64,000 nt of DNA from the NCBI RefSeq assembly GCF_016124105.1, contig NZ_JADGMQ010000009.1, positions 62,001-126,000 of the forward strand. The letters are read 5' to 3'. Numbering within the stretch: position 1 is the first letter of the stretch; every line of letters starts with the position of its first letter. Positions 1 to 64,000 of this stretch are shown here, piece by piece. Source of the stretch: Aquamicrobium zhengzhouense (GTDB taxonomy: Bacteria > Pseudomonadota > Alphaproteobacteria > Rhizobiales > Rhizobiaceae). A program made the translations under genes and the position numbers. The notes below the pieces were generated by a model. The model saw nothing but the letters and a program-made list of their open reading frames with translations. It was not told where the DNA came from and made no database searches.

Positions 1-1871
1 AACCATTGGCCAATATTGTCCAACCAGGCGCCCTGCCCGATTCGCTGCCGCCACAATTCCGCGTCTGCTTGCGTTGCATCACCTTCAACCGGGACACCAC
101 CGTGAGAGGCGACCCAGAAGGTCCGGGCTTCCTCCGACAGTTTGACCTGTGAAAACACTGGCGCCGGAATCGCGTTCACGGAACTGATGAATATGGCGTC
201 CTGATCGCGCAGAGCATCGGGAGAGTTGGTCAAGGTGACCGGGACTGAGCGTCCCGCGCTCAGTGCAACGCGCGCCATGAGATCTGCGGCGACGGAGAGC
301 GTCGCGGCGTCATTCCGCTCTAGATATATCGGCAAAGGCTCGGTCAGCCGCGTATACGGGAAGCCGGTGCCGCCGAGCGCAGCAAGGTTCGGATGCTGGC
401 CGATACGGGCGAAGTCTGGGATCACGAAACGCGAGGAATTGAAGATCGCCAGACGCGGAGTTTCATCCGACAATCCTACCGCAGTACATGCCTCGTCCTC
501 AGCCGTTTGCAGATTTGCCACGATCGTGACTTCGTTGAGGCCCGGTTTGAAATGCCGCATGGTCATGCGCAGAGGCAGCTGCTCGAGGATAGCGCCCCGC
601 TGATCGTTCAGCGGCATTGAGACCGCAATCGAGCCGTTCACATAAACGTTGATCAGGCTCCCCGGCAGGACGTTAGCGGCATAGCCTGCGTCCAGTAGAA
701 TCTGGGCCTCTCCATAGGAGTCCGCATAGAAGTCGGACGGTACTGCGAATTGGAAGCTGGTGCTGAAACTGCGCCCAGAAAAGCTCTCCGAGCGAATCCC
801 CAGCTCCCGGAACGTCAGTTCGCGGCCGCCTAAAACCATAGGCGCGTTCGGAAGGTGCCACGCTTCCGTAATCACCGTGTCGCGCCTTGTTCCGGCAGCT
901 CGGTCTATCGGCGCAAGAACCTCATCGAGCGCGCTGAGCCATTCGGAACGATTGCGTCCGCTCACGACGAATGTAGGCACGCTGGACTGCCCTTCCGCGA
1001 AGGCGGCAACGGGTCCGGTTGAGCTCGAAGGAAGGCGGACGCCCAGCGCTTCAATTTCGTCATGCGTTCCGAAAAACACACGCAAGCTTGCGTCTTCCTG
1101 TTCAGGGGAAGGTGCGGAGTCGATAACAAAGTCGAGATCCGGCAGGGGCAGATGCAGTGCGATTGCCTGAGCCAGCCGAAGAACGTCTGCGCTGATATCG
1201 CTTTGAGACATGCCGGGTGCGACAATCGCGATTGTCGCGCGGCCTGTGCCGTCTGCGGAGATCGTACGCAGATCCTCGACAGTCGTCAGTTTTGCTGCGG
1301 AGGGATCGCTCGAGCTTATGAAGGTCTGTGCTGCGTTGATGGCGCTCCACAATTCATAGGTCGATTCGATTGTGCAGTCGGTTCGATGGCGCTGACGTGC
1401 TCGCAGCGAGATATCGTTGCGTCCAGCGCGCAGAAGACCTGCAGGGATGTCGACCTGTATGTTCGCCACCCCATCTGCGGAGCGGACCGGCGTATCGATC
1501 ACCGCGGAATCATTGATCAGCAACTGGAGGCGTGATGCTTCTGGCGCGACAACGATGGCGTTGCTGTAGGCGAGTTGCAGTCGCATGGGCGCTTCGGCTT
1601 GCGCCTTGGTCAGGTTCAGTGCCCAGCCTTTGGAGGCGGTCTCACCCCGCAGCATCACATCTCCTGCAGGCAGGAGCCTGCGACGGAATTCGGCTTGTTG
1701 CGGCTGATCTGGAGATGCCAACGGTGATGGTTGCAGCTCGCGCGGTGCTGCGGGCTTTTCTCCCTCTGACTGAAGCGGACGCTCCGGAGACATGTCGAAA
1801 GGTGTGGGCTGGGCATGAAGCGAAGTCGTCGACGCCAGCGCAAGAAACAATGAAAGCGTATATCGGTTCAT
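1..1871 (-). CDS. bcsB: BcsB, periplasmic subunit of cellulose synthase (3' end outside window)
   Basis: The frame is open from the ATG at 1871 down to base 1, so the gene is cut by the window edge. About 623 codons are visible; the family is usually 700-850 residues. A short signal peptide (MNRYTLSLFLALASTTSLHA) is followed by a proline-rich linker and then carbohydrate-binding/flavodoxin-like repeats. The segment around residue 175 with 'RHRTDCTIES' is typical of BcsB. BcsB sits at the inner membrane with BcsA and guides the glucan into the periplasm. Its ATG overlaps the bcsA stop by four bases (ATGA), so the two are translationally coupled. I recognise the family from motifs and from the neighbour bcsA. 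Confidence 0.9.
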   Translation of the reverse strand, partial: MNRYTLSLFLALASTTSLHAQPTPFDMSPERPLQSEGEKPAAPRELQPSPLASPDQPQQAEFRRRLLPAGDVMLRGETASKGWALNLTKAQAEAPMRLQLAYSNAIVVAPEASRLQLLINDSAVIDTPVRSADGVANIQVDIPAGLLRAGRNDISLRARQRHRTDCTIESTYELWSAINAAQTFISSSDPSAAKLTTVEDLRTISADGTGRATIAIVAPGMSQSDISADVLRLAQAIALHLPLPDLDFVIDSAPSPEQEDASLRVFFGTHDEIEALGVRLPSSSTGPVAAFAEGQSSVPTFVVSGRNRSEWLSALDEVLAPIDRAAGTRRDTVITEAWHLPNAPMVLGGRELTFRELGIRSESFSGRSFSTSFQFAVPSDFYADSYGEAQILLDAGYAANVLPGSLINVYVNGSIAVSMPLNDQRGAILEQLPLRMTMRHFKPGLNEVTIVANLQTAEDEACTAVGLSDETPRLAIFNSSRFVIPDFARIGQHPNLAALGGTGFPYTRLTEPLPIYLERNDAATLSVAADLMARVALSAGRSVPVTLTNSPDALRDQDAIFISSVNAIPAPVFSQVKLSEEARTFWVASHGGVPVEGDATQADAELWRQRIGQGAWLDNIGQW

Positions 1872-4060
1872 GACTTTGCCCCGTTTTGCTGGGGTGCAGC
1901 CTGGCGATCATTGCCGCGAAGATAGCGGATCAGATAGGTAATCCCACGCGAGGTCTGGTAGAAGGCTAGCTGGAGGAACCAGATCGTCCCGCCGACCACG
2001 CCTGGATTGCGCCGCCGTGCGGCTTGGAATTGCGACCATTGTTCCGGATTTGCAAATACCAGGTCGGCAACGTAGCGATGGTGGTCGGCTGCGGTGCGCA
2101 TGTACTGGCAGCCCAGAACGAAGGTATCACCTTCCTTGATCTGGTTGCGCACGACTATTGGAAGCATACCGCTGGCGTCCCCGGAGAGGAGCTGGAAGCG
2201 AATAGCCGACTCTCCTTGCGCAACGAACTTTTCGGTGTCGGCAGCGTAGACGCGCACACGCGCCCCATTCACGGATACATCCTCGATCGTGGCAGGAAGC
2301 CAGCTGTCTCCATGCCCGAACTCGCAACGGCGGTTTACCTTGATACGCCTCGTGCTGGTCCACTCCCTGCGCTCGGAAACTACTCCAAGGGCGCAGCCCG
2401 CCAAGATCAGGTTGAGCAGATTCCAGGTGCCGACGACGAGAGTGACATCTGCCTTCCAAGGTTCACTGTAGATGCGCCATATGGACACTCCTGCTGCAAC
2501 CAAAAGGACTGCGAAGATGAGGAAGAAAGGCCGGCTGAGTTCGGAGAGCCTGCTTGTCGAAATGGACTCGTCTTTCGCGGTCACCTTGAAGGTCGGTTTG
2601 CGCGGGTTGATCATAACGGAAATGACTGCAGGCAGCAGATGCACTGACTGGATGTACTCATACAGTTCCGAGATCCATGGCCAGCGGAACCGTCCATAGA
2701 GATAGTTCTGCATCATGAGGTTTACCGTCATGTAACTGAGTGTGTAGGCGAAGAATTCGCCACCCGAAGCGGTAAAGATCTGCAAATCGAGGAAGATGTA
2801 GAACAGCGGCGCGAACAGGAAAATGATGCGCGGAAATGGAAACAGCCAGAACAGCGTTGATGACATGTAGCAAACGCGCTGCGGTATGGTCAGACCGCGC
2901 TTCAGCAATGGAAAGCGGAAGCGCAGGATCTGCATCATGCCTTGGGCCCAGCGGCTTCGCTGGCCAATAAAGCTCGCGAATGACGCAGGTTGCAGACCTG
3001 CGATCAGCGGCTTGTCGACATAGACGCTGTTCCAGCCCCGGGAGTGCAGTTCGACTGCAGTCTCGCAGTCCTCCGTGATCGAGACGCCGGAAAAGCCATT
3101 CGACTCCGTGAGAGCAGCGCGGCTCAAAACGGCAGCTGAGCCGCAGAAGAATGATGCGTTCCATTTGTCCAGCCCGCGCTGGATGACGCCATAGAACATC
3201 TCGTTCTCTGACGGCATCTTCTCGAACGTGCGCAAATTGCGCTCGACCGGGTCGGGGTTCAGGAAGAAATGCGGTGTCTGGACGAGGAAGAGCTTAGGGT
3301 CTTCCTTGAAGTAGCCCACTGTCTCCTGCAGGAAGCTGCGCGTTGGTGCGTGGTCGGCGTCAAATACAGCGATCAGGTCGCCGTCTGAGTGCGCCAAACC
3401 GTTGTTGAGATTTCCGGCCTTTGCGTGCTCATTGCGTTCGCGGGTCAGATAATTGACGCCAAGATCAGCGCATAGCTGCTGTAGCTCAACATGGCGCTTC
3501 TGAGCGGCTTGTGCGGTGGGAATATCGTCGGAGTTGCGCTTTTGAACCGTGCCGCCATCATCGAGTAGCCATACAGTTACCAGATCAGCCGGATAATCCA
3601 TTGCCTTGGCAGCTGCCATGGTGTCGGCCAGGAGAGACGAGTTTTCATCATAGCTTGGAATGAAGACGTCAACGCGCGGCAAATCTTCTTGCGCCACTGG
3701 TCGTGCTTCACGCGAAGGCAGTGGCTTGGCAACGATGAACAAGCTGAGGAACAGCATGAAGACGCTGTACATCTCGGCGAGGTAAAGAAGCAGGCCGGGG
3801 ATGAAGTTCTCGAGCTGGCTCACCGGCGGAATTGTGCTCGTCGTGCGCCAATACACGTAGCGCATCACGAGCGCGGTGCCGAGGGCAAGAGCGATTAGCC
3901 GCCAGGTGCCCCCAAGGCGCAGCAATTTCATCGTGATCATGATGGCGAGAACGATGCCGCCGAGAACGAGATGGGTTTGAAGGTTGATGGGAAGCGAGAC
4001 GATAAATATCGTCCCTGCTGCCAGAATCGCCCACACCAACCCTACGAAAACTTTACCCAT
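1868..4060 (-). CDS. bcsA: BcsA, cellulose synthase catalytic subunit (UDP-forming)
   Basis: This 730-residue inner-membrane GT2 glycosyltransferase polymerises UDP-glucose into beta-1,4-glucan. Membrane segments lie at about residues 5-115 and 395-545. The catalytic core has LLDDGG at about 166, FDADH with the DxD aspartates at 234 and 236, SITED with the base aspartate at about 331, and QRSRW (the QxxRW signature) at 367-371. After the last membrane segments comes a PilZ domain with the arginine-rich RxxxR stretch near residue 570 and the DVSVNG motif, so activation by cyclic di-GMP is expected. The gene lies between bcsN and bcsB; the stop overlaps the bcsB start. Length and all key residues are normal. 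Confidence 0.97.
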   Translation of the reverse strand: MGKVFVGLVWAILAAGTIFIVSLPINLQTHLVLGGIVLAIMITMKLLRLGGTWRLIALALGTALVMRYVYWRTTSTIPPVSQLENFIPGLLLYLAEMYSVFMLFLSLFIVAKPLPSREARPVAQEDLPRVDVFIPSYDENSSLLADTMAAAKAMDYPADLVTVWLLDDGGTVQKRNSDDIPTAQAAQKRHVELQQLCADLGVNYLTRERNEHAKAGNLNNGLAHSDGDLIAVFDADHAPTRSFLQETVGYFKEDPKLFLVQTPHFFLNPDPVERNLRTFEKMPSENEMFYGVIQRGLDKWNASFFCGSAAVLSRAALTESNGFSGVSITEDCETAVELHSRGWNSVYVDKPLIAGLQPASFASFIGQRSRWAQGMMQILRFRFPLLKRGLTIPQRVCYMSSTLFWLFPFPRIIFLFAPLFYIFLDLQIFTASGGEFFAYTLSYMTVNLMMQNYLYGRFRWPWISELYEYIQSVHLLPAVISVMINPRKPTFKVTAKDESISTSRLSELSRPFFLIFAVLLVAAGVSIWRIYSEPWKADVTLVVGTWNLLNLILAGCALGVVSERREWTSTRRIKVNRRCEFGHGDSWLPATIEDVSVNGARVRVYAADTEKFVAQGESAIRFQLLSGDASGMLPIVVRNQIKEGDTFVLGCQYMRTAADHHRYVADLVFANPEQWSQFQAARRRNPGVVGGTIWFLQLAFYQTSRGITYLIRYLRGNDRQAAPQQNGAKS

Positions 4061-4173
4061 CCAATTACCTCAGAGTGCTTTTTTGGCGTCACGCGGAACG
4101 TCTCCGAGTCACGACATGAGACAAGTGGATTTAAGATACCTGCCGGCCAATTGTCTGGATGCCTTCCAAACCC

Positions 4174-4207
4174 TACCATGGTTAACAGCTGGTAACTGAC
4201 CATGGTG
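4174..4207. promoter_or_regulatory. Near-palindrome between bcsN and bcsA
   Basis: In the 157-base gap before bcsA, two copies of CCATGGT flank GTTAACAGCTGGTAAC, which is itself close to a palindrome centred on CAGCTG. It lies upstream of bcsA on the minus strand and could be an operator or a weak terminator after bcsN. There is no T-run on either side, so a regulatory site is the better guess. No regulator can be named. Confidence 0.25.
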
Positions 4208-4217
4208 CCGTCGCAAA

Positions 4218-5168
4218 TTATTCTTCGATTACAGGCGGGGCAGGAACCTGCGGCGTTGTCTGTGTCGAAGAAAGCGCGGGGGGAAGCGGAACCACCGGCG
4301 CGTTTACGGGGACCGGAGGCAGAGCGGGAGCGGATGTCACAACCGCCGCCGCAGCTGGTTGGGGACGTCGGGTCGGTCGTGGCGCGGATAGGTCACGCGG
4401 AGCGGATACCGTGATCAGCTCCGAGCCTGACAATCCGCGAGGATGGATCGGCTGCCCGGTAACGCCAAGGCGCGGGTCGGCAGCGGGGACCGTCCCGTAC
4501 GGGTTCCATGTGTACCCAGCGAAGGCGCTGTTGATCGTGTACCCGTACATGACGGCGAGCAAGCCATCCTCGGTCGCTCCGGTTTGACAAAGCCGGAGCC
4601 TTACCTGAACGGATCCGCGTGTTGCCAGACTTGCGTCCGACTTCAATCCCGAAATGCGTTGCCAGGCGTAAAGGCACAGATCGCCGGAATGGGACCGGCC
4701 GGTGGCGTAGCCGAACGGGCCGTAGCTATTTTGGACGTAGAGTGGAGACCGGACCATCCGGATGCCCGGCAGTGCATGGCGCATCTCGCGCGCGACGACG
4801 CTTTCGGACGGAGGGGTATCGCTCAGAGGTGTGTCGCCACCGCTTGAGCCGACTGGCCCGAAAAACTGAATCTGAAGCGTGTTCTGTCCGGGTACTTTTG
4901 CGGAGGTCGACAGTACGATCTCTTGCTGGATCGCGTTAGCGAACACGCGCTCCACGACGCCAATAACAGCCGGTCCTCCAGGTGGAGGAAGAGCCATGGC
5001 ATCAGTGATCTCACGTTCGCGGCTCAAGGCCGATTCTTCAAGTCGAACTGGTTGCTGGGCGCAAGCGGCGAGCGCGATGCACGCAGTGGCTAGCGCAATG
5101 GCCGCGACCGGGCGAACAATCGCGGTTGCGACCTTGGATCCTCGTAGGATGAAAATATCAGCTGACAT
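4218..5168 (-). CDS. bcsN: BcsN, cellulose biosynthesis lipoprotein
   Basis: This protein of about 316 residues has a hydrophobic signal ending in the lipobox IALAAC (lipidation cysteine near residue 35 from this start), so it should be a lipoprotein facing the periplasm. The body matches what I know of the rhizobial BcsN family, whose members are encoded just upstream of bcsA; its molecular role is not established. The C-terminal 80 residues are rich in proline and alanine and look disordered. I chose the ATG at 5168 over an upstream TTG at 5198 because it leaves a normal-length signal sequence. The order bcsN-bcsA-bcsB on the minus strand suggests one operon, with a 157-base gap before bcsA. 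Confidence 0.8.
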   Translation of the reverse strand: MSADIFILRGSKVATAIVRPVAAIALATACIALAACAQQPVRLEESALSREREITDAMALPPPGGPAVIGVVERVFANAIQQEIVLSTSAKVPGQNTLQIQFFGPVGSSGGDTPLSDTPPSESVVAREMRHALPGIRMVRSPLYVQNSYGPFGYATGRSHSGDLCLYAWQRISGLKSDASLATRGSVQVRLRLCQTGATEDGLLAVMYGYTINSAFAGYTWNPYGTVPAADPRLGVTGQPIHPRGLSGSELITVSAPRDLSAPRPTRRPQPAAAAVVTSAPALPPVPVNAPVVPLPPALSSTQTTPQVPAPPVIEE

Positions 5169-5362
5169 AATGCGAATCAGATCGACCCTTGCTGCCAAAA
5201 TACTTAGCGCGTGTTAACCATACGCGGAAGCCCTTATGCAACCTGCGCGCTAGTTGCGGGGAGGTGTGGCCTTGAAGTGTCACCCTGCGCAACCAAGATC
5301 AGATGTTGGTGGGCGTTGCCCTCCGTTGCTTGCTCTGTCGATCTGGTTTTTGAGAGGAAGTA

Positions 5363-5725
5363 ATGACTGACGTTGCATTCCCGACCCCTGTTCTGTTGCG
5401 CATGGCTGGTCGTGGCGAGCGCCAGGTGTCGACGAGTTTTGAGACTCTGGAGTGTCTGGAGCGCGAATGGCCTGAATGGGCGCGCGGGCGCCGCTGGCGC
5501 AGCGCCGTTACAACGTGTCGCGATTCGCTGGATGGCTGGCGGACCGGTGTGGACGCACAGCGCAGCTTTTTGCGCGCGGCGGAGGCTGCGGGGCTCCTGC
5601 CGGTTGGCAAGCGGACCCGGACCGTCCAGCGGTGGGGCTTTTCAGGTCCGACGAGTGCCCAAAATCATCTGAAAAAACAGCCCGCAAGGCGAATTCGCCA
5701 TTCTGGTGCAAGAGCGGGGCGCTAG
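5363..5725 (+). CDS. DUF982-family small protein
   Basis: The first 85 or so residues of this 120-residue protein have the DUF982 pattern common in Hyphomicrobiales: a 'RQVSTSFETLECLEREWP' segment, then a helix with a conserved cysteine ('AVTTCRDSLDGW') and an 'AQRSFLRAAEAAGLL' helix. No function is known for the family. The C-terminal 30 residues are basic and look unlike the family, possibly extra tail. The ATG follows AGAGGA with four bases between. It is followed by a small zinc-ribbon gene in the same direction, and both lie between the bcs genes and ftsK. Confidence 0.7.
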   Translation: MTDVAFPTPVLLRMAGRGERQVSTSFETLECLEREWPEWARGRRWRSAVTTCRDSLDGWRTGVDAQRSFLRAAEAAGLLPVGKRTRTVQRWGFSGPTSAQNHLKKQPARRIRHSGARAGR

Positions 5726-5824
5726 CCTCATTCTCTGCCCCAATTTGGTGACAATCAGGCGGCAACAGGATCGCGTTGACGCAATGATTGCGATCACGCC
5801 CTTGTTTTCACGTGGAGGTTGAAG

Positions 5825-6004
5825 GTGTCCCGCTCGTTGTACTGCCCTTCGTGTCATACGCACCGACCGAAGGCTGCAACTAAATGTCCGTACTGCCGCA
5901 ATGCATACGGCCCTATTGATAGTCCGCCAGATCATCTTTTTGCGGACCCGAGCGGTGAGACGCATAGCGCACCTCCACGATCGGTTCGGGCGACCGGCGG
6001 CTGA
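5825..6004 (+). CDS. Small zinc-ribbon protein (two CxxC knuckles)
   Basis: This 59-residue protein carries two cysteine pairs, CPSC near residue 7 and CPYC near residue 22, separated by a short basic loop. This is the usual layout of a minimal zinc ribbon. The rest is proline- and serine-rich. The GTG at 5825 is preferred over the TTG at 5819 because GGAGG (5814-5818) lies six bases before it, whereas it touches the TTG. A strong hairpin follows at 6088. The function is unknown; nucleic-acid or protein binding would be typical for such a fold. It is short, so it may be missed by gene finders. Confidence 0.6.
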   Translation: MSRSLYCPSCHTHRPKAATKCPYCRNAYGPIDSPPDHLFADPSGETHSAPPRSVRATGG

Positions 6005-6351
6005 TTTTAGATCAGTTTGCCGAGCTTCAGGTTGACGCCTTTAGGGCTCGCGTCTTGGGAAGTCTGACGCCTGTGCTGCAGGCTGGTGTGGGGCCACGCG
6101 GCCCCACCTTTGTTTCATTCGTGGCGTTTCGATCGCTGCGAGAGCATCCGCCGCATCGTCGAATGACGGAACTGCTTTGAACTGCTCAAGTCCGAAGCTG
6201 TGCGGTCAGGCATTGACGAGTTTACGTTACGTCATCCGCTCCAGAGCCGGCGATTTGACCGCGATCTCATCACTTTTACCGATTTTGGAAGGACCTGTTA
6301 ACCAACGTTTCCTATCCCTCGTAGTGCCAATCCAGTCGTGAGTCTTTGAGT
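6005..6351. other. Intergenic gap before ftsK
   Basis: These 347 bases hold no convincing gene. The only clear element is the hairpin at 6088-6107. The ftsK promoter should lie between 6110 and 6350, but I could not pick out a clear -35/-10 pair. Confidence 0.5.
6088..6114 (+). terminator. Intrinsic terminator after the zinc-ribbon gene
   Basis: A perfect 8-bp stem GTGGGGCC / GGCCCCAC with loop ACGC is followed by a T-rich tail (CTTTGTTT). It ends the small-gene transcript before ftsK. Confidence 0.7.
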
Positions 6352-8856
6352 ATGTCGTCCATGCGTTCACCCAGGTCCACTCCGTTGGAAATCGTCTCGC
6401 GGAATGACACGCACTTGCCGAGGGGCGAGGCGTCGCAAGGCCATGCAGACGACCAGCCTCCCGCATGGGACAACCATTTTTACATCGCGCCGAACGTGCG
6501 GTTCACGCGCACGCCCGATCGGATGCTGAGGAAAACCACCGACGAAGTTAAGCCCGAGCCCGCGCCTCAGGCGAGCCTTGTCACGTCAGGTGCAGCGCCA
6601 AACATCCCCGCCCGGACCATGATTCCGGTGGCTCCAGTTCAGGACGTACCAATCGAGCCACTGGTTGAAGCGGCCGCGCCTGAAGGGGTTTCGCATGTCG
6701 TTGCGGTCGCAAATGAAGATGCTGCTCCTTTAGTCCCGCTTCGGCAGGTCGCGTCGACGGTAGTGACACCCGCCCCGCCCGCTACTCCGGCAAACCCGAC
6801 ACGCGTCTATCCGCAGGATCAGCCAGTTGTGCAGGCCGCGGAACCCGCAGCGCCCGCGGCGGTAGAAGAGGTTAAGCCGAGCGCAACCGAGCCGGTCAAT
6901 ATCGTCCCTTCCGATAATCAGCTGTCTTATCTCTCTGATTTCGCATTCTTTGAGCTCGGAGCGCCTACGCTGGTCGTTCCTGAAGCCGAGCCAGATGCGA
7001 TCGCGGCCGAGGACGTTTGTAAGCCGGTTGAGGTTGTCGCGGAAAAGCCTGCGCACGTAGCTCAGGTGGTGCCAATGCAGCCCGTTGACATCGCATCTCT
7101 TTATCGGGTGATCGAATGTGCTGTTGCAGAGCGGTCATTTGCGGAAGCAACCGAGCCGCAAACGGAAAGTTCTTCCGTTTCGCAGACCGAGCCTGAGGTT
7201 GAAGTAGCGGCAGCACGTCACGAAGCGGCTTCCTCCTCCACTCCGAAGCAGCCACAGACGCTATCCTCCGTAGTCACGCCGCTACGTGCGCCCTCGCTTC
7301 CCCTGGCAGGCGCGGTGTCTGCTGCAAATTTCGGTGGCGACTATGAGTTCCCGACACCGGAATTCTTGCAATTGCCGCCGGAAGGTCAGGGTTTCTATAT
7401 GTCGCAGGAGAGGCTGGAACAAAATGCCGACCTCCTGGAAACCGTCCTGCAGGATTTCGGCGTTCGTGGTGAAATCATCAACGTCAATCCGGGACCGGTG
7501 GTCACGCTCTATGAGTTCGAGCCAGCGCCGGGTGTAAAATCAAGCCGAGTCATCGGCCTCACTGAAGACATTGCGCGGTCAATGTCAGCCATCTCCGCAC
7601 GTGTTGCGGTCATTCCTGGCCGGAACGTCATCGGTATCGAGCTGCCCAACGAAAGCCGCGAGACCGTATATTTCCGCGAGCTCATCGAGAGTGAAGGGTA
7701 CAAGGACAGCAGCTACAAGTTGGCGCTGTGCCTTGGAAAGACCATTGGCGGTGAGCCGGTGATCGCCGAGCTCGCGAAAATGCCCCACCTGCTTGTTGCC
7801 GGCACGACTGGGTCCGGCAAATCGGTCGCGATCAATACGATGATCTTGTCGCTGCTCTACCGCCTCAAGCCGGAAGAGTGCCGCCTGATCATGGTTGATC
7901 CGAAGATGCTTGAATTGTCCGTTTATGACGGCATCCCGCATCTCCTCACGCCGGTCGTCACCGATCCGAAGAAGGCCGTGACCGCGCTGAAGTGGGCGGT
8001 GCGTGAGATGGAAGACCGCTATCGCAAGATGGCGCGGCTCGGTGTTCGGAATATTGACGGCTTCAACCAGCGTGCGGCAATCGCGCGCGACAAGGGCGAA
8101 GTTGTCACCATGCAGGTTCAGACTGGCTTCGAAAAGGGAACCGGCGAGCCGCTTTATGAGGATCAGGAAATCGATCTGACGCCAATGCCGTATATCGTCG
8201 TCATCGTCGACGAGATGGCAGACCTGATGATGGTCGCTGGTAAGGAGATCGAGGGAGCGATTCAGCGTCTGGCTCAGATGGCGCGTGCTGCTGGTATCCA
8301 TCTCATCATGGCTACACAGCGTCCTTCGGTTGATGTGATCACCGGCACCATCAAGGCGAATTTCCCGACGCGCATTTCGTTCCAGGTAACGTCGAAAATC
8401 GATAGCCGAACGATATTGGGTGAGCAGGGTGCCGAACAGCTGCTTGGCCAGGGAGACATGCTGCACACAGCTGGCGGGGGGAGGATCTCCCGCGTGCACG
8501 GACCTTTTGTTTCAGACGAGGAAGTCGAGCGTGTCGTTGCACATCTGAAGCTGCAGGGCCGCCCGGAATATCTCGACACCGTTACCGCGGATGAAGAGGA
8601 TGAGGTCGAAGAGGTCGACGACGCGCCGGTGTTCGACAAGAGCGCGCTGGCTTCAGAGGACAATCCCGATGCGATGTTCGAAGAGGCGGTGAAGATCGTT
8701 CTTCGCGACAAGAAGTGCTCGACCTCGTACATCCAGCGCCGCCTGGGGATTGGATATAATCGTGCCGCCTCTCTTGTGGAGCGCATGGAACAAGAGGGCC
8801 TTGTCGGTGCGCCCAACCATGTCGGGAAGCGCGAGATCCTCGGTGGTCGAGCCTAG
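6352..8856 (+). CDS. ftsK: FtsK/SpoIIIE-family DNA translocase lacking the N-terminal membrane domain
   Basis: An ATP-driven double-stranded DNA pump of about 834 residues. The first 320 residues are a low-complexity Pro/Ala/Val/Glu linker with no membrane segments. Then come the alpha domain, the motor with Walker A GTTGSGKS at about 484 and Walker B '[10 protein letters not shown]' near 620, and a C-terminal gamma winged helix (about 773-834) that would read polar KOPS-type sites. Canonical FtsK anchors to the septum through four membrane helices; these are absent, so this is the soluble type that several rhizobia carry as a second copy. The start could be TTG 6346, ATG 6352 or ATG 6361. 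It is transcribed alone and ends at a strong terminator. Confidence 0.92.
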
Positions 8857-8880
8857 CTTTCCTCATTGAAGGTTTCGACG

Positions 8881-8914
8881 AAAACGGCGGGGGTGACCCG
8901 CCGTTTTCTGTTTT
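8881..8914 (+). terminator. Intrinsic terminator of ftsK
   Basis: A near-perfect stem AAAACGGCGGG / CCCGCCGTTTT with a five-base loop (GGTGA) is followed by CTGTTTT. It should stop ftsK transcription, which matters for reading the second terminator at 9146. Confidence 0.9.
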
Positions 8915-9072
8915 ATGACAGGTTCGTGTCCCCAGCCTGTGGACAAGGTCGCCACCGAGCCCTTCAACACGAGTATCCTCTGCCCGTCATTTGAGCACAT
9001 TGGCGAGGCGGAATGTGCATCTGCGCAACTTTGTGCGTGGTTTAGAAGTAGAGCGCCAAATCCGCCGCGAAA

Positions 9073-9090
9073 ATTGCGTCCCCGCGCAAT
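9073..9090 (+). promoter_or_regulatory. Hexaloop stem-loop 1 in the amiC leader
   Basis: A perfect 6-bp stem ATTGCG / CGCAAT closes the six-base loop TCCCCG. It is a candidate first arm of an ANTAR-type RNA target and lies 73 bases before the terminator. Confidence 0.45.
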
Positions 9091-9145
9091 AGTCCTTCCA
9101 AAGATCGGAACTCAGCGCTAGACTGCCTTCAAATATTGGCATCCG

Positions 9146-9191
9146 AGCCCCGTTTCGACCGCGTCTTCGCGCGGTTCGGTGCGGGGCTTTT
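9146..9191 (+). terminator. Intrinsic terminator in the amiC leader
   Basis: The outer stem AGCCCCG / CGGGGCT (9146-9152 with 9182-9188) encloses an inner stem ACCGCG / CGCGGT with six-base loop TCTTCG (9158-9175); intervening bases pair partly. TTTT follows. It stands about 17 bases before the amiC ATG, with no other gene between it and the ftsK terminator. A conditional (attenuation) role is the natural reading. Confidence 0.75.
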
Positions 9192-9207
9192 CACGTTGGG
9201 CTTCCGC

Positions 9208-10281
9208 ATGAAGCGAGTGGTAGACATTGGGGTACTTCTTTCGCGCAGCGGCATGTACACTGCGCTGGCGTGCGCGAGCCGTGCGGGCGTGCTGCGTGGT
9301 GTCGAAGAAGTAAACGTTGATCCCAATCTCGATGTCGCCTTTCGGGTAATCGAGCGCGACCCCGAAGGGCGCGCGGATCGCTACGCGCCGTTGTGCCGCG
9401 AGATATTAAAGGGTTCCAACGCAAGACACATTTTCGGATGCACCACTTCGGCGAGCCGCAAGGAGGTCATACCGGAGCTGGAGCGTTTCGACGGTGTTCT
9501 CTGGTACGCGGTTCCCTATGAAGGCTTCGAGGCTTCGGAGCGGGTTGCGTACATGCATTCATGCCCAAACCAGCACCTCCTCCCGCTTTTGGATTGGGCG
9601 CTGCCCAACCTGGGCAATCGTTCCTATCTTGTCGGCTCCAATTATATCTGGGGCTGGGAGCTGGCGCAGATTGCTCGCGAGCGCGTCTCGGCTGCGGGAG
9701 GGCAGGTCCTAGGTGATCGCTATCTCGCGATCGGCGATACTGAGCCGGATCATATCATCCAGGACATCCAGGCTTTGAAGCCGGATTTCATCCTCAATTC
9801 ACTTGTCGGGGAAAGCTCCTACGCATTCATGGCCAAACTGGCTCAAGCTGCGCAAAATTTGTCGTTCAGCCGACCTACCGTAATCTCCTGCAATTTCACG
9901 GAGTGCGAAATTGAGGCGGCTGGAGAAGCTGCGGAAGGGCTCGTGTCGGCCGGTCCATGGTTCGAGCCGGAAGGCGCACGTGGCGGATCGTTCTACGAAA
10001 TGGCTCGCCAGTCCGTGCATGAGCTTGCACGATTGCTGCATGGGCGTCCCGGCGCAGAAGGGTTGCCTTTGTCGGATTTGCTTCGCAGCGCGACTGAGGC
10101 GGGCAAAAGCCCTCGTCTCGATCCGACGCATCTTCATGCGCGCCAGCCCGCGATCATCGCACGCCTTGAAGGCGGAAGGTTCCGGGAGATAAAGCGCCTG
10201 GTCACCATGCGCGCAGATCCCTACCTGACCAGCCGCTCGCGCCCCACGCAAGCAGGCGCCATCCTGAAGGTGGTGTCATGA
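9208..10281 (+). CDS. amiC: AmiC-like amide-sensing periplasmic-binding-fold regulator
   Basis: The 357-residue protein has the type I periplasmic-binding fold of AmiC and the urea/short-chain-amide binding proteins: 'VDIGVLLSRSG' at the N-terminus, 'FGCTTSASRKEVIPELE' near 85, and 'NLGNRSYLVGSNYIWGWE' near 140. From this start it has no signal peptide, which fits a cytoplasmic sensor rather than a transporter subunit. In Pseudomonas, AmiC holds AmiR inactive until an amide binds. The ATG at 9208 gives the natural N-terminus; an upstream TTG at 9136 would run through the leader terminator and is rejected. The stop overlaps the amiR start (ATGA). Confidence 0.8.
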   Translation: MKRVVDIGVLLSRSGMYTALACASRAGVLRGVEEVNVDPNLDVAFRVIERDPEGRADRYAPLCREILKGSNARHIFGCTTSASRKEVIPELERFDGVLWYAVPYEGFEASERVAYMHSCPNQHLLPLLDWALPNLGNRSYLVGSNYIWGWELAQIARERVSAAGGQVLGDRYLAIGDTEPDHIIQDIQALKPDFILNSLVGESSYAFMAKLAQAAQNLSFSRPTVISCNFTECEIEAAGEAAEGLVSAGPWFEPEGARGGSFYEMARQSVHELARLLHGRPGAEGLPLSDLLRSATEAGKSPRLDPTHLHARQPAIIARLEGGRFREIKRLVTMRADPYLTSRSRPTQAGAILKVVS

Positions 10282-10889
10282 GTCGCATCAGGACGGAAAA
10301 TCTTGGCGGCGCGATCGCCTGGATCCTGCACCGCCCGCACCCTTCGGTACAAGGTCTCGTCCGGCAGCTCGGTGTGATCGGTCTGGAGGTCCGTGAGGCG
10401 TGGCCCGAATTGCCCGCTGAGGCGATCGGTGCCGACTTCATCTTCTATGATGCGGATATGGGACATGACGAGCAGTTCCCGTGGCCGCGGGGGCAGTCGC
10501 CGATGCCAATGATTGCGCTTATCGGGTCAGAAGCGCCGGGTCGTCTGAAATGGGCGATGGATGTAGGCGCGCATGCGCAGCTTCTCAAGCCGGTCAGCGA
10601 CAAGGGCGTCTATGCCGCGCTGCTCGTCGCACGCAGCAATTTCGACCGGGCGAATGCTTCGGAGGCGATGATCGCCGATCTGCAGAACCGCCTCTCCGCG
10701 AGGCAGACAATTGTGCAGGCGGTGATGATCTTCGTCATGAAGGGGATGACCGAAGCCGAGGCCTATGACCAGCTTCGCCAGGCCGCAATGGCCTGGCGCG
10801 TAACGATTGAGACCGCCGCCGAACGGCTGGTCGCGAACCATTCTAATGAGAGGGGCAAAGACGATGGCAGACGCGTCGATCTCGCCTGA
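10278..10889 (+). CDS. amiR: AmiR-like ANTAR-domain RNA-binding antiterminator
   Basis: A 203-residue protein with an N-terminal pseudo-receiver domain (about 10-125), a coiled-coil linker around 130-150 ('MIADLQNRLSARQTIVQAVM'), and a C-terminal ANTAR three-helix domain (about 145-195; 'MKGMTEAEAYDQLRQAAM'). ANTAR proteins bind hairpins in nascent RNA and allow read-through of terminators. The close coupling to amiC is as in the Pseudomonas ami operon. The likely target is the leader with the terminator at 9146-9191. The 3' end overlaps the next permease gene by 26 bases, so regulator and transporter are one transcription unit. Confidence 0.85.
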   Translation: MSRIRTENLGGAIAWILHRPHPSVQGLVRQLGVIGLEVREAWPELPAEAIGADFIFYDADMGHDEQFPWPRGQSPMPMIALIGSEAPGRLKWAMDVGAHAQLLKPVSDKGVYAALLVARSNFDRANASEAMIADLQNRLSARQTIVQAVMIFVMKGMTEAEAYDQLRQAAMAWRVTIETAAERLVANHSNERGKDDGRRVDLA

Positions 10890-11763
10890 ACCCTTGGTAG
10901 TGCATGAAAACGGGCCTTCCGTCCTGCGTAGGCTGCTGAAGCGCAAGCTCGCGCTGATCGGATTGGCGATCATTGTTATCTGTGTTGGCGGCGCCGTTTT
11001 CGCTAAATGGCTGGCGCCACATGACCCGTATGAACAATTCTTCGACGGGCTGACCATCGAGGGAGCGCCTCTGCCCCCTAACGAAATGTTCTGGTTCGGC
11101 ACAGATCTTCTGGGCCGAGATCTCTTCTCGCGAATCCTTTACGGCGCCCAGACCTCGTTGATCATCGGCCTGGTGGCCAACGGGGCGGCCTTGTTCATCG
11201 GAACACTTGTTGGAGTGACGGCGGGCTACTTCCGCGGTGTCATCGGTGGCGTGCTCATGCGCTTCACCGACCTGATGATGGCATTTCCTGCCCTTCTCCT
11301 GGCGATCTGCCTTGCAGCGATCTTTTCACCGTCGCTCTGGATTGTTGCGATGGTGATCGCCTTCGTTAACTGGGTCCAGACCGCGCGCGTTATCTTCACC
11401 CAGACCTCTTCCCTCGCAGAGCGCGATTACATCGCTGCCGAGAAGACCCTCGGGGCTGGTCATGGCCGGATCCTGTTCAAGCACATTTTGCCCCACCTTA
11501 TTCCGACTTTGATCGTGTGGGGCACTCTCGGTATTTCTACCACCGTTCTGCTGGAGGCCACCTTGTCGTTCCTCGGCATTGGCGTTCAGCCGCCGATCCC
11601 TTCGTGGGGCAACATAATTTTCGAGAACCAGACTTATTTCCAGTCTGCGCCATGGCTCGTCTTTATTCCGGGGGCGGCGATCCTTTTGTTAGCCCTTGCC
11701 TTTAACCTCGTCGGCGATGCGCTGCGCGATATTCTCGACCCGACACAGCAGGGGCGTGACTGA
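10864..11763 (+). CDS. Family-5 ABC importer permease (DppC type)
   Basis: This is an inner-membrane permease of about 299 residues with an N-terminal cytoplasmic part, one membrane helix near 25-45 and five more after about 95. The cytoplasmic coupling loop 'AAEKTLGAGHGRILFKHILP' near 195 is the EAA motif of the DppC/OppC family. The ATG at 10864 follows GAGGGG at ten bases and is preferred over the in-frame ATGs upstream that lie inside amiR. It overlaps the next permease gene by one base (TGATG). The substrate is not readable from the sequence; the operon context (AmiC, formamidase) suggests an amide-containing compound. Confidence 0.9.
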   Translation: MADASISPEPLVVHENGPSVLRRLLKRKLALIGLAIIVICVGGAVFAKWLAPHDPYEQFFDGLTIEGAPLPPNEMFWFGTDLLGRDLFSRILYGAQTSLIIGLVANGAALFIGTLVGVTAGYFRGVIGGVLMRFTDLMMAFPALLLAICLAAIFSPSLWIVAMVIAFVNWVQTARVIFTQTSSLAERDYIAAEKTLGAGHGRILFKHILPHLIPTLIVWGTLGISTTVLLEATLSFLGIGVQPPIPSWGNIIFENQTYFQSAPWLVFIPGAAILLLALAFNLVGDALRDILDPTQQGRD

Positions 11764-12683
11764 TGGCTGCCTATATCCTGCGACGCCTCATTCAGTCCAC
11801 ACTGATCCTGCTCGGCGTTTCGTTCATTACTTTCGTTCTGCTCTACGTTCTCCCCGCCGATCCTGTGCGGCAGATTGCAGGGCGTTCAGCCACTGCGGCG
11901 ACTGTCGAGAGCATTCGTCAGCAATTGGGCCTCGATCAGCCGTTTCTGGTCCAGTATGGCAACTATCTGCTGAATCTGTTCCAGGGCGACTTTGGCCGCT
12001 CTTACCTGCAAAAGACGGAAGTCGCAGAGCTGATCGTTTCGCGGCTCCCAGCGACGCTGATGCTGCTTGTTGCTGCAATCGGGTGCGAACTCCTGATCGG
12101 CTTGCCACTTGGCATTATCGCAGCCCTCAATCGCGGTAAGGCTATCGACAACGGTCTGATGCTGACGAGCTTCCTGACGGTGTCAGCACCGCAGTTCGTC
12201 GTGGCTCTGCTGCTTCTCTTCGTCTTTGCGGTCAAGCTGGGCTGGTTCCCGATCGGCGGCTACGGAACGTTCGCCCACATTGTCCTGCCGGCGCTAACGC
12301 TCGGTATTCTTGGGTCCGGCTGGTATTCGCGGATCATGCGATCCTCGATGGTTGATGTGTTGCGCGCGGACTTCATACGTACCGCAAGAGCCAAGGGGCT
12401 GAACCGCACCAAGGTGATCCTTGGCCACGCCCTCCCCAACGCGATTTTGCCGATCATCGCGATGATTGGGATCGATATCGGTCTGTTCATGTCAGGAATT
12501 GTGGTGGTTGAAAGCGTCTTTGGCTGGCCAGGGATCGGTCAGCTCGCCTGGCAGGCCATCCAGCGCGTCGACATCCCGATCATCATGGGCGTGACGCTTG
12601 TCTCGGCCTGCGGGATCGTGATCGGCAATCTCATCGCCGACCTGATTTCGCCGCTCATCGATCCGCGCATCAAGCTGCGCTGA
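11763..12683 (+). CDS. Family-5 ABC importer permease (DppB type)
   Basis: A 306-residue permease with the N-terminal 'RRLIQSTLILLGVSFITF' helix typical of DppB/OppB, five further membrane segments, and the EAA loop 'RTARAKGLNRTKVILGHALP' near 205. It pairs with the DppC-type protein just upstream. The order permease C before B is inverted compared with the classical dpp operon. It ends 27 bases before the binding-protein gene, which has its own good ribosome site (GAGGAG). Confidence 0.92.
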   Translation: MAAYILRRLIQSTLILLGVSFITFVLLYVLPADPVRQIAGRSATAATVESIRQQLGLDQPFLVQYGNYLLNLFQGDFGRSYLQKTEVAELIVSRLPATLMLLVAAIGCELLIGLPLGIIAALNRGKAIDNGLMLTSFLTVSAPQFVVALLLLFVFAVKLGWFPIGGYGTFAHIVLPALTLGILGSGWYSRIMRSSMVDVLRADFIRTARAKGLNRTKVILGHALPNAILPIIAMIGIDIGLFMSGIVVVESVFGWPGIGQLAWQAIQRVDIPIIMGVTLVSACGIVIGNLIADLISPLIDPRIKLR

Positions 12684-12710
12684 ACCATTTAATCCAGAGG
12701 AGTAACACAC

Positions 12711-14327
12711 ATGAAGAAGCTTATCCTTTCCACGGCGCTGGCAAGCCTATTGGCGCTGCCTGCCTTTGCACCGGCACAGGCCGAAGAGCCACAGTACGGC
12801 GGCAACATGATCGTCACCTATAAGGACGACGTTGCCACGCTGGATCCGGCTATCGGCTATGACTGGCAGAATTGGTCGATGATCAAGTCGGTATTCGACG
12901 GCTTGATGGATTATGAGCCGGGGACCACGACCCTGCGCCCGGGCCTCGCCGAGAGCTATGAGATCTCGGACGACGGCCTCACCTATACCTTCAAGCTGCG
13001 GCCGGGCGTCAAGTTCCACAATGGCCGCGAGCTGGTCGCTGATGACGTGGTCTACTCCATTAACCGCGTGGTCAATCCGGCTACCCAATCTCCAGGTCAG
13101 GGCTTCTTCGCCATGATCGATGGTTACAATGAAGCAGCCTCGGGTAGCGCAGACACGGTTTCGGGCGTCACCGCACCTGATGCCAGCACAGTCGTCTTCA
13201 AGCTGGCCCGTCCGGACGCGACCTTCCTTCACGTCATGGCGCTGAACTTCTCGTTCATCGTCCCGAAGGAAGCGGTTGAGGAAGCTGGCGCTGACTTCGG
13301 CAAGAAGCCGGTCGGGACAGGCGCGTTCAAGCTGACCGAGTGGACCCTCGGACAGCGTCTCGTGTTCGAAAAGAACCAGGACTATTGGATCTCTGGCGTT
13401 CCCTACCTCGACAGCTTCACGGTTGAAGTTGGTCAGGAGCCGGTCGTAGCGCTTCTGCGTGCGCAAAATGGCGAAGTCGACATTCCGGGTGACGGCATTC
13501 CGCCGGCGAAGTTCGTTGAAGTGATGAAGGACGAGGCTCAGGCAAGCCTTGTGGTTGAGGGCGGGCAGCTCCACACCGGTTACATCACCATGAATGTGCA
13601 GCAGGCACCGTTCGACAAGGTTGAGGTGCGTCAGGCCGTCAATATGGCGATCAACAAGGACCGCATCATTCAGGTCATCAACGGCCGTGCAGTTCCTGCC
13701 ACCCAGCCGCTGCCGCCATCAATGCCGGGCTACACCGAAGGCTACGAGGGCTACAAGTACGATCCGGAAGCAGCCAAGAAGCTGCTTGCCGACGCAGGCT
13801 ATGCGGACGGCTTCGAGACCGAAATGTTCGTCATGAACACCGACCCGAACCCGCGTATCGCGCAGGCGATCCAGCAGGATCTGAAGGCAATCGGCATCAA
13901 CGCGTCGATCAAGTCGCTGGCGCAGGCGAACGTGATTGAGGCTGGTGGCGCAGGAACGGCTCCGATGATCTGGTCCGGCGGGATGGCATGGATTGCTGAC
14001 TTCCCGGACCCGGCAAACTTCTACGGTCCGATCCTCGGCTGCGGTGGCGCGGTTGAAGGCGGCTGGAACTGGTCGAAGTACTGCAATGAAGAGCTCGACA
14101 TGCTCGCGGCGCTGGCAGATTCGATCGTTGATCCGGCCAAGGAAGGCGAGCGTCTGGCCAAGTGGTCGGAAATCTACATGAAGGTGATGGAAGACGCCCC
14201 ATGGGCGCCGGTGTTCAACGAGCAGCGCTACACGCTGAAGTCGGCCCGCATGGGCGGCGCAGACGAGCTCTTCGTTGATCCGGTCTCGATCCCCGTCAAC
14301 TACGACTACGTCTTCATCAAGGAGTAG
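12711..14327 (+). CDS. Family-5 extracellular solute-binding protein
   Basis: A 538-residue periplasmic protein of the SBP_bac_5 family. It has a clear Sec signal peptide ending in AQAEE near residue 25, then 'YGGNMIVTYKDDVATLDPA', the usual opening of dipeptide/oligopeptide/nickel binding proteins, and 'TYTFKLRPGVKFHNG' near 90, the family signature. It hands the ligand to the DppBC-type permeases encoded upstream. Codon use is strongly biased to C- and G-ending codons, as expected for an abundant protein. The ligand is unknown; the neighbouring formamidase and AmiC suggest an amide. It is followed after eight bases by the formamidase gene. Confidence 0.93.
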   Translation: MKKLILSTALASLLALPAFAPAQAEEPQYGGNMIVTYKDDVATLDPAIGYDWQNWSMIKSVFDGLMDYEPGTTTLRPGLAESYEISDDGLTYTFKLRPGVKFHNGRELVADDVVYSINRVVNPATQSPGQGFFAMIDGYNEAASGSADTVSGVTAPDASTVVFKLARPDATFLHVMALNFSFIVPKEAVEEAGADFGKKPVGTGAFKLTEWTLGQRLVFEKNQDYWISGVPYLDSFTVEVGQEPVVALLRAQNGEVDIPGDGIPPAKFVEVMKDEAQASLVVEGGQLHTGYITMNVQQAPFDKVEVRQAVNMAINKDRIIQVINGRAVPATQPLPPSMPGYTEGYEGYKYDPEAAKKLLADAGYADGFETEMFVMNTDPNPRIAQAIQQDLKAIGINASIKSLAQANVIEAGGAGTAPMIWSGGMAWIADFPDPANFYGPILGCGGAVEGGWNWSKYCNEELDMLAALADSIVDPAKEGERLAKWSEIYMKVMEDAPWAPVFNEQRYTLKSARMGGADELFVDPVSIPVNYDYVFIKE

Positions 14328-14335
14328 GGCACATC

Positions 14336-15291
14336 ATGTGCAAGCACTGTAACCATACGATCCACGCTCATCAGCACCATTTCGGCTGGGACAATTCTAT
14401 TGCTCCGGCTCTGACGGTAGCTCCGGGCGAGACGATCCTGTTCCAGTGCCTTGACAGTTCTGGGGGCCAGCTTGGCCCCCAGTCCACCGTCGAGGATGTG
14501 AAGGCGCTGGATTTTGGCAAGATCAACCCCGTTTCCGGTCCGATCTACGTCGACGGTGCAAAGCCGGGCGACGTACTCAAAGTGACGATCGAGAGTTTCA
14601 CGCCGCAGCTGCGCGACGGCACTGGGTTTGGCTGGACCGCTAATATTCCGGGTTTCGGGCTTCTGGCAGATCAGTTTACTGAGCCGGCTCTCAATGTCTG
14701 GAAGTTCGATGCCACCAGCATGGAACCAGCATTGTTCGGCAAGAATGGCCGCGTGCCGTTGAAGCCGTTTGCCGGAACGATCGGCAACGCTCTTGCGGAA
14801 AGCGGCCTCCATTCCGTCGTTCCGCCGCGCCGTGTAGGTGGCAATCTTGACATCCGTGATCTGTCATCCGGTACGACTCTCTACCTTCCGGTCGAGGTCG
14901 AGGGCGCTTTGTTCTCGGTTGGTGACACGCACGCTGCCCAGGGCGATGGCGAGGTCTGCGGCACCGCTATCGAAAGCCCGTTCGATGTCGTTCTGACGCT
15001 TGACCTGATCAAGGACCAACCGCTGAGGACGCCGCGCTTCACGACGCCGGGGCCAGTCACGCGCCACCTCGACGCTAAGGGCTACGAGGTCACGACCGGT
15101 ATCGGTCCCGACCTGTGGGCCGCGGCGAAGGATGCGGTTGCGAACATGATCGATCTGCTCTGCGCAACGCAGAAGCTGGATCCGGTCGATGCCTACATGC
15201 TTGTCTCGACGTGCGGCGATCTACGCATCTCCGAGATCGTGGACATGCCGAATGTGGTGGTCAGCTTCTACTTCCCGAGGGCCGTCTTCGA

Positions 15292-15295
<4 letters not shown>
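14336..15295 (+). CDS. Acetamidase/formamidase family amidohydrolase
   Basis: This 319-residue cytoplasmic enzyme belongs to the FmdA/AmdA family, which hydrolyses formamide or acetamide to ammonia and the acid. Seen in the sequence: 'HHFGWDNSIAPALTVAPGE' near the N-terminus, 'VSGPIYVDGAKPGDVLKV' near 65, the 'VGDTHAAQGDGEVCGTAIE' metal-site stretch near 200 with His, Asp and Glu, and 'VSTCGDLRISEIVDMPN' near the C-terminus. It has an unusual Cys/His-rich first 14 residues (CKHCNHTIHAHQHH) that could bind metal. It sits inside the transporter operon and overlaps the ATPase gene by four bases (ATGA), so hydrolysis of the imported ligand is its probable role. Confidence 0.9.
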
Positions 15296-17064
<1,769 letters not shown>

Positions 17065-17841
17065 TCATTCGCGTCGCAGGGTAATCCAGGCAGGGGCGTG
17101 ATCGCTCGCCCCTTCCCTACCGCGGACCTCGTGATCGACTCCTCCGCTCTCCAGCCGATCGCGCAGGTTCGCGCTCAGGAGAAAGTGGTCCAGGCGCATG
17201 CCGGCGTCCCGCTGCCAGCGAAGCCGCTTATAGTCCCAGAAGGTGTAAATCTTCTCGTTTGGATAGAGATGACGCAGCGCATCGGTCCAACAGCGGCCCA
17301 CAAGCTTGCGGAACGCTGCTCGGGCTTCCGGCTGAACCAGGGCGTTATCGTCCAACGACTTCGTCCGATAGATATCGAAATCCGTTGGGACAACGTTGTA
17401 GTCACCCGCGAGAACGACTGGCGCTCCAGTCTTTCGCAAGGCGGTAGCATGCTTTCGAAGCCGATCCAGCCAGGCGAGTTTGTAGGCGAACTTTGGCCCT
17501 GGCTGCGGATTGCCATTCGGCGCGTATATGGACGCGAAGAGAATACCAGCGATCGCAGCCTCTACATATCTGGCCTGCAGGTCTTCAGGATCGCCGGGCA
17601 AGAACGTTCGAGTCAGAACCGGCTCGCCGACGCGAGAGAGGATCGCAACACCATTCCAGCTACGTTGCCCCACCCAGACGGCGTCATATCCGAGCGCCTT
17701 CAGAGCACTCTCGGGAAACGTATCATTCGTGGCCTTCAATTCCTGAAGGCACACAATATCCGGTTCTGTGTCTTTCAACCACGCAATGAGGTTGCCTAGG
17801 CGGCGGTTGATACCGTTGATGTTGAATGTCGCGATCCTCAT
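17065..17841 (-). CDS. xthA: Exodeoxyribonuclease III
   Basis: A 258-residue Mg-dependent 3'-5' exonuclease and AP endonuclease of the ExoIII family for base-excision repair. Motifs in order: 'ATFNINGINRR' with the metal-site Asn at the N-terminus, 'CLQELK' with the metal-binding Glu near 37, 'SIYAPNGNP' near 105, 'GDYNVVPTDFDIY' with the catalytic Asp/Asn near 148, and 'SDHAP' with the catalytic Asp-His near the C-terminus. The length is normal. It is the second gene of a two-gene minus-strand operon; its ATG overlaps the stop of the hydrolase gene by four bases. Its stop abuts the ATPase stop on the other strand. Confidence 0.95.
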   Translation of the reverse strand: MRIATFNINGINRRLGNLIAWLKDTEPDIVCLQELKATNDTFPESALKALGYDAVWVGQRSWNGVAILSRVGEPVLTRTFLPGDPEDLQARYVEAAIAGILFASIYAPNGNPQPGPKFAYKLAWLDRLRKHATALRKTGAPVVLAGDYNVVPTDFDIYRTKSLDDNALVQPEARAAFRKLVGRCWTDALRHLYPNEKIYTFWDYKRLRWQRDAGMRLDHFLLSANLRDRLESGGVDHEVRGREGASDHAPAWITLRRE

Positions 17842-18473
17842 CCTGCGGTGATGCGATTGGCCCAGTCGCGTGTGGTCATAGCCATCGTCTTTAAATGGTC
17901 AGCCACGCTGAAGCCGGAAAATTTCTTTCGCGGCTTGAGATCATGGTCCCCATCCTCCAGCCAGAAGATCTTTATCGCTTCGGAGAGCTGGTACTGATCG
18001 ACCTCCTCATTTGTGCCAAACGGATCTCGTGTGCCCTGAATGACGAGCGTGGGTACTGAAAGATTTTCGAGGTGTGCTGTCCGCAATTGATCGGGCTTTG
18101 CCGGGGGATGAAAAGGATAGCCAAGGCATAGAAGTCCGGCGATTGCGCCCTCCGCGTGCATCTGGTCGGCAAGCATGGAAGCAACCCGCCCACCCATCGA
18201 CTTTCCGCCAATGATTAGGGGAGTTGCGGCTGCTATCCCGGCAACCGCATTGCGATATTCATCGATCAGCTTTTCAGCCTTAGGCGGTGGCTTGCGTCCG
18301 CCCTCGCGACGCGCGGCCATATAGGAGAATTCGAACCGAGCGACCCGGAAGCTCTCTTGTGCAAGTGCGTCTACGATCGCATTCATAGATGTGGAATCCA
18401 TCGGAGCTCCGGCACCATGTGCCAGGAGGATCATTACGTCTGCATCTTCTGGGCCGTCAAAAATGAACTGCAT
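17838..18473 (-). CDS. Alpha/beta-hydrolase fold protein (KANL3/Tex30-like)
   Basis: This 211-residue cytoplasmic protein has the compact alpha/beta-hydrolase layout of the KANL3/Tex30 group: oxyanion segment 'LAHGAGAPMDS' near 20, nucleophile elbow GKSMGGR near 95 (serine as nucleophile), 'LVIQGTRDPFGT' with the acid residue near 155, and 'EDGDHDLKPRK' with the catalytic histidine near 180. The reaction is not known; members are often found beside DNA-repair genes in alphaproteobacteria. It is translationally coupled to xthA downstream. Confidence 0.8.
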   Translation of the reverse strand: MQFIFDGPEDADVMILLAHGAGAPMDSTSMNAIVDALAQESFRVARFEFSYMAARREGGRKPPPKAEKLIDEYRNAVAGIAAATPLIIGGKSMGGRVASMLADQMHAEGAIAGLLCLGYPFHPPAKPDQLRTAHLENLSVPTLVIQGTRDPFGTNEEVDQYQLSEAIKIFWLEDGDHDLKPRKKFSGFSVADHLKTMAMTTRDWANRITAG

Positions 18474-18566
18474 CTAAAACCGTCCCTGTTCAGCCAGGAC
18501 CATGTAGTGCAATAATTCGCGATGACATTCCCGAATGCCACCAGTCTTTGGCATTTGACGGGTCAC

Positions 18567-19472
18567 TCAACCAAGAGGCGGTGCCTGAGGCTCATCCCGT
18601 TCGAGCGCTTGTCGAATGTGGTCGATGATCTCTTCGAGCACCTTCATCCTGCGGCCGCCAGAGGGACGCGCGGCGTAATAGGAAATCTCGATCGTCGGCG
18701 TGAATGGTATGGTGCATAGATCGACCCTTGCCGCGCGCAGGGTGGTACGGTCCACGATTGCCACTCCCATTCCTGCGGCCGCGAGCTGGCAGCAATTTCG
18801 CATCGATGTCTCGATGGTGTTCAGGGGCCCCTCCTCCGCCAGAGCAAACGCCCTGTCCAAACCGCTGCGTAGCGGGGAGTTTCGCCCCGCCGTCAGCACG
18901 CGGTACTCCCGAAGATGCGCCGGAGTGATGCGGGGTAGTGTTGCGAGCGGATGATCATGCGGCATCGCTGCGACCGCTTCGGAACTGTGCAGATGCACGG
19001 TCTGAAGATGGTTGCGAGGGGGCCCAAACACGATGCCGAGATCATAATGGTTTTTCTCTACCATGTCCCAGATGTGCCTGCTGTTCTCGACATCGAGCAC
19101 GATTGGAAGATCAAGTCGAGGACCAATGATATCGATGATTGCCTGATGCAAATACGGACGCAGGAGTGAAGTTACGCTGCCGATCCGAAGCACCACGTTC
19201 TTGTGCTGGCGAATGTCGTTTGCTGCGCGCCCCACCTGATCGATGCCAATATATAGACGCTCCACCTCGGCAAATAGGAGGACGGCCTCTTCAGTCGGCA
19301 ACAATCGCGCGCCCTGACGCGTGAATAAGGTCATTCCCACCGCATCTTCCAGATCGCGGATCAGCCGACTTACGGCTGGTTGGGTGATGTTCATCGTCTC
19401 AGCGGCAGCCGTGATACCGTTTTGGTTCATCACATGGCGGAACGCTTCCAATTGCCGTGGTTTGAGCCGCAT
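18567..19472 (-). CDS. LysR-family transcriptional regulator
   Basis: A 301-residue regulator with an N-terminal winged helix-turn-helix (about 5-60; 'GITAAAETMNITQPAVSRLI') and a C-terminal co-inducer domain. The ATG at 19472 is favoured because GAGGGGGAG precedes it at about six bases. It is divergent from the binding-protein gene at 19606 across 133 bases, the usual LysR arrangement, so it very probably controls the 19606-27843 transport and catabolic operon. The co-inducer would then be the transported compound or a breakdown product. The effector cannot be read from sequence. Confidence 0.92.
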   Translation of the reverse strand: MRLKPRQLEAFRHVMNQNGITAAAETMNITQPAVSRLIRDLEDAVGMTLFTRQGARLLPTEEAVLLFAEVERLYIGIDQVGRAANDIRQHKNVVLRIGSVTSLLRPYLHQAIIDIIGPRLDLPIVLDVENSRHIWDMVEKNHYDLGIVFGPPRNHLQTVHLHSSEAVAAMPHDHPLATLPRITPAHLREYRVLTAGRNSPLRSGLDRAFALAEEGPLNTIETSMRNCCQLAAAGMGVAIVDRTTLRAARVDLCTIPFTPTIEISYYAARPSGGRRMKVLEEIIDHIRQALERDEPQAPPLG

Positions 19473-19605
19473 CGTCTCCCCCTCACCCATAACATTAGGT
19501 CATGGTCTCAAAGCAAAAAGCAATTTTTAATCACCTTCGAATGTGGCTAACAACTCCCAAGAGTTCAGGAAAGAAAAACTGGACGCGTTTGAGGGAAAAT
19601 ATTCG

Positions 19606-21153
19606 ATGAAGATTCTCGCGACTGCCGCGTTGGCTGCTTCGGTGGCATTCATCCCAGTGTCTGCAATGGCGCGTGATCTGACTGTCGGTCTTGCGGCCTC
19701 GACGACGTCCATGGATCCGCAGTTCTATGTGGTGGGTCCAAACAGCGCGATGGCGCGCAACATTTTCGACGGCCTGGTCAACCAGGATGCGCGTCAGCAG
19801 ATCGAGCCGGCTCTCGCCGAGAGTTGGGAGCGTCTGGGCGAGACGACCTGGGAGTTCAAGCTGCGCGCCGGCGTGAAGTTCCACGATGGCAGCGACTTCA
19901 CTGCTGAGGACGTTATCGCCAGCATCGAGCGCGTCCCTGTGGCAGCTACCAACAGCCCAAGCTCTTTCGCGCCGTACGTGAAGGCGATCAAGGAAGTCGT
20001 CGAGATTGATCCGCTGACGATCCAGATCAAGACCGACGGCCCGACCCCTCTCCTCCTGAACAACCTCAGCCGCATCTCGATCCTGCCGGCAGAGCAGGCG
20101 CAGACGACAACCGAAGAGATGAACAAGGGTAATGGTGTCATCGGCACCGGACCGTTCAAGTTTGTCTCTTGGACCCCGGACGCGGAGATCATCGTCGAGC
20201 GTAATGAAAATTACTGGGGCGGGGAAGTTGCGTGGGACAAGGTTACGTTCCGCATCTTCAAGAACAACAGCGCGCGCGTCGCAGCAATTCTGTCGGGCGA
20301 CGTCGACATGATCGAAAGCATCCCGACGGCCGATACGCGTCGCCTCGAGCGGACAGCTGATCTCAAGGTCATCAAGGCAACAGGCAATCGCCTTATGTAC
20401 CTGCATATGGACCAGGATCGCGAAGAGGCGCCTTTCGCAAAGGATGCCGAAGGCAAGAACCCGCTGATCAAGAAGGAAGTTCGCCGGGCGCTGTCGCACT
20501 CGCTCAATCGCGAAGCTATCGTTGATCGTGTGATGGATGGTCAGGGCACGCCGTCGGGCCAGGTCGTTCCCCAGGGGTACTTCGGCTTCGAGGATGCGCT
20601 TGCAGTAGACGTCTACGATCCAGAGCTCGCCAAGAAGATGATGGCTGATGCCGGTTATCCTGAAGGGTTTGAGCTGACGTTCCACGCGTCCAACGACCGC
20701 TATCCAAACGATTCCAAGGTTGCACAGGCCGTGGGTCAGTTCTTCAGCCGCGTTGGTGTGAAGACCTCCGTCGAGACCCTTCCCGGCAGCGTCTACTTCT
20801 CCCGCGCTTCGGCGCGCGAGTTCAGCTTCATCATGGGTGGTGCAGCGATCGAGACAGGCGAGCCTTCAGGCATCCTTGGACCGTTGCTCGAGACCTATGG
20901 CGAAAAGGCTGGCCAGGGCAATCGCGGCCGTTACTCGAACGCGGAGTTCGACGCAACGCTCGATCAGGCGCGCAAGACGCTTGACGACGCAGAGCGCGAG
21001 GGTCTGCTGAAGGCGGCAACGAAGATCGCCATGGATGATCTCGGCATCATTCCGCTGTTCTTCCTCGACAACACCTGGGCAGCCAAGGCGGACCTCTCCT
21101 ATGAGGGTCGCTCTGACGGTTACACCCTGCCCTTCTACGTGACGGCTGAATAA
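19606..21153 (+). CDS. Family-5 extracellular solute-binding protein
   Basis: The ATG at 19606 follows GAGGGA and gives a 515-residue protein with a Sec signal peptide (cleavage after SAMA near 23). Family marks include 'LTVGLAASTTSMDPQFY' and 'TWEFKLRAGVKFHDGSDF' near 80. It is the first gene of an eight-gene operon with a DapA-like aldolase, two nucleoside hydrolases, two permeases and a fused ATPase. The ligand is unknown; the enzymes next door suggest a nucleoside-like or N-glycosidic compound. The upstream in-frame ATG at 19543 would destroy the signal peptide and is rejected. Confidence 0.93.
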   Translation: MKILATAALAASVAFIPVSAMARDLTVGLAASTTSMDPQFYVVGPNSAMARNIFDGLVNQDARQQIEPALAESWERLGETTWEFKLRAGVKFHDGSDFTAEDVIASIERVPVAATNSPSSFAPYVKAIKEVVEIDPLTIQIKTDGPTPLLLNNLSRISILPAEQAQTTTEEMNKGNGVIGTGPFKFVSWTPDAEIIVERNENYWGGEVAWDKVTFRIFKNNSARVAAILSGDVDMIESIPTADTRRLERTADLKVIKATGNRLMYLHMDQDREEAPFAKDAEGKNPLIKKEVRRALSHSLNREAIVDRVMDGQGTPSGQVVPQGYFGFEDALAVDVYDPELAKKMMADAGYPEGFELTFHASNDRYPNDSKVAQAVGQFFSRVGVKTSVETLPGSVYFSRASAREFSFIMGGAAIETGEPSGILGPLLETYGEKAGQGNRGRYSNAEFDATLDQARKTLDDAEREGLLKAATKIAMDDLGIIPLFFLDNTWAAKADLSYEGRSDGYTLPFYVTAE

Positions 21154-21159
21154 GCCGTC
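21141..21159 (+). promoter_or_regulatory. Hairpin at the 3' end of the binding-protein gene
   Basis: A perfect 7-bp stem GACGGCT / AGCCGTC with loop GAATA spans the stop codon. It has no T-run. Such hairpins after the first gene often protect the binding-protein message from 3' decay and so raise its level relative to downstream genes. Confidence 0.45.
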
Positions 21160-21180
21160 GGCAGAAGGAGGCAATCGCTG

Positions 21181-22062
21181 ATGTCGCTCCACGGCGTATT
21201 TCCCTATCTGGTGTCGCCGACCACTGCCGAGGGCGAGGTCAACACCTCAGCCCTTGGCGATCTGGTCGAACACCTGATAGCGCAGGGTGTCCATGGCCTC
21301 GCTCCGCTAGGCAGTACGGGCGAATTTGCCTACCTGTCCAACGCGCAGCGGTTGGTCATCGTGCGCGCCACTGTGGACGTAAATCGCGGTCGCGTTCCGG
21401 TTATTGCTGGTGTCGCCTCCACGTCGATCAATGATGCGGTTCAACAAACCAAAGCATTGGTCGAGGCCGGCGTGGACGGTGTCCTGGCAATTCTGGAAGC
21501 TTACTTTCCGGTGTCGGATGCAGGCGTTGAGGCCTACTTCAGGGCGATCGCCGCTGCAGCGGACGGACGCCCGGTGGTTCTTTACACAAATCCGCAATTT
21601 CAGCGGTCGGATCTTAGTCTGCCCGTCATCGAGCGGCTGAGTCATGTGGAGAACATCCGATACATCAAGGATGCGTCCACAAATACTGGACGCCTCTTGT
21701 CGATCATCGAGCGCACGCGCAGTCGCATGGAAGTCTTCTCCGCTTCCGCGCATATCCCTGCCTGTGTGTTGATGATTGGCGGTGTGGGCTGGATGGCGGG
21801 GCCAGCCTGCATTGTACCTCGGCAGAGCATTGACCTTTACGACGCAGCGCGTGCCGGCGACTGGACGCGCGTCATGGATCTTCAGCGTCCGCTTTGGCGG
21901 GTCAACGAGATCTTTGCGAAATACTCGATTGCCTCCTGCATCAAGGCAGCCTTGCAGCTGCAGGGCTTTGATGTGGGCAACCCGATAGCACCACAGGAAC
22001 CTCTGGGCGACGAAGCTCGCGCAGAGATTGCTGAGGTGCTTGCCTCGGTGGGCGCTCTTTAG
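21181..22062 (+). CDS. Dihydrodipicolinate synthase/N-acetylneuraminate lyase family aldolase
   Basis: This 293-residue class I aldolase has the (beta/alpha)8 barrel of the DapA/NanA superfamily. Visible: the GSTGE loop near 42 that binds the keto-acid carboxylate, 'VLYTNP' with the catalytic tyrosine near 138, and 'YIKDAS' with the Schiff-base lysine near 162. It lies in a catabolic operon far from lysine biosynthesis genes, so a lyase role splitting a 2-keto sugar acid or similar is more likely than lysine synthesis. AAGGAGG ends nine bases before the ATG. A 108-base gap with a long hairpin separates it from the nucleoside hydrolases. Confidence 0.88.
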
Positions 22063-22098
22063 CGCCTGCCTCCATAATAAGAAGCCTACAACCGTCCC

Positions 22099-22144
22099 GA
22101 TTGTCCGGCTGTCAGTTCCCCGCGGGACTGGGCGCCGGACAATC
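22099..22144 (+). promoter_or_regulatory. Long intra-operon stem-loop
   Basis: A perfect 11-bp inverted repeat GATTGTCCGGC / GCCGGACAATC encloses 24 bases that can fold further (CAGTTCCC with GGGACTG). It lies between the aldolase and the first nucleoside hydrolase. Only scattered Ts follow, so full termination is doubtful; partial attenuation, RNA processing, or a short repeat element are possible. Confidence 0.5.
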
Positions 22145-22170
22145 TACTTAGGCAAGTGAAGTGAGACCTC

Positions 22171-23130
22171 ATGTTCAAGACCCGGATCATTGTTGATTGC
22201 GATCCTGGCATAGATGATGCGATCGCGCTTCTGGCCTCCTTCGTGTCGCCTGAACTCGAAATCCTTGCAATCACGACCGTCTCTGGCAATCAGCCGCTTG
22301 AGACTTCTACCCAAAATGCGCTCAAGCTGTGTGAGCTTGGGGAGCGCACTGACATTCCGGTTTACGCTGGTAGTCACCGGCCGCTCCTGCGCGAACCCAT
22401 TCGTGGTCAATACCACGGCACAACCGGGCTTGGATCTTGCAACCTGTCAGAACCGACAAAGACGCCTGAGCCTGCAGGAGCCGTCGAATTCCTTATTGAG
22501 CGTCTTCTCTTGGCTGCGCAAGAAGAACAACCCATTACCTTGTGCGCCCTCGGGCCACTGACCAACATTGCCATGGCGCTGAAGATCGAGCCATCGATCG
22601 CGCGCGGCATCAAGCAATTGGTCATGATGGGAGGCGCATATCGCGAGCCCGGCAACCGCACGTTGACCGCGGAGTTCAATATTCTGGCGGACCCTCATGC
22701 AGCGCATATTGTCTTTTCGAGCGAACTGAAGATCGTCGCCCTTCCCCTCGACGCCACACATCAGGTGATTTTGACGCCGGATCACGTCGCTCGCTTCAGC
22801 GCGGTCAGCGGGCGCATCTCAAAAGCAGTGTCAGAGCTGATGATGTCGTGGGACCGTAACCAGGTGGAACGTTATGGCTCACGCGGGGGCCCTCTCCACG
22901 ATCCTCTGGTGATCGGTTGGCTCTTGGCACCGGAGCACTTCGAAACAAAGTCTGTTCGTGTCTTTGTCGAGTATCAAAGCGAATTGTGCATGGGACAGAC
23001 TGTGGCCGACTGGTTTTACAAAACCGGTCTGGAGCAGAATTGTCAGATTGTCACGCAAGTTAATTCAGCGTCCATAATTGACGTATTTCTCGAGCGTTTC
23101 TCCCGCTACCAGACGGTGGCTGCGCCATGA
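22171..23130 (+). CDS. Nucleoside hydrolase (inosine-uridine preferring family), copy 1
   Basis: A 319-residue Ca-dependent N-ribohydrolase that would split a nucleoside-type N-glycosidic bond. Visible: 'VDCDPGIDDAIAL' (the DxDxGxDD calcium and substrate site) at residues 8-20, 'NIAMALKIEP' and 'VMMGGAYREPGN' near 130-155, 'AEFNILADPHAA' with the ribose-binding Glu/Asn near 170, and 'GGPLHDPLVIGW' with the active-site His and Asp near 245. All metal ligands look intact. It overlaps the next nucleoside hydrolase by four bases. The two copies clearly differ, so they may split related but distinct bonds. Confidence 0.93.
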   Translation: MFKTRIIVDCDPGIDDAIALLASFVSPELEILAITTVSGNQPLETSTQNALKLCELGERTDIPVYAGSHRPLLREPIRGQYHGTTGLGSCNLSEPTKTPEPAGAVEFLIERLLLAAQEEQPITLCALGPLTNIAMALKIEPSIARGIKQLVMMGGAYREPGNRTLTAEFNILADPHAAHIVFSSELKIVALPLDATHQVILTPDHVARFSAVSGRISKAVSELMMSWDRNQVERYGSRGGPLHDPLVIGWLLAPEHFETKSVRVFVEYQSELCMGQTVADWFYKTGLEQNCQIVTQVNSASIIDVFLERFSRYQTVAAP

Positions 23131-24110
23131 GTGTTCGGCGTATCATAATCGATACTGACCCGGGCGTTGACGATGCAGCAGCCATTCTGCTCGCAATCGC
23201 ATCACCGGAACTCGACGTCATCGGGATCTCGGTCGTTGCAGGTAATGTCGGCCTGACGGAAAGCGTGAAGAATGCGTGTAAGCTGGTCAGCATTGCGGGG
23301 CGGCAGGATATCCCCGTTTACGCGGGGGCGGCAGGTCCGCTTGTGCGCGAGCAGGTGTTTGGCAAGTACGCTCATATAGGCGCTTTCCCGGACGAGATGG
23401 TGCCGCCATCCTCTGTGAAGCCGAAGTCCCTCTCGGCAGTACGCTTCATTGCAAATGAGGCACGCGCTGCTGCTGCTCGCAACGAGAAGATTACGATCTG
23501 CGCGATTGGTCCGCTGACCAACGTTGCGTTGGCACTGCGCCTCCACCCTGATGTCGCGGCTGGCATCGAGCAAATCGTCGTGATGGGCGGTGCCTTCAAG
23601 GCGATGGGCCACCGAACGGCCTGGGCAGAGTATAACGTTTACGCTGATCCGCATGCGGTCGACATTGTGTTGGGCTCAGGTGTCAAGCTGGTGTTGTTTT
23701 CGCTTGATGTCACGCTACAGGCACTGTTTACGGAGGACGACTTCCGTGGGCTCGAGCGTCGAGGGGGCGAGCCAGGCAAATGCTTGGCGGCACTGCTGAG
23801 AGCGTTCGACCGCAGTGATATTGCCCGGTTTGGACGGCCGGGGGGCCCTATCCATGATGCAATGACGGTCGCCTGGCTCCTGCAGCCGGGGCTCTTCGCA
23901 GGCAAGAATACCGCTGTGGGAGTGACCCGAGATGGTCCAACGGCAGGTCATACCTGGGCAGATTTCCATCGGAAATCCGATCATGTCGCGAACGCGCTTG
24001 TGATCAGGACGGTCGATGAAACGGGCTTCCGGCAGTTGCTGGTCAGCCGCATTGCATCGATGGGTATCCAATCGCCGTCTAGGAACGAGAAAGTAAGCGC
24101 GACGATATGA
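23127..24110 (+). CDS. Nucleoside hydrolase (inosine-uridine preferring family), copy 2
   Basis: A 327-residue relative of the preceding enzyme, with 'IDTDPGVDDAAAI' at the N-terminus, 'VVMGGAFKAMGHRT' near 155, 'AEYNVYADPHAV' near 170 and 'GGPIHDAMTVAW' near 240, so the calcium ligands and the active-site histidine are kept. It could also act as part of a heteromer with copy 1, which is speculation. It is coupled to the preceding gene and to the permease gene after it (four-base overlaps on both sides), so all belong to one translational unit. Confidence 0.93.
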   Translation: MSVRRIIIDTDPGVDDAAAILLAIASPELDVIGISVVAGNVGLTESVKNACKLVSIAGRQDIPVYAGAAGPLVREQVFGKYAHIGAFPDEMVPPSSVKPKSLSAVRFIANEARAAAARNEKITICAIGPLTNVALALRLHPDVAAGIEQIVVMGGAFKAMGHRTAWAEYNVYADPHAVDIVLGSGVKLVLFSLDVTLQALFTEDDFRGLERRGGEPGKCLAALLRAFDRSDIARFGRPGGPIHDAMTVAWLLQPGLFAGKNTAVGVTRDGPTAGHTWADFHRKSDHVANALVIRTVDETGFRQLLVSRIASMGIQSPSRNEKVSATI

Positions 24111-25084
24111 GCAGCTACCTATTCAGCCGTCTGGCGCAGACGATCGTAACGCTCTTCGTCATGAGTGTCCTGGTCTTCGTCGGACTCTATATGGTCGGTA
24201 ACCCGGTCGACGTATTGCTGAGCTCGTCAGCAACCCCTCAGGAACGGATGGAGGTCATCCGCGCCTTTGGGCTTGATCGTCCGGTCTGGGAACAATATTT
24301 CACGTTCCTGACCAAGGCTCTGCAGGGCGACCTTGGCAATTCCTTCATTTTTAACCAGCCGGCGCTGGACCTGATTTTCCAGCGCATGCCAGCTACGCTG
24401 GAACTGGCCTTCGTCGCGCTGGTAATGGCGCTGATCATCGGCATTCCGCTCGGGGTTCGGGCCGGTCTCAAGCCGAAAAGCCGCATCTCGCGGCTGATCA
24501 TGACGTTCTCCATCCTGGGGTTCAGTTTGCCGACGTTCTGGATCGGCTTGATCATGATCATGATCTTCAGTGTGTTTCTGGGCTGGCTTCCGGCGTCCGG
24601 GCGGGGCGACACCGTCAACCTGTTGGGGGTTCCCGTCAGTTTCCTCACTCTTGACGGTCTTTCACATCTACTTTTGCCTGCATTCAATTTGGCGCTGTTC
24701 AAGATATCGCTGGTTATCCGCCTGACCCGTGCTGGCGTGATGGAGGTGATGCAGCTCGATTATGTGCGCTTCGCGCGCGCAAAGGGAATTAACGAAAAGC
24801 GGATCCTGCGCGTACATGTTCTGAAGAATACGCTGATCCCGCTGATCACCGTCATCGGTCTGGAACTCGGATCCCTGATCGCGTTTGCTGTGGTTACCGA
24901 AACCATTTTCGCGTGGCCGGGCATGGGCAAGCTGATAATCGATGCAATTGGGGTTCTCGATCGCCCGGTCATCCTCGCATATCTGCTGATTACCGTCGTC
25001 ATGTTCAGCGTCATCAACCTGGTGGTCGACATTCTTTACTCGATAGTTGATCCGCGTGTTCGCCTTGAGGGAGGCTCACGATGA
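24107..25084 (+). CDS. Family-5 ABC importer permease (DppB type)
   Basis: A 325-residue inner-membrane protein with the DppB-type N-terminus 'SRLAQTIVTLFVMSVLVF', five further membrane segments and the EAA loop 'RFARAKGINEKRILRVHVLK' near 225. A stretch around 160-185 (AS-GRG-D-VN) is a periplasmic loop. It is coupled to the nucleoside hydrolase gene upstream and to the DppC-type gene downstream by four-base overlaps, so it serves the 19606-27843 importer. Confidence 0.92.
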   Translation: MSSYLFSRLAQTIVTLFVMSVLVFVGLYMVGNPVDVLLSSSATPQERMEVIRAFGLDRPVWEQYFTFLTKALQGDLGNSFIFNQPALDLIFQRMPATLELAFVALVMALIIGIPLGVRAGLKPKSRISRLIMTFSILGFSLPTFWIGLIMIMIFSVFLGWLPASGRGDTVNLLGVPVSFLTLDGLSHLLLPAFNLALFKISLVIRLTRAGVMEVMQLDYVRFARAKGINEKRILRVHVLKNTLIPLITVIGLELGSLIAFAVVTETIFAWPGMGKLIIDAIGVLDRPVILAYLLITVVMFSVINLVVDILYSIVDPRVRLEGGSR

Positions 25085-26019
25085 GCAACGATGCCAAGAG
25101 GAAAGTTGCCTCGGTCCACTCGGAAGATGCGTTAGTCGCAGCCGAACGGATCTTGCCGCTCAAGCGGACGCTGCTTGCACTCGTACGAGATCGCGTTGCG
25201 CTGGCGGGTTTGATCATTGTTAGCGTGCTTGTTTTCATCGCAGTGCTCGCCCCGGTCCTTTCCGTGCAGGATCCCTATGATCTGGCGCAGTTGGACATCA
25301 TGGACGGACGGCTACCGCCAAGTTCCACCAGTATGACCGGCACGGTCTATTTGCTGGGAACGGACGATCAGGGCCGCGATCTTTTCAGCGCGATCATGTA
25401 CGGCCTGCGCACCTCGATCCTCGTCGGCCTTGTCAGCGCAGCAATCGCGCTCGTCATAGGTGCGAGCATAGGTCTGTTCAGTGCTTATGCGGGCGGTCGC
25501 GTCGACGCATTGCTTATGCGCATCGTCGACATCCAGCTCAGCTTTCCGGCAATCCTCGTCGCCCTGATCTTCTTGGCAATCCTCGGACAGGGCGTCGACA
25601 AGATCATCATCGCTTTGGTCGTGACTCAATGGGCATATTATGCCCGCACCGTTCGTGGTTCTGCGCTGGTCGAAAGCCGGCGCGCCTATACGGATGCAGC
25701 GCGGTCGATGGCGCTGTCGGACAAGCGTATCATCTTCAGGCATATTCTGCCGAACTGCGTCCCGCCATTGATCGTGGTTGCCACGATGCGCGTTGCCTAC
25801 GCGATCATGCTCGAAGCGACGCTCTCTTTCCTTGGCATTGGACTTCCGGTGACTGAACCGTCGCTCGGGCTGCTGATTTCGAACGGGTTCGAATATCTCC
25901 TCTCCGGCGATTACTGGATCAGCTTCTTCCCGGGTATCACGCTGTTGATGCTGATTGTGGGTATCAATCTGATCGGCGACGCCCTGCGTGACATTCTGAA
26001 CCCAAGGCAGGAGGGCTGA
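25081..26019 (+). CDS. Family-5 ABC importer permease (DppC type)
   Basis: A 312-residue permease with a hydrophilic N-terminal 35 residues, a first membrane helix near 40-60, the 'LGTDDQGRDLFSAIMYG' motif near 97 that is characteristic of DppC-type proteins, and the EAA loop 'DAARSMALSDKRIIFRHILP' near 210. It forms the channel with the DppB-type partner just upstream. Three bases separate its stop from the ATPase start. Confidence 0.92.
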   Translation: MSNDAKRKVASVHSEDALVAAERILPLKRTLLALVRDRVALAGLIIVSVLVFIAVLAPVLSVQDPYDLAQLDIMDGRLPPSSTSMTGTVYLLGTDDQGRDLFSAIMYGLRTSILVGLVSAAIALVIGASIGLFSAYAGGRVDALLMRIVDIQLSFPAILVALIFLAILGQGVDKIIIALVVTQWAYYARTVRGSALVESRRAYTDAARSMALSDKRIIFRHILPNCVPPLIVVATMRVAYAIMLEATLSFLGIGLPVTEPSLGLLISNGFEYLLSGDYWISFFPGITLLMLIVGINLIGDALRDILNPRQEG

Positions 26020-26022
26020 GCC

Positions 26023-27843
26023 ATGAGCGAACCGATACTTTCGATCTCCGGCCTGACCACCGAGTTCAAGGTAGGCAAGGAGTGGCGTGACGTCATCCGC
26101 AACGTTAATCTCGATATCCACCAGGGGGAAACTGTCGCGGTAGTGGGCGAGTCAGGGTCGGGCAAGAGCGTGACCGCAATGTCAGTGATGCGTCTTCTCG
26201 GAAGCAATGCACGTTCTTCCGGGAAAATCCTGTTTGAGGGCCAAGATCTTCTTGGGCTTACTCAGGAGGCGATGCAGACGGTTCGCGGCAACCGGATCGG
26301 TATGATCTTTCAGGAGCCGATGACCTCGCTCAATCCGGTACTGAAGATCGGCGAGCAGATTACCGAAGTCCTGATGGAGCATCGCGGGCTCGAACATCGC
26401 GCAGCATTGGCGGAGGCAGAGCGCCTGCTTGAAAAAGTGCGGATACCCTCAGCGCGGCAACGCCTGAATGAATATCCCCTAAGCTTCTCAGGGGGAATGC
26501 GTCAGCGCGTTGTCATTGCAATTGCACTGGCCTGCGAGCCGAAGCTGCTGATTGCGGATGAGCCGACCACAGCGCTCGACGTCACGATTCAGGCGCAAAT
26601 CCTTGAGCTAATCAAGGCCTTGCAGCAGGAAGAGGGCATGGCGGTCCTTTTCATCACGCACGACATGGGCGTAGTGGCGGAGATTTCAGATCGTACCGCC
26701 GTCATGTTCCGAGGCGACGTGGTGGAGACCGGATTAACCGAGCAAATCTTTCGCCAACCAGCTCACCCTTATACCCGCGCGCTACTCGCTGCTGTCCCGC
26801 AGCTTGGCTCGATGAATGGGCAGAGCCTACCCCTTCGCTTCCCTATCGTCGACATGGCAACGGGCCAGATCGAGCCGGTCAAGCCGACGGTGGACACGGT
26901 GCGCAACGATGCGGATCCTGTTCTCAAGGTCGAACGCCTCGTCACGCGCTTCCCGGTCAAAAAAGGAATTCTGCGCCGTACGGTTGGCAACATCCATGCC
27001 GTGGAAGATGTCTCTTTTGAGGTGCGCGAAGGCGAGACACTATCACTGGTTGGCGAATCCGGTTGTGGAAAGTCGACTACCGGACGGTCAATTCTGCGGC
27101 TGACGGACCCGACGTCAGGTCGGGTAACGATTCAACAGCGTGATGTTGTCAGTGCCGACAAGCAGGAACTTGCCGTGATCCGCCGTGAAGCGCAGATGAT
27201 CTTTCAGGATCCGTTTGAAAGCCTCAACCCGCGGCTGCGTGTTGGCGATGCGATCGCCGAGCCGATGGTCGCGCATGGCCTTGCAGGCGCATCCGATGTT
27301 GGTGAGCGCGTCGGCAAGTTGCTGGAAAAGGTGGGTTTGTCACCTTCAATGGCGGACCGCTTCCCACATGAGTTTTCCGGCGGGCAACGCCAGCGTGTGT
27401 GTATCGCGCGGGCCCTCGCGCTGGATCCGAAGATGATCGTTGCTGACGAATCCGTCTCCGCGCTCGACGTGTCGATCAAGGCGCAAGTCATCAATTTGCT
27501 GCTCGATCTGCAGGAGCAGCTTGGCCTTGGCTACCTCTTCATCAGCCATGATATGGCGGTGGTCGAGCGCATAAGCCACCGGGTCGCGGTCATGTATATG
27601 GGCGAGATCGTTGAGATAGGTCCGCGACAGGCGGTGTTCGAGAACCCACAGCACCCGTATACACGCAAGCTGATGGCGGCGGTGCCGATTGCCGATCCGA
27701 CGCGCAAGCGGGTTCGCCAGATCAGCAATGACGAAATCCGCACCCCCTACCGGGAGGCCGGATTTGTGCCCCCTTCAAGGGAATATTTGAAGATCGGGGA
27801 GGATCATTTTGTCCTCGGCCGGAAGCAGGAACGGGCGGCCTAA
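26023..27843 (+). CDS. Fused family-5 ABC ATPase (DppD-DppF in one chain)
   Basis: This 606-residue protein holds two nucleotide-binding domains. Domain 1: Walker A GESGSGKS near 43, signature FSGGMRQRV near 155, Walker [13 protein letters not shown]. Domain 2: GESGCGKS near 344, FSGGQRQRV near 450, [11 protein letters not shown]. It would drive the DppB/DppC-type pair encoded immediately before it. The architecture is the same as the ATPase at 15292, but the two are clearly separate paralogues. The gene ends at a hairpin shared with the convergent DUF992 gene. Confidence 0.93.
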
Positions 27844-27850
27844 GCCGCCC
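27833..27850. terminator. Stem-loop between convergent genes
   Basis: A perfect 7-bp stem GGGCGGC / GCCGCCC with loop CTAA overlaps the ATPase stop codon. It lacks a good T-run on either strand, so it is a weak or Rho-assisted terminator at best. Confidence 0.45.
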
Positions 27851-27862
27851 TGCCCTCTCGCA

Positions 27863-28393
27863 TCAGTTTATTGCGGTCAGCGTGACTGACGTGCCAGTCG
27901 CGGCGGCGTTCAGGCCGATTTGACCCGTGGCGCTCACAGTCTGCAGATGAACGGAGCCGGCGGTGCCACCCACGAGGATGTTGGCTCCAATGCCTGCACC
28001 AACCGTTGCTTCAACAGTGGCTCCGGAATATAGGCCAGCCAGCGAACCCTGGTGATAGCCAGCGGTCGGCGCAAAGACTGCCCAGACCAACCGGCCTTCG
28101 GTGGTGAAGCCGACATCAAGGCCCACCTTTCGGATCGTGCCGACATACTGTTCTGTCGACCGGCTGCCAATGGTCGACTGAAATACGCAATCGAGTTCTT
28201 TTGCCGAGCCGATAACGTATCCCACGCCGCCGCCTACCCGGCAATCGAGGGTGCCAATTTTCACGCCGTCGCGATCACCGGCACGCTCTACTTCGACCGC
28301 CCGATACTCAACCATGTCAGCGGCAGATGCGATGGGTGCCGCAACCATCATGGTGGGCAGGATTGCGGCTGCGACCAGATAACGCTTCGTCAT
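27863..28393 (-). CDS. DUF992-family exported protein
   Basis: A 176-residue protein with a Sec signal peptide (cleavage after SAA near 24) and a small beta-rich domain with 'IGTLDCRVGGGVGYVIGSAKELDCVF', two cysteines that could form a disulfide, then Gly/Ala-rich strands. This is the DUF992 pattern of Hyphomicrobiales periplasmic proteins; function unknown. It has its own promoter region upstream (divergent from the TauE/SafE gene) and is not part of the ABC operon, which runs the other way. Confidence 0.8.
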   Translation of the reverse strand: MTKRYLVAAAILPTMMVAAPIASAADMVEYRAVEVERAGDRDGVKIGTLDCRVGGGVGYVIGSAKELDCVFQSTIGSRSTEQYVGTIRKVGLDVGFTTEGRLVWAVFAPTAGYHQGSLAGLYSGATVEATVGAGIGANILVGGTAGSVHLQTVSATGQIGLNAAATGTSVTLTAIN

Positions 28394-28552
28394 ATTATTC
28401 TCCTTGGTCTGCGACCGCCGCGTTACCGCAACGGCCTTCGTCCAGCTAACGCTCTTTCTAGGAAAACGATCCGCCCGTATAGGCCATGCGTCGAATTGGC
28501 CTTTCGGCCGCAGATGTGCAATTTAGCGGTCTTCTAAGGTTCCAGGCGGGTC

Positions 28553-29302
28553 ATGCTCACTTACATTGTGCTGCTTCTTGCCGGCTTTTGTGCCGGTGCA
28601 CTCAACGCGGTCGCGGGCGGTGGAACGTTCTTGTCGTTCCCGGCTCTGGTCTGGGTGGGAGTTCCCCCTATCGCGGCTAACGCTACGGCTACCTTTGCAG
28701 CGTTGCCGGGTTATGTCGGGAGTGCATGGGGCTTTCGCAAAGACATGCGCTCGGAAGGGCCGCTGTCGGTCAAAATCATCATCGCCCTTGCCGTTCTTGG
28801 CGGCTTCCTCGGTGCCTTGCTCCTTCTTGTGACTTCTCCGGATGTGTTCCGGGTTATCGTTCCTTGGCTGCTTTTGCTTGCAACAGCGGTTTTCGCTGCG
28901 GGACCGGCACTGCTCAAGATGATTACGGCGCGTGGTGCCGGTGGACTTGGAGCTGGAGTGGCGGCAATCCTGCTTCTCGCCATCGCTACGTATGGCGGCT
29001 ACTTCAACGGCGGCCTCGGCATCATGCTTCTCGCAGGCTTCGGGCTGATCGGCTTTACTGATCTGAACGCAATGAACGGCCTGAAGAATGTCATCTCGGC
29101 CATTCTGTCGCTTGTTTCAGTCGCCACCTATATGGTGGCGGGCCTGATCGACTGGACCTATGCGTTGCCTGTCGCGATCGCATGCACGGTAGGTGGGTAT
29201 GTCGGGGCGGCCTTGGCCCGCCGCATAACCCGCCCTCAGATGCTCCGCATCTTCATCACGCTGGTCGGCGCCGTAATGACGGTTGCGTTTTTCCTGGTTT
29301 AG
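28553..29302 (+). CDS. TauE/SafE-family membrane transporter
   Basis: A 249-residue integral membrane protein with about seven to eight helices arranged as two similar halves. The opening 'FCAGALNAVAGGGTFLSFPAL' is the family signature, and 'YGGYFNGGLGIMLLAGF' near 145 is the second-half repeat of it. Members export sulfite, sulfoacetate or related organic anions. The substrate cannot be told here. It is monocistronic and meets the MFS gene tail to tail three bases later. Confidence 0.85.
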   Translation: MLTYIVLLLAGFCAGALNAVAGGGTFLSFPALVWVGVPPIAANATATFAALPGYVGSAWGFRKDMRSEGPLSVKIIIALAVLGGFLGALLLLVTSPDVFRVIVPWLLLLATAVFAAGPALLKMITARGAGGLGAGVAAILLLAIATYGGYFNGGLGIMLLAGFGLIGFTDLNAMNGLKNVISAILSLVSVATYMVAGLIDWTYALPVAIACTVGGYVGAALARRITRPQMLRIFITLVGAVMTVAFFLV

Positions 29303-29305
29303 CGA

Positions 29306-30490
29306 CTAGCGCAGCATTTTCTTGGCCAGCATCGCGATCGTCAGACCGCAGAGCGCGATCAGGATGAACAGGTAAGACACGCCGTTCCAGCCCTGCCACT
29401 CAATCCAGAAGGCGAGAATGGCCGGGCCACCGAGCTGACCGATGGAAGATGCCTGCTGTACCATACCTAGCGCAAGCGCGAGTTGCTGATTGGATGACAG
29501 CAACCGAGGCATGGTGACGAGGATCGATGAAGGCATCAAAGCCGCAAGGCCAAGACACAGGCCGGCGGCGGCAACGGCAAGTTCCATTGGGCTGGAAGCG
29601 TGGAAGATGGCCACGCCACAGACGCCGATTGTGGTGAACACGACGGCGAAGATTCCCCACAGCGGCGCTCCCATTCGCAAGATGAAGCCGGCGGATATGT
29701 TGCCGACAGCATTGGCAATCACCGCCAAGGCAGAGACCGTCCCCGCAACCTCAAGCGATAGCCCCATCTGATCGATCAAGAAAGTAGGTAGAAATGTGGT
29801 CAGAGCGAAGTACTGGATTGTATAAAGGGTGAAAGTGAAAGCGAGGAGGACGGGCGTTCCCGCCTTGAAGACCGCCGAGATGTCGCCAATGGTCGGGCTT
29901 GCGCGCCGCGAGACTGCCACTTCTTCTTTAGGACGGAGGACAAACAGCAGTACCGCGTGAGTTGCTGCAACAATACCGTTGAGGGTCCAGAGCCAGCGCC
30001 AGTCGCCTTGCATGAGCATTGGTCCCATCAAGATCATCGTCGCAGCACCGACGGGCATGTACGCCGCCCAGAAAGCGAACACCACCTGCTGTGTTCGAGG
30101 GGTGACCATGCTGCGCAAAAGAGTGGGGCACGCAATCACTACGCCCAGGAAGCCGATGCCCTCGATCACCCGGCTGACAATCAGTATGGTTGCGTCCGCC
30201 GACATCGCGCCGAGGAAACTGCCGCCGGAGATCATCAGCAGGCCGAATATGATGACGTGTCGCAGCGCGAAATATGAAAAGACGAAGCCTGCGGCCATCC
30301 CTCCAACGACGCCCAAGGCAGCATAGGCGCCAGCTACCCAGGATACGGCAAACAGGCTCAAGCCTAAATCATCGCGAAGCAGCGGGATTGCGATCGCTAC
30401 CTTGCCGATCTGGAAGGCGCCAATAATTCCTGCGGCGATGATCAGGACCGATTGCAGCCAGTTGGTTGTATCTCGCACGTCTACTCTCAT
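29306..30490 (-). CDS. Major facilitator superfamily transporter
   Basis: A 394-residue protein with twelve predicted membrane segments. After helix 1 comes 'IAIPLLRDDLGLSLFAVSWV', the usual MFS first loop, and the helix 4-5 region 'RVIEGIGFLGVVIACPTLL' resembles the drug:H+ antiporter or CynX-like groups. The substrate is unknown. It stands alone on the minus strand. Confidence 0.82.
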   Translation of the reverse strand: MRVDVRDTTNWLQSVLIIAAGIIGAFQIGKVAIAIPLLRDDLGLSLFAVSWVAGAYAALGVVGGMAAGFVFSYFALRHVIIFGLLMISGGSFLGAMSADATILIVSRVIEGIGFLGVVIACPTLLRSMVTPRTQQVVFAFWAAYMPVGAATMILMGPMLMQGDWRWLWTLNGIVAATHAVLLFVLRPKEEVAVSRRASPTIGDISAVFKAGTPVLLAFTFTLYTIQYFALTTFLPTFLIDQMGLSLEVAGTVSALAVIANAVGNISAGFILRMGAPLWGIFAVVFTTIGVCGVAIFHASSPMELAVAAAGLCLGLAALMPSSILVTMPRLLSSNQQLALALGMVQQASSIGQLGGPAILAFWIEWQGWNGVSYLFILIALCGLTIAMLAKKMLR

Positions 30491-30697
30491 CTGCGTCTAA
30501 AACTTGAACAGCCTGAGAAACAGAGATGCTACATCTACGTCCACTTTCGGCTTGCATTTGGGATCATAGCCAGGCCGCGGCGGCAGACAAGCGATATGTA
30601 TACAATCGCTGTGGGAGCTTCCGTTAGGTCGCTGACATTATGTCGCCCTGCTTTTGCGTATGCGGCGGGGCATAAGGCTCGAAAAAAGGAGTCAAAA

Positions 30698-30853
30698 ATG
30701 TCGCTATTTCTGATGTCGGTTACGGGCCTTGTTCTTGCAGTTGCGTTTGCGTTCGCCGCAACCAGCATCGGCTTTGTTCAGGCGCTGACACTTGGGGCGA
30801 TCGCTTCCACAGCGCTGATCTTTTACCTCCTCATCCGCATCACGATGAGCTGA
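30698..30853 (+). CDS. Small two-helix membrane protein
   Basis: The 51-residue product starts at the ATG preceded by AAGGAG at the right distance. It has two hydrophobic helices (about 2-22 and 27-48) with almost no loop and a single Arg near the end. No family is recognised. Its last 14 bases overlap the 3' end of the diguanylate cyclase gene on the other strand. The longer in-frame reading from 30452 has no ribosome site and starts in non-coding-like sequence, so the short form is chosen. Confidence 0.5.
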   Translation: MSLFLMSVTGLVLAVAFAFAATSIGFVQALTLGAIASTALIFYLLIRITMS

Positions 30854-32222
30854 GCCCCCGCTGTTCGGAGCGACCTGTTTCCACTCGATTCCGGCCTGCT
30901 TTCTTGGCCAGATAGAGCGCCTCGTCAGCGGCGTTGATCAGATATTGGTAATCGGGGTGGCCTTCGAAGGCGGCAACCCCGACAGACACCGTAGCGCGAA
31001 CAGGCTGGCGATCGGGGATATTGGCCGCCTTTTGGGCAACGCGAGTACGAATGCGCTCAGCAATTGCAATTGTCTGATCAGTGTCGGCTTCTACCAGAAC
31101 GATCAGGAACTCTTCACCGCCATATCGGAACACGAAGTCGGTCGGCCGAACCGTCGTCAGGAGAATATCGGCAACATGGCTGAGCACGGCATCTCCGACT
31201 GCATGGCCATGCGTGTCATTAATCGACTTGAAGTGATCGATATCGACCATCAGGACGCTCAGCGGCGTGCTGGTTTGCTTGGCGAACGATATCTCCCGCG
31301 CGATGACCGAGGGCAGGAAGCGGCGGTTCAATGTTCGGGTTAGCGGGTCGCGTCCGTTTTCAATGTTCGAGGCGGCATCGAACAAATCGTTCAGGTGGTA
31401 CCTGATTTCGCCTATCTGTACCTCAAGATTAGCAACGGCTGCGTTGGGGTCAGATGCAAACTGCTCCAGCACGTCGGTGTCGATTAATTGGATGATCGTT
31501 TTGATGCTGTCGAGTTGAGGCGCGCCCTGGAAGATGACGGCGCCGCGATGGCGGACCCAAAGACCGAAAGCGGAATTGGCGAGCTTGGCGATGTTCTGGG
31601 ATCCGTTGCCGAACAGGCTGAACAGGACCGATTGCGACCACTCCATGAGAGCAGCACGCTGCGTTTCGCGCTCCAGATGAATGTCCTGTCCAAGCGAGAG
31701 CAGGCGGAATGCCTCGTCGGTGCGTGTCCGGCGGTCAGTGTCGGTCAAGTACGCTTCCGTCATCAGGCGCAGAGCGTAATCCATCAACTCCCCAAGCAGG
31801 ATGATGGTCTTCGCGGTTTCCGTACTGTCGAGATCGAGATCGGCGACCTTTAACGAGATTTCGGTCTTCAGGAGGGTGATCCCCTCCATCACCAGGTGAT
31901 TGGGGATCTTCAGGCGGGCGTGAACTTCACCTACCTTAACCTGACGCTGATCGAATTTCGTCAGGTCGCCCAGCGGATCGACGCTGACAAGCTCCAGAAG
32001 CCAGTTGCGGAGCGAATGGCTCAGCCGATTGGTGACGACAGAGTGGTCGAGAAAAGCCGCGCCGTCATCGTGGGCGAGGAAACTTGCGTAGAATTTTTTG
32101 ACCAGATCATCAACGTGCGCGCGGACGATCGATGCCAAGCGCTCCGATGCAGTGGCGCGCTCCTCATCTGTGGCCTGTATCCAGATATTCATTCCAGGAC
32201 GGTATGCGTGTGACATGGACAT
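30840..32222 (-). CDS. Globin-coupled diguanylate cyclase (DosC type)
   Basis: This 460-residue cytoplasmic enzyme makes cyclic di-GMP from two GTP. Residues 1-160 form a sensor globin: 'GEVHARLKIPNHLVMEG' contains the expected proximal haem histidine at 101. The middle (160-290) is a DosC-like linker domain. The GGDEF domain spans about 293-455 with GGEEF at 368-372 and an inhibitory-site RPTD at 359-362, so product feedback is expected. Haem-bound oxygen would set its activity. It might feed the PilZ domain of BcsA. The second ATG at 32216 has better spacing to GTGAG and may be the true start. Confidence 0.93.
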   Translation of the reverse strand: MSMSHAYRPGMNIWIQATDEERATASERLASIVRAHVDDLVKKFYASFLAHDDGAAFLDHSVVTNRLSHSLRNWLLELVSVDPLGDLTKFDQRQVKVGEVHARLKIPNHLVMEGITLLKTEISLKVADLDLDSTETAKTIILLGELMDYALRLMTEAYLTDTDRRTRTDEAFRLLSLGQDIHLERETQRAALMEWSQSVLFSLFGNGSQNIAKLANSAFGLWVRHRGAVIFQGAPQLDSIKTIIQLIDTDVLEQFASDPNAAVANLEVQIGEIRYHLNDLFDAASNIENGRDPLTRTLNRRFLPSVIAREISFAKQTSTPLSVLMVDIDHFKSINDTHGHAVGDAVLSHVADILLTTVRPTDFVFRYGGEEFLIVLVEADTDQTIAIAERIRTRVAQKAANIPDRQPVRATVSVGVAAFEGHPDYQYLINAADEALYLAKKAGRNRVETGRSEQRGLSSS

Positions 32223-32440
32223 CTCACATGGTGGTTCAGGTCCGTAGCGCGTCCAAACGGGGGGATCAAGGATGCGAATGTCGACGCCATACCATTTGGA
32301 GGGTGTCCGCTGTCAGGCACAAAATCAGACGTTGCTTAAATTGTCGCTTGTGCACCGAGCGATTGACTTCGGATGATAAAGATATGCAGAATAACAATGA
32401 GCAATCCAATTCTTTTGCCTGGACTGTTGGGGAGGTATTT

Positions 32441-33592
32441 ATGCAGAAAATCATCGGCCGCATTGCGGCCGCAGCTATGTTCACGACCATGATGAGCGGT
32501 CTTGCGTTGGCCGACATCACGATTGGTGTGACCGTCTCGTCGACCGGTTCCGGCGCGGCTCTCGGCATTCCGCTGAAGAATTCTGTCGAACTTTGGCCGA
32601 CTGAGATCGACGGCGAGAAGCTGAATGTCATCGTTCTTGACGATGCGGGGGACCCCTCCATTGCCACGACCAATGCCCGTCGTTTTGCAAATGACGACAA
32701 GGTTGACGTCATCGTCGGCTCCGCGCTGACGCCGGGATCGATTGCGATCTCCAACGTGGCAAACGAAGTTGGCATTCCTCATCTGGCATGCTCGCCGATT
32801 CCGCCGAATGTTGCTGCGACGAAGTACACCTTCGTGATGCCGCAGGACGCTGGTCTTATTGCCCGCACTTTATTCAAGAAGATGCAGGATGATGGGGTCA
32901 AGCGCGTCGGTTATATCGGCTTCTCCGATTCCTATGGCGATCTGTGGGTCAATCAGTTCAAGGCGATCGGTGAAGAGTACGGGCTCGAGCTTATTGCTGA
33001 TGAGCGCTACGCGCGTCCGGACACCTCCGTTTCTGGCCAGGTGCTGAAGCTGGTAGCTGCGCAGCCGGACGCAGTCTTCGTGGGTGCTTCCGGCACTGGC
33101 GCTGCTCTTCCACAGCTGGCTCTGCGCGAGCGCGGTTTTGAGGGCACCATTTACCAGACGCATGGCGCGGTAACCTTCGACTTCCTGCGTATCGCTGGCG
33201 AAGCGGCGAAGGACACCGTCTTCGCCTCCGGCCCGGTGATGGTTGCGGAACTCCAGGACGATGCTTCGGAGACGAAAGAGGAAGGCCTGGATTACGTAAC
33301 TGCTTACGAGGAGAAGTTCGGTGCCGGGACGCGTACGCAGTTTGGCGCGCACGTCCATGATGCCATGGCGATCCTGAAGCGGGCGATCCCGATTGCAAAG
33401 CAGGTGGCCGAGCCAGGCACGCAAGAGTTCCGTGAGGCGCTGCGCGATGCCATTGAGACCGGCGGCCCCTTCCCCGCAAGCCAAGGCGTCTTCGAATTTA
33501 GCGCTGATAACCACTTTGGGCTTGATGAGCGCGCTGTGGTTCTGCTGGCCCCTTCGCCCAAGAACGATGGCAGCTTTGATCTGATCAAATAA
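32441..33592 (+). CDS. LIV-type amino-acid ABC substrate-binding protein
   Basis: GGAGG (32431-32435) fixes the ATG at 32441, giving 383 residues with a Sec signal peptide (cleavage after ALA near 24) and the Peripla_BP_6 fold: 'ITIGVTVSSTGSGAALG', 'LDDAGDPSIATTNARRF' near 68, 'IVGSALTPGSIAIS' near 90, 'FSDSYGDLWVNQF' near 165. It would bind a branched-chain amino acid or an aromatic or other carboxylate. It runs toward the livF-livMG-livH genes on the other strand, which presumably encode its membrane parts, so binding protein and translocator are transcribed separately. Confidence 0.88.
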   Translation: MQKIIGRIAAAAMFTTMMSGLALADITIGVTVSSTGSGAALGIPLKNSVELWPTEIDGEKLNVIVLDDAGDPSIATTNARRFANDDKVDVIVGSALTPGSIAISNVANEVGIPHLACSPIPPNVAATKYTFVMPQDAGLIARTLFKKMQDDGVKRVGYIGFSDSYGDLWVNQFKAIGEEYGLELIADERYARPDTSVSGQVLKLVAAQPDAVFVGASGTGAALPQLALRERGFEGTIYQTHGAVTFDFLRIAGEAAKDTVFASGPVMVAELQDDASETKEEGLDYVTAYEEKFGAGTRTQFGAHVHDAMAILKRAIPIAKQVAEPGTQEFREALRDAIETGGPFPASQGVFEFSADNHFGLDERAVVLLAPSPKNDGSFDLIK

Positions 33593-33618
33593 CGGCTTTT
33601 ACAGGCTAGAAACGAGAA

Positions 33619-33645
33619 GGCCCGGAGAGATCCGGGCCATTTTTT
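33619..33645 (+). terminator. Intrinsic terminator after the LIV binding protein
   Basis: Perfect 8-bp stem GGCCCGGA / TCCGGGCC, loop GAGA, then ATTTTTT. It ends the binding-protein transcript before the convergent livF gene. Confidence 0.92.
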
Positions 33646-33676
33646 CGGGTGTACAGGGAAGCGGGAGGTCCAGAGC

Positions 33677-34396
33677 TTACGAGCCTGTAGCTCCACCCAG
33701 ATAGCTTTCGACCAGGGCCGGATCCGCTGCCATCTCCGCGGCTTTGCCGGAGCGACGAACTTCTCCCAGTTCTACCAGATACGCGTCGTCCGAAATTTCC
33801 AGCGCCGCGCGTGCATTCTGCTCCACGAGGAGAATGGATACTCCGGTCGCTCTCAATTCGGAAACGATGCCAAGGATCTCCGCAACGATCTTTGGCGCAA
33901 GGCCTAGGCTCGGCTCGTCAAGCATTAACAATTGCGGCCGGCTCATCAGCGCACGCCCAAGAGCCAGCATCTGACGCTCGCCGCCGGAAAGCGTGCCGGC
34001 AATTTGCGTGCGCCGTTCCTTTAGACGGGGAAAGCGGTTGTAGACGTCTTCAAGCGTCTCTTTGCGCTCGGTTGCGCTTCGCAAAAATCCGCCCAAGGCC
34101 AGATTGTCTTCGACCGACATCGACGTGAACAGCTCACGTCGCTCAGGGACCAGGCACATGCCAGCCTGAACTCGCCCCTCGACTGAATGAGGAGCGGGTT
34201 TCCCTCGATAATGAATGGTGCCGCTGCTGGGAATAACGCCCATCGCAGCGTTGAGAAGCGTCGTTTTCCCGGCACCATTAGCGCCGATAACAGAGACGAT
34301 GGAGCCGGTGGCAACGTCTAGCGAAATGCCGTGGACGACCTCAGCCCGGCCGTAGGAGACACGAATATCCTTGAGCTGAAGAAGGGGAGCGGTCAT
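33677..34396 (-). CDS. livF: LivF-type branched-chain amino acid ABC ATPase
   Basis: A 239-residue ATPase with Walker A GANGAGKT near 38, 'VPERRELFTSMSVEDNLALG' near 85 (a strong LivF mark), signature LSGGERQML near 137 and Walker B LLMLDEPSLGLAP near 158. It is the last gene of the minus-strand unit livH-livMG-livF, overlapping livMG by four bases. It energises the importer together with the ATPase half of the fusion protein. Confidence 0.93.
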   Translation of the reverse strand: MTAPLLQLKDIRVSYGRAEVVHGISLDVATGSIVSVIGANGAGKTTLLNAAMGVIPSSGTIHYRGKPAPHSVEGRVQAGMCLVPERRELFTSMSVEDNLALGGFLRSATERKETLEDVYNRFPRLKERRTQIAGTLSGGERQMLALGRALMSRPQLLMLDEPSLGLAPKIVAEILGIVSELRATGVSILLVEQNARAALEISDDAYLVELGEVRRSGKAAEMAADPALVESYLGGATGS

Positions 34397-36183
34397 GCGA
34401 CGCCTCCAAGATATGCAGCGATCACCGCAGGGTCATTCCTTACCTTGTGAGGGTCACCCTCAGCGATGACGGTGCCGAAATCGAGCACAACCAGGCGATC
34501 AACCAATTCCATGACGAAGCTCATGTCGTGTTCGACAAGCAGGATGGCAACGCCCTCGGCCCGCAGCTTGCGCAGAAGATCTGCCAATTGCTGCTTCTCC
34601 CCGTGACGCAACCCTGCTGCCGGCTCATCAAGCAGCAGCAGATTAGGGTCGAGTGCGAGCGCTCGGGCAATTTCAAGGATGCGAAGCTGTCCAAGCGGTA
34701 GATCTCCCGCAGGCCGGTCACGCGCCTCCGCCAGGCCAACGCGCTCAAGTTGACGGTCTGCTTCGGCAAGGATCTGCGCTTCTTCGGCACGTTCCGTGTG
34801 CAGGAAGCTGCGCATCACTCCAGCATTTCCGCGAAGATGAGCACCGAGAGCAGCGTTTTCCAAGGCAGTCATGTCAGGGAAAATCTTGGCATGCTGGAAG
34901 GTGCGCGCAACACCCTGCCGGGCGACGTCTCCGGGCCGATGAACGCCGGCGTCGCGCCCGCTAAGCCGGATCTGGCCGCCGCTGAGTGTTGTCACGCCCG
35001 TGATCAGGTCGAAGGTGGTGCTCTTGCCGGCTCCGTTAGGGCCAATTAGGCCTATGATTTCGCCCGCACCGATCTCAAAGCTGACATCGTTGACGGCGAC
35101 GAGACCACCAAACTGCTTCCGAGCTTTGTCGAGCGTGACCAGGGGTGAGCCATGTGCCGGCATCTCCCGCTTTGCCAAGGGGGCGGTGCCATCTTCCGCT
35201 CGTGGCTTCGGTGCCTTCTCCGGCAGGATGCGCAAGACGAATGACCAGAGGCCGTCGCGTGCAAATTGCAGCATAGCGACGAGAAGGATCCCAAAGAACA
35301 CAGCTTCGAAGTTGCCGCTGGCACCGATCAGCCAAGGCAGGTAGCGCTGGAGCAATTCTTTGAGAAGGAGCACAATGCCTGCACCAAAGATCGCGCCCCA
35401 GATATGGCCTGCTCCGCCTAACACGGCCATCAGCAGGTATTCGATGCCCATATTGAGCCCGAACGGCGTCGGGTTGACCGTGCGCTGGAGATGCGCATAG
35501 AGCCAGCCCGACAAAGCTGCGGCAACGCCTGCGAAAACGAACACTGTGAGCTTCGCACGTCCGGTGTTGACACCGAAGGCTTCAGCCGCTGCCGACCCGC
35601 CACGCAGGGCACGAATTCCTCGTCCGACACGCGAGTCCAGCAGGTTTCGAGCGCCAAAGGCCAGAAGCAGAACGAACGTCCAGATCACGTAGTACATGGA
35701 CGTGGTGTCAAGGAAGCGATGCCCCGCGATTTCGAGCGGCGGAATACCGGTGATGCCATCGTACCGGCCGAGGAAATCGAGCTGGCCGAAGAGATAATAG
35801 AGTGCGATGCCCCAGGCGATCGTGCCGAGAGGCAGATAGTGACCGGACAGGCGCATGGTGATCAGGCCGAGCGGCAGCGCACACATCGCGCCCACTGCCA
35901 GTGAGACAGGCAGTGATAACCACGGTGACAGCCCGTATGAGGTGGTCAGTAGCGCCGTTGTGTAGGCGCCGAATCCGCAAAACGCGGCTTGTCCGAAAGA
36001 TGTGAGGCCGCCAACCCCGGTCAGCAGTACCAGGCCGATAGCAACCAGAGATGCGAGGCCGATATTGTCCATCAACGTGATGACGAAAGGCGGCACAGGC
36101 AGAAGTGGGATGATCGCAAGCAGCGCAATCGCCGCCAGCCCCGGGAGCGAGATGTTCAGGCCCTTCATATCATTCATCCTCAT
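34393..36183 (-). CDS. LivM-LivG fusion: ABC permease joined to its ATPase
   Basis: This 596-residue chain carries a LivM-type permease (about 1-330, eight or nine membrane helices, with '[20 protein letters not shown]' near 60 and '[20 protein letters not shown]' near 200) joined to a LivG-type ATPase (about 345-596). The ATPase has Walker A GPNGAGKS near 381, the LivG-type signature '[15 protein letters not shown]' in place of LSGGQ, and Walker [11 protein letters not shown]. The join is a short charged linker. The start codon region overlaps livH by 14 bases. Such fusions are known in this family but are the minority form. Confidence 0.93.
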
Positions 36184-37204
36184 GCGGGTCTGTGGTCAGC
36201 GAGCGCCAGACCAGCACCGGAATTATCAGCGAGAAGACAATGATCTCCTTGAAATTGCTGGCGAAGAATGAAGCGAAAGCTTCCACCAGACCGACGGTGA
36301 TTGCCGCGATGGCTGTGAGTGGGAAGCTGGAGAGGCCGCCTATGATGGCTGCCACAAATCCCTTCAGGCCAATCAGGAAACCGGTGTCGTAGTAGATCGT
36401 CGTGATCGGAGCGATGAGGACGCCGGAGATCACGCCAATGGTCGAGGCGAGCACGAACGCGGTGCCGCCGGTCAGGTTGGTCCGTACGCCGACAAGGCGA
36501 GCGCCCAGTCGGTTAACGGCAGTCGCACGCAGCGCCTTGCCAAGAATTGAACGTTCGAAGAAGACGTAAAGACCGACCATCGCAGCAATGGTCGCGCCAT
36601 AGATCCACAAGCTCTGAGCCGGGATCGGCAGGAAGCCGAGTGAGTAGCTTCCGCGTGCGAGAGGCTGTGCGCGTAGTCCTTCGGCGCCGAAGGCAAAGAG
36701 GCCCATGCCCATCAGCGCCAGATGCACGCCGACAGACGTTATGAGCAGGACGAGGACAGAGGCGTCAGCCAGAGGCCGGTACGCCACCCGGTAAATGTAG
36801 AGCCCCATCGGAGCGATGATCAGGATCGTCAGAAGCGCCCGAACGATTGGACCGGGCTGCATCGGCATCACCGTTACGACCAAGCCATAGACAAGCGCCG
36901 GCAATGCAAGATTCAGCAGGGCGCTGGTGACGAGTAGCTGCGAACGAAAGCCGCGCCTCATCGCGATCAGGTCGAAGAGGAAGGACGCGATTCCGAGCCC
37001 CAGCAACAAAGGGAGTGTTCCAGGAACACGCCCAACATCAAGCACTGCAAGAGTTAGTGCCCCATAGGCGACAAACTCGCCCTGAGGAATGAAAATGACG
37101 CGCGTTACTGCGAAGACCAGAACGAGCGACAGGCCGAGCAGCGCATAGATCGCTCCGCTGGTAACGCCGTCCTGGACCAGGAACGCGAGGATTGTACTGT
37201 CCAC
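36170..37204 (-). CDS. livH: LivH-type branched-chain amino acid ABC permease
   Basis: A 344-residue permease with about eight helices: '[20 protein letters not shown]' at the N-terminus, '[17 protein letters not shown]' near 35, '[14 protein letters not shown]' near 220 and '[17 protein letters not shown]' near 280, all typical of LivH. I chose GTG at 37204 because GGGAGG lies six bases before it; the upstream ATG at 37240 has no such site. It forms the channel with the LivM half of the fusion. It follows the GMC gene by 164 bases on the same strand. Confidence 0.92.
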
Positions 37205-37240
37205 GCTGAGCCTCCCCTCGCCAGCCTCCCCAGCTGGCAT

Positions 37241-37263
37241 AATTGTAACAATCTATAACAATT
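37241..37263. promoter_or_regulatory. Inverted repeat upstream of livH
   Basis: AATTGT and ACAATT, 11 bases apart, form an AT-rich dyad in the gap between GMC and livH, 37 bases upstream of the livH GTG. Spacing and AT richness fit an operator for a GntR- or similar dimeric repressor. No such regulator is encoded beside it. Confidence 0.3.
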
Positions 37264-37367
37264 GAATCGCGTCTTGCCAATGCAGCTCCGACTTATTCAG
37301 AAGAGAAGCCTGATGACCAGATATCAGCGCAAAAACTACAGCGAAGACGGCTCATCTACTGAGAAGC

Positions 37368-38978
37368 TTACATGTTCCGGGCGTCTTCAAGGATCATGTC
37401 CGCGGCCTTTTCAGCGATCATTACGACCGGCGATGCCGTGTTCCCGGAGGTAATCTTGGGCATGATCGAGGCGTCAACGATGCGAAGACCGCCTAGTCCC
37501 CGGAAACGCAACCGCGGATCGACCACCGCTTGATCGTCCACGCCCATGCGGCAGGTTCCAACCGGATGGAAGATGGTTGTTGCGATATCTCCGATGGTCT
37601 GCAGAAGATCGTCATCTGTGTCGATTTCGGGACGCGGTAAAACCTCTTCCGGACGATAGGGAGCAAGCGCTTTCGCGTTCATGATACGCCTCGCCTGCCT
37701 TACTGAGGCGATCGCGACCTCGCGATCGCGCGGGGCGGACAGGTAGTTGGGTGCAATGACAGGCTGAGCCGTCGGGTCCGATGAGCTGACGTGGACGCTG
37801 CCGCGGCTCTCGGGACGAAGGTTGCAGACTGACACGGTGATTGCCGGATATTTGTGCAACGGGTCGCCAAGCCGGTCAGTCGAGAGCGGCTGCACGTGAT
37901 ATTCAAGGTCTGGAGTAGCGAGTGCCGGGTCCGACTTGGTGAAGATGCCGAACTGACTGGGGGCCATCGACATCGGTCCGGCGCGAAGGAGTGCGTAATG
38001 CAGAGCAATGCGCGCCTTGCCGATTCGGCTGTTGAACATCGAGTTGAGCGTCTTCGCACCGTTGACTTTGTAGACGGTGCGAATTTGCAGATGATCCTGA
38101 AGATTTTCGCCAATTTCCGGACGTTCAAATCGGACGTCTATGCCAAGTGAGTGAAGGATTTCCGGCTTTCCAATGCCAGACAACTCCAGCAGCTTTGGCG
38201 AGTTGATCGCACCGGAACACAAGATCACTTCGATCTCTGCGTTGGCGGTGAAGACTTGCTGTCCCACTCGGTACTGAACGCCAGTAACCTGCCGGGAGTT
38301 TAGCAAGACCTTTTCAGCGAGAGCGTTGGTGATCAGGTGCAGGTTCGGTCGTTTTAGCGCTGGTCGCAGAAAGCCCTTGGCGGTGTTCCAGCGAATTCCC
38401 TTATGCTGGTTAACCTCAAAGAAGCCGGAACCTTCATTGTCGCCATCATTGAAGTCGGCCCGCGGCATGATGCCGAATTCCATCGCGCCGCGCTGAACAG
38501 CTTCAAGGATGTCCCATTTCAGACGCTGTTTCGATACTTTCCACTCACCGCCTGTCCCGTGTTGGGCAGTCTTGCCGGCGTGATGATCTTCTGAGCGCAT
38601 GAAGTAGGGCAGAACGTCTTCCCAGCCCCACCCGGCATTGCCCATCTGCCGCCAGCCGTCATAATCGGCGGCCTGGCCGCGCATATAGATCATCCCGTTC
38701 ACGGATGAGCATCCGCCGAGAACCTTGCCGCGCGGATAAACAAGCGACCGCCCGTTAAGGTTCTTCTCCGGGGCGGTCTTCATCAGCCAGTCGGTGCGGG
38801 GATTGCCGATACAGTAGAGGTAGCCGACCGGGATATGGACCCAGTGATAATTGTCAGTGCCTCCCGCTTCGAGCAGCAGGACACGGGAGCGCCCATTCGC
38901 GGTCAGGCGATTGGCAAGAACGCAACCTGCCGTGCCCGCGCCCACAATAATGTAGTCGTAGCTCTCTTTCGGCAGCAC
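37368..38978 (-). CDS. GMC-family FAD-dependent oxidoreductase (alcohol/choline dehydrogenase-like)
   Basis: A 536-residue flavoprotein with the N-terminal FAD motif 'YIIVGAGTAGCVLANRL', GMC signature 1 around 'RGKVLGGCSSVNGMIYMRG' near 85, signature 2 'LCSGAINSPKLLELSGIG' near 260, and the catalytic His/His-Asn pair in 'FHPVGTCRMG' near 470 and 'ITSGNTASPVVMIAEKAA' near 512. It oxidises an alcohol to an aldehyde. The substrate is not readable; choline dehydrogenases have the same layout, but no betaine genes adjoin. It may be co-transcribed with the liv genes. Confidence 0.9.
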   Translation of the reverse strand: MLPKESYDYIIVGAGTAGCVLANRLTANGRSRVLLLEAGGTDNYHWVHIPVGYLYCIGNPRTDWLMKTAPEKNLNGRSLVYPRGKVLGGCSSVNGMIYMRGQAADYDGWRQMGNAGWGWEDVLPYFMRSEDHHAGKTAQHGTGGEWKVSKQRLKWDILEAVQRGAMEFGIMPRADFNDGDNEGSGFFEVNQHKGIRWNTAKGFLRPALKRPNLHLITNALAEKVLLNSRQVTGVQYRVGQQVFTANAEIEVILCSGAINSPKLLELSGIGKPEILHSLGIDVRFERPEIGENLQDHLQIRTVYKVNGAKTLNSMFNSRIGKARIALHYALLRAGPMSMAPSQFGIFTKSDPALATPDLEYHVQPLSTDRLGDPLHKYPAITVSVCNLRPESRGSVHVSSSDPTAQPVIAPNYLSAPRDREVAIASVRQARRIMNAKALAPYRPEEVLPRPEIDTDDDLLQTIGDIATTIFHPVGTCRMGVDDQAVVDPRLRFRGLGGLRIVDASIMPKITSGNTASPVVMIAEKAADMILEDARNM

Positions 38979-39180
38979 ACGAACCCTCCCAAGTTCTTCC
39001 TGTTGAAGGCTGAACGGATCAGCGCTGTTGTCAACCTTGGATTTGAAATGCGATTCTAATCATGGAACTGGTTCGGAAATGCCTGCCCTTCCAATTTGGA
39101 GGAGTTCAGATAGAAGGGTACGCACTGAGTAAGATATAGCCTTCCAATACTACGCATCTGCGTATGACTTCCTGGTACCG

Positions 39181-40329
39181 ATGCGTCGCCTGATTCTTCC
39201 TTTCTCACACTACCTGCGAGCTCTCTGCCCGGGCGCCGCAGTGCCTGTACGCGAAGGTGTTCGCGCTTCTTTCGGAGCGCTGCTCGGCATCGCCGCAACC
39301 GTCATCGTTGCGATGCTCATATCGCAGGATTTGTGGCTCGCGGTTTACCTCGTCGCCCCGTTTGGTTCGAGCTCGGTGCTCTTGTATGCGGCGCCGAACA
39401 GCCCGCTCGCTCAGCCGTGGCCGGCGATTGTCGGCAACACGGTCTCAGCATTGGCAGCCATCGCAGTCTGCATGATGGTGCCTGTTCCGGTCTTCAACGT
39501 CCCGCTATCGGTGGCTGCAGCAATACTTGCCATGGCCCTCTGCCGGGCGATGCATCCGCCAGGCGGCGCGGTAGCGATGATGGTGGCGATCGGCGCCGAG
39601 ACGATTGTACCGCTTGGGTTTGGCTTCGCGTTCGTTCCTGTTGCGCTGGGGACTGCGGTGCTGGTTGTTGTGGCCGCGATGTACGCGCCACTGACCGGGC
39701 GACGGTACCCCCTGCGCCAGTTCAATGAGCCGAACGCAAAGGGCACGCTTGATCCTGCGCCCGAGGAGCGTCTCGGATTGAGCGAGGATGAGCTTGCGGG
39801 AATACTGGCTAGATACAAGCAATCGCTCAACCTGGGCGTTGAGGATCTCGCGCGCTTGATCGGAGCTGCAGAGTTGCAGGCGGCCAGTCACCGAGTTTCA
39901 CCACAGACTGCCGCAGACATTATGTCGCGAGATCTGGTGACAGTGTCGCCCGACGCGCCCCTTCAAGACGTGGCGTCGCTCTTCATTCAGTACGGGTTCA
40001 CTTCATTGCCGGTGGTCGAAAACGGTAAATATGAAGGCGTCATCTTCCAGTTGGACCTGATTGAAGGATCATTGGGCGGCAGACGCCCACAAGGTGCGCG
40101 ACGGCTGCTGCCCAACTGGGCGCAACGACGGTCCGCCCGCAGGGCGAGGGACATCATGAAGAGGCCCAAAGCGGCACAGTCAGATACACGCCTGGCCGCC
40201 TTGTTGCCGATCCTTGCATCGCACCGAGCCGATGCGGTGCCAGTCCTTGATGACGGACAGATTGTTGGGATCGTGACGCAGACGGATCTGATCTCTGCGC
40301 TGGCACGTCAAAGCCTGCGTGCGGCTTGA
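39181..40329 (+). CDS. HPP-family membrane protein with two CBS domains
   Basis: The 382-residue protein has an HPP membrane domain of four to five helices (about 20-165) containing the family's 'CRAMHPPGGAVAMMVA' stretch near 122, followed by a linker and two CBS domains (about 240-300 and 318-380; 'ADIMSRDLVTVSPDAPLQDV' and 'DIMKRPKAAQSDTRL'). CBS pairs usually bind adenine nucleotides. HPP proteins are linked to nitrite or other anion transport in some organisms, without firm evidence here. Monocistronic. Confidence 0.85.
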   Translation: MRRLILPFSHYLRALCPGAAVPVREGVRASFGALLGIAATVIVAMLISQDLWLAVYLVAPFGSSSVLLYAAPNSPLAQPWPAIVGNTVSALAAIAVCMMVPVPVFNVPLSVAAAILAMALCRAMHPPGGAVAMMVAIGAETIVPLGFGFAFVPVALGTAVLVVVAAMYAPLTGRRYPLRQFNEPNAKGTLDPAPEERLGLSEDELAGILARYKQSLNLGVEDLARLIGAAELQAASHRVSPQTAADIMSRDLVTVSPDAPLQDVASLFIQYGFTSLPVVENGKYEGVIFQLDLIEGSLGGRRPQGARRLLPNWAQRRSARRARDIMKRPKAAQSDTRLAALLPILASHRADAVPVLDDGQIVGIVTQTDLISALARQSLRAA

Positions 40330-40330
40330 C

Positions 40331-40507
40331 TTATCCCTCGGCTTTCATCGTCCGGGCGAGCTCAAACAGCTTCCCGCGGTCCGTCCCATGCTTGGTAACG
40401 AGCTCCTTGGCTTGCAGCGGAGAAAGGTCGGTGGCCTCTACGAGTTCGCGGACAAGAGCTTCATGCTCTGAATCCGGATGCATCCATTCGTTGTGATCGT
40501 TGGTCAT
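40331..40507 (-). CDS. Small DUF3606-like protein
   Basis: GAAAGGA sits seven bases before the ATG at 40507, giving 58 residues. The core 'LSPLQAKELVTKHGTDRGKL' followed by 'ELARTMKAEG' is a short helix-turn-helix-like motif seen in small rhizobial proteins of the DUF3606 kind. Function unknown. Longer in-frame readings upstream have no ribosome site. Confidence 0.55.
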   Translation of the reverse strand: MTNDHNEWMHPDSEHEALVRELVEATDLSPLQAKELVTKHGTDRGKLFELARTMKAEG

Positions 40508-40580
40508 AACGCATCCTTTCTTCGCGTTGAACATTGGCCTTCTTCGCGTCGAACAAGGGTAAGTCGCGGCTGTTCCAAGA

Positions 40581-40736
40581 TCACGGTCGCGGTGCATCGA
40601 TTGGAACCGGCACTATGGTCTTCGAGCTGTCGTCCGACATCCCGACATAAAACGCGGTGATGATTGTGAGGGCTATGATGCCGACCACTGCGGCGGTGCC
40701 GATGTTCTTGCGGATTCTCGATTTTCCGTGCTCCAT
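40581..40736 (-). CDS. Small single-span membrane protein
   Basis: A 51-residue reading frame with a basic N-terminus (MEHGKSRIRKN), one hydrophobic helix (about 12-33) and an acidic, proline-rich tail. This positive-inside layout looks selected. There is no good ribosome site, and no family is recognised. It lies between the DUF3606-like gene and the fasciclin gene, all on the minus strand. Confidence 0.45.
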   Translation of the reverse strand: MEHGKSRIRKNIGTAAVVGIIALTIITAFYVGMSDDSSKTIVPVPIDAPRP

Positions 40737-40787
40737 CTGCAGGTAACGCGGTTGTTACGCCGGTGTTCCGTCTTGCTCTTTCAAAGA

Positions 40788-40823
40788 GGGGAGGGGCTAT
40801 GGCGAAGGCCCCTCCCCTCCCCT
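40788..40823 (-). terminator. Terminator of the fasciclin gene
   Basis: A perfect 10-bp stem GGGGAGGGGC / GCCCCTCCCC is separated by ten bases. On the minus strand it follows the fasciclin stop codon at once and is followed by a short TCTTT tail. Confidence 0.7.
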
Positions 40824-40833
40824 GACTATTCGA

Positions 40834-41316
40834 CTAGCCTTCAGGCGGGAGGATCACCTGGTCGATGACGTGAATCACCCCGTTGCTTGCGGCGACGTCG
40901 GTTGCCGTGACAGACGCATCATTAACTCTCACAGAATTGCCGTCGACCTGAATCTCGATGGTCTCTCCGTTGACTGTCTTTGCTTCATCGAGGCTGACAA
41001 CATCGGCGGCCATCACCTTCCCGGGCACGAGGTGATAGGTAAGGATTGCTGCAAGCTTTTCCTTGTTTTCAGGCCGGAGTAGTTCCTCGACCGTTCCTGC
41101 TGGAAGTTTTGCAAAGGCTGCATCAGTCGGGGCAAAGACGGTGAAGGGCCCCTCCCCTTTCAGGGTCTGAACGAGACCAGCTGCATCAAGCGCTGCTGCA
41201 AGAGTGGTGAACTCACCTGCGGCGACCGCAGTATCGACGATATCCTTATCCTGGGCGTGAGCGGGAATTGCGATAGCGATCAGGCCTGCGGCGAGAGCAA
41301 ACGTCATTCTCATCAT
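40834..41316 (-). CDS. Secreted fasciclin-domain (FAS1) protein
   Basis: GAGGAG five bases before the ATG at 41316 gives a 160-residue protein with a Sec signal peptide (cleavage after AHA near 20) and one FAS1 domain. Marks: '[17 protein letters not shown]' near 40, '[17 protein letters not shown]' near 58 (FAS1 box H1), and '[14 protein letters not shown]' at the end (box H2). FAS1 domains mediate adhesion; single-domain bacterial forms are periplasmic or secreted. Divergent from the XRE-cupin gene across 157 bases. Confidence 0.92.
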
Positions 41317-41473
41317 TTTTCTCCTCGTTCCTCGTCGGAATTTTTTTCCGACATCTTTCATGTGGCGCAAACAATTTCTACTGCTACTCAATATTTCGTG
41401 AGATGAAAGCAGTTTCTCTTGAAAGGAAAAACAGCGTCGCCCTATATTCCTCTTGAGAAAAGGAGTTGGCTTT

Positions 41474-42052
41474 GTGCTTTCGGATACACTGACGACGGAG
41501 CTCGAGCGGTATCAGATCGGGCCGCGAATCCGGGCCATGCGGCTCAAAAAGAAGATGGGTCTCGTCCAATTGGGCGAGCACACCGGGATGTCGCCGGCCA
41601 TGCTTTCGAAGATTGAGCGCGGTCAACTGTTTCCCACGTTGCCGACACTGTTACGGATCGCGCTGGTGTTCGGGGTCGAATTGAACCATTTCTTCTCGCG
41701 CGGCGGACCACGCGTTGCCATCACGAGGCGGAAGGATCGGCTGCGGCTGCCTATCCCCGCTGGCTCTACTGAGCCTAGCTATCTGTTCGAAAGCATCAAT
41801 TTCCCCCTGCCCGACAGGAAGCTGGAATCCTACGTGGCGGTATTTCCGGTTGATGCGAGTGCGTCGGAGCCGCATCAGCATGGCAGCGAGGAGATGCTGT
41901 ACGTGCTGAGCGGCGTTTTGACTGTCCGCATCGAGGAGGAAGCGCACATCTTGGAAGAAGGGGATGCGATCGCCTTTGATTCCAGTTTGCCGCATTCTTA
42001 TGAGGCGAGTGGTGCGGATATCTGCTCGGTGCTTGTCGTGACGGTCAACTGA
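41474..42052 (+). CDS. XRE-family regulator with C-terminal cupin domain
   Basis: The GTG at 41474 follows AAGGAG at nine bases, giving 192 residues. Residues 15-75 form a Cro/CI-type helix-turn-helix ('[20 protein letters not shown]'), and 110-190 a small cupin barrel ('[20 protein letters not shown]', '[19 protein letters not shown]') that binds a small ligand. This is the common PuuR-like layout for control of amine or amino-acid metabolism. Its own target may be the neighbouring fasciclin gene or itself. The ATG-rich alternative upstream (TTG 41453) would place the ribosome site inside the gene. Confidence 0.9.
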
Positions 42053-42113
42053 TCTGGGAACATCCCTCGCTTTGTCCAGTTCTGCATGTACTTAGGTTGA
42101 AAGGACCAGAGCA

Positions 42114-42614
42114 ATGACCAGTGATGATGCTGATCGTGTTTGGGAGTTGATGCGCAAGATCGGCTTTTGCATTCTGTCCACAAAGGATGGTGAAGATATA
42201 CGATCGCGCCCCATGGCAGCGCACGTGGACCGGGATGAAAATGCCATATATTTCCTAACTGACGTTCGCAGCCACAAGGACGACGAGATCGATGCCTCCG
42301 CGCATGTGGGGCTCGCCTTTGCGGACACCAGCGATCAGAAATACGTTGCATTGACCGGTACTGCAGTCGTGTCGAACGACCGTGCCAAGGTGAATGAATT
42401 GTGGTCAACGCCCGCCAAAGCCTGGTGGGATGACTCTGACGATCCGAACATCCGGGTTCTCAAGGTTTCCCCGAAGGATGCGCAATATTGGGATAGTCCC
42501 GGTACCGTATCCAGCTACATCACGATGATCGCTGCGGCGGTTGGCGCAGGGCGACCGGACCTCGGTGACAATGCCAAAGTTAAGCTTGGGGCCGGCTGGC
42601 TGAGGCAGCCGTGA
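42114..42614 (+). CDS. Pyridoxamine 5'-phosphate oxidase-fold general stress protein
   Basis: A 166-residue protein with the split-barrel flavin-binding fold of the general stress protein 26 group: 'IGFCILSTKDGEDIRSRPM' (15-33), 'IYFLTDVRSHKDDEID' near 45 and 'YVALTGTAVVSNDRAKV' near 80. Such proteins bind FMN or F420-like cofactors weakly; the physiological reaction is unknown. It lies between the XRE-cupin gene and a sensor kinase, all on the plus strand, but gaps of 60-90 bases suggest separate control. Confidence 0.82.
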   Translation: MTSDDADRVWELMRKIGFCILSTKDGEDIRSRPMAAHVDRDENAIYFLTDVRSHKDDEIDASAHVGLAFADTSDQKYVALTGTAVVSNDRAKVNELWSTPAKAWWDDSDDPNIRVLKVSPKDAQYWDSPGTVSSYITMIAAAVGAGRPDLGDNAKVKLGAGWLRQP

Positions 42615-42703
42615 CGGTTTCATAGATGACGAGGAACCTGCGAGACAGCCGGAATTTTTCGCGGTAATTTCTCCCTGCCCGTTTAAGGCAAGGAGGGGTA
42701 TAA

Positions 42704-44260
42704 TTGGCGCAGCTCTCGCAGGGACGCCAGAGGAAGACGAGGTGGGCTAGCCTGATTGCTGCTCCTTTCGCAGCTATTTGGCTTGCCGTGATCATGCTGC
42801 TTGGGATCTCTGTCCTGGGCATTCTGATGATCTGGCAGAACTATAATGGCGCCATTAGCCTCAGCGAGGCGCGCGCACAATCATCAGCTCAAGTTGTAGC
42901 GGCTCATATGGAATGGGTGATGGAAGCCAGCGACCAGGCGCTTCGGCGCATCGACGCCACGATCGATGCTGCGCCCATTCGTGCGACGCCGGGAGCTATC
43001 GCCAACATCCGCGAGGCGGTGGCTGATCTGCCGGATAATTTTCAGTATTCAGTCTATGACGAGAATGGCCAGTTGCGCATGTCGAGTGTGCCCGAAGCCA
43101 TTGGGATCGATGTCTCTGATCGGGAGTATTTCCGGCAGTTGCGCGATGGAGATGCCATCGTTATCTCCCCTCAATTGGAAGAGCGGCTTAGCGGCGAGCA
43201 GGTGTTCGTCGTCGCGAGGCGGATCATGCGAAACTCGCAGTTTCACGGGGCGGCAAGTATTGCAATCCCGACCCGTACTATGTCCGAATATTGGTCTCTC
43301 ATGGAATTGGGGCCGGGATCCTCTGTTGCGATCGTGCGGCCCGACGGATGGATTGTCGCGCGATATCCGCAGCTGCCGGAAGCGATGAATATTTCATCGT
43401 CGCTGCTTTTTTCGAAGGTGCACGACAGTCCTGGTGGCTTCTACCACAGCGCTTCAGCCGTAACCGATCGCATGCCAAGGATTGCGGGGTATCGAGTTGT
43501 AAAAAACTGGCCGATGATCGCGACGACGGGGATCGCGCGCGTGGAGGCGCTCCGGCTTTTCTGGTCAAGCTTGCGCAGTGGGCTTGCTGTTGGACTACCT
43601 ATGATCGGGCTGCTGGTACTGGGGGTGGGCTGGATTGTGCATCTGCTTCGTGCTGATGCCAAACGTAACCGGCAACTGGTGCAAGCCCTTGAACATAATG
43701 AGTTTTTGCTGCGCGAAATTCATCATCGTGTGAAGAACAATCTTCAGGCAGTTTCCTCCCTTATTCGTCTTCAGCCTATGCCACAGGACAGCAAGGATGA
43801 TCTTACTCGTCGCATTGGTGCGATGGTTGCGGTGCATGAGCAGATCTACGGCTCCGATCAATTCGACCGGTTGGACCTTGCCCCATATTTCGAACGGCTC
43901 GTTAGCGATGTTGTGGCTGGTTTCCCAGGGGAGGTTGATGTCGAGACGTCCTTTGAGCCGCTGGTGATTGCACGCGATCGCGCCCTGCCCTTGGGCCTGT
44001 TTTTGAACGAAGTTGTCTCCAATGCGTTCAAACATGCCTTCAAAGAGGCGAGCCGCGGCTTGCTCAAGGTGACGCTCGCAGCGGAAGGTGGAAGAGCCCG
44101 TCTTAGCGTCATCGATAACGGACGTGGGTACGATTTCTCGTCGGGCCGAAAGGGGATGGGCAGCCGGTTGATTGAGGCATTCGCGGCCCAGGTTGGGGGA
44201 GATCTGGAGATCGTCTCGGAGCGGGGCACTGCCGTAAGCCTCACATTCGCCGCAGGATGA
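42704..44260 (+). CDS. Membrane sensor histidine kinase (HisKA_2/HWE type) with Cache domain
   Basis: AGGAGG seven bases before the TTG at 42704 supports that start; 518 residues. Two membrane helices (about 15-42 and 285-312) flank a periplasmic Cache-type sensor (about 45-283; 'DVSDREYFRQLRDGDAIVI'). The phospho-acceptor box 'REIHHRVKNNLQAVSSLI' near 340 and an ATPase domain with 'LNEVVSNAFKHAF' near 435 and 'GRKGMGSRLIEAF' near 485 are those of the HisKA_2/HWE family, common in alphaproteobacterial general-stress signalling. No response regulator adjoins, so it is an orphan kinase. Confidence 0.9.
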   Translation: MAQLSQGRQRKTRWASLIAAPFAAIWLAVIMLLGISVLGILMIWQNYNGAISLSEARAQSSAQVVAAHMEWVMEASDQALRRIDATIDAAPIRATPGAIANIREAVADLPDNFQYSVYDENGQLRMSSVPEAIGIDVSDREYFRQLRDGDAIVISPQLEERLSGEQVFVVARRIMRNSQFHGAASIAIPTRTMSEYWSLMELGPGSSVAIVRPDGWIVARYPQLPEAMNISSSLLFSKVHDSPGGFYHSASAVTDRMPRIAGYRVVKNWPMIATTGIARVEALRLFWSSLRSGLAVGLPMIGLLVLGVGWIVHLLRADAKRNRQLVQALEHNEFLLREIHHRVKNNLQAVSSLIRLQPMPQDSKDDLTRRIGAMVAVHEQIYGSDQFDRLDLAPYFERLVSDVVAGFPGEVDVETSFEPLVIARDRALPLGLFLNEVVSNAFKHAFKEASRGLLKVTLAAEGGRARLSVIDNGRGYDFSSGRKGMGSRLIEAFAAQVGGDLEIVSERGTAVSLTFAAG

Positions 44261-44371
44261 TGGTGCGCGGGCGACGAGCGAGAGGTGACCGCCCTGCCCC
44301 TACTGCTCTTGAAACTGCGCAATTGGCGGATTAGCTCCGTTCCGGGGGGTGGAATGTCTTAGCTTCGGCTG

Positions 44372-44387
44372 GTTGTACGCGTACAAC
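44372..44387. promoter_or_regulatory. Candidate parS (partition) site 1
   Basis: GTTGTACGCGTACAAC is a perfect 16-bp palindrome. It matches the repABC centromere pattern GTT-N4-GC-N4-AAC as I remember it. A nearly identical site stands at 46464, just before repA. RepB (ParB) should bind it. It lies between the sensor kinase and htpG. Confidence 0.8.
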
Positions 44388-44498
44388 ATCATGGGCCGCA
44401 GCGGTCGAACCCAAACCCCACTTATTATCAATGCTGACAGTCTGATCGCGGCGGCTGCCCTTGGCATCCCGCCAATCAAGATAGATCCAGGTGTGTGA

Positions 44499-46388
44499 AT
44501 GACCAGTGATACGATCGCTCCCGAAACGCTCTCTTTCGAAGCTGATGTCGCACGTCTCCTTCATATGATGGTTCATTCCGTCTATTCGGACCGCGACGTG
44601 TTCTTGCGCGAGCTGATTTCAAACGCTGCCGACGCATGCGAAAAGCTCCGCTACGAGGCGATTACCCGCCCTGAACTGCTTGCCGATGGAAAGGCGCTTT
44701 GCATCACCGTTACAGCGGATGCTGAACGCAAGAGGCTGACTATCGAGGACAACGGCATTGGTATGAGCCGGGAAGATCTCGTGGAAGCACTCGGCACGAT
44801 CGCACGTTCGGGAACCCGAGCATTCATGGAGCGCATTGAGGCCGCAAAAGCGGGTGAGGGTGCTGAGCTCATCGGGCAGTTTGGTGTCGGCTTTTATTCT
44901 GCGTTTATGGTTGCGGAGAAGGTCGAGGTTTTCTCTCGCGCGGCTGGCGGCGAGGGCTCATGGCGATGGTCATCGGACGGCAAGGGCGCCTACGAAATCG
45001 GCCAAGCTCTCTCTGACGAAACTCCCGCCCGCGGCACTCGCGTTGTCCTTCACTTAATGGACGATGCCGAAAACTACGCCCAGTCCTACACACTGGAGAA
45101 GTTGATCAAGGAACAGTCCGGACATGTCGCGGTCCCCGTTTATCTTGTAGAGAAGCCTGGCGGTGAGGCGCGTCAGATTGCAGACGGGACTGCGCTATGG
45201 ACGCGATCAAAGGGCGAAATCAAGTCCGAGGAATATACGGAATTCTACCGCGGGATTTCCGGTGATTTTGACGAGCCGGCTGCGATTGTTCACTACCGCG
45301 CTGAGGGGCGTCAGGAATACAGCGCCCTTGCATATGTTCCGGGTTCGCGTCCGTTCGACCTTTTTGATCCGGATCGTACCGGCCGCTTCCGCCTCTATGT
45401 TCGTCGGGTTTTCATTACGGACGAGGCGGATATTCTGCCAAGGTATCTTCGCTTCGTGCGCGGCCTGGTTGATTCAGCGGACCTGCCCCTGAACTTGTCA
45501 CGCGAGATGATACAGGAAAGCCCCCTTCTCGCGGCCATCAGGAAAGGCGTCACGAACAGGATCCTGGGCGACTTGGAGAAGCTTGCCGAAAACGACGGCG
45601 ACGCGTTCATCAAGATCTGGGAGAGTTTCGGCGTCGTCCTCAAGGAAGGCATTTACGAGGACTGGGAGCGCAAGGAACAGCTGCTGAAGCTCGCGCGCTT
45701 CCACAGCACTGCGGGTGACGAGTGGCGCAGCCTCTCCGACTACACCGGCGCCATGAAGGTTGGTCAGAAGGCGATCTACTATATCAGTGGAGACGACCGC
45801 GCTAGGTTGGAAGCGTCGCCGCAGCTGGAAGGTTTTCGTGCACGCGGGGTGGAGGTGTTGCTGCTAACTGACCCGGTCGACAGCTTCTGGGTCACCAGCG
45901 TATCCGAGTTTGAAGGCAAGACCTTCAAATCCGTAACGCAGGGTGGCAGCGACCTGCCCGACATCCCACTTACAGACAACACCGAGGATAAAGTCGAAGA
46001 GGAGACGTCCGGGGAGGTCAACGCATTTATCTCGTTCATCAAGTCGACCTTGGGCGATGCGGTGAGCGATGTCCGAGCGTCAGACCGGTTGACCGAAAGC
46101 GCCGTGTGTCTGGTTGCGCCGGACCATGGACCCGACCGACAGATTGAACGTTTGTTAAGCGCAGCGGGCCGGCTTGAGACGGTGACAAAGCCCATTCTTG
46201 AGATCAATCCCCGCAATACGCGCATCGTGGCCCTTGCGGCAAAGGGAGATGACGACCCGGCATTTCGTGAGGACGTCGCGCATCTCCTTTATGACGAAGC
46301 GCGAGTTTTGGATGGCGATAAGCCAGTGGACCCTTTCGCGTTTTCTGAAAGGCTCGCGCGCATTGTGGAACGCGGACTTGGCGGCTGA
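44499..46388 (+). CDS. htpG: HtpG, Hsp90-family chaperone
   Basis: A 629-residue ATP-dependent chaperone of normal length. N-terminal GHKL ATPase domain with 'FLRELISNAADACEKLRY' (catalytic Glu and Asn near 35), 'IEDNGIGMSRE' near 85 and 'IGQFGVGFYSAFMVA' near 128; middle domain with 'RVFITDEADILPRYLRF' and 'PLNLSREMIQES' near 335; C-terminal dimerisation domain from about 500. It lies between the two candidate parS sites, directly upstream of repABC. No sigma-32-type promoter could be identified with confidence. Confidence 0.97.
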   Translation: MTSDTIAPETLSFEADVARLLHMMVHSVYSDRDVFLRELISNAADACEKLRYEAITRPELLADGKALCITVTADAERKRLTIEDNGIGMSREDLVEALGTIARSGTRAFMERIEAAKAGEGAELIGQFGVGFYSAFMVAEKVEVFSRAAGGEGSWRWSSDGKGAYEIGQALSDETPARGTRVVLHLMDDAENYAQSYTLEKLIKEQSGHVAVPVYLVEKPGGEARQIADGTALWTRSKGEIKSEEYTEFYRGISGDFDEPAAIVHYRAEGRQEYSALAYVPGSRPFDLFDPDRTGRFRLYVRRVFITDEADILPRYLRFVRGLVDSADLPLNLSREMIQESPLLAAIRKGVTNRILGDLEKLAENDGDAFIKIWESFGVVLKEGIYEDWERKEQLLKLARFHSTAGDEWRSLSDYTGAMKVGQKAIYYISGDDRARLEASPQLEGFRARGVEVLLLTDPVDSFWVTSVSEFEGKTFKSVTQGGSDLPDIPLTDNTEDKVEEETSGEVNAFISFIKSTLGDAVSDVRASDRLTESAVCLVAPDHGPDRQIERLLSAAGRLETVTKPILEINPRNTRIVALAAKGDDDPAFREDVAHLLYDEARVLDGDKPVDPFAFSERLARIVERGLGG

Positions 46389-46415
46389 GGGCTCATCGCC
46401 TGCCAAAGTATATGG

Positions 46416-46440
46416 AGCCGGCGGCAATGCTGCCGGCTTT
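46416..46440 (+). terminator. Terminator after htpG
   Basis: A 7-bp stem AGCCGGC / GCCGGCT around a nine-base loop, followed by TTTCAATTT. Moderate strength. It isolates htpG from the rep module. Confidence 0.65.
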
Positions 46441-46463
46441 CAATTTCGGGGTAGGGCAGGGGC

Positions 46464-46479
46464 GTTGTACGCGTACAAT
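46464..46479. promoter_or_regulatory. Candidate parS (partition) site 2
   Basis: GTTGTACGCGTACAAT differs from site 1 only in the last base and keeps a 14-bp perfect palindrome. It stands 150 bases before repA, a place where repABC plasmids often carry parS or the RepA/RepB operator. Confidence 0.75.
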
Positions 46480-46520
46480 CATTTAGCCGCGCAAACGACT
46501 GTCCCCAGGGCAGAATCGGC

Positions 46521-46537
46521 GTTAACTTTCCGTTAAC
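46521..46537. promoter_or_regulatory. Repeat pair in the repA promoter region, possible operator
   Basis: Two GTTAAC palindromes start 11 bases apart, about one turn of the helix, and the block reads CGTTAAC again at its centre. It lies between parS site 2 and the repA start. RepA with RepB is known to repress the repABC promoter, so this is a fair operator candidate. Confidence 0.4.
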
Positions 46538-46628
46538 GAAAAAGGGTTTGCCCCGGCGCGAGAATCATCGCATCTTCATCTGCGCATTTTGAAGAAATAT
46601 CGCAAAAAAAGCGCGGATCGAAGGTGGC

Positions 46629-47825
46629 ATGTTGGATATGACAAATTTCGCGGAGGCTTCACCGCCAAATCTGCGGAAGATGATTGCGTCGGATGCGGCC
46701 GAGCTCTCGCGCCAGCTCCAGGCGCACCAACAGCGCATCTTCCCCCCGACCGCCCAAAAGAGCATTCGTCTCTTCACGCCCAGCGAAGCTGCCAGCTTTA
46801 TCGGAATCCACGAAGGGTATCTCCGCCAGATCGCAGCAGAAGGTCACGGCCCGCAGCCACAGCCAAATGGGCGCCGTCTCTATTCCGTCGATGACATCAA
46901 CAATATCCGCCACGTCCTCGATGAGGGCGGGATGCGCAAATATGTTCGCCACCGGAGCCCGGGTGAAAAGCTGCAAGTCATCTCGGTGATGAACTTCAAG
47001 GGTGGCAGCGCAAAGACGACGACATCCGCGCACCTTGCGCAGTATCTTGCTCTGCGTGGCTATCGGGTTCTGGCTATCGATCTCGACCCGCAGGCAAGTC
47101 TGTCCGCAATGTTCGGGCATCAACCGGAACTCGATGTGAGTTCGGGTGACACGCTCTATGGCGCGTTGCGCTATGGCCCGCAGCGTCGGCACATCACCGA
47201 AATCGTGCGCTCGACATACACGCCGGGTCTCCATGTCATTCCGGGCAATCTCGAACTCCAGGAATTTGAGCACGAGACAGCCAAGGTCCTGGCTGACCGC
47301 GCGCAGGAAACGATTTTCTTCAGCAGACTTGGCGAGGCGCTTTCCGCAATTGAAAGTGCCTACGACATCGTTGTTATCGACTGCCCACCGCAGCTTGGCT
47401 TCCTGACCTTGTCAGCCCTATGCGCGGCGACCGCGGTTCTCATCACCGTTCATCCGCAGATGCTGGACGTGATGTCGATGTCACAGTTCCTGCACATGAC
47501 GTCGGATCTTCTGGCCGTCGTTGAAGATGCTGGAGGCGACACTGATTATGACTGGATGCGTTATCTTGTCACTCGGTACGAGCCGAATGACGGACCGCAA
47601 AGCCAGATGGCCGGCTTCATGCGATCGATCTTCGGCAATCGCGTTCTGGAAAATCCAATGCTTAAGTCGACCGCCATTTCAGATGCCGGGCTGACGAAGC
47701 AGACGCTTTATGAGGTGGAGCGCTCACAATTCACACGCGGAACGTATGACCGCGCTCTGGAGTCACTGACAAAGGTCAACGAGGAGATCGAAGACCTGGT
47801 CCGCAAGACCTGGAAACGGAAGTAG
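46629..47825 (+). CDS. repA: RepA, ParA-type partition ATPase of the repABC module
   Basis: A 398-residue protein, the usual length for RepA. An N-terminal DNA-binding region (about 45-105; 'LFTPSEAASFIGIHEGYLR') precedes a ParA ATPase with the deviant Walker A 'KGGSAKTTTSAHLAQYL' near 125, the A-prime aspartate in 'AIDLDPQASLSAMFG' near 155, and Walker B 'VVIDCPPQLGFLTLSA' near 250. It segregates the replicon with RepB and parS and represses the operon. The start may be ATG 46629 or ATG 46638; GGTGG at 46623 favours the second slightly. It leads to repB after two bases. Confidence 0.96.
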   Translation: MLDMTNFAEASPPNLRKMIASDAAELSRQLQAHQQRIFPPTAQKSIRLFTPSEAASFIGIHEGYLRQIAAEGHGPQPQPNGRRLYSVDDINNIRHVLDEGGMRKYVRHRSPGEKLQVISVMNFKGGSAKTTTSAHLAQYLALRGYRVLAIDLDPQASLSAMFGHQPELDVSSGDTLYGALRYGPQRRHITEIVRSTYTPGLHVIPGNLELQEFEHETAKVLADRAQETIFFSRLGEALSAIESAYDIVVIDCPPQLGFLTLSALCAATAVLITVHPQMLDVMSMSQFLHMTSDLLAVVEDAGGDTDYDWMRYLVTRYEPNDGPQSQMAGFMRSIFGNRVLENPMLKSTAISDAGLTKQTLYEVERSQFTRGTYDRALESLTKVNEEIEDLVRKTWKRK

Positions 47826-47827
47826 GT

Positions 47828-48838
47828 ATGGCGCGCAAGCACCTTTTCGAGATTGCAAATACCGATCCGGCTCCTGCCGAGGCAACACAAACGCCTCGCC
47901 AGCCGGCTCGACCGCTTATGGGGCTCAACCTCACACCATCTACGCCCGTCGGGGCGATATCCCAGTCGCTTGAAGCGATAAATTCCCGTGCGTCGCGCGC
48001 GGAGGAGATCGAGCGCAAGCTGAGCCAGGGACATGCGGTGATCGAGCTTGATCCTGCGACAATCGATAGTGCGATTGTGGTGGATAGGCTTGGTGTCGAC
48101 GCGGAACAGCAAGAAGCGCTCGTTCAGCAAATTCGCGAGAACGGTCAGCTGGTTCCCATTCTCGTTCGTCCGCACCCGCAGGAGGAGGGCCGGTACCAGC
48201 TGGCCTATGGCCATCGTCGTCTGTCGGCGATCCGTAAGCTTGGCATTCAGGTCAAAGCGGTCGTCCGCGAGCTCTCCGACGAAGAACTGGTTGTCAGCCA
48301 AGGGCAGGAAAACAACAGCCGCCAGGACCTCAGTTATATTGAGCGCTGCTATTTTGCGCTTCGACTTGAGGAACGTGGATTTTCTCGGGACGTGATCATG
48401 TCTGCGCTGGGCGTGGACAAAGCAGCTCTGTCTCGAATGATCGCGCTGGTGAAGCGGGTACCTGCGGACATTATTGAGGCGGTTGGTTCGGCCCCATCGA
48501 TTGGTCGCCAGCGCTGGGCCGAAGTAGCAGATATGCTTGAAGATCGTGCGAAACGCGCGCGAGTTGCCAAGCTTGTCAGTGATGATGAATTTGCCGCGAT
48601 GACGAGCGATGACCGCTTCAACGCGGTGCATAAGCTACTGGCTACCGTGAAGGTAAGGGCTGCGCCCATAGGCTGGACAGCCTCCGACGGTACCACGCCG
48701 GTTTCGATTTCTGAGAATGACAAGCGCCTTGTCCTTACTTTCGACAAGCGCGTGAACCCGCAATTTGGAACCTTCATCCAGCAGCGCTTGCAGGCTTTGT
48801 ACGATGAGTTCCGAAATTCTGGACCAAAGGAGCACTAG
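47828..48838 (+). CDS. repB: RepB, ParB-type centromere-binding protein of the repABC module
   Basis: A 336-residue protein with an N-terminal RepA-interaction tail, a ParB/Srx domain (about 70-165; 'QENGQLVPILVRPHPQEEGR', 'LAYGHRRLSAIRKLGIQVKA', and 'GQENNSRQDLSYIER' near 158) and a helix-turn-helix near 190-205 ('SALGVDKAALSRMIALVK'). It should bind the palindromes at 44372 and 46464. It is co-transcribed with repA (two-base spacer) and separated from repC by 167 bases that hold the antisense RNA. Confidence 0.96.
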   Translation: MARKHLFEIANTDPAPAEATQTPRQPARPLMGLNLTPSTPVGAISQSLEAINSRASRAEEIERKLSQGHAVIELDPATIDSAIVVDRLGVDAEQQEALVQQIRENGQLVPILVRPHPQEEGRYQLAYGHRRLSAIRKLGIQVKAVVRELSDEELVVSQGQENNSRQDLSYIERCYFALRLEERGFSRDVIMSALGVDKAALSRMIALVKRVPADIIEAVGSAPSIGRQRWAEVADMLEDRAKRARVAKLVSDDEFAAMTSDDRFNAVHKLLATVKVRAAPIGWTASDGTTPVSISENDKRLVLTFDKRVNPQFGTFIQQRLQALYDEFRNSGPKEH

Positions 48839-48840
48839 CC

Positions 48841-48900
48841 GGCAAAAGAAAAGGCCCCCGAAACGTCACCGCCGCGGAAGCCTTCTCAGATCGTGTAGCA
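48841..48900 (-). ncRNA. Antisense counter-transcribed RNA (ctRNA, incA/RepE type)
   Basis: On the minus strand of the repB-repC gap, a promoter at 48907-48935 would start a transcript near 48900. It would end at an intrinsic terminator: stem GGCTTCCG / CGGGGGCC followed by TTTTCTTTT (about 48844-48880). A length near 60 nt matches the ctRNAs of repABC plasmids, which block repC expression and set copy number and incompatibility. Position, strand and ends all fit. The exact ends are inferred. Confidence 0.8.
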
Positions 48901-48906
48901 ACACTG

Positions 48907-48935
48907 AGAATCGCAAATCCACGAATCGCTGTCAA
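48907..48935 (-). promoter_or_regulatory. Promoter of the ctRNA
   Basis: On the minus strand, TTGACA (48935-48930) and GATTCT (48912-48907) are spaced by exactly 17 bases. The -35 box is perfect. This is the strongest sigma-70-type promoter I could see in the window. Confidence 0.8.
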
Positions 48936-49005
48936 GAGTCCTTGAGGCTCGGTGCGTCGTTTTGGCGAGCAGAATTCTTTTGCCTCAACGTAAGGTGAGG
49001 GAAAG

Positions 49006-50349
49006 ATGCAAACGCATTTGGCAACGACGCCGTTTGGGCGGCGGTCGATGTCGCTTGGAATGCTCGCAGCGCAGATGGCGACAAAGGAAGTCGCCAGCGA
49101 TGCGCGCGTGCACAAGTGGCAGGTTTTCAGAGATATAAAGGAAGCGCGCAATGCGATAGGCGCGACCGATCGAGGCTTGGCAATTCTCGATGCATTGCTG
49201 TCGTTTCATCCGGAGACGGAGCTTTGTGGGGATGGACAGCTTGTGGTCTGGCCATCCAACGAGCAGCTAATTGCGCGCGCAAACGGCATGTCGCCGGCAA
49301 CCTTGCGGCGTCATCTGGCCAATCTCGTTGAGTGCGGTCTGATCATTCGTCGCGACAGTCCGAACGGCAAGCGTTTTGCCCGGAAAGGGCAGGGGGGCGC
49401 TGTCGAGCAAGCCTATGGCTTCGATTTGTCACCTCTCATCGCGCGAAGTGCAGAGTTCCAGCAACTTGCCGAGCAGACGAAAGCCGACCGGAGGGCACTT
49501 CGCCTCGCCAAGGAGCGCTTGACCCTCATTCGCCGTGACATCGTCAAGATGATTGAGACAGGCATCGAGGAGAACGTCCCGGGAAATTGGGGCCGGGTGC
49601 AGCTTAACTACCAGGAGGTCGTCTCAAGACTGCCACGGACAGCACCGATGCCCGTCCTGGAGCAGATCACGATCGAGCTGGATGAGTTGTGGCGGGAAAT
49701 CCGTGACACATTGGAAATGTTCATTAATTCGCAGAATCTGAACGCCAATGAGTCTCACAATGAGCGTCACATACAGAATTCAAAACCAGATTCCATACTT
49801 GAATCTGAATATAGCTCACGAAAAAAGGATGAAGCGAGCACCAGCGTCGAGCCCAACGACAACGTACACAGCTTGCCCCAAAGGGATCTGCCACTTGGCA
49901 TTGTGCTTGATGCCTGTCCGAACATCGGATGGCTGGCAAAAGGAGGAAGGATTGGTAGCTGGCGCGATTTTGTAGCGGCGGCAGAGACAGTCCGACCCAT
50001 GCTGGGCGTGAGCCCCAGCGCCTGGGAGGAAGCCTGTTCCGTCATGGGAGCGCGGGATGCCGCGGTAACACTTGCCGCGATCTATCAGCGGCAGGAGCAG
50101 ATTTCATCGCCTGGCGGTTACCTTCGCAGCCTGACCGACCGTGCCCGTCTTGCGCAGTTCTCGACCTGGCCGATGATCATGGCACTTCTAAGGGCAAAGC
50201 TGGAAGAGAAGCGGCAGCCACGAGAAGGGGAGGGGAGCGCAGGTGATGCTGAGCATACGGCTCATTCGTCATCAGAATATCGCTTCCACGGGCGTCTCGA
50301 GGCGAGTGCGGCGCTACAACCCATCGCTAAGAAAAACGGGCGGTCCTGA
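49006..50349 (+). CDS. repC: RepC, replication initiator of the repABC module
   Basis: A 447-residue initiator, slightly longer than most RepC (about 400-440). N-terminal winged-helix domains ('RGLAILDALLSFHPETEL', 'WPSNEQLIARANGMSPATLR') bind the origin. The part around residues 240-275 is AT-rich and low-conservation, followed by a C-terminal domain from about 290. In repABC plasmids oriV lies inside repC. Expression is limited by the ctRNA encoded opposite the leader at 48841-48900. The ATG at 49006 follows GTGAGGG at four to five bases. Confidence 0.96.
   Translation: MQTHLATTPFGRRSMSLGMLAAQMATKEVASDARVHKWQVFRDIKEARNAIGATDRGLAILDALLSFHPETELCGDGQLVVWPSNEQLIARANGMSPATLRRHLANLVECGLIIRRDSPNGKRFARKGQGGAVEQAYGFDLSPLIARSAEFQQLAEQTKADRRALRLAKERLTLIRRDIVKMIETGIEENVPGNWGRVQLNYQEVVSRLPRTAPMPVLEQITIELDELWREIRDTLEMFINSQNLNANESHNERHIQNSKPDSILESEYSSRKKDEASTSVEPNDNVHSLPQRDLPLGIVLDACPNIGWLAKGGRIGSWRDFVAAAETVRPMLGVSPSAWEEACSVMGARDAAVTLAAIYQRQEQISSPGGYLRSLTDRARLAQFSTWPMIMALLRAKLEEKRQPREGEGSAGDAEHTAHSSSEYRFHGRLEASAALQPIAKKNGRS
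49715..49835. other. AT-rich stretch in repC, candidate oriV
   Basis: Within repC this block of about 120 bases is visibly AT-rich against the GC-rich surroundings (it includes repeats of CAGAATT, AATCTGAATATAGC and a run of seven A). RepC-dependent origins of repABC replicons map to such an AT-rich island in the middle of repC. Inference from position and composition only. Confidence 0.55.
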
Positions 50350-50785
50350 CGAAAATAAACGTCGTTCGTAAAATGGAACTGCATCACGCGGTTTTTGGGA
50401 CGCGTTTTCGTCGAGGAGAACCGGCACCAGACGGGGCAACTGACTTCTGCTCGATCAGAGAGCGAGGTTGCTCGCTCCAGGAGCGGACGAAATGTCATTG
50501 AAAACAATGACCTATGCAATCGTTCGCCTGGAAATCGAAGCGGCGGATTAGGAGGTGCTAGAGAGAGATTTAGACCCCGAGCGTCGAAAATTGCTTTCAA
50601 CGTCCCATTAGGGCGCAGCCATCGTCGTGGTAATTGAACAGCTGCGTCCTTGCGTCATGAGTGTCGTACGTGGTCGCACAACCTTCATAGAAACTTCATC
50701 GACAGTTCGGGTAGCTGTCACATGAGTGGATTAGCTCATCCTCAGCAAAGGCCAACGGCGGCCGGGAACCATGGATGGGGCTTAC
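50350..50785. other. 436-base non-coding stretch after repC
   Basis: I found no convincing gene here. Two perfect small inverted repeats stand out: GAGCGAG / CTCGCTC with loop GTTG (50460-50477) and GTCATTG / CAATGAC with loop AAAA (50494-50511). Neither has a T-run. The first could help end repC transcription; the second might be an operator. The promoter of the transport operon at 50786 should lie in the last 150 bases but is not obvious. Confidence 0.45.
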
Positions 50786-52420
50786 ATGCTTATTACGCGT
50801 CGACAATCACTCGGACTTCTGGGCGGAGCCGCTGCGGGTGCGCTGATCCTGCCGCATCGCTTGATGGCACAGGGGGCTCGCCGCTCGATCACCATTGCTG
50901 TGCAGAAGATCAGCAACAACAACACGCTGGACAATTGGCACGAGCAGTCCAACGTCGGTGAGCGCGTCTTTTACCCCAATTTCTGGGAAGGATTAATCGG
51001 CCGGAACTGGATGGGCGATCAGGGTCCGGTCCCGGAGCTTGCCACCGAGTGGAAGCGCCTCGACGACAAGACCATCGAGTTCAAGCTGCGTCAGGGCGTC
51101 AAATTCCACAACGGCGATGAAATGACCGCTGAAGACGTCGCTTTCTCGTTCTCGGACGAGCGCCTGTTTGGTGGCACCGAGCCGGTTGGTGGCACCACCA
51201 TCTACGCGGAAGATTTCAAGCCGAAGACGGACAAGGAACTGCCAGCCAGCGTGCCTGGAACGGCACGTCGGCTCTGGCCTGCGCTGCGCGGCGTCGAGAT
51301 CGTTGACCGGTATACGGTGCGCTTTCACAATGCGACACCAGACGTGACGCTGGAAGGCCGTTTCTATGCTGGCGGTCCGCAGATCACCTCGAAGCGCGCT
51401 TGGGATGAAGCCAAGACATATGCCGAATGGGCGCGCAGCCCGGTTACCACCGGCGCTTACAAGGTTGAAGAATTCAAGCCTGATGTGTCGCTGACTTTGG
51501 TAGCGCATGACGAGCACTGGGCCGGTCGTCCACCGCTTGAGCGCATCCGTTTCGTCGAAGTGCCTGAAGTCGCCAGCCGCGTGAACGGCCTGTTGTCCGG
51601 CGAGTACGATTTCGCCTGCGACCTGCCGCCGGACCAGATCGGCACTATCGCAAACACGGCTGGTCTCGAGGTTCAGTCGTCGACAATCTGGAACCACCGC
51701 GTTTCAGTGTTCAACGCTCAGAACGAAATCATGGCTGATCCGCTGGTGCGTCGCGCTATGACACACGCCATTGATCGGAACGCTATTGTCGAAGCTCTTT
51801 GGGCCGGTCAGACCGTTGTTCCGAGAGGGCTGCAGTTTGACAGCTATGCCGCTTCAAACATGCTGATCGAAGACTGGACCGTGCCGGAATACAATCCGGA
51901 GCTTGCCCGTGATCTGCTCAAGCAGGCCAATTACAAGGGCGACCCGATCCCGTACTTCCTGCTGAACAATTATTACACCAACCAGACAGCCACCGGTCAG
52001 GTCCTGACCGAGATGTGGCAGCAGGCTGGCATCAACATCGAAATCCAGATGAAAGAAAACTGGTCGCAGATTTTTGCTGGCGAAGGCGAGCGTGGCCTGC
52101 GGGATTGGTCGGCTTCCAACCTCGTCAACGATCCGGTGACGCCGATGGTCAACCAGTTCGGCCCGAACGGTCAGGCGCAGCAGAACCTGGAATACAGCAA
52201 TGCCGAGTTGAACCAGATGTCGGTGGTTCTGGAAACCTCGACCGACCACGAGACCCGGCGCAAGGCCTTCCGCCGCATGCTGGAGATCGCCGAGCGTGAA
52301 GACCCGGTCTACACGCTGCTGCACCAGAACGCCGTGTTCACTGGCATGAAGTCCGAGCTCAACTGGAAAGCCGCTCCTGCATTCGCGATGGATTTCCGTC
52401 GCGACAATTGGAACGTCTGA
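50786..52420 (+). CDS. Family-5 extracellular solute-binding protein with Tat-like signal
   Basis: A 544-residue binding protein. The N-terminus 'MLITRRQSLGLLGGAAAGAL' has a twin-arginine type signal, unlike the Sec signals of the two other family-5 binding proteins in the window. Family marks: 'TIEFKLRQGVKFHNGDEMTA' near 95 and an 'EYNPELARDLLKQANYKGDP' segment near 370. It heads a cluster with two ATPases, two permeases, a phosphodiesterase, a HAD phosphatase and a sugar isomerase, so a phosphodiester or sugar-phosphate ligand is suggested. ATG 50786 is preferred to ATG 50771 because GGGG lies five bases before it. Confidence 0.93.
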   Translation: MLITRRQSLGLLGGAAAGALILPHRLMAQGARRSITIAVQKISNNNTLDNWHEQSNVGERVFYPNFWEGLIGRNWMGDQGPVPELATEWKRLDDKTIEFKLRQGVKFHNGDEMTAEDVAFSFSDERLFGGTEPVGGTTIYAEDFKPKTDKELPASVPGTARRLWPALRGVEIVDRYTVRFHNATPDVTLEGRFYAGGPQITSKRAWDEAKTYAEWARSPVTTGAYKVEEFKPDVSLTLVAHDEHWAGRPPLERIRFVEVPEVASRVNGLLSGEYDFACDLPPDQIGTIANTAGLEVQSSTIWNHRVSVFNAQNEIMADPLVRRAMTHAIDRNAIVEALWAGQTVVPRGLQFDSYAASNMLIEDWTVPEYNPELARDLLKQANYKGDPIPYFLLNNYYTNQTATGQVLTEMWQQAGINIEIQMKENWSQIFAGEGERGLRDWSASNLVNDPVTPMVNQFGPNGQAQQNLEYSNAELNQMSVVLETSTDHETRRKAFRRMLEIAEREDPVYTLLHQNAVFTGMKSELNWKAAPAFAMDFRRDNWNV

Positions 52421-52436
52421 TCTGCTTCTTTGGCAC

Positions 52437-52465
52437 GGCAGGCTCTTCGGGGCCTGCCAGCTTTT
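52437..52465 (+). terminator. Intercistronic terminator/attenuator after the binding-protein gene
   Basis: A perfect 7-bp stem GGCAGGC / GCCTGCC with an eight-base loop, followed by AGCTTTTC. Partial termination here would give more binding protein than membrane parts, a common feature of ABC operons. Confidence 0.7.
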
Positions 52466-52490
52466 CATGACATGACGGAAAGGACGCAGG

Positions 52491-53492
52491 ATGAGTTTGG
52501 TCTCGATCCGTGATCTCAAAGTCTCGTTTGATGGTGTTCAGGTACTCCACGGCATCGATTTCGACGTCGGAAAAGGGGAAGCCGTCGGCCTCGTCGGTGA
52601 AAGTGGCTGCGGAAAATCAGTGACATGGCTCGCAGCGCTAGGGCTTCTGCCGCTCAAGGCAACGGTTAGCGGCTCGGTGAAATTTGCCGGCAAAGAGCTG
52701 GTTAATGCACCACGCACCACGCTGGAAAATGTCCGTGGCGGGCGCATAGCGATGATCTTTCAAGACCCTTCCTCTTCGCTTAACCCCGTCCAACGTGTTG
52801 GCAAGCAGCTGATAGAGAGCATCCGGCTTCATCGGGGCCTAAACGGAGCTGAGGCGCGCGCGGAGGCGGTCCGCCTGCTGGACCTCGTCGGCATTCCGTC
52901 TGCCTCGACCCGTATAGATCTTTATCCGCACGAATTTTCCGGCGGCCAGTGTCAGCGCATCATGATTGCAATGGCTTTGGCCGGCGAACCCGATCTGCTG
53001 ATCGCCGACGAGCCGACAACAGCGCTCGATGCGACCATTCAGGCGCAAATTCTTGATCTTCTGGCGCGAATTCGTGCTGAAACCGGCATGGCGATGGTGT
53101 TCATCAGCCACGATCTTGGCGCTGTTTCAGCGGTGTGTGAGCGCGCAGCGGTGATGTATGCCGGCCGTGTCGTTGAACAGAACGGCATCCAGGGCCTCTT
53201 CAAAAATCCGCGTCATCCGTACACGGTTGGTCTGTTTCAGGCCATCCCGCAGCTGGACGGACCGCGTCAGCGTCTGCAACCCATCCACGGCACAGTGCCT
53301 GACCCGCGCCATCCGCCGGCCGGTTGCGCATTCTCGCCGCGCTGCGCCCGCGCCAGCGATTTTTGCACCAGCGTTCAGCCAGGTCTTGTTCGGCAGGACG
53401 ATGGCTGCGATCTCGCGTGTTTTAACCCCTCCGCTCATGCGATCCCCGCAGCTTATGGCTCCTCCGCGATGATCAGCGAGTATGCCAGATGA
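52491..53492 (+). CDS. Family-5 ABC ATPase (DppD type)
   Basis: A 333-residue ATPase with Walker A GESGCGKS near 36, signature FSGGQCQRI near 150 (a cysteine replaces the usual arginine after GGQ), Walker [13 protein letters not shown] near 168, and a C-terminal oligopeptide-family tail with four cysteines ('PAGCAFSPRCARASDFC') that in relatives can bind an iron-sulfur cluster. It pairs with the DppF-type ATPase, whose gene overlaps it by four bases. Here the two ATPases are separate, in contrast to the fused versions at 15292 and 26023. Confidence 0.93.
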   Translation: MSLVSIRDLKVSFDGVQVLHGIDFDVGKGEAVGLVGESGCGKSVTWLAALGLLPLKATVSGSVKFAGKELVNAPRTTLENVRGGRIAMIFQDPSSSLNPVQRVGKQLIESIRLHRGLNGAEARAEAVRLLDLVGIPSASTRIDLYPHEFSGGQCQRIMIAMALAGEPDLLIADEPTTALDATIQAQILDLLARIRAETGMAMVFISHDLGAVSAVCERAAVMYAGRVVEQNGIQGLFKNPRHPYTVGLFQAIPQLDGPRQRLQPIHGTVPDPRHPPAGCAFSPRCARASDFCTSVQPGLVRQDDGCDLACFNPSAHAIPAAYGSSAMISEYAR

Positions 53493-54484
53493 GCGTTCTG
53501 TTACGTGCATCCGGACTTTGCCAGCGCTACACCACTGGCAAGAAGCTCTTCGGCAAACCATCAACGGTAACCGCCGTTGATGGCATTGATCTTGAAATTC
53601 ATGCCGGCGAAATTGTTGGTGTCGTTGGCGAGTCCGGTTCGGGTAAATCGACGCTTGCACGAATGCTGCTCGGGATCGAAACGCCGGCTGCGGGCGAGGT
53701 TGAGTGGCAAGGTGGGCCGATGCCAAATCCGGCAACGCCGGAGTGGCGGGCTTTGCGCCGTGACATGCAGTTGATCTTTCAAGATCCGCTCGCGGCGCTT
53801 GATCGGCGCATGACCGTCGCCAACCAGATCGCCGAACCGCTCGAGATCCATAAAATGTTACCACGTGACCAGATCAGCGGTCGCGTCGCCGAGTTGATGG
53901 AAAAGGTCGGTCTGCGCCCGGACCAGGCGGATCGCTATCCGCTTGAACTTTCGGGTGGTCAGCGTCAGCGCGTCGTTATCGCTCGCGCTCTGGCTATGTC
54001 GCCGAAATTCCTTGTCTGTGACGAGCCGGTCTCAGCGCTGGACGTGTCGATCCAGGCACAGGTCGTCAATTTGCTCTACGATCTGCAGCAAGAAGAAGAC
54101 CTGACCATGGTCTTCATCAGTCACGATCTCAAAGTGGTTCGCAATCTCTGCGACCGCGTGGTCGTCATGTATCTGGGGCGCATTGTCGAGGAAGGTCCAG
54201 CGGACGAGATCTTCGCCAAACCGTTACATCCCTACACACAGGCACTGGTGTCCTCGGTGCCGCAGGCCGGAACCGGCATGAAGGGCCGCATCGTGTTGCA
54301 GGGTGAACCGCCGAATCCGGCCGCGCGCCCTTCCGGCTGCGCCTTCCACCCGCGCTGCCGCTTTGCCGATGCAGCCTGCAAATCGCAAGTGCCGCCGCTG
54401 ATGCGCGACAACGGCCGCCTTGCCGCCTGTCTAAAACTGCGGACCCTTCCTTTTCAGGACGAGAAGCAACTGACCCATGCTTAA
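53489..54484 (+). CDS. Family-5 ABC ATPase (DppF type)
   Basis: A 331-residue partner ATPase with Walker A GESGSGKS near 49, signature LSGGQRQRV near 155, Walker B FLVCDEPVSALD near 173, and the same cysteine-rich tail ('PSGCAFHPRCRFADAAC'). It overlaps the permease gene after it by eight bases. Together with the DppD-type protein it would form the motor of the 50786-56291 importer. Confidence 0.93.
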   Translation: MSVLLRASGLCQRYTTGKKLFGKPSTVTAVDGIDLEIHAGEIVGVVGESGSGKSTLARMLLGIETPAAGEVEWQGGPMPNPATPEWRALRRDMQLIFQDPLAALDRRMTVANQIAEPLEIHKMLPRDQISGRVAELMEKVGLRPDQADRYPLELSGGQRQRVVIARALAMSPKFLVCDEPVSALDVSIQAQVVNLLYDLQQEEDLTMVFISHDLKVVRNLCDRVVVMYLGRIVEEGPADEIFAKPLHPYTQALVSSVPQAGTGMKGRIVLQGEPPNPAARPSGCAFHPRCRFADAACKSQVPPLMRDNGRLAACLKLRTLPFQDEKQLTHA

Positions 54485-55406
54485 TCACATTCTGATCCGT
54501 CTCGTCCGGGCGTTCCTGACGTTGATGCTGGTGATGACGTTCGCCTTTCTGGTTCTGCGTCTGTCGGGCGATCCGGCGATTATCCTTCTTGGCCCCGACG
54601 CGCCGCAGGACGCGATCAATGCGTTTCGGGAACGCTGGGGTCTCAATGATCCGTTGTGGAAGCAATATCTGGCCTACATCGCGCAGGTTCTCACCCTCGA
54701 TTTCGGCGTTTCGATGCGCGATCAGGTGCCGGCGCTCGAATTGGTCATATCCCGTATTCCCGCAACGCTTGCGATCACTGTGCCGGCGCTCATCCTCAAG
54801 ATCGCCATAGGCATTCCGGCTGGGGTCTATGCCGCCTTGCACCGCCAGTCGATCGCCGACCGGGGCGTGATAACCCTCTCGATCTTCGGCTTCACTGTGC
54901 CGTCCTTCGTGCTTGGGCTTATCCTCGTGCTGATCTTTGCCGTCAGTCTCGGCTGGTTGCCATCTGGCGGTCAGGACAGCTGGAAGCATGCAATCCTGCC
55001 AATTGCGACACTCTCAGTAGGCGGCATCGGCATCATGGCGCGCTTTTCACGCTCTGCCATGATCGAGGTGCTGGGGCAGCCATACATTCGCACGGCCATG
55101 GCCAAGGGCCTCAGCTGGCGCGACGTCGTCTGGAAACATGCTCTGCCGAATGCGGCCGTGCCGATCGTCACATTGCTCGGCTTCATGGTCGGTTCGCTGA
55201 TCGCCGGTGCTGCTGTGGTCGAGAGCATCTTCTCCTGGCCCGGGGTTGGACGGCTGATCGTCACTTCAGTCGCCAACCGTGATCTGGCCGTCGTTCAGTC
55301 GCTGCTGCTCGTCATCGCCTGCTCAATGATCGTCGCTAATTTCCTCGTCGATCTGGGTTACGGCTTACTTGATCCACGCCTGCGCGCCAGACGCGCCGCG
55401 CACTGA
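54477..55406 (+). CDS. Family-5 ABC importer permease (DppB type)
   Basis: A 309-residue permease, N-terminus 'NHILIRLVRAFLTLMLVMTF', six membrane segments, and EAA loop 'RTAMAKGLSWRDVVWKHALP' near 210. The gene starts inside the 3' end of the ATPase gene (eight-base overlap) and is followed 12 bases later by the DppC-type gene. The order here is SBP-D-F-B-C, different from the two other family-5 systems in the window. Confidence 0.92.
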   Translation: MLNHILIRLVRAFLTLMLVMTFAFLVLRLSGDPAIILLGPDAPQDAINAFRERWGLNDPLWKQYLAYIAQVLTLDFGVSMRDQVPALELVISRIPATLAITVPALILKIAIGIPAGVYAALHRQSIADRGVITLSIFGFTVPSFVLGLILVLIFAVSLGWLPSGGQDSWKHAILPIATLSVGGIGIMARFSRSAMIEVLGQPYIRTAMAKGLSWRDVVWKHALPNAAVPIVTLLGFMVGSLIAGAAVVESIFSWPGVGRLIVTSVANRDLAVVQSLLLVIACSMIVANFLVDLGYGLLDPRLRARRAAH

Positions 55407-55418
55407 GGACATCTTGTC

Positions 55419-56291
55419 ATGACTGTTGCTGCTCTTTCCGCAGAAGTGCCTGCCCGGCGAGGTCTCCTCTCACGCGCACGGCAGAAAATGCCGATGCTGA
55501 TCTGGCTGTGTGCGCTTTGGCTTCTCGCAATGGTCCTGGTTGCCATCTTCGCCGACCTGCTCCGCCCCTATCCCATCACCAAGATGGATCTGAGCGCGCG
55601 TATGGCCGAGCCGGGAACGCCGGGCCATTGGCTGGGTACTGATGATCTGGGTCGGGACGTCCTGTCCCGGCTGATGCAGTCCATTCGCGTTTCGCTGGTG
55701 ATCGCCTTCGGCGCGACCATCTTGTCCGCGGTCGTCGGGACGGGCCTCGGGTTTCTGGCTGCCCAGTTTCGCGGCTGGGTGGAGAACGCGGTAATGGCTC
55801 TGGCTGACTTCCAGGCCGCTCTGCCGTTCCTGATCATGTCTCTGGCGGTTCTCGCATTCTTCGGCACGTCGATGTTGCTGCTGGTCTGCTTGATGGGCTT
55901 CTATGGCTGGGAGCGTTATGCGCGCATCGCTCGCGGCCTTGCCATTTCCGCCTCTGCGCAAGGATATGCCGGCGCGGTGGTGCAACTCGGCGCAAAGCCG
56001 AGCCGGGTATATTTGCGTCATATCCTGCCCAACGTCGCCTCGACGCTGATCGTCTCCATGACGCTGACCTTCCCGGAAATCATCCTCATGGAATCGGGCC
56101 TCAGTTTCCTCGGGCTCGGCGTACAGCCGCCACAGACCTCTCTTGGCAACATGGTCGGCTTTGGACGTGAATATCTGACGCGAGCACCCTGGATCATGCT
56201 CGCGCCATCGGTGGTCATCGTATTGACCACGCTGTCGATCTCGCTGCTCGGAGACTGGCTGCGCGACCGTCTCGATCCTACCATTCGTTGA
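55419..56291 (+). CDS. Family-5 ABC importer permease (DppC type)
   Basis: A 290-residue permease with 'LGTDDLGRDVLSRLMQSIRV' near 70, the DppC mark, six membrane helices and EAA loop region 'AVVQLGAKPSRVYLRHILP' near 190. It completes the importer. Fifteen bases separate it from the phosphodiesterase gene. Confidence 0.92.
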   Translation: MTVAALSAEVPARRGLLSRARQKMPMLIWLCALWLLAMVLVAIFADLLRPYPITKMDLSARMAEPGTPGHWLGTDDLGRDVLSRLMQSIRVSLVIAFGATILSAVVGTGLGFLAAQFRGWVENAVMALADFQAALPFLIMSLAVLAFFGTSMLLLVCLMGFYGWERYARIARGLAISASAQGYAGAVVQLGAKPSRVYLRHILPNVASTLIVSMTLTFPEIILMESGLSFLGLGVQPPQTSLGNMVGFGREYLTRAPWIMLAPSVVIVLTTLSISLLGDWLRDRLDPTIR

Positions 56292-56306
56292 ACCGGAAGA
56301 CCCTCA

Positions 56307-57071
56307 ATGTCCCGCATCATGGCGCACCGCGGTGCCCGCAATCTTTGGGCCGAGAATTCGCTGCTCGGCTTTCGCAACACCCTTGAGTATGGGTTCGACG
56401 CGGTCGAATTCGATGTGCACCTCACCGATGAAGGTGAGATGGTTGTTATCCACGACGCCACGCTGGAGCGTACTACTGATGGGAGGGGTGATGTACGCAA
56501 GCTGACCCCAGCAGAGCGCAAACAGCTCAAGCTGCGCGGTCCGGATGGCGCTCTGATTGATGAATGCCCGCCTACTCTCGAGGAAGTTCTTGCCATTCTG
56601 GCTCAAGATCCGAGCATCGAGGCGTGGGTCGAACTCAAATCCGATGCCGATAACAGGCCATATGATGGACTGATCGAAAAGGCGGCGTCAGCAATCCGGG
56701 CAGCCGGACTTGCACAGCGTGCTGCCCTGCACAGCTTTGACGTCAGCGTCGTCGAGAGAATCCGCGAGATCGCGCCAGAGATGCGCCGCCTCGTTTCGGT
56801 CAACGCACAATCGGCCGAGCGTTATGGCGGTCTCGCTGCAATGATGGAGAAAGTGCGCGGCCTGCCGCACATCCTTGGCGTCCATCATGAATTGTTCGCT
56901 GCCGAATTTGACCTGATTGCCAGCGAATGGGGCGTCGAGAACTGCTCGGTCTGGACCGTCAATGACGCGGACCAGATGCGTCGATGGATTGAAGTCTATC
57001 CCGGCTTCATCGTCTCTGATGATCCGGTAACGCTTCAATCGTTGATGCGCGAAAAAGAGCCGGCGCAATGA
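56307..57071 (+). CDS. Glycerophosphodiester phosphodiesterase family enzyme
   Basis: This 254-residue enzyme has no signal peptide, so it acts in the cytoplasm on an imported diester. Catalytic marks: 'MAHRGARNLWAENSLLGF' with the HR pair at 7-8 and the metal Glu-Asn near 16, 'AVEFDVHLTDEGEMVVIHD' (metal Glu and Asp and second catalytic His) near 35-52, 'WVELKSD' near 112 and 'VWTVND' near 215. It would split a glycerophosphodiester or sugar phosphodiester. AccF of the agrocinopine operon belongs to the same family, as I recall. It overlaps the HAD gene by four bases. Confidence 0.93.
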   Translation: MSRIMAHRGARNLWAENSLLGFRNTLEYGFDAVEFDVHLTDEGEMVVIHDATLERTTDGRGDVRKLTPAERKQLKLRGPDGALIDECPPTLEEVLAILAQDPSIEAWVELKSDADNRPYDGLIEKAASAIRAAGLAQRAALHSFDVSVVERIREIAPEMRRLVSVNAQSAERYGGLAAMMEKVRGLPHILGVHHELFAAEFDLIASEWGVENCSVWTVNDADQMRRWIEVYPGFIVSDDPVTLQSLMREKEPAQ

Positions 57072-57748
57072 GCCGCGTCAAGGCAATCCTCTTCGATTGT
57101 GACGGTGTTCTCATCGATAGTGAGCCAATGGGCTGCGGTTCCCTGGCACAGGCAGTTACAGAAGCTGGGCATCCTATGAGCCAGCACGAGGCGAGGGCGG
57201 TATTTTCCGGGAATGCGGCACGAGACAGCCGTAATTGGATGGCTTCGAACGGGTTGGACGCAGCAACGGTGTTTGCCCGCAGCGATGACATCCTTTTTGA
57301 GATGTTCGAAACTTCGGTGCCCTACATTCCGGGCATTGAAGAGGTGCTGCGCGACTTTCCGCTCAAGCGCGCAATCTGCTCCAATTCCTCGGTGCTGCGC
57401 CTTGAGCTCTCGATCTGCCGGACGCCTCTTGCGGCGTATTTCGGGCGGCATGTCTATTCTGCCGAACATGTAGCGCAGCCGAAGCCTGCACCTGATATGG
57501 CACTTCATGCCTGCCGCGAGCTTGGCGTTCTGCCGCATGAGGCAATCTTCATCGACGACAATATTCACGGAATCAGATGCGCCCGCGAAGCGGGCTGTAT
57601 CGCCGTCGGCTTCGTCGGACCATCAGATGATCGTCATGACCATGACCAGACCTTGCGCGCGGCGGGGGCTCACCATGTCGTCAACGGCATGAGCGATTTC
57701 CACGCACTTTTGACCACACTCACGACCGAAATATTCGAGGTAATTTGA
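57068..57748 (+). CDS. HAD-superfamily phosphatase (beta-phosphoglucomutase-like)
   Basis: A 226-residue HAD hydrolase with motif I 'LFDCDGVLIDSE' (DxD nucleophile near 9), motif II 'ICSNSS' near 108, motif III Lys in 'QPKPAPDMAL' near 140 and motif IV 'IFIDDNIHGIRCA' near 165. Subfamily I cap. It could remove phosphate from the sugar phosphate freed by the phosphodiesterase, the role AccG has in the agrocinopine pathway (AccG is from another family). Coupled to the upstream gene; one base separates it from the isomerase gene. Confidence 0.92.
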   Translation: MSRVKAILFDCDGVLIDSEPMGCGSLAQAVTEAGHPMSQHEARAVFSGNAARDSRNWMASNGLDAATVFARSDDILFEMFETSVPYIPGIEEVLRDFPLKRAICSNSSVLRLELSICRTPLAAYFGRHVYSAEHVAQPKPAPDMALHACRELGVLPHEAIFIDDNIHGIRCAREAGCIAVGFVGPSDDRHDHDQTLRAAGAHHVVNGMSDFHALLTTLTTEIFEVI

Positions 57749-57749
57749 G

Positions 57750-58574
57750 ATGAGCGAACTTCCCCTTCTCGGCGCGGCGATGCCCGTTGACGTTCTTGAG
57801 ACACTGCAGGACTTTATCGTCAACGAACACCGCGATCTTGAACTGCAGGACTTCTGTGTCCCGGGTGTTCTTGATGATGATTGGAAGCCGATCGCCGACC
57901 GCGCGAAGGAGCTCCTGTCAGGTTACCGCGGTCGCCTCGGCATTCATGGCCCTTTCTGGGGCCTGCACATCGCAAGCCCTGACCGGGAAATCCAGAAGGT
58001 CGTCACACGTCGCATGATGCAGGGGCTGGATGTCTGCGAGCACCTGTCGGCAACGCAGATGGTAATCCACTCGCCTTACATCACTTGGGATTACAACAAT
58101 CTTGATAACGCGCCCGGGCGTCAGGCCTACCAGGCGGTTCTCGACCACGCCCATGCAACACTCGACGAAGTGGTGCGCCGTTCCGAGGAAATCGGCGTGA
58201 CCATGGTCGTCGAGAACATCATGGACAAGGATCCGGATATTCGTCGTACGCTGGTTGAGGATTTCAACACAAGCGCAATGGCCGTCTCGATTGACACGGG
58301 CCACGCCCATTATGCCTGCGGCTCAACGGGTGCGCCTCCGGTTGATTATTTCGTGCGCCGCGCCGGAAACTCGCTGCAGCACATCCACCTGCAGGATGCC
58401 GACGGCTATGCCGACCGGCACTGGAACATTGGCGAGGGGAATATCAGCTGGCATGCCGTTTTCCGCGCGCTTGGCGAACTGACATCGCAACCTCGCCTCA
58501 TTCTGGAACTGCGTGACAAGACCGGTATCCTGCCATCCGTTGAATGGCTTCGCAGCTGTAATCTGGCACGCTAA
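57750..58574 (+). CDS. Sugar phosphate isomerase/epimerase (xylose-isomerase-like TIM barrel)
   Basis: A 274-residue TIM-barrel enzyme of the AP endonuclease 2/xylose isomerase family. Metal-site residues are visible in 'TMVVENIMDKDPD' (Glu near 153), 'VSIDTGHAHY' (Asp, His near 185), 'LQHIHLQDADGYADRHW' (His, Asp near 215) and 'LILELRDK' (Glu near 255). It would isomerise or epimerise the sugar released by the two preceding enzymes. It is the last gene of the cluster; no terminator hairpin is obvious after it. Confidence 0.87.
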   Translation: MSELPLLGAAMPVDVLETLQDFIVNEHRDLELQDFCVPGVLDDDWKPIADRAKELLSGYRGRLGIHGPFWGLHIASPDREIQKVVTRRMMQGLDVCEHLSATQMVIHSPYITWDYNNLDNAPGRQAYQAVLDHAHATLDEVVRRSEEIGVTMVVENIMDKDPDIRRTLVEDFNTSAMAVSIDTGHAHYACGSTGAPPVDYFVRRAGNSLQHIHLQDADGYADRHWNIGEGNISWHAVFRALGELTSQPRLILELRDKTGILPSVEWLRSCNLAR

Positions 58575-58656
58575 GCGGCGCGCCGTGACATCAGTCTTTG
58601 GCGCTGTAACCGTAGCGCCAAAGACCATCTCGGCATCTCATGGCGATAGCGGCCGA

Positions 58657-59559
58657 TCACTGCTTCAAGATAAAGCGCTCCAGCTTGCCGAGGGTCTCGT
58701 AGCCAAGCTCGACCGCGCCGAAACCCTTCGCCGACTGGAATTCGGCAGCGGTTGAAAACACCATGCCGAGCGTCACCGTCGTTGCACCATCGGCTTCGTC
58801 AAACGACGCCCAGGCATCGGCGTGTTTCGGACCGTTTTCGCCCCACAACAATTCGTAGCCGATGCGCTCCTGCGGCTTTACCGCGTTGTAGTGATGATGG
58901 TTGGGATAGACGGTCCCGTCTGGGCCGATCATGTCGAACACCCATTCGCCGCCTTCGCGCAGATCGATGCGGCTTGTGCGGCACGAAAACCCCTCCGGGC
59001 CCCACCATTGCGGCAAGGTCTTTTCGTTCATCCACGCGCCCCAAACGGCGCTGCGCGGAGCGCGGATCAGTTTTTGCAAGATCATGGTGCGCTCGGCGAC
59101 ACCCGCCAGATTGTCGAGCCCACCATCAAAGCCTTGCTGGTAATCTCCCGACATGTCGCCGACGAGCGAGGACAGTTGAACCGTCACGATCACCTTGGAT
59201 CGCGCGCCAAGATCGACGAAATCGGCGGTGATGAGCGAGGCGGACAGGCTCTCGCCCTCGCAGGAAATGACTTCGTAATTGACGCTACGTGCTTGCGGGT
59301 AAAGCTCGAGCCAGCCGCATTCGCAGCGGATATTCGGCTGACCCTCGACCTTGCAGATCGAGACTTCGCGCCCGCCCTTTCGCGTGTCGGCTTCGATGAA
59401 ATCGACAGTCACCGCCGGTGTTGGCGCAGCCCACACGGCGCGCGCGGCGGGAGCGGTCCAGGCAAGCCACAGTGCCGAGACGGGCGCTGCGACCTCGCGT
59501 TCAAAGGTGAGTGTTGCGAAGCGATCGTCAGTCTTTGTCGCCAGATTCTGCTTTGTCAT
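58657..59559 (-). CDS. SRPBCC-family protein with two fused AHSA1-like domains
   Basis: The 300-residue protein holds two similar START-like domains in tandem (about 10-140 and 145-298). Each begins with an 'EREVAAPVSALWLAWT' or 'QKLIRAPRSAVWGAWM' strand-helix and the second contains 'LPQWWGPEGFSC', typical of the AHSA1/polyketide-cyclase-like group. Single-domain members are usual; the duplication is less common. Function unknown, probably ligand binding. The ATG overlaps the ArsR-type gene by 32 bases, a widespread regulator-SRPBCC pairing. Confidence 0.85.
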   Translation of the reverse strand: MTKQNLATKTDDRFATLTFEREVAAPVSALWLAWTAPAARAVWAAPTPAVTVDFIEADTRKGGREVSICKVEGQPNIRCECGWLELYPQARSVNYEVISCEGESLSASLITADFVDLGARSKVIVTVQLSSLVGDMSGDYQQGFDGGLDNLAGVAERTMILQKLIRAPRSAVWGAWMNEKTLPQWWGPEGFSCRTSRIDLREGGEWVFDMIGPDGTVYPNHHHYNAVKPQERIGYELLWGENGPKHADAWASFDEADGATTVTLGMVFSTAAEFQSAKGFGAVELGYETLGKLERFILKQ

Positions 59560-59896
59560 GTGCGTTCTCCTCCATCATGCGCATGACGAACTGGTCGAGA
59601 CGATCGAGCCGCGCCGCCCAGACCGCCCGTTGCTCCTCGATCCACGCCCGCGCGGGTTCCATGGCTTCCGGCCGGATGGCGCAGGTGCGGATACGTCCGT
59701 CCTTGCTCGACACGATCAAACCGGCCTCCTCCAGCACCGACAGATGCCGCATGACCGTTGGCAGCTTCAGCCCCGTCGGTTCCGCCAGATCCGTCACCGC
59801 CGCCGGCCCCTCCGCCAACTGCGCGAGGATCGCCCGGCGCGTCCCATCCGCCATCGCGTGAAACAGAAGTGAAAGGTCAGGATCATGTTTAGCCAT
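59528..59896 (-). CDS. ArsR-family helix-turn-helix regulator
   Basis: A 122-residue repressor-type protein: 'LFHAMADGTRRAILAQLAEG' opening helix pair, winged helix with 'LPTVMRHLSVLEEAGLIVSS' near 45, and a C-terminal helical tail. No metal-binding cysteines are seen, as is usual in the SRPBCC-linked subgroup. ATG 59896 gives the natural start; a GTG at 59911 is possible. It is divergent from recQ and presumably controls itself and the SRPBCC gene. Confidence 0.88.
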   Translation of the reverse strand: MAKHDPDLSLLFHAMADGTRRAILAQLAEGPAAVTDLAEPTGLKLPTVMRHLSVLEEAGLIVSSKDGRIRTCAIRPEAMEPARAWIEEQRAVWAARLDRLDQFVMRMMEENAHDKAESGDKD

Positions 59897-60037
59897 AATG
59901 CTAAGTATCACGGGGCATGAACGTCAGCAAGTAAAACTTCACCGATTGGCTAAGTGTTAGACGCGACCAAGTCGCAGCGCCTTGTCTGGACGGAACCTGC
60001 TAAGAGGTACCAAAATCCGATTCTACAGTTGAGCTTG

Positions 60038-61843
60038 ATGAACCCTGCCGCTCTCGAAATCCTGAAAACCGTCTACGGTTATGATGCCTTTCGCGGGCCG
60101 CAGGCGAAGATTGTCGATCATGTGATGGAGGGCAACAACGCCTTCGTCCTGATGCCGACAGGTGGCGGCAAGTCGCTGTGTTATCAGATCCCGGCGATCG
60201 CACGGCCGGGCATGGGGCTGGTCGTCTCGCCGCTTCTGGCGCTGATGGCAGATCAGGTTGCGGCTCTGCGCGAAGCTGGCGTGCGCGCAGCAGCGCTCAA
60301 TTCCGACCTGCCGCCCGATGCGCGCCGGGCGCTGTGGCGCGACATCGAAAACGGCCATCTCGATCTTCTCTATGTCGCGCCGGAAACGCTGCTGCGCCCG
60401 GACGTGCTCGAAATGCTGACGGGCGTTCGCCTGTCTCTGATCGCAATCGATGAGGCGCATTGCCTGTCGCAATGGGGCCACGACTTTCGCCCGTCCTATC
60501 GCCAGCTCGACATTCTGGTGCGCCATTTCCCCGACACGCCGCGCATGGCGCTGACCGCGACGGCGGACGAACCGACCCGCGAAGAGATCCTCGCGCATCT
60601 CAATATCGACGAGGATGACGCCTTCATCGCCGGGTTTGACCGGCCAAACATCCGCTACGCGATCGAGGAAAAGGACAATCCGCGCGCGCAGCTGAAGGAT
60701 TTTCTCAAGCGCCACAAGGGCGAAAGCGGCATCGTTTATTGCCTGTCAAAGCGCAAGGTCGAGGAGACCGCCGCCTGGCTGCGAGAACAGGGCCACGATG
60801 CGCTGGCCTATCATGCCGGCATGGACAAGGCTGACCGCGAGGCCAACCAGATGACCTTCCAACGCGGCGAAGCCGTCATCATGGTCGCGACGGTCGCCTT
60901 CGGCATGGGCATCGACAAGCCGGACGTGCGTTTCGTTGCGCATTTTGACCTGCCCGGCAGCATCGAAGCGTTTTATCAGGAGACGGGCCGCGCCGGCCGT
61001 GATGGTCTGCCGTCCGAGACGCTGATGCTCTACGGCTCCGACGATATCGGACTGCGCACCCGCTTCATCGAAGAGTCCGACGCGCCCGACCAGCGCAAAC
61101 ATATGGAGCGGCAGAAGCTCGATGCGCTGCTGGGTCTTGCCGAGACGGCCGGCTGTCGTCGGCAGGTGCTGCTTTCCTACTTTGGCGATCAGTCCGAGCC
61201 GTGCGGCAATTGCGATACCTGCGCTGCGCCGCCCAAAATGTTCGATGGCACGATCGCGGCGCAAAAGGCGCTGTCCTGCATTTATCGCACCGGCGAGCGC
61301 TTTGGTCAGGGCTACATCATCGACGTTCTGCTCGGCACCGAAAACGAGCGCATCCGCCAGTTCGGCCACAACAAGATTTCGACCTTCGGCATAGGTCAGG
61401 AGCACAACAGCCGCACCTGGCGTGCGATCTTGCGCCAGCTGATCGCGCTGCGTCTGGTCGAGGTGGATCTCGCCGGCCATGGCGGGCTGTCGATCGCACG
61501 TGCGGGCCGCGATTTCCTGCGCGACAAGCCAACCTTGATGCTGCGCCAGCCGGGCCTGCAGCGCGAGCGCAACCGCACGATCGCCAGCGGCAGCAGCGCG
61601 GCGCAATCACAGCTCAGCGAACACGATCAGGGCCTGTTTCAGGCGCTGCGCCAAAAGCGCATGGAGCTTGCCCGCGCGCAAAACGTCCCGCCCTACGTCA
61701 TCTTCCACGACAAGACGCTGCTGGAACTCGCCGCTGCCAAGCCCTCATCGCGCGCCGAGATGGGCCAAGTGCCCGGCATCGGCGAAGCCAAGCTCGACCG
61801 CTACGGCCCCGCCTTCCTGCTGGTCATCGCCGAATATCAGTAG
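60038..61843 (+). CDS. recQ: RecQ, ATP-dependent DNA helicase
   Basis: A 601-residue 3'-5' helicase of full length: Walker A 'MPTGGGKSLCYQIPA' near 42, DEAH box 'IDEAHCLSQWGHDFRPSY' near 138, motif VI 'YQETGRAGRDG' near 315, the zinc-site cysteines 'CRRQVLLSYFGD' and 'CGNCDTC' near 372-395, a winged-helix RQC domain, and an HRDC domain (about 532-601). ATG 60038 gives 'MNPAALEILKTVYGYDAFRG', the normal RecQ opening; the in-frame start at 59954 is unlikely. It acts in recombination and fork repair. Monocistronic. Confidence 0.95.
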   Translation: MNPAALEILKTVYGYDAFRGPQAKIVDHVMEGNNAFVLMPTGGGKSLCYQIPAIARPGMGLVVSPLLALMADQVAALREAGVRAAALNSDLPPDARRALWRDIENGHLDLLYVAPETLLRPDVLEMLTGVRLSLIAIDEAHCLSQWGHDFRPSYRQLDILVRHFPDTPRMALTATADEPTREEILAHLNIDEDDAFIAGFDRPNIRYAIEEKDNPRAQLKDFLKRHKGESGIVYCLSKRKVEETAAWLREQGHDALAYHAGMDKADREANQMTFQRGEAVIMVATVAFGMGIDKPDVRFVAHFDLPGSIEAFYQETGRAGRDGLPSETLMLYGSDDIGLRTRFIEESDAPDQRKHMERQKLDALLGLAETAGCRRQVLLSYFGDQSEPCGNCDTCAAPPKMFDGTIAAQKALSCIYRTGERFGQGYIIDVLLGTENERIRQFGHNKISTFGIGQEHNSRTWRAILRQLIALRLVEVDLAGHGGLSIARAGRDFLRDKPTLMLRQPGLQRERNRTIASGSSAAQSQLSEHDQGLFQALRQKRMELARAQNVPPYVIFHDKTLLELAAAKPSSRAEMGQVPGIGEAKLDRYGPAFLLVIAEYQ

Positions 61844-62150
61844 CGTCGCTGCAACAACCCACTGGACACGATTTCCACCTCCTAATCCGGGGAGGGGCGC
61901 CTCTCGCTCTGCCATCTACAGGGCGAGGGGGTGGGAGCAGCGCGTTTGCCCTCGAGAAACAGTCAGCTGGCCGGATTTACATAGCTTTTTCGACCGCTGG
62001 GCGTAGTATTCCATATGACTGATAAGGCAAGATTATCGCTCATAATTGGTGATCGCTAGCTTGTGCGGTTTTGTTAAAATGAATCCGTCATAGTGCACGA
62101 TCTCCTTGTCTGAATGGGACTCCCAAGGATCCGGGATTGGTCTGAGAACG
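61844..62150. other. Intergenic stretch after recQ
   Basis: These 307 bases hold no gene I can support. Around 61875-61940 there is a GC-rich motif with complementary ends (CCACCTCC ... GAGGGGGTGGGAG) that resembles the short palindromic intergenic elements common in rhizobia. The rest (61980-62100) is AT-richer and shows nothing clear. Confidence 0.4.
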
Positions 62151-62845
62151 CTAACGTTGCCGCTCTACCGCAATCCGCACTGGCACGGACTTTGCCGCTG
62201 GCGTTTTGCTTTCCTGGGAGTAGTGCCAGAGAGGAATGAGGGCGTTGCATTCTGGGTAGTAGGCGGCGATCGTACCGGAGGGCAGGTCGTAATCGATCAC
62301 CTGAAAGCCGCCCATGCTGCGGTTGATCCCGTCATCAACGGCGGTGGTCAACCTTGCGGTCCCGTCTTTTTCGATGCCGAGTCGCTCGCGATCCTTGCGG
62401 TTCATCATCACGATCATGCGCGAGCCGTGAATGCCGCGAAGGCGATCATCATAGCCGTAGACCGTCGTGTTGAACTGGTCGTTCGAGCGAAGGGTGATCA
62501 GCCGCAATATGTCTGGATCATTTCCCTCGTCGAAGGAGGCGTTCAGCGCCTGCGGCACCTTGAAATTGGCACGACCCGTATCGGTCTCCCATCGACGGTC
62601 CCGGGCCGGGACGGGCCGCGCGAAGCCGCCCGGAATGTCGAGCCTCGCATTGAAATTCCTGAAATCTGCCGGAAAGATGGCCGCGATTTCGTCACGCACC
62701 AGGGCATAGTCGCCCACCCATTCATCCCACGGCACACGCCCGTTTGGCAAAAGCGATGCCTTGGCGATCTTGGTGACGATACGCGGTTCGGAGCAAAGGT
62801 GCGGGCTGGCAGGCTTGTATTTGCCGCGCGAGGCGCGGACATGAC
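62151..62845 (-). pseudogene. C-terminal remnant of an FdhF/YdeP-family molybdopterin oxidoreductase
   Basis: About 230 residues match the C-terminal part of formate-dehydrogenase-alpha-like (YdeP type) enzymes: 'PHLCSEPRIVTKIAKASLL', 'PWDEWVGDYALVRDEIAAIF', 'LRLITLRSNDQFNTTVYGY' and 'AAYYPECNALIPLWH', the molybdopterin dinucleotide binding region. The full protein would be about 760 residues; the N-terminal two thirds, with the active site, are missing. The frame continues upstream into the end of an unrelated FUSC-like remnant, so the present ORF is a chance fusion at a deletion join. It is most probably not functional. Confidence 0.75.
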
Positions 62846-63163
62846 GAACACCGTGCCGATCTGCAATAGGCACACAGCAGCACGATGCCCGAGCGCCGGC
62901 GCTCGGGCGCAAAACGACCGAACAGCGCCACCAGCGTTCCAATGCGGCCAAGCCGATCAGATGGGACCAAGGTGAAAGATGGATCAGTGGCAGCACGATG
63001 GCCGCCGCCAGCGCGGATTGTAAGCCCGCGAGAACGGAATTGCGCAGCGAAGGCTGCCGGGCCAGCGCCAGGCTGTCGCGCAATAAGTGCAGCAGCAGGT
63101 GGCTAGCGGTATCATCCCGGCGCGCCGGGTGGAATCCGATTCTGGCTCGACGGGTACGCTCAT
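62846..63163 (-). pseudogene. Frameshifted N-terminal remnant of a FUSC-family membrane protein
   Basis: The ATG at 63163 has a good ribosome site (AGGAG, seven bases away) and begins MSVPVEPESDSTRR. The similarity then jumps to a second frame near 63125 ('LLRDSLALARQPSLRNSVLA', 'SALAAAIVLPLIHLSPWSHL') and to a third near 62935 ('LVALFGRFAPERRRSGIVLL'). Together they read as the first 100 residues of a fusaric-acid-resistance (FUSC) type membrane protein. The rest is gone; at about 62850 the sequence changes to the oxidoreductase remnant. At least two frameshifts and one deletion. Confidence 0.65.
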
Positions 63164-63192
63164 CAGTGATCTCCTGTGCCCCCGCCCACCCT

Positions 63193-63623
63193 TCACGCGC
63201 TTTTTAGCGTGGCCGGCAGTTCCGGGCCCAGCGGAACGATGCCGGCCGGGTTGAGGGCCTTGACAGAATAATAGCCGGACTTGATGTGGTCGATATCGAC
63301 CGTTTCGCGAATTCCGGGAACTGCCAAGACGCGCTCGATATAGCGAGGGAGGCTCGCATAGTCGGCAATGCGACGCAGTTTGCACTTGAAGAGGCTGTGA
63401 TAGGCGACGTCGAAGCGCACCGGCGTCACAAAGAGCCGCACATCGGCCTCGGTGGACCGCCGCCGCCCGAAAGGAAATTTCGGCCATCGGGAAAGCGCTG
63501 TTCCAGCTCGTCCAGCATCGCGAAGACCTCGTGGAAGGCTTCTTCATAGGCCATCTGTGTCGTGGCGAAGCCGGTGCTGAGGAAGAGAGCAGCGCTTCTT
63601 TTGTCAGCCACCTCCTGCGTCAT
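63193..63623 (-). pseudogene. Remnant of a glutathionyl-hydroquinone reductase (YqjG/ECM4 type)
   Basis: Two frames together give the C-terminal half of this glutathione-S-transferase-like enzyme: 'ATTQMAYEEAFHEVFAMLDE' from about 63575, then after one frameshift near 63440 'LFVTPVRFDVAYHSLFKC', 'RYIERVLAVPGIRETVD' and 'HIKSGYYSVKALNPAGIVP'. The N-terminal half with the active-site cysteine is missing. An ATG at 63623 overlaps the stop of the upstream BCCT gene (ATGA) but the first 18 residues do not match the family. Non-functional. Confidence 0.75.
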
Positions 63624-64000
63624 TCCTTCTTCTCGGAAAGATCTAGGACATCTTCACCGCCCTTCGGTACGATCGACTGCTGGCCCGCAGGTGGCATCGT
63701 TGGTGTAAGGACTGAAGCCGTATTTGTGTCCGTCGAGACAGTAAGGAATGCAAGGTGCGCTTCGTACCGGTCGAGCACATCGTCTATCACCTGTTGCCGG
63801 GTCAGGCCCATCAGATCGTACCCGCCTGAACCGATCTGGGTAAAGACCTCGAGGCGGTAGTAGACATCGGTCTCCCGCGACATGCGTCCGCTGAACATCG
63901 GCACCGGGGCCTCGACGAGCGCGACCTGATAGTGGAAGGCCCGGAACGTGTTCATCGACACCCGCAATACAGGCTCCTCGATGCCCTTCGCGTTGGTCAT
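63620..64000 (-). CDS. C-terminal end of a BCCT-family (choline BetT-type) transporter (5' end outside window)
   Basis: The 126 visible residues match the cytoplasmic C-terminal domain of BetT-type BCCT transporters: 'YYRLEVFTQIGSGGYDLMGL' near 47 and 'QQVIDDVLDRYEAHLAFL' near 70, preceded by 'MNTFRAFHYQVALVEAPVPM'. The membrane part would lie beyond base 64000, so the ATG at 64000 is probably internal. The end is a charged tail. It is intact as far as seen and is the upstream neighbour of the three remnants on the same strand. Confidence 0.7.
   Translation of the reverse strand: MTNAKGIEEPVLRVSMNTFRAFHYQVALVEAPVPMFSGRMSRETDVYYRLEVFTQIGSGGYDLMGLTRQQVIDDVLDRYEAHLAFLTVSTDTNTASVLTPTMPPAGQQSIVPKGGEDVLDLSEKKE

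Follow-up and report, generated by a model that had tools for sequence, protein, structure and literature searches.

The 64,000-nucleotide stretch of Aquamicrobium zhengzhouense DNA analysed here (the window) carries an amiC-amiR operon preceded by an intrinsic terminator of its own, which raises the question of how transcription gets past this barrier. The amide-uptake operon appears to be switched by AmiR through an RNA hairpin that blocks the early stop signal (Table 1). Judging from comparison of related leaders, it is likely that a ligand-controlled AmiR stabilises a small hexaloop hairpin and so frees the operon from its leader terminator.

Table 1. Features of the amiC leader and operon, in window coordinates.
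Feature	Position	Strand	Remark
ftsK-end intrinsic terminator	8880..8908	+	context, insulates leader
Hairpin 1, ATTGCG-TCCCCG-CGCAAT	9073..9090	+	exists but unconserved; precedes the predicted promoter; does not belong to the switch
Predicted -35 box, TTCCAA	9096..9101	+	kept in close clade; 17-nt spacer
Predicted -10 box, TAGACT	9119..9124	+	kept in close clade
Hexaloop hairpin, GGC-AUCCGA-GCC	9138..9149	+	P2-like antiterminator, candidate AmiR target, from conservation
Leader terminator hairpin	9147..9187	+	first 3 bases (9147-9149) are 3' arm of hexaloop hairpin
Hairpin 2, ACCGCG-TCTTCG-CGCGGT	9158..9175	+	apical part of terminator; loop not conserved
Leader terminator U-tract	9188..9191	+	short, four U
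amiC, amide-sensor-like periplasmic-binding-protein fold	9208..10281	+	ATG at 9208
amiR, AmiR_N pseudo-receiver and ANTAR domain	10278..10889	+	
OppC-like permease	10864..11763	+	
OppB-like permease	11763..12683	+	
SBP_bac_5 extracellular solute-binding protein	12711..14327	+	
FmdA/AmdA acetamidase/formamidase family enzyme	14336..15295	+	
Double ABC ATPase, OppD-OppF like	15292..17064	+	start picked by eye within longer ORF

An AmiC-like sensor gene adjoins an amiR with pseudo-receiver and ANTAR domains, as in known AmiC-AmiR pairs. The two proteins gave Pfam matches above cut-off (PF13433/PF13458, PF21332, PF03861) and PDB matches to 1pea/1qo0 (AmiC, 6e-31) and 1qo0_D (AmiR, 1.7e-11). For comparison, a set of 110 amiC leaders was used, comprising 28 close (window included) and 82 more distant loci whose AmiC proteins are 39-100% identical. 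An AmiR match was found at every one of these loci, and the downstream operon is kept in all 75 with enough sequence (OppC in 73). Both strong terminators named in a preliminary description of this DNA, one at the end of ftsK and a second just before amiC, were confirmed. The stem of the latter has a predicted energy of -31.0 kcal/mol and is followed by TTTT; a simple terminator scanner missed it because at least five T were required and only four of the eight post-stem bases are T.

The feature that unites these leaders is a hairpin of the form GGC-A-N5-GCC, present in 110/110 with 53 different loops. It has a 3-bp stem, and its 3' arm, GCC, doubles as the base of the terminator 5' arm, the two structures overlapping in 108 of 110 predicted minimum-energy folds. 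Loop position 1 is A throughout, position 4 is C in 78, T in 22, A in 9 and G in 1, and position 5 is a purine in 109; among 14 further, chosen loops, A1 occurs in all and G4 in two. As the 3-bp stem is invariant, it offers no covariation of its own. By contrast, the terminator columns adjoining GCC vary with pairing kept (CG/UA/UG, CG/UA/UG/GC and GC/AU/UA, respectively). The support comes from conservation only, for the window by itself does not make GGCAN5GCCCCG stand out from chance: 30 of 100 shuffles contain it.

Transcription is predicted to start at about 9130-9132, judging from the position of the -10 box, although the window's own -35/-10 pair scores poorly (7 of 12). Across leaders the distance from hexaloop element to -10 box shifts from 13 to about 29 nt. 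A sigma-54 promoter, considered for the letters GGCA, was rejected by eye: the sigma-54 consensus has GC 10 bp after GG, and none is present here.

Starting from this promoter, the nascent leader would open with the small hexaloop hairpin. Without inducer, AmiC would hold AmiR, GCC would pair with the GGC adjoining the U-tract, and the polymerase would be expected to stop before amiC. Binding of AmiC to its ligand, which is probably a small amide or something chemically related, would free AmiR, in keeping with the amide-triggered AmiR release described for P. aeruginosa. The ANTAR domain would then grip the hexaloop and keep GCC in the small hairpin. In constrained folds, forming this hairpin instead of the full terminator costs a median of 7.4 kcal/mol (110 leaders, with the hairpin retained in 101) and raises the median distance between the stem and the first UUU from 0 to 3 nt (109 leaders). 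The remaining stem, shorter and about 3 nt off the U-tract, would thus permit read-through into the operon, much as in the published model, which has P2 shorten the terminator stem and separate it from the U-tract (PMC3369936). Read-through would lead to transcription of amiC-amiR-oppCB-SBP-fmdA-oppDF, and hence to positive feedback.

The preliminary description had likewise proposed that AmiR controls its own operon by antitermination, and the comparison backs that idea; the evidence cited for it, a pair of TC--CG hexaloop hairpins (hairpins 1 and 2), did not hold. Both exist, and no other 6-bp hexaloop hairpin on the window's + strand has a TCNNCG loop, which would fit their being a paired AmiR target. 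However, the search of relatives that the preliminary description had called for showed that these loops are not kept, a result that tells against those hairpins and not against the switch as a whole. A 6-bp hexaloop hairpin was found in the 85-nt stretch preceding the conserved element in just 1/28 close leaders (the window itself) and 1/82 more distant ones (L081, with a different loop), and a TC--CG apical loop in 1/110 (the window). Hairpin 1, moreover, precedes the predicted -35 box of the conserved promoter and should therefore be absent from the leader RNA. In the predicted fold of 9000-9210 an extra U-G pair closes both TC--CG loops, leaving four-base loops, and with a shorter stretch hairpin 1 is absent from the minimum-energy fold and present in the centroid. 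Paired TC--CG hairpins were rejected as the AmiR target for want of conservation across the 110 leaders, and we regard this reading as extremely improbable. It is curious that the 29 6-bp hexaloop hairpins on the one strand searched include just these two with TCNNCG loops.

The conserved element itself could be read in ways that leave AmiR aside. Its palindromic, invariant arms and its closeness to the predicted start would suit a DNA operator for another transcription factor, with the terminator as a constitutive attenuator. Yet the two strands of the motif are not equivalent (loop position 1 is A in 110/110, its mirror position T in 9/110), and the motif keeps to the terminator 5' arm in 108/110 folds while its distance to the -10 box varies; no such factor is seen in the operon, where amiR is present. 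Strand asymmetry and terminator overlap thus disfavour an operator, which we consider improbable. A conserved short RNA overlapping a terminator might also sense a small molecule, or act by kinetics alone, in the manner of a riboswitch and with AmiR uninvolved. Against this, the operon has its own gene for an ANTAR protein, and the leader had no Rfam match up to E 5 in a search of window positions 8600-18000, where the sole match was RF02880 at 14444-14575, far below its cut-off and outside the leader; 10 relatives searched at the gathering threshold gave two tRNAs only. To our knowledge, one 3-bp hairpin is also too small for any known aptamer type, and riboswitch-like control is very improbable.

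If AmiR is the factor that stabilises the hexaloop hairpin, as we think likely, its recognition would seem to depart from the published ANTAR code, with A1 and a purine at position 5 kept, G4 absent and no clear P1 in the window's clade. Such a departure from the A1/G4 pattern had been suggested beforehand for the TC--CG loops; it is supported, but in the other hexaloop, GGC-AUCCGA-GCC, which keeps A1 and not G4. Two features of published ANTAR targets, A1 and overlap of the 3' arm with the terminator, are thus present (110/110; 108/110 folds). By contrast, position 4 is G in a single leader of 110, and the two-hairpin arrangement (P1 + P2, six-base loops) was not found as such in the 28 close and 82 distant leaders. 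A P1-like stem occurs in 9/28 leaders of the window's clade, compared with 4-8/28 at five shifted positions and 20/28 at a sixth, and in 57/82 more distant loci versus 16-33 at shifted positions, with loops of 4-8 nt.

Most residues of the ANTAR RNA face are kept in the 110 AmiRs (EutV numbering): R142 in 108, R168 in 106, M172 in 103 (T in 4), Y or F at 164 in 107 (Y 97, F 10) and E160 in 80 (D in 20). K149, the lysine through which EutV contacts G4, is absent from all 108 readable AmiRs, which have V (102), T (5) or M (1), while residue 143 is K in one and residue 173 is N in five. With G4 missing, and AmiRs lacking K149 and mostly K143 and N173, binding could be weak or different. There is close to an even chance that a large alphaproteobacterial AmiR lineage uses a minimal antiterminator, consisting of one 3-bp hairpin (loop A1-N-N-(C/U/A)-R5-N) near the transcript 5' end, and reads it through an altered surface that lacks K149 and usually has W174, which would imply at least two ANTAR RNA codes and a dispensable dual hexaloop. 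Somewhat less than even is the chance that the change from K149 to V, T or M is unrelated to loss of G4, arising by drift or coupling to AmiC, with EutV contacts retained at relaxed specificity. This would accommodate L141, where V149 occurs with a G4 loop (AATGAA), L213, on its G4 loop alone, and six V149 AmiRs (L116-L120, L133) with no such element before amiC. It sits less well with the main set, in which V, T or M at 149 in every readable AmiR goes with G4 in one leader of 110, and with the order's 30 best-scoring ANTARs, taken to be NasT-type, which keep the K149 equivalent in 27/27 recognised, albeit with a search pattern modelled on the canonical motif. Given L141, K149V cannot by itself account for the loss of G4. 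No canonical A1/G4 leader was found by a strict pattern at those 30 loci, so that the G4 rule has no internal control from them. When loop letters were tabulated against ANTAR residues, with relatedness not accounted for, nothing emerged beyond one small group (L107-L111).

The amiC leader would thus work like ANTAR antitermination, seemingly minus loop G4 and, for the window's clade, P1, both of them hallmarks in published accounts. With P. aeruginosa AmiC-AmiR/amiE it shares the AmiC-like sensor, the AmiR pseudo-receiver and ANTAR domains, a leader intrinsic terminator and the amide theme; here, however, amiC-amiR and an Opp-type importer follow the leader directly, the window's clade has a single hexaloop hairpin, the loop lacks G4, and AmiR has V149 where PaAmiR has K. 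The dual-hexaloop antiterminators of E. faecalis EutV likewise have A1 and a second hairpin whose 3' arm overlaps the terminator (PMC3369931, PMC8934654). EutV stacks on loop base G4, and its targets carry A1 and G4 in both P1 and P2 (PMC3369931, PMC8934654), whereas here the P2-like hairpin alone is constant, P1 being unclear in the window's clade and elsewhere variable in its loop. For the Klebsiella NasR/nasF leader, PMC7496416 describes a SELEX consensus that agrees with the present element in A1 and the terminal C:G pair and, unlike here, a preference for two hairpins with A1 and G4; NasR K347, which matters for binding in that account, aligns by spacing with EutV K149, probably its equivalent, and hence with V here. 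Alphaproteobacterial NasT-NasS leaders come from the same bacterial class and also combine an ANTAR protein and separate sensor with transcription-stopping leader hairpins, but differ in sensor and target genes (PMC5424462, PMC6759348) and, for the presumed NasT-type ANTARs above, in keeping lysine. Genome searches built on the published target definition (dual hexaloops, A1/G4) could overlook a lineage in which G4 and, in part, P1 have been dropped. The set now supplies about a hundred natural pairs of leader and protein for studying how ANTAR domains choose loops, and a natural single-hexaloop leader would put to the test the idea, proposed in 2022, of one hexaloop as the minimal ANTAR target.

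Among 199 genomes of the family, all 41 matches to a model of the element (E<=0.01; 28 already in the leader set, 13 new) lie just upstream of an AmiC homologue; two of the loci used to train the model (L107 and L108, genomes G016 and G153) went undetected at this threshold. Outside the first sample, 3 of 10 new matches were not beside amiC. The match at L220 sits behind an apparent aldolase gene, as judged by eye from the translation, and was taken as a false positive. In a phylum-wide sample the element was absent from 14 of 24 AmiR loci with AmiC in reach, which makes it a mark of one lineage, as opposed to a general property of AmiC-AmiR pairs. Within the window's own genome the amiC leader was the only strong match (E 3.8e-15 with R1, 2.2e-7 with R2; next best 0.049 and 0.38, respectively), and a multi-element regulon was rejected on this ground. 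Nine weaker matches were recorded there, and the six loci inspected by eye resembled ordinary hairpins or coding sequence.

Reading of the window between 8400 and 11400, a terminator scan and folding bore out both terminators of the preliminary description, the one at the end of ftsK and the strong one before amiC. The amiC start agrees with those of relatives; the longest amiC ORF opens at TTG 9136 and would run in frame through the terminator (9136-9207), and this is a likely source of a wrong start annotation. Pfam places AmiR_N and ANTAR domains in AmiR, and the whole genome yielded one ANTAR match at E<=0.001. Downstream of amiR come two permeases, one OppC-like and one OppB-like, followed by an SBP_bac_5 protein, a member of the FmdA/AmdA enzyme family and a double ABC ATPase, all by Pfam. 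This order after amiR was kept in relatives, with OppB, SBP, FmdA and ABC in 75/75 and OppC in 73 of those loci of L002-L081 that had more than 5.5 kb of downstream sequence.

Features around the amiC leader (window positions)
Feature	Position	Basis or remark
ftsK-end terminator	8880-8908	terminator scanner
Dyad-like block	9022-9037	TGCGCAACTTTGTGCG
Hairpin 1 (TC--CG hexaloop)	9073-9090	
CG-N-AATT block	9085-9092	CGCAATAG
Predicted -35 box	9096-9101	
GGC-A-N5-GCC element	9138-9149	
Leader terminator stem	9147-9187	predicted fold, -31.0 kcal/mol, TTTT after stem
Hairpin 2 (TC--CG hexaloop)	9158-9175	
amiC start	9208	ATG

Relatives were picked by AmiC similarity, with leader sequence playing no part. 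An AmiC search of genome contigs, from which the best 80 of 436 relatives were kept, gave L002-L081, and the best 30 matches in 199 genomes of the family gave L082-L111. L001 and L082 both correspond to the window and were removed; with the window itself then added, the set held 110 leaders, a few of them near-duplicates (105 distinct 68-nt stretches). Two amiC operons with alphaproteobacteria-like leaders, L019 (titled Bacillus subtilis SK6B4; AmiC 71% identity) and L010 (an Arenimonas MAG; 81%), come from records that look mislabelled or contaminated.

All 110 leaders contained GGC-N6-GCC 64-98 nt upstream of the amiC start. In the copy nearest amiC the first loop base was A in every leader except L086, which has two copies, the upstream one bearing the A. 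Anchoring on GGC-A-N5-GCC fixes the arm letters and A1, yet no leader was discarded for lacking them. Among the anchored leaders the loop read A110 at position 1, T55 A29 C23 G3 at position 2, T61 C34 A12 G3 at position 3, C78 T22 A9 G1 at position 4, G79 A30 T1 at position 5 and A39 G35 C27 T9 at position 6, making 53 different loop sequences, while columns -75 to -2 all held <=0.33 bits in the full set. The pattern GGCAN5GCCCCG matched the window once and at least once in 30/100 shuffles, no rarer than chance; the case for the element is its conservation and not its rarity.

The element overlaps the leader terminator. Its GCC was paired as the terminator base in 108/110 minimum-energy folds (exceptions L023 and L108), and in 100 of these 108 the eight bases that follow the stem include four or more U (four in the window). 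Beyond the GCC base, pairing was kept while letters changed in the first (CG76/UA12/UG21), second (CG81/UA14/UG10/GC4) and third (GC90/AU6/GU3/UG2/UA1) stem columns. RNAalifold agreed with the terminator pairing, with both-sided changes in 5/12 pairs for 25 close sequences and in 4/8 for 43 diverse ones, its outermost pairs joining loop letters with the U-tract. Replacing the terminator base by the small hairpin had a median cost of 7.4 kcal/mol (0.3 to 15.3 across the 110 leaders), a median that includes the nine leaders whose constrained folds did not keep the hairpin (101/110 did). With the small hairpin formed, the median distance from stem to first UUU moved from 0 to 3 nt (109 leaders).

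Promoters were sought as TTNNNN-16..18-TANNNN within 75 nt before the element, scored against 12 consensus positions. At least 8/12 was reached in 57/110 leaders versus 5.8% of shuffles, and at least 7/12 in 73/110 versus 14%; 38 of the 57 sites with at least 8 matches ended 27-31 nt before the element. The window's own pair is weaker (TTCCAA-17-TAGACT, 7/12), and a stricter scan of 8400-11400 listed none. Within the window's Rhizobiaceae-like clade (15 leaders), CTTCCAAT and GCTA-ACTG were among the best-conserved letters, and the -10 box ended 13 nt upstream of the element where the algorithm chose the conserved site; in L006, L013, L024 and some others it chose a different one. Both TC--CG hexaloop hairpins of the preliminary description were found, and hairpin 1, lying upstream of the predicted -35 box, would fall outside the leader RNA. 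Mean column information in the clade reached 1.73 bits in the -35 region and 1.71 in the element, against 0.84 in hairpin 1 and 0.58 further upstream. A CG-N-AATT block conserved in close relatives, possibly UP-like, lies directly 5' of the -35 box and overlaps the 3' arm of hairpin 1. Well upstream of the -35 box, a conserved dyad-like block (TGCACAATTNTTGCGC-type) recurs in most of L002-L015 of this clade, some 100-117 nt 5' of the element; it is a possible activator site, and nitrogen control would be a guess.

P1-like partners were sought as stems of at least 4 bp with 4-8 nt loops ending 0-5 nt before the element, six shifted positions serving as control. They occurred in 57/82 leaders with AmiC below 61% identity, versus 16-33 at the six shifts, so that in much of this distant group a P1-like hairpin occupies the additional space separating promoter from element. 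Their stems vary by locus with pairing kept (CCGGC/GCCGG, CTGAC/GTCAG and TCGGT/ACCGA among others), and no shared loop letters were seen by eye. Among the 28 close leaders nine had such a stem, while five of the shifted positions gave 4-8 and the remaining one 20, which leaves no P1-like signal over background in the window's clade.

PMC3369931 and PMC8164766 define ANTAR targets as pairs of hexaloop hairpins whose loops have A1 and G4. Judged from sequence, AmiR most likely controls this switch by antitermination, acting on a single P2-like hexaloop, and the functional likeness to known ANTAR antitermination is well supported. It falls outside the published class on G4 and, in the window's clade, also on the dual hairpin. 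Rfam gave no match to the leader, and titles and abstract starts among the open-access matches listed named neither an alphaproteobacterial amiC leader nor ANTAR targets without G4.

According to PMC8934654, K149, R142 and E160 of EutV hydrogen-bond the flipped G4, on which Y164 stacks, and A1 has no specific contact; PMC7496416 reports about tenfold weaker binding for NasR K347R, K347 being the probable counterpart of K149 by spacing in the alignment. Across the 110 loci, with AmiR residues numbered as in EutV, R142 (108, two gaps), Y164 (97, F in 10), R168 (106) and M172 (103, T in four) were kept and W174 (91) was typical, but residue 149 was V in 102, T in five, M in one and K in none (two gaps). 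Among the order's best-scoring ANTARs, taken to be NasT-type, the lysine equivalent was present in 27/27 recognised of 30 loci, the recognition pattern itself being shaped like the canonical motif. With K never at 149 and G at position 4 in one of 110 leaders, the two losses coincide in the main set. The association is not strict: L141 combines V149 with a G4 loop, and L213 has a G4 loop. The element was missing before amiC for six V149 AmiRs (L116-L120, L133) and for three K149 proteins with AmiC in the locus (L112, L114, L115). In the five loci L107-L111 the ANTAR domain has A146, joined by T149 in four and by E147 in four, and the loops are all U4-G5, a hint of protein-RNA co-variation.

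A covariance model of the element built from 43 leaders (R2) gave 41 matches at E<=0.01 in 40/199 genomes of the family, each of them on the strand of an AmiC homologue and ending 5-131 nt before that homologue's matched part; 28 of the places coincided with leaders of the set, the other 13 being new. At this threshold R2 missed L107 and L108, despite both being training sequences. In the window's own genome the amiC leader was the only strong match to the element models. Matches occurred in four of 240 genomes of the class and ten of 299 of the phylum; seven of the ten new places adjoin an AmiC homologue (L212, L213, L215-L219), unlike the other three (L214, L220, L221; E 0.0023-0.0099), L220 standing behind an apparent aldolase gene. 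Searching 398 phylum genomes with the AmiR_N family gave 30 loci including the window (L126), 24 others having an AmiC match upstream of AmiR. By eye, the element preceded amiC in ten of these (L125, L127-L132, L135, L136, L141; AmiC 36-50% identical) and was not found in 14 (L112-L123, L133, L134; 30-38%), so that, on this distribution, it marks one AmiC-AmiR lineage. At three places (G080:C24, G131:C20 and G188:C2, the last being L170) the element precedes the second gene of an adjacent AmiC-like pair whose identity to the window's AmiC is only 28-31%.
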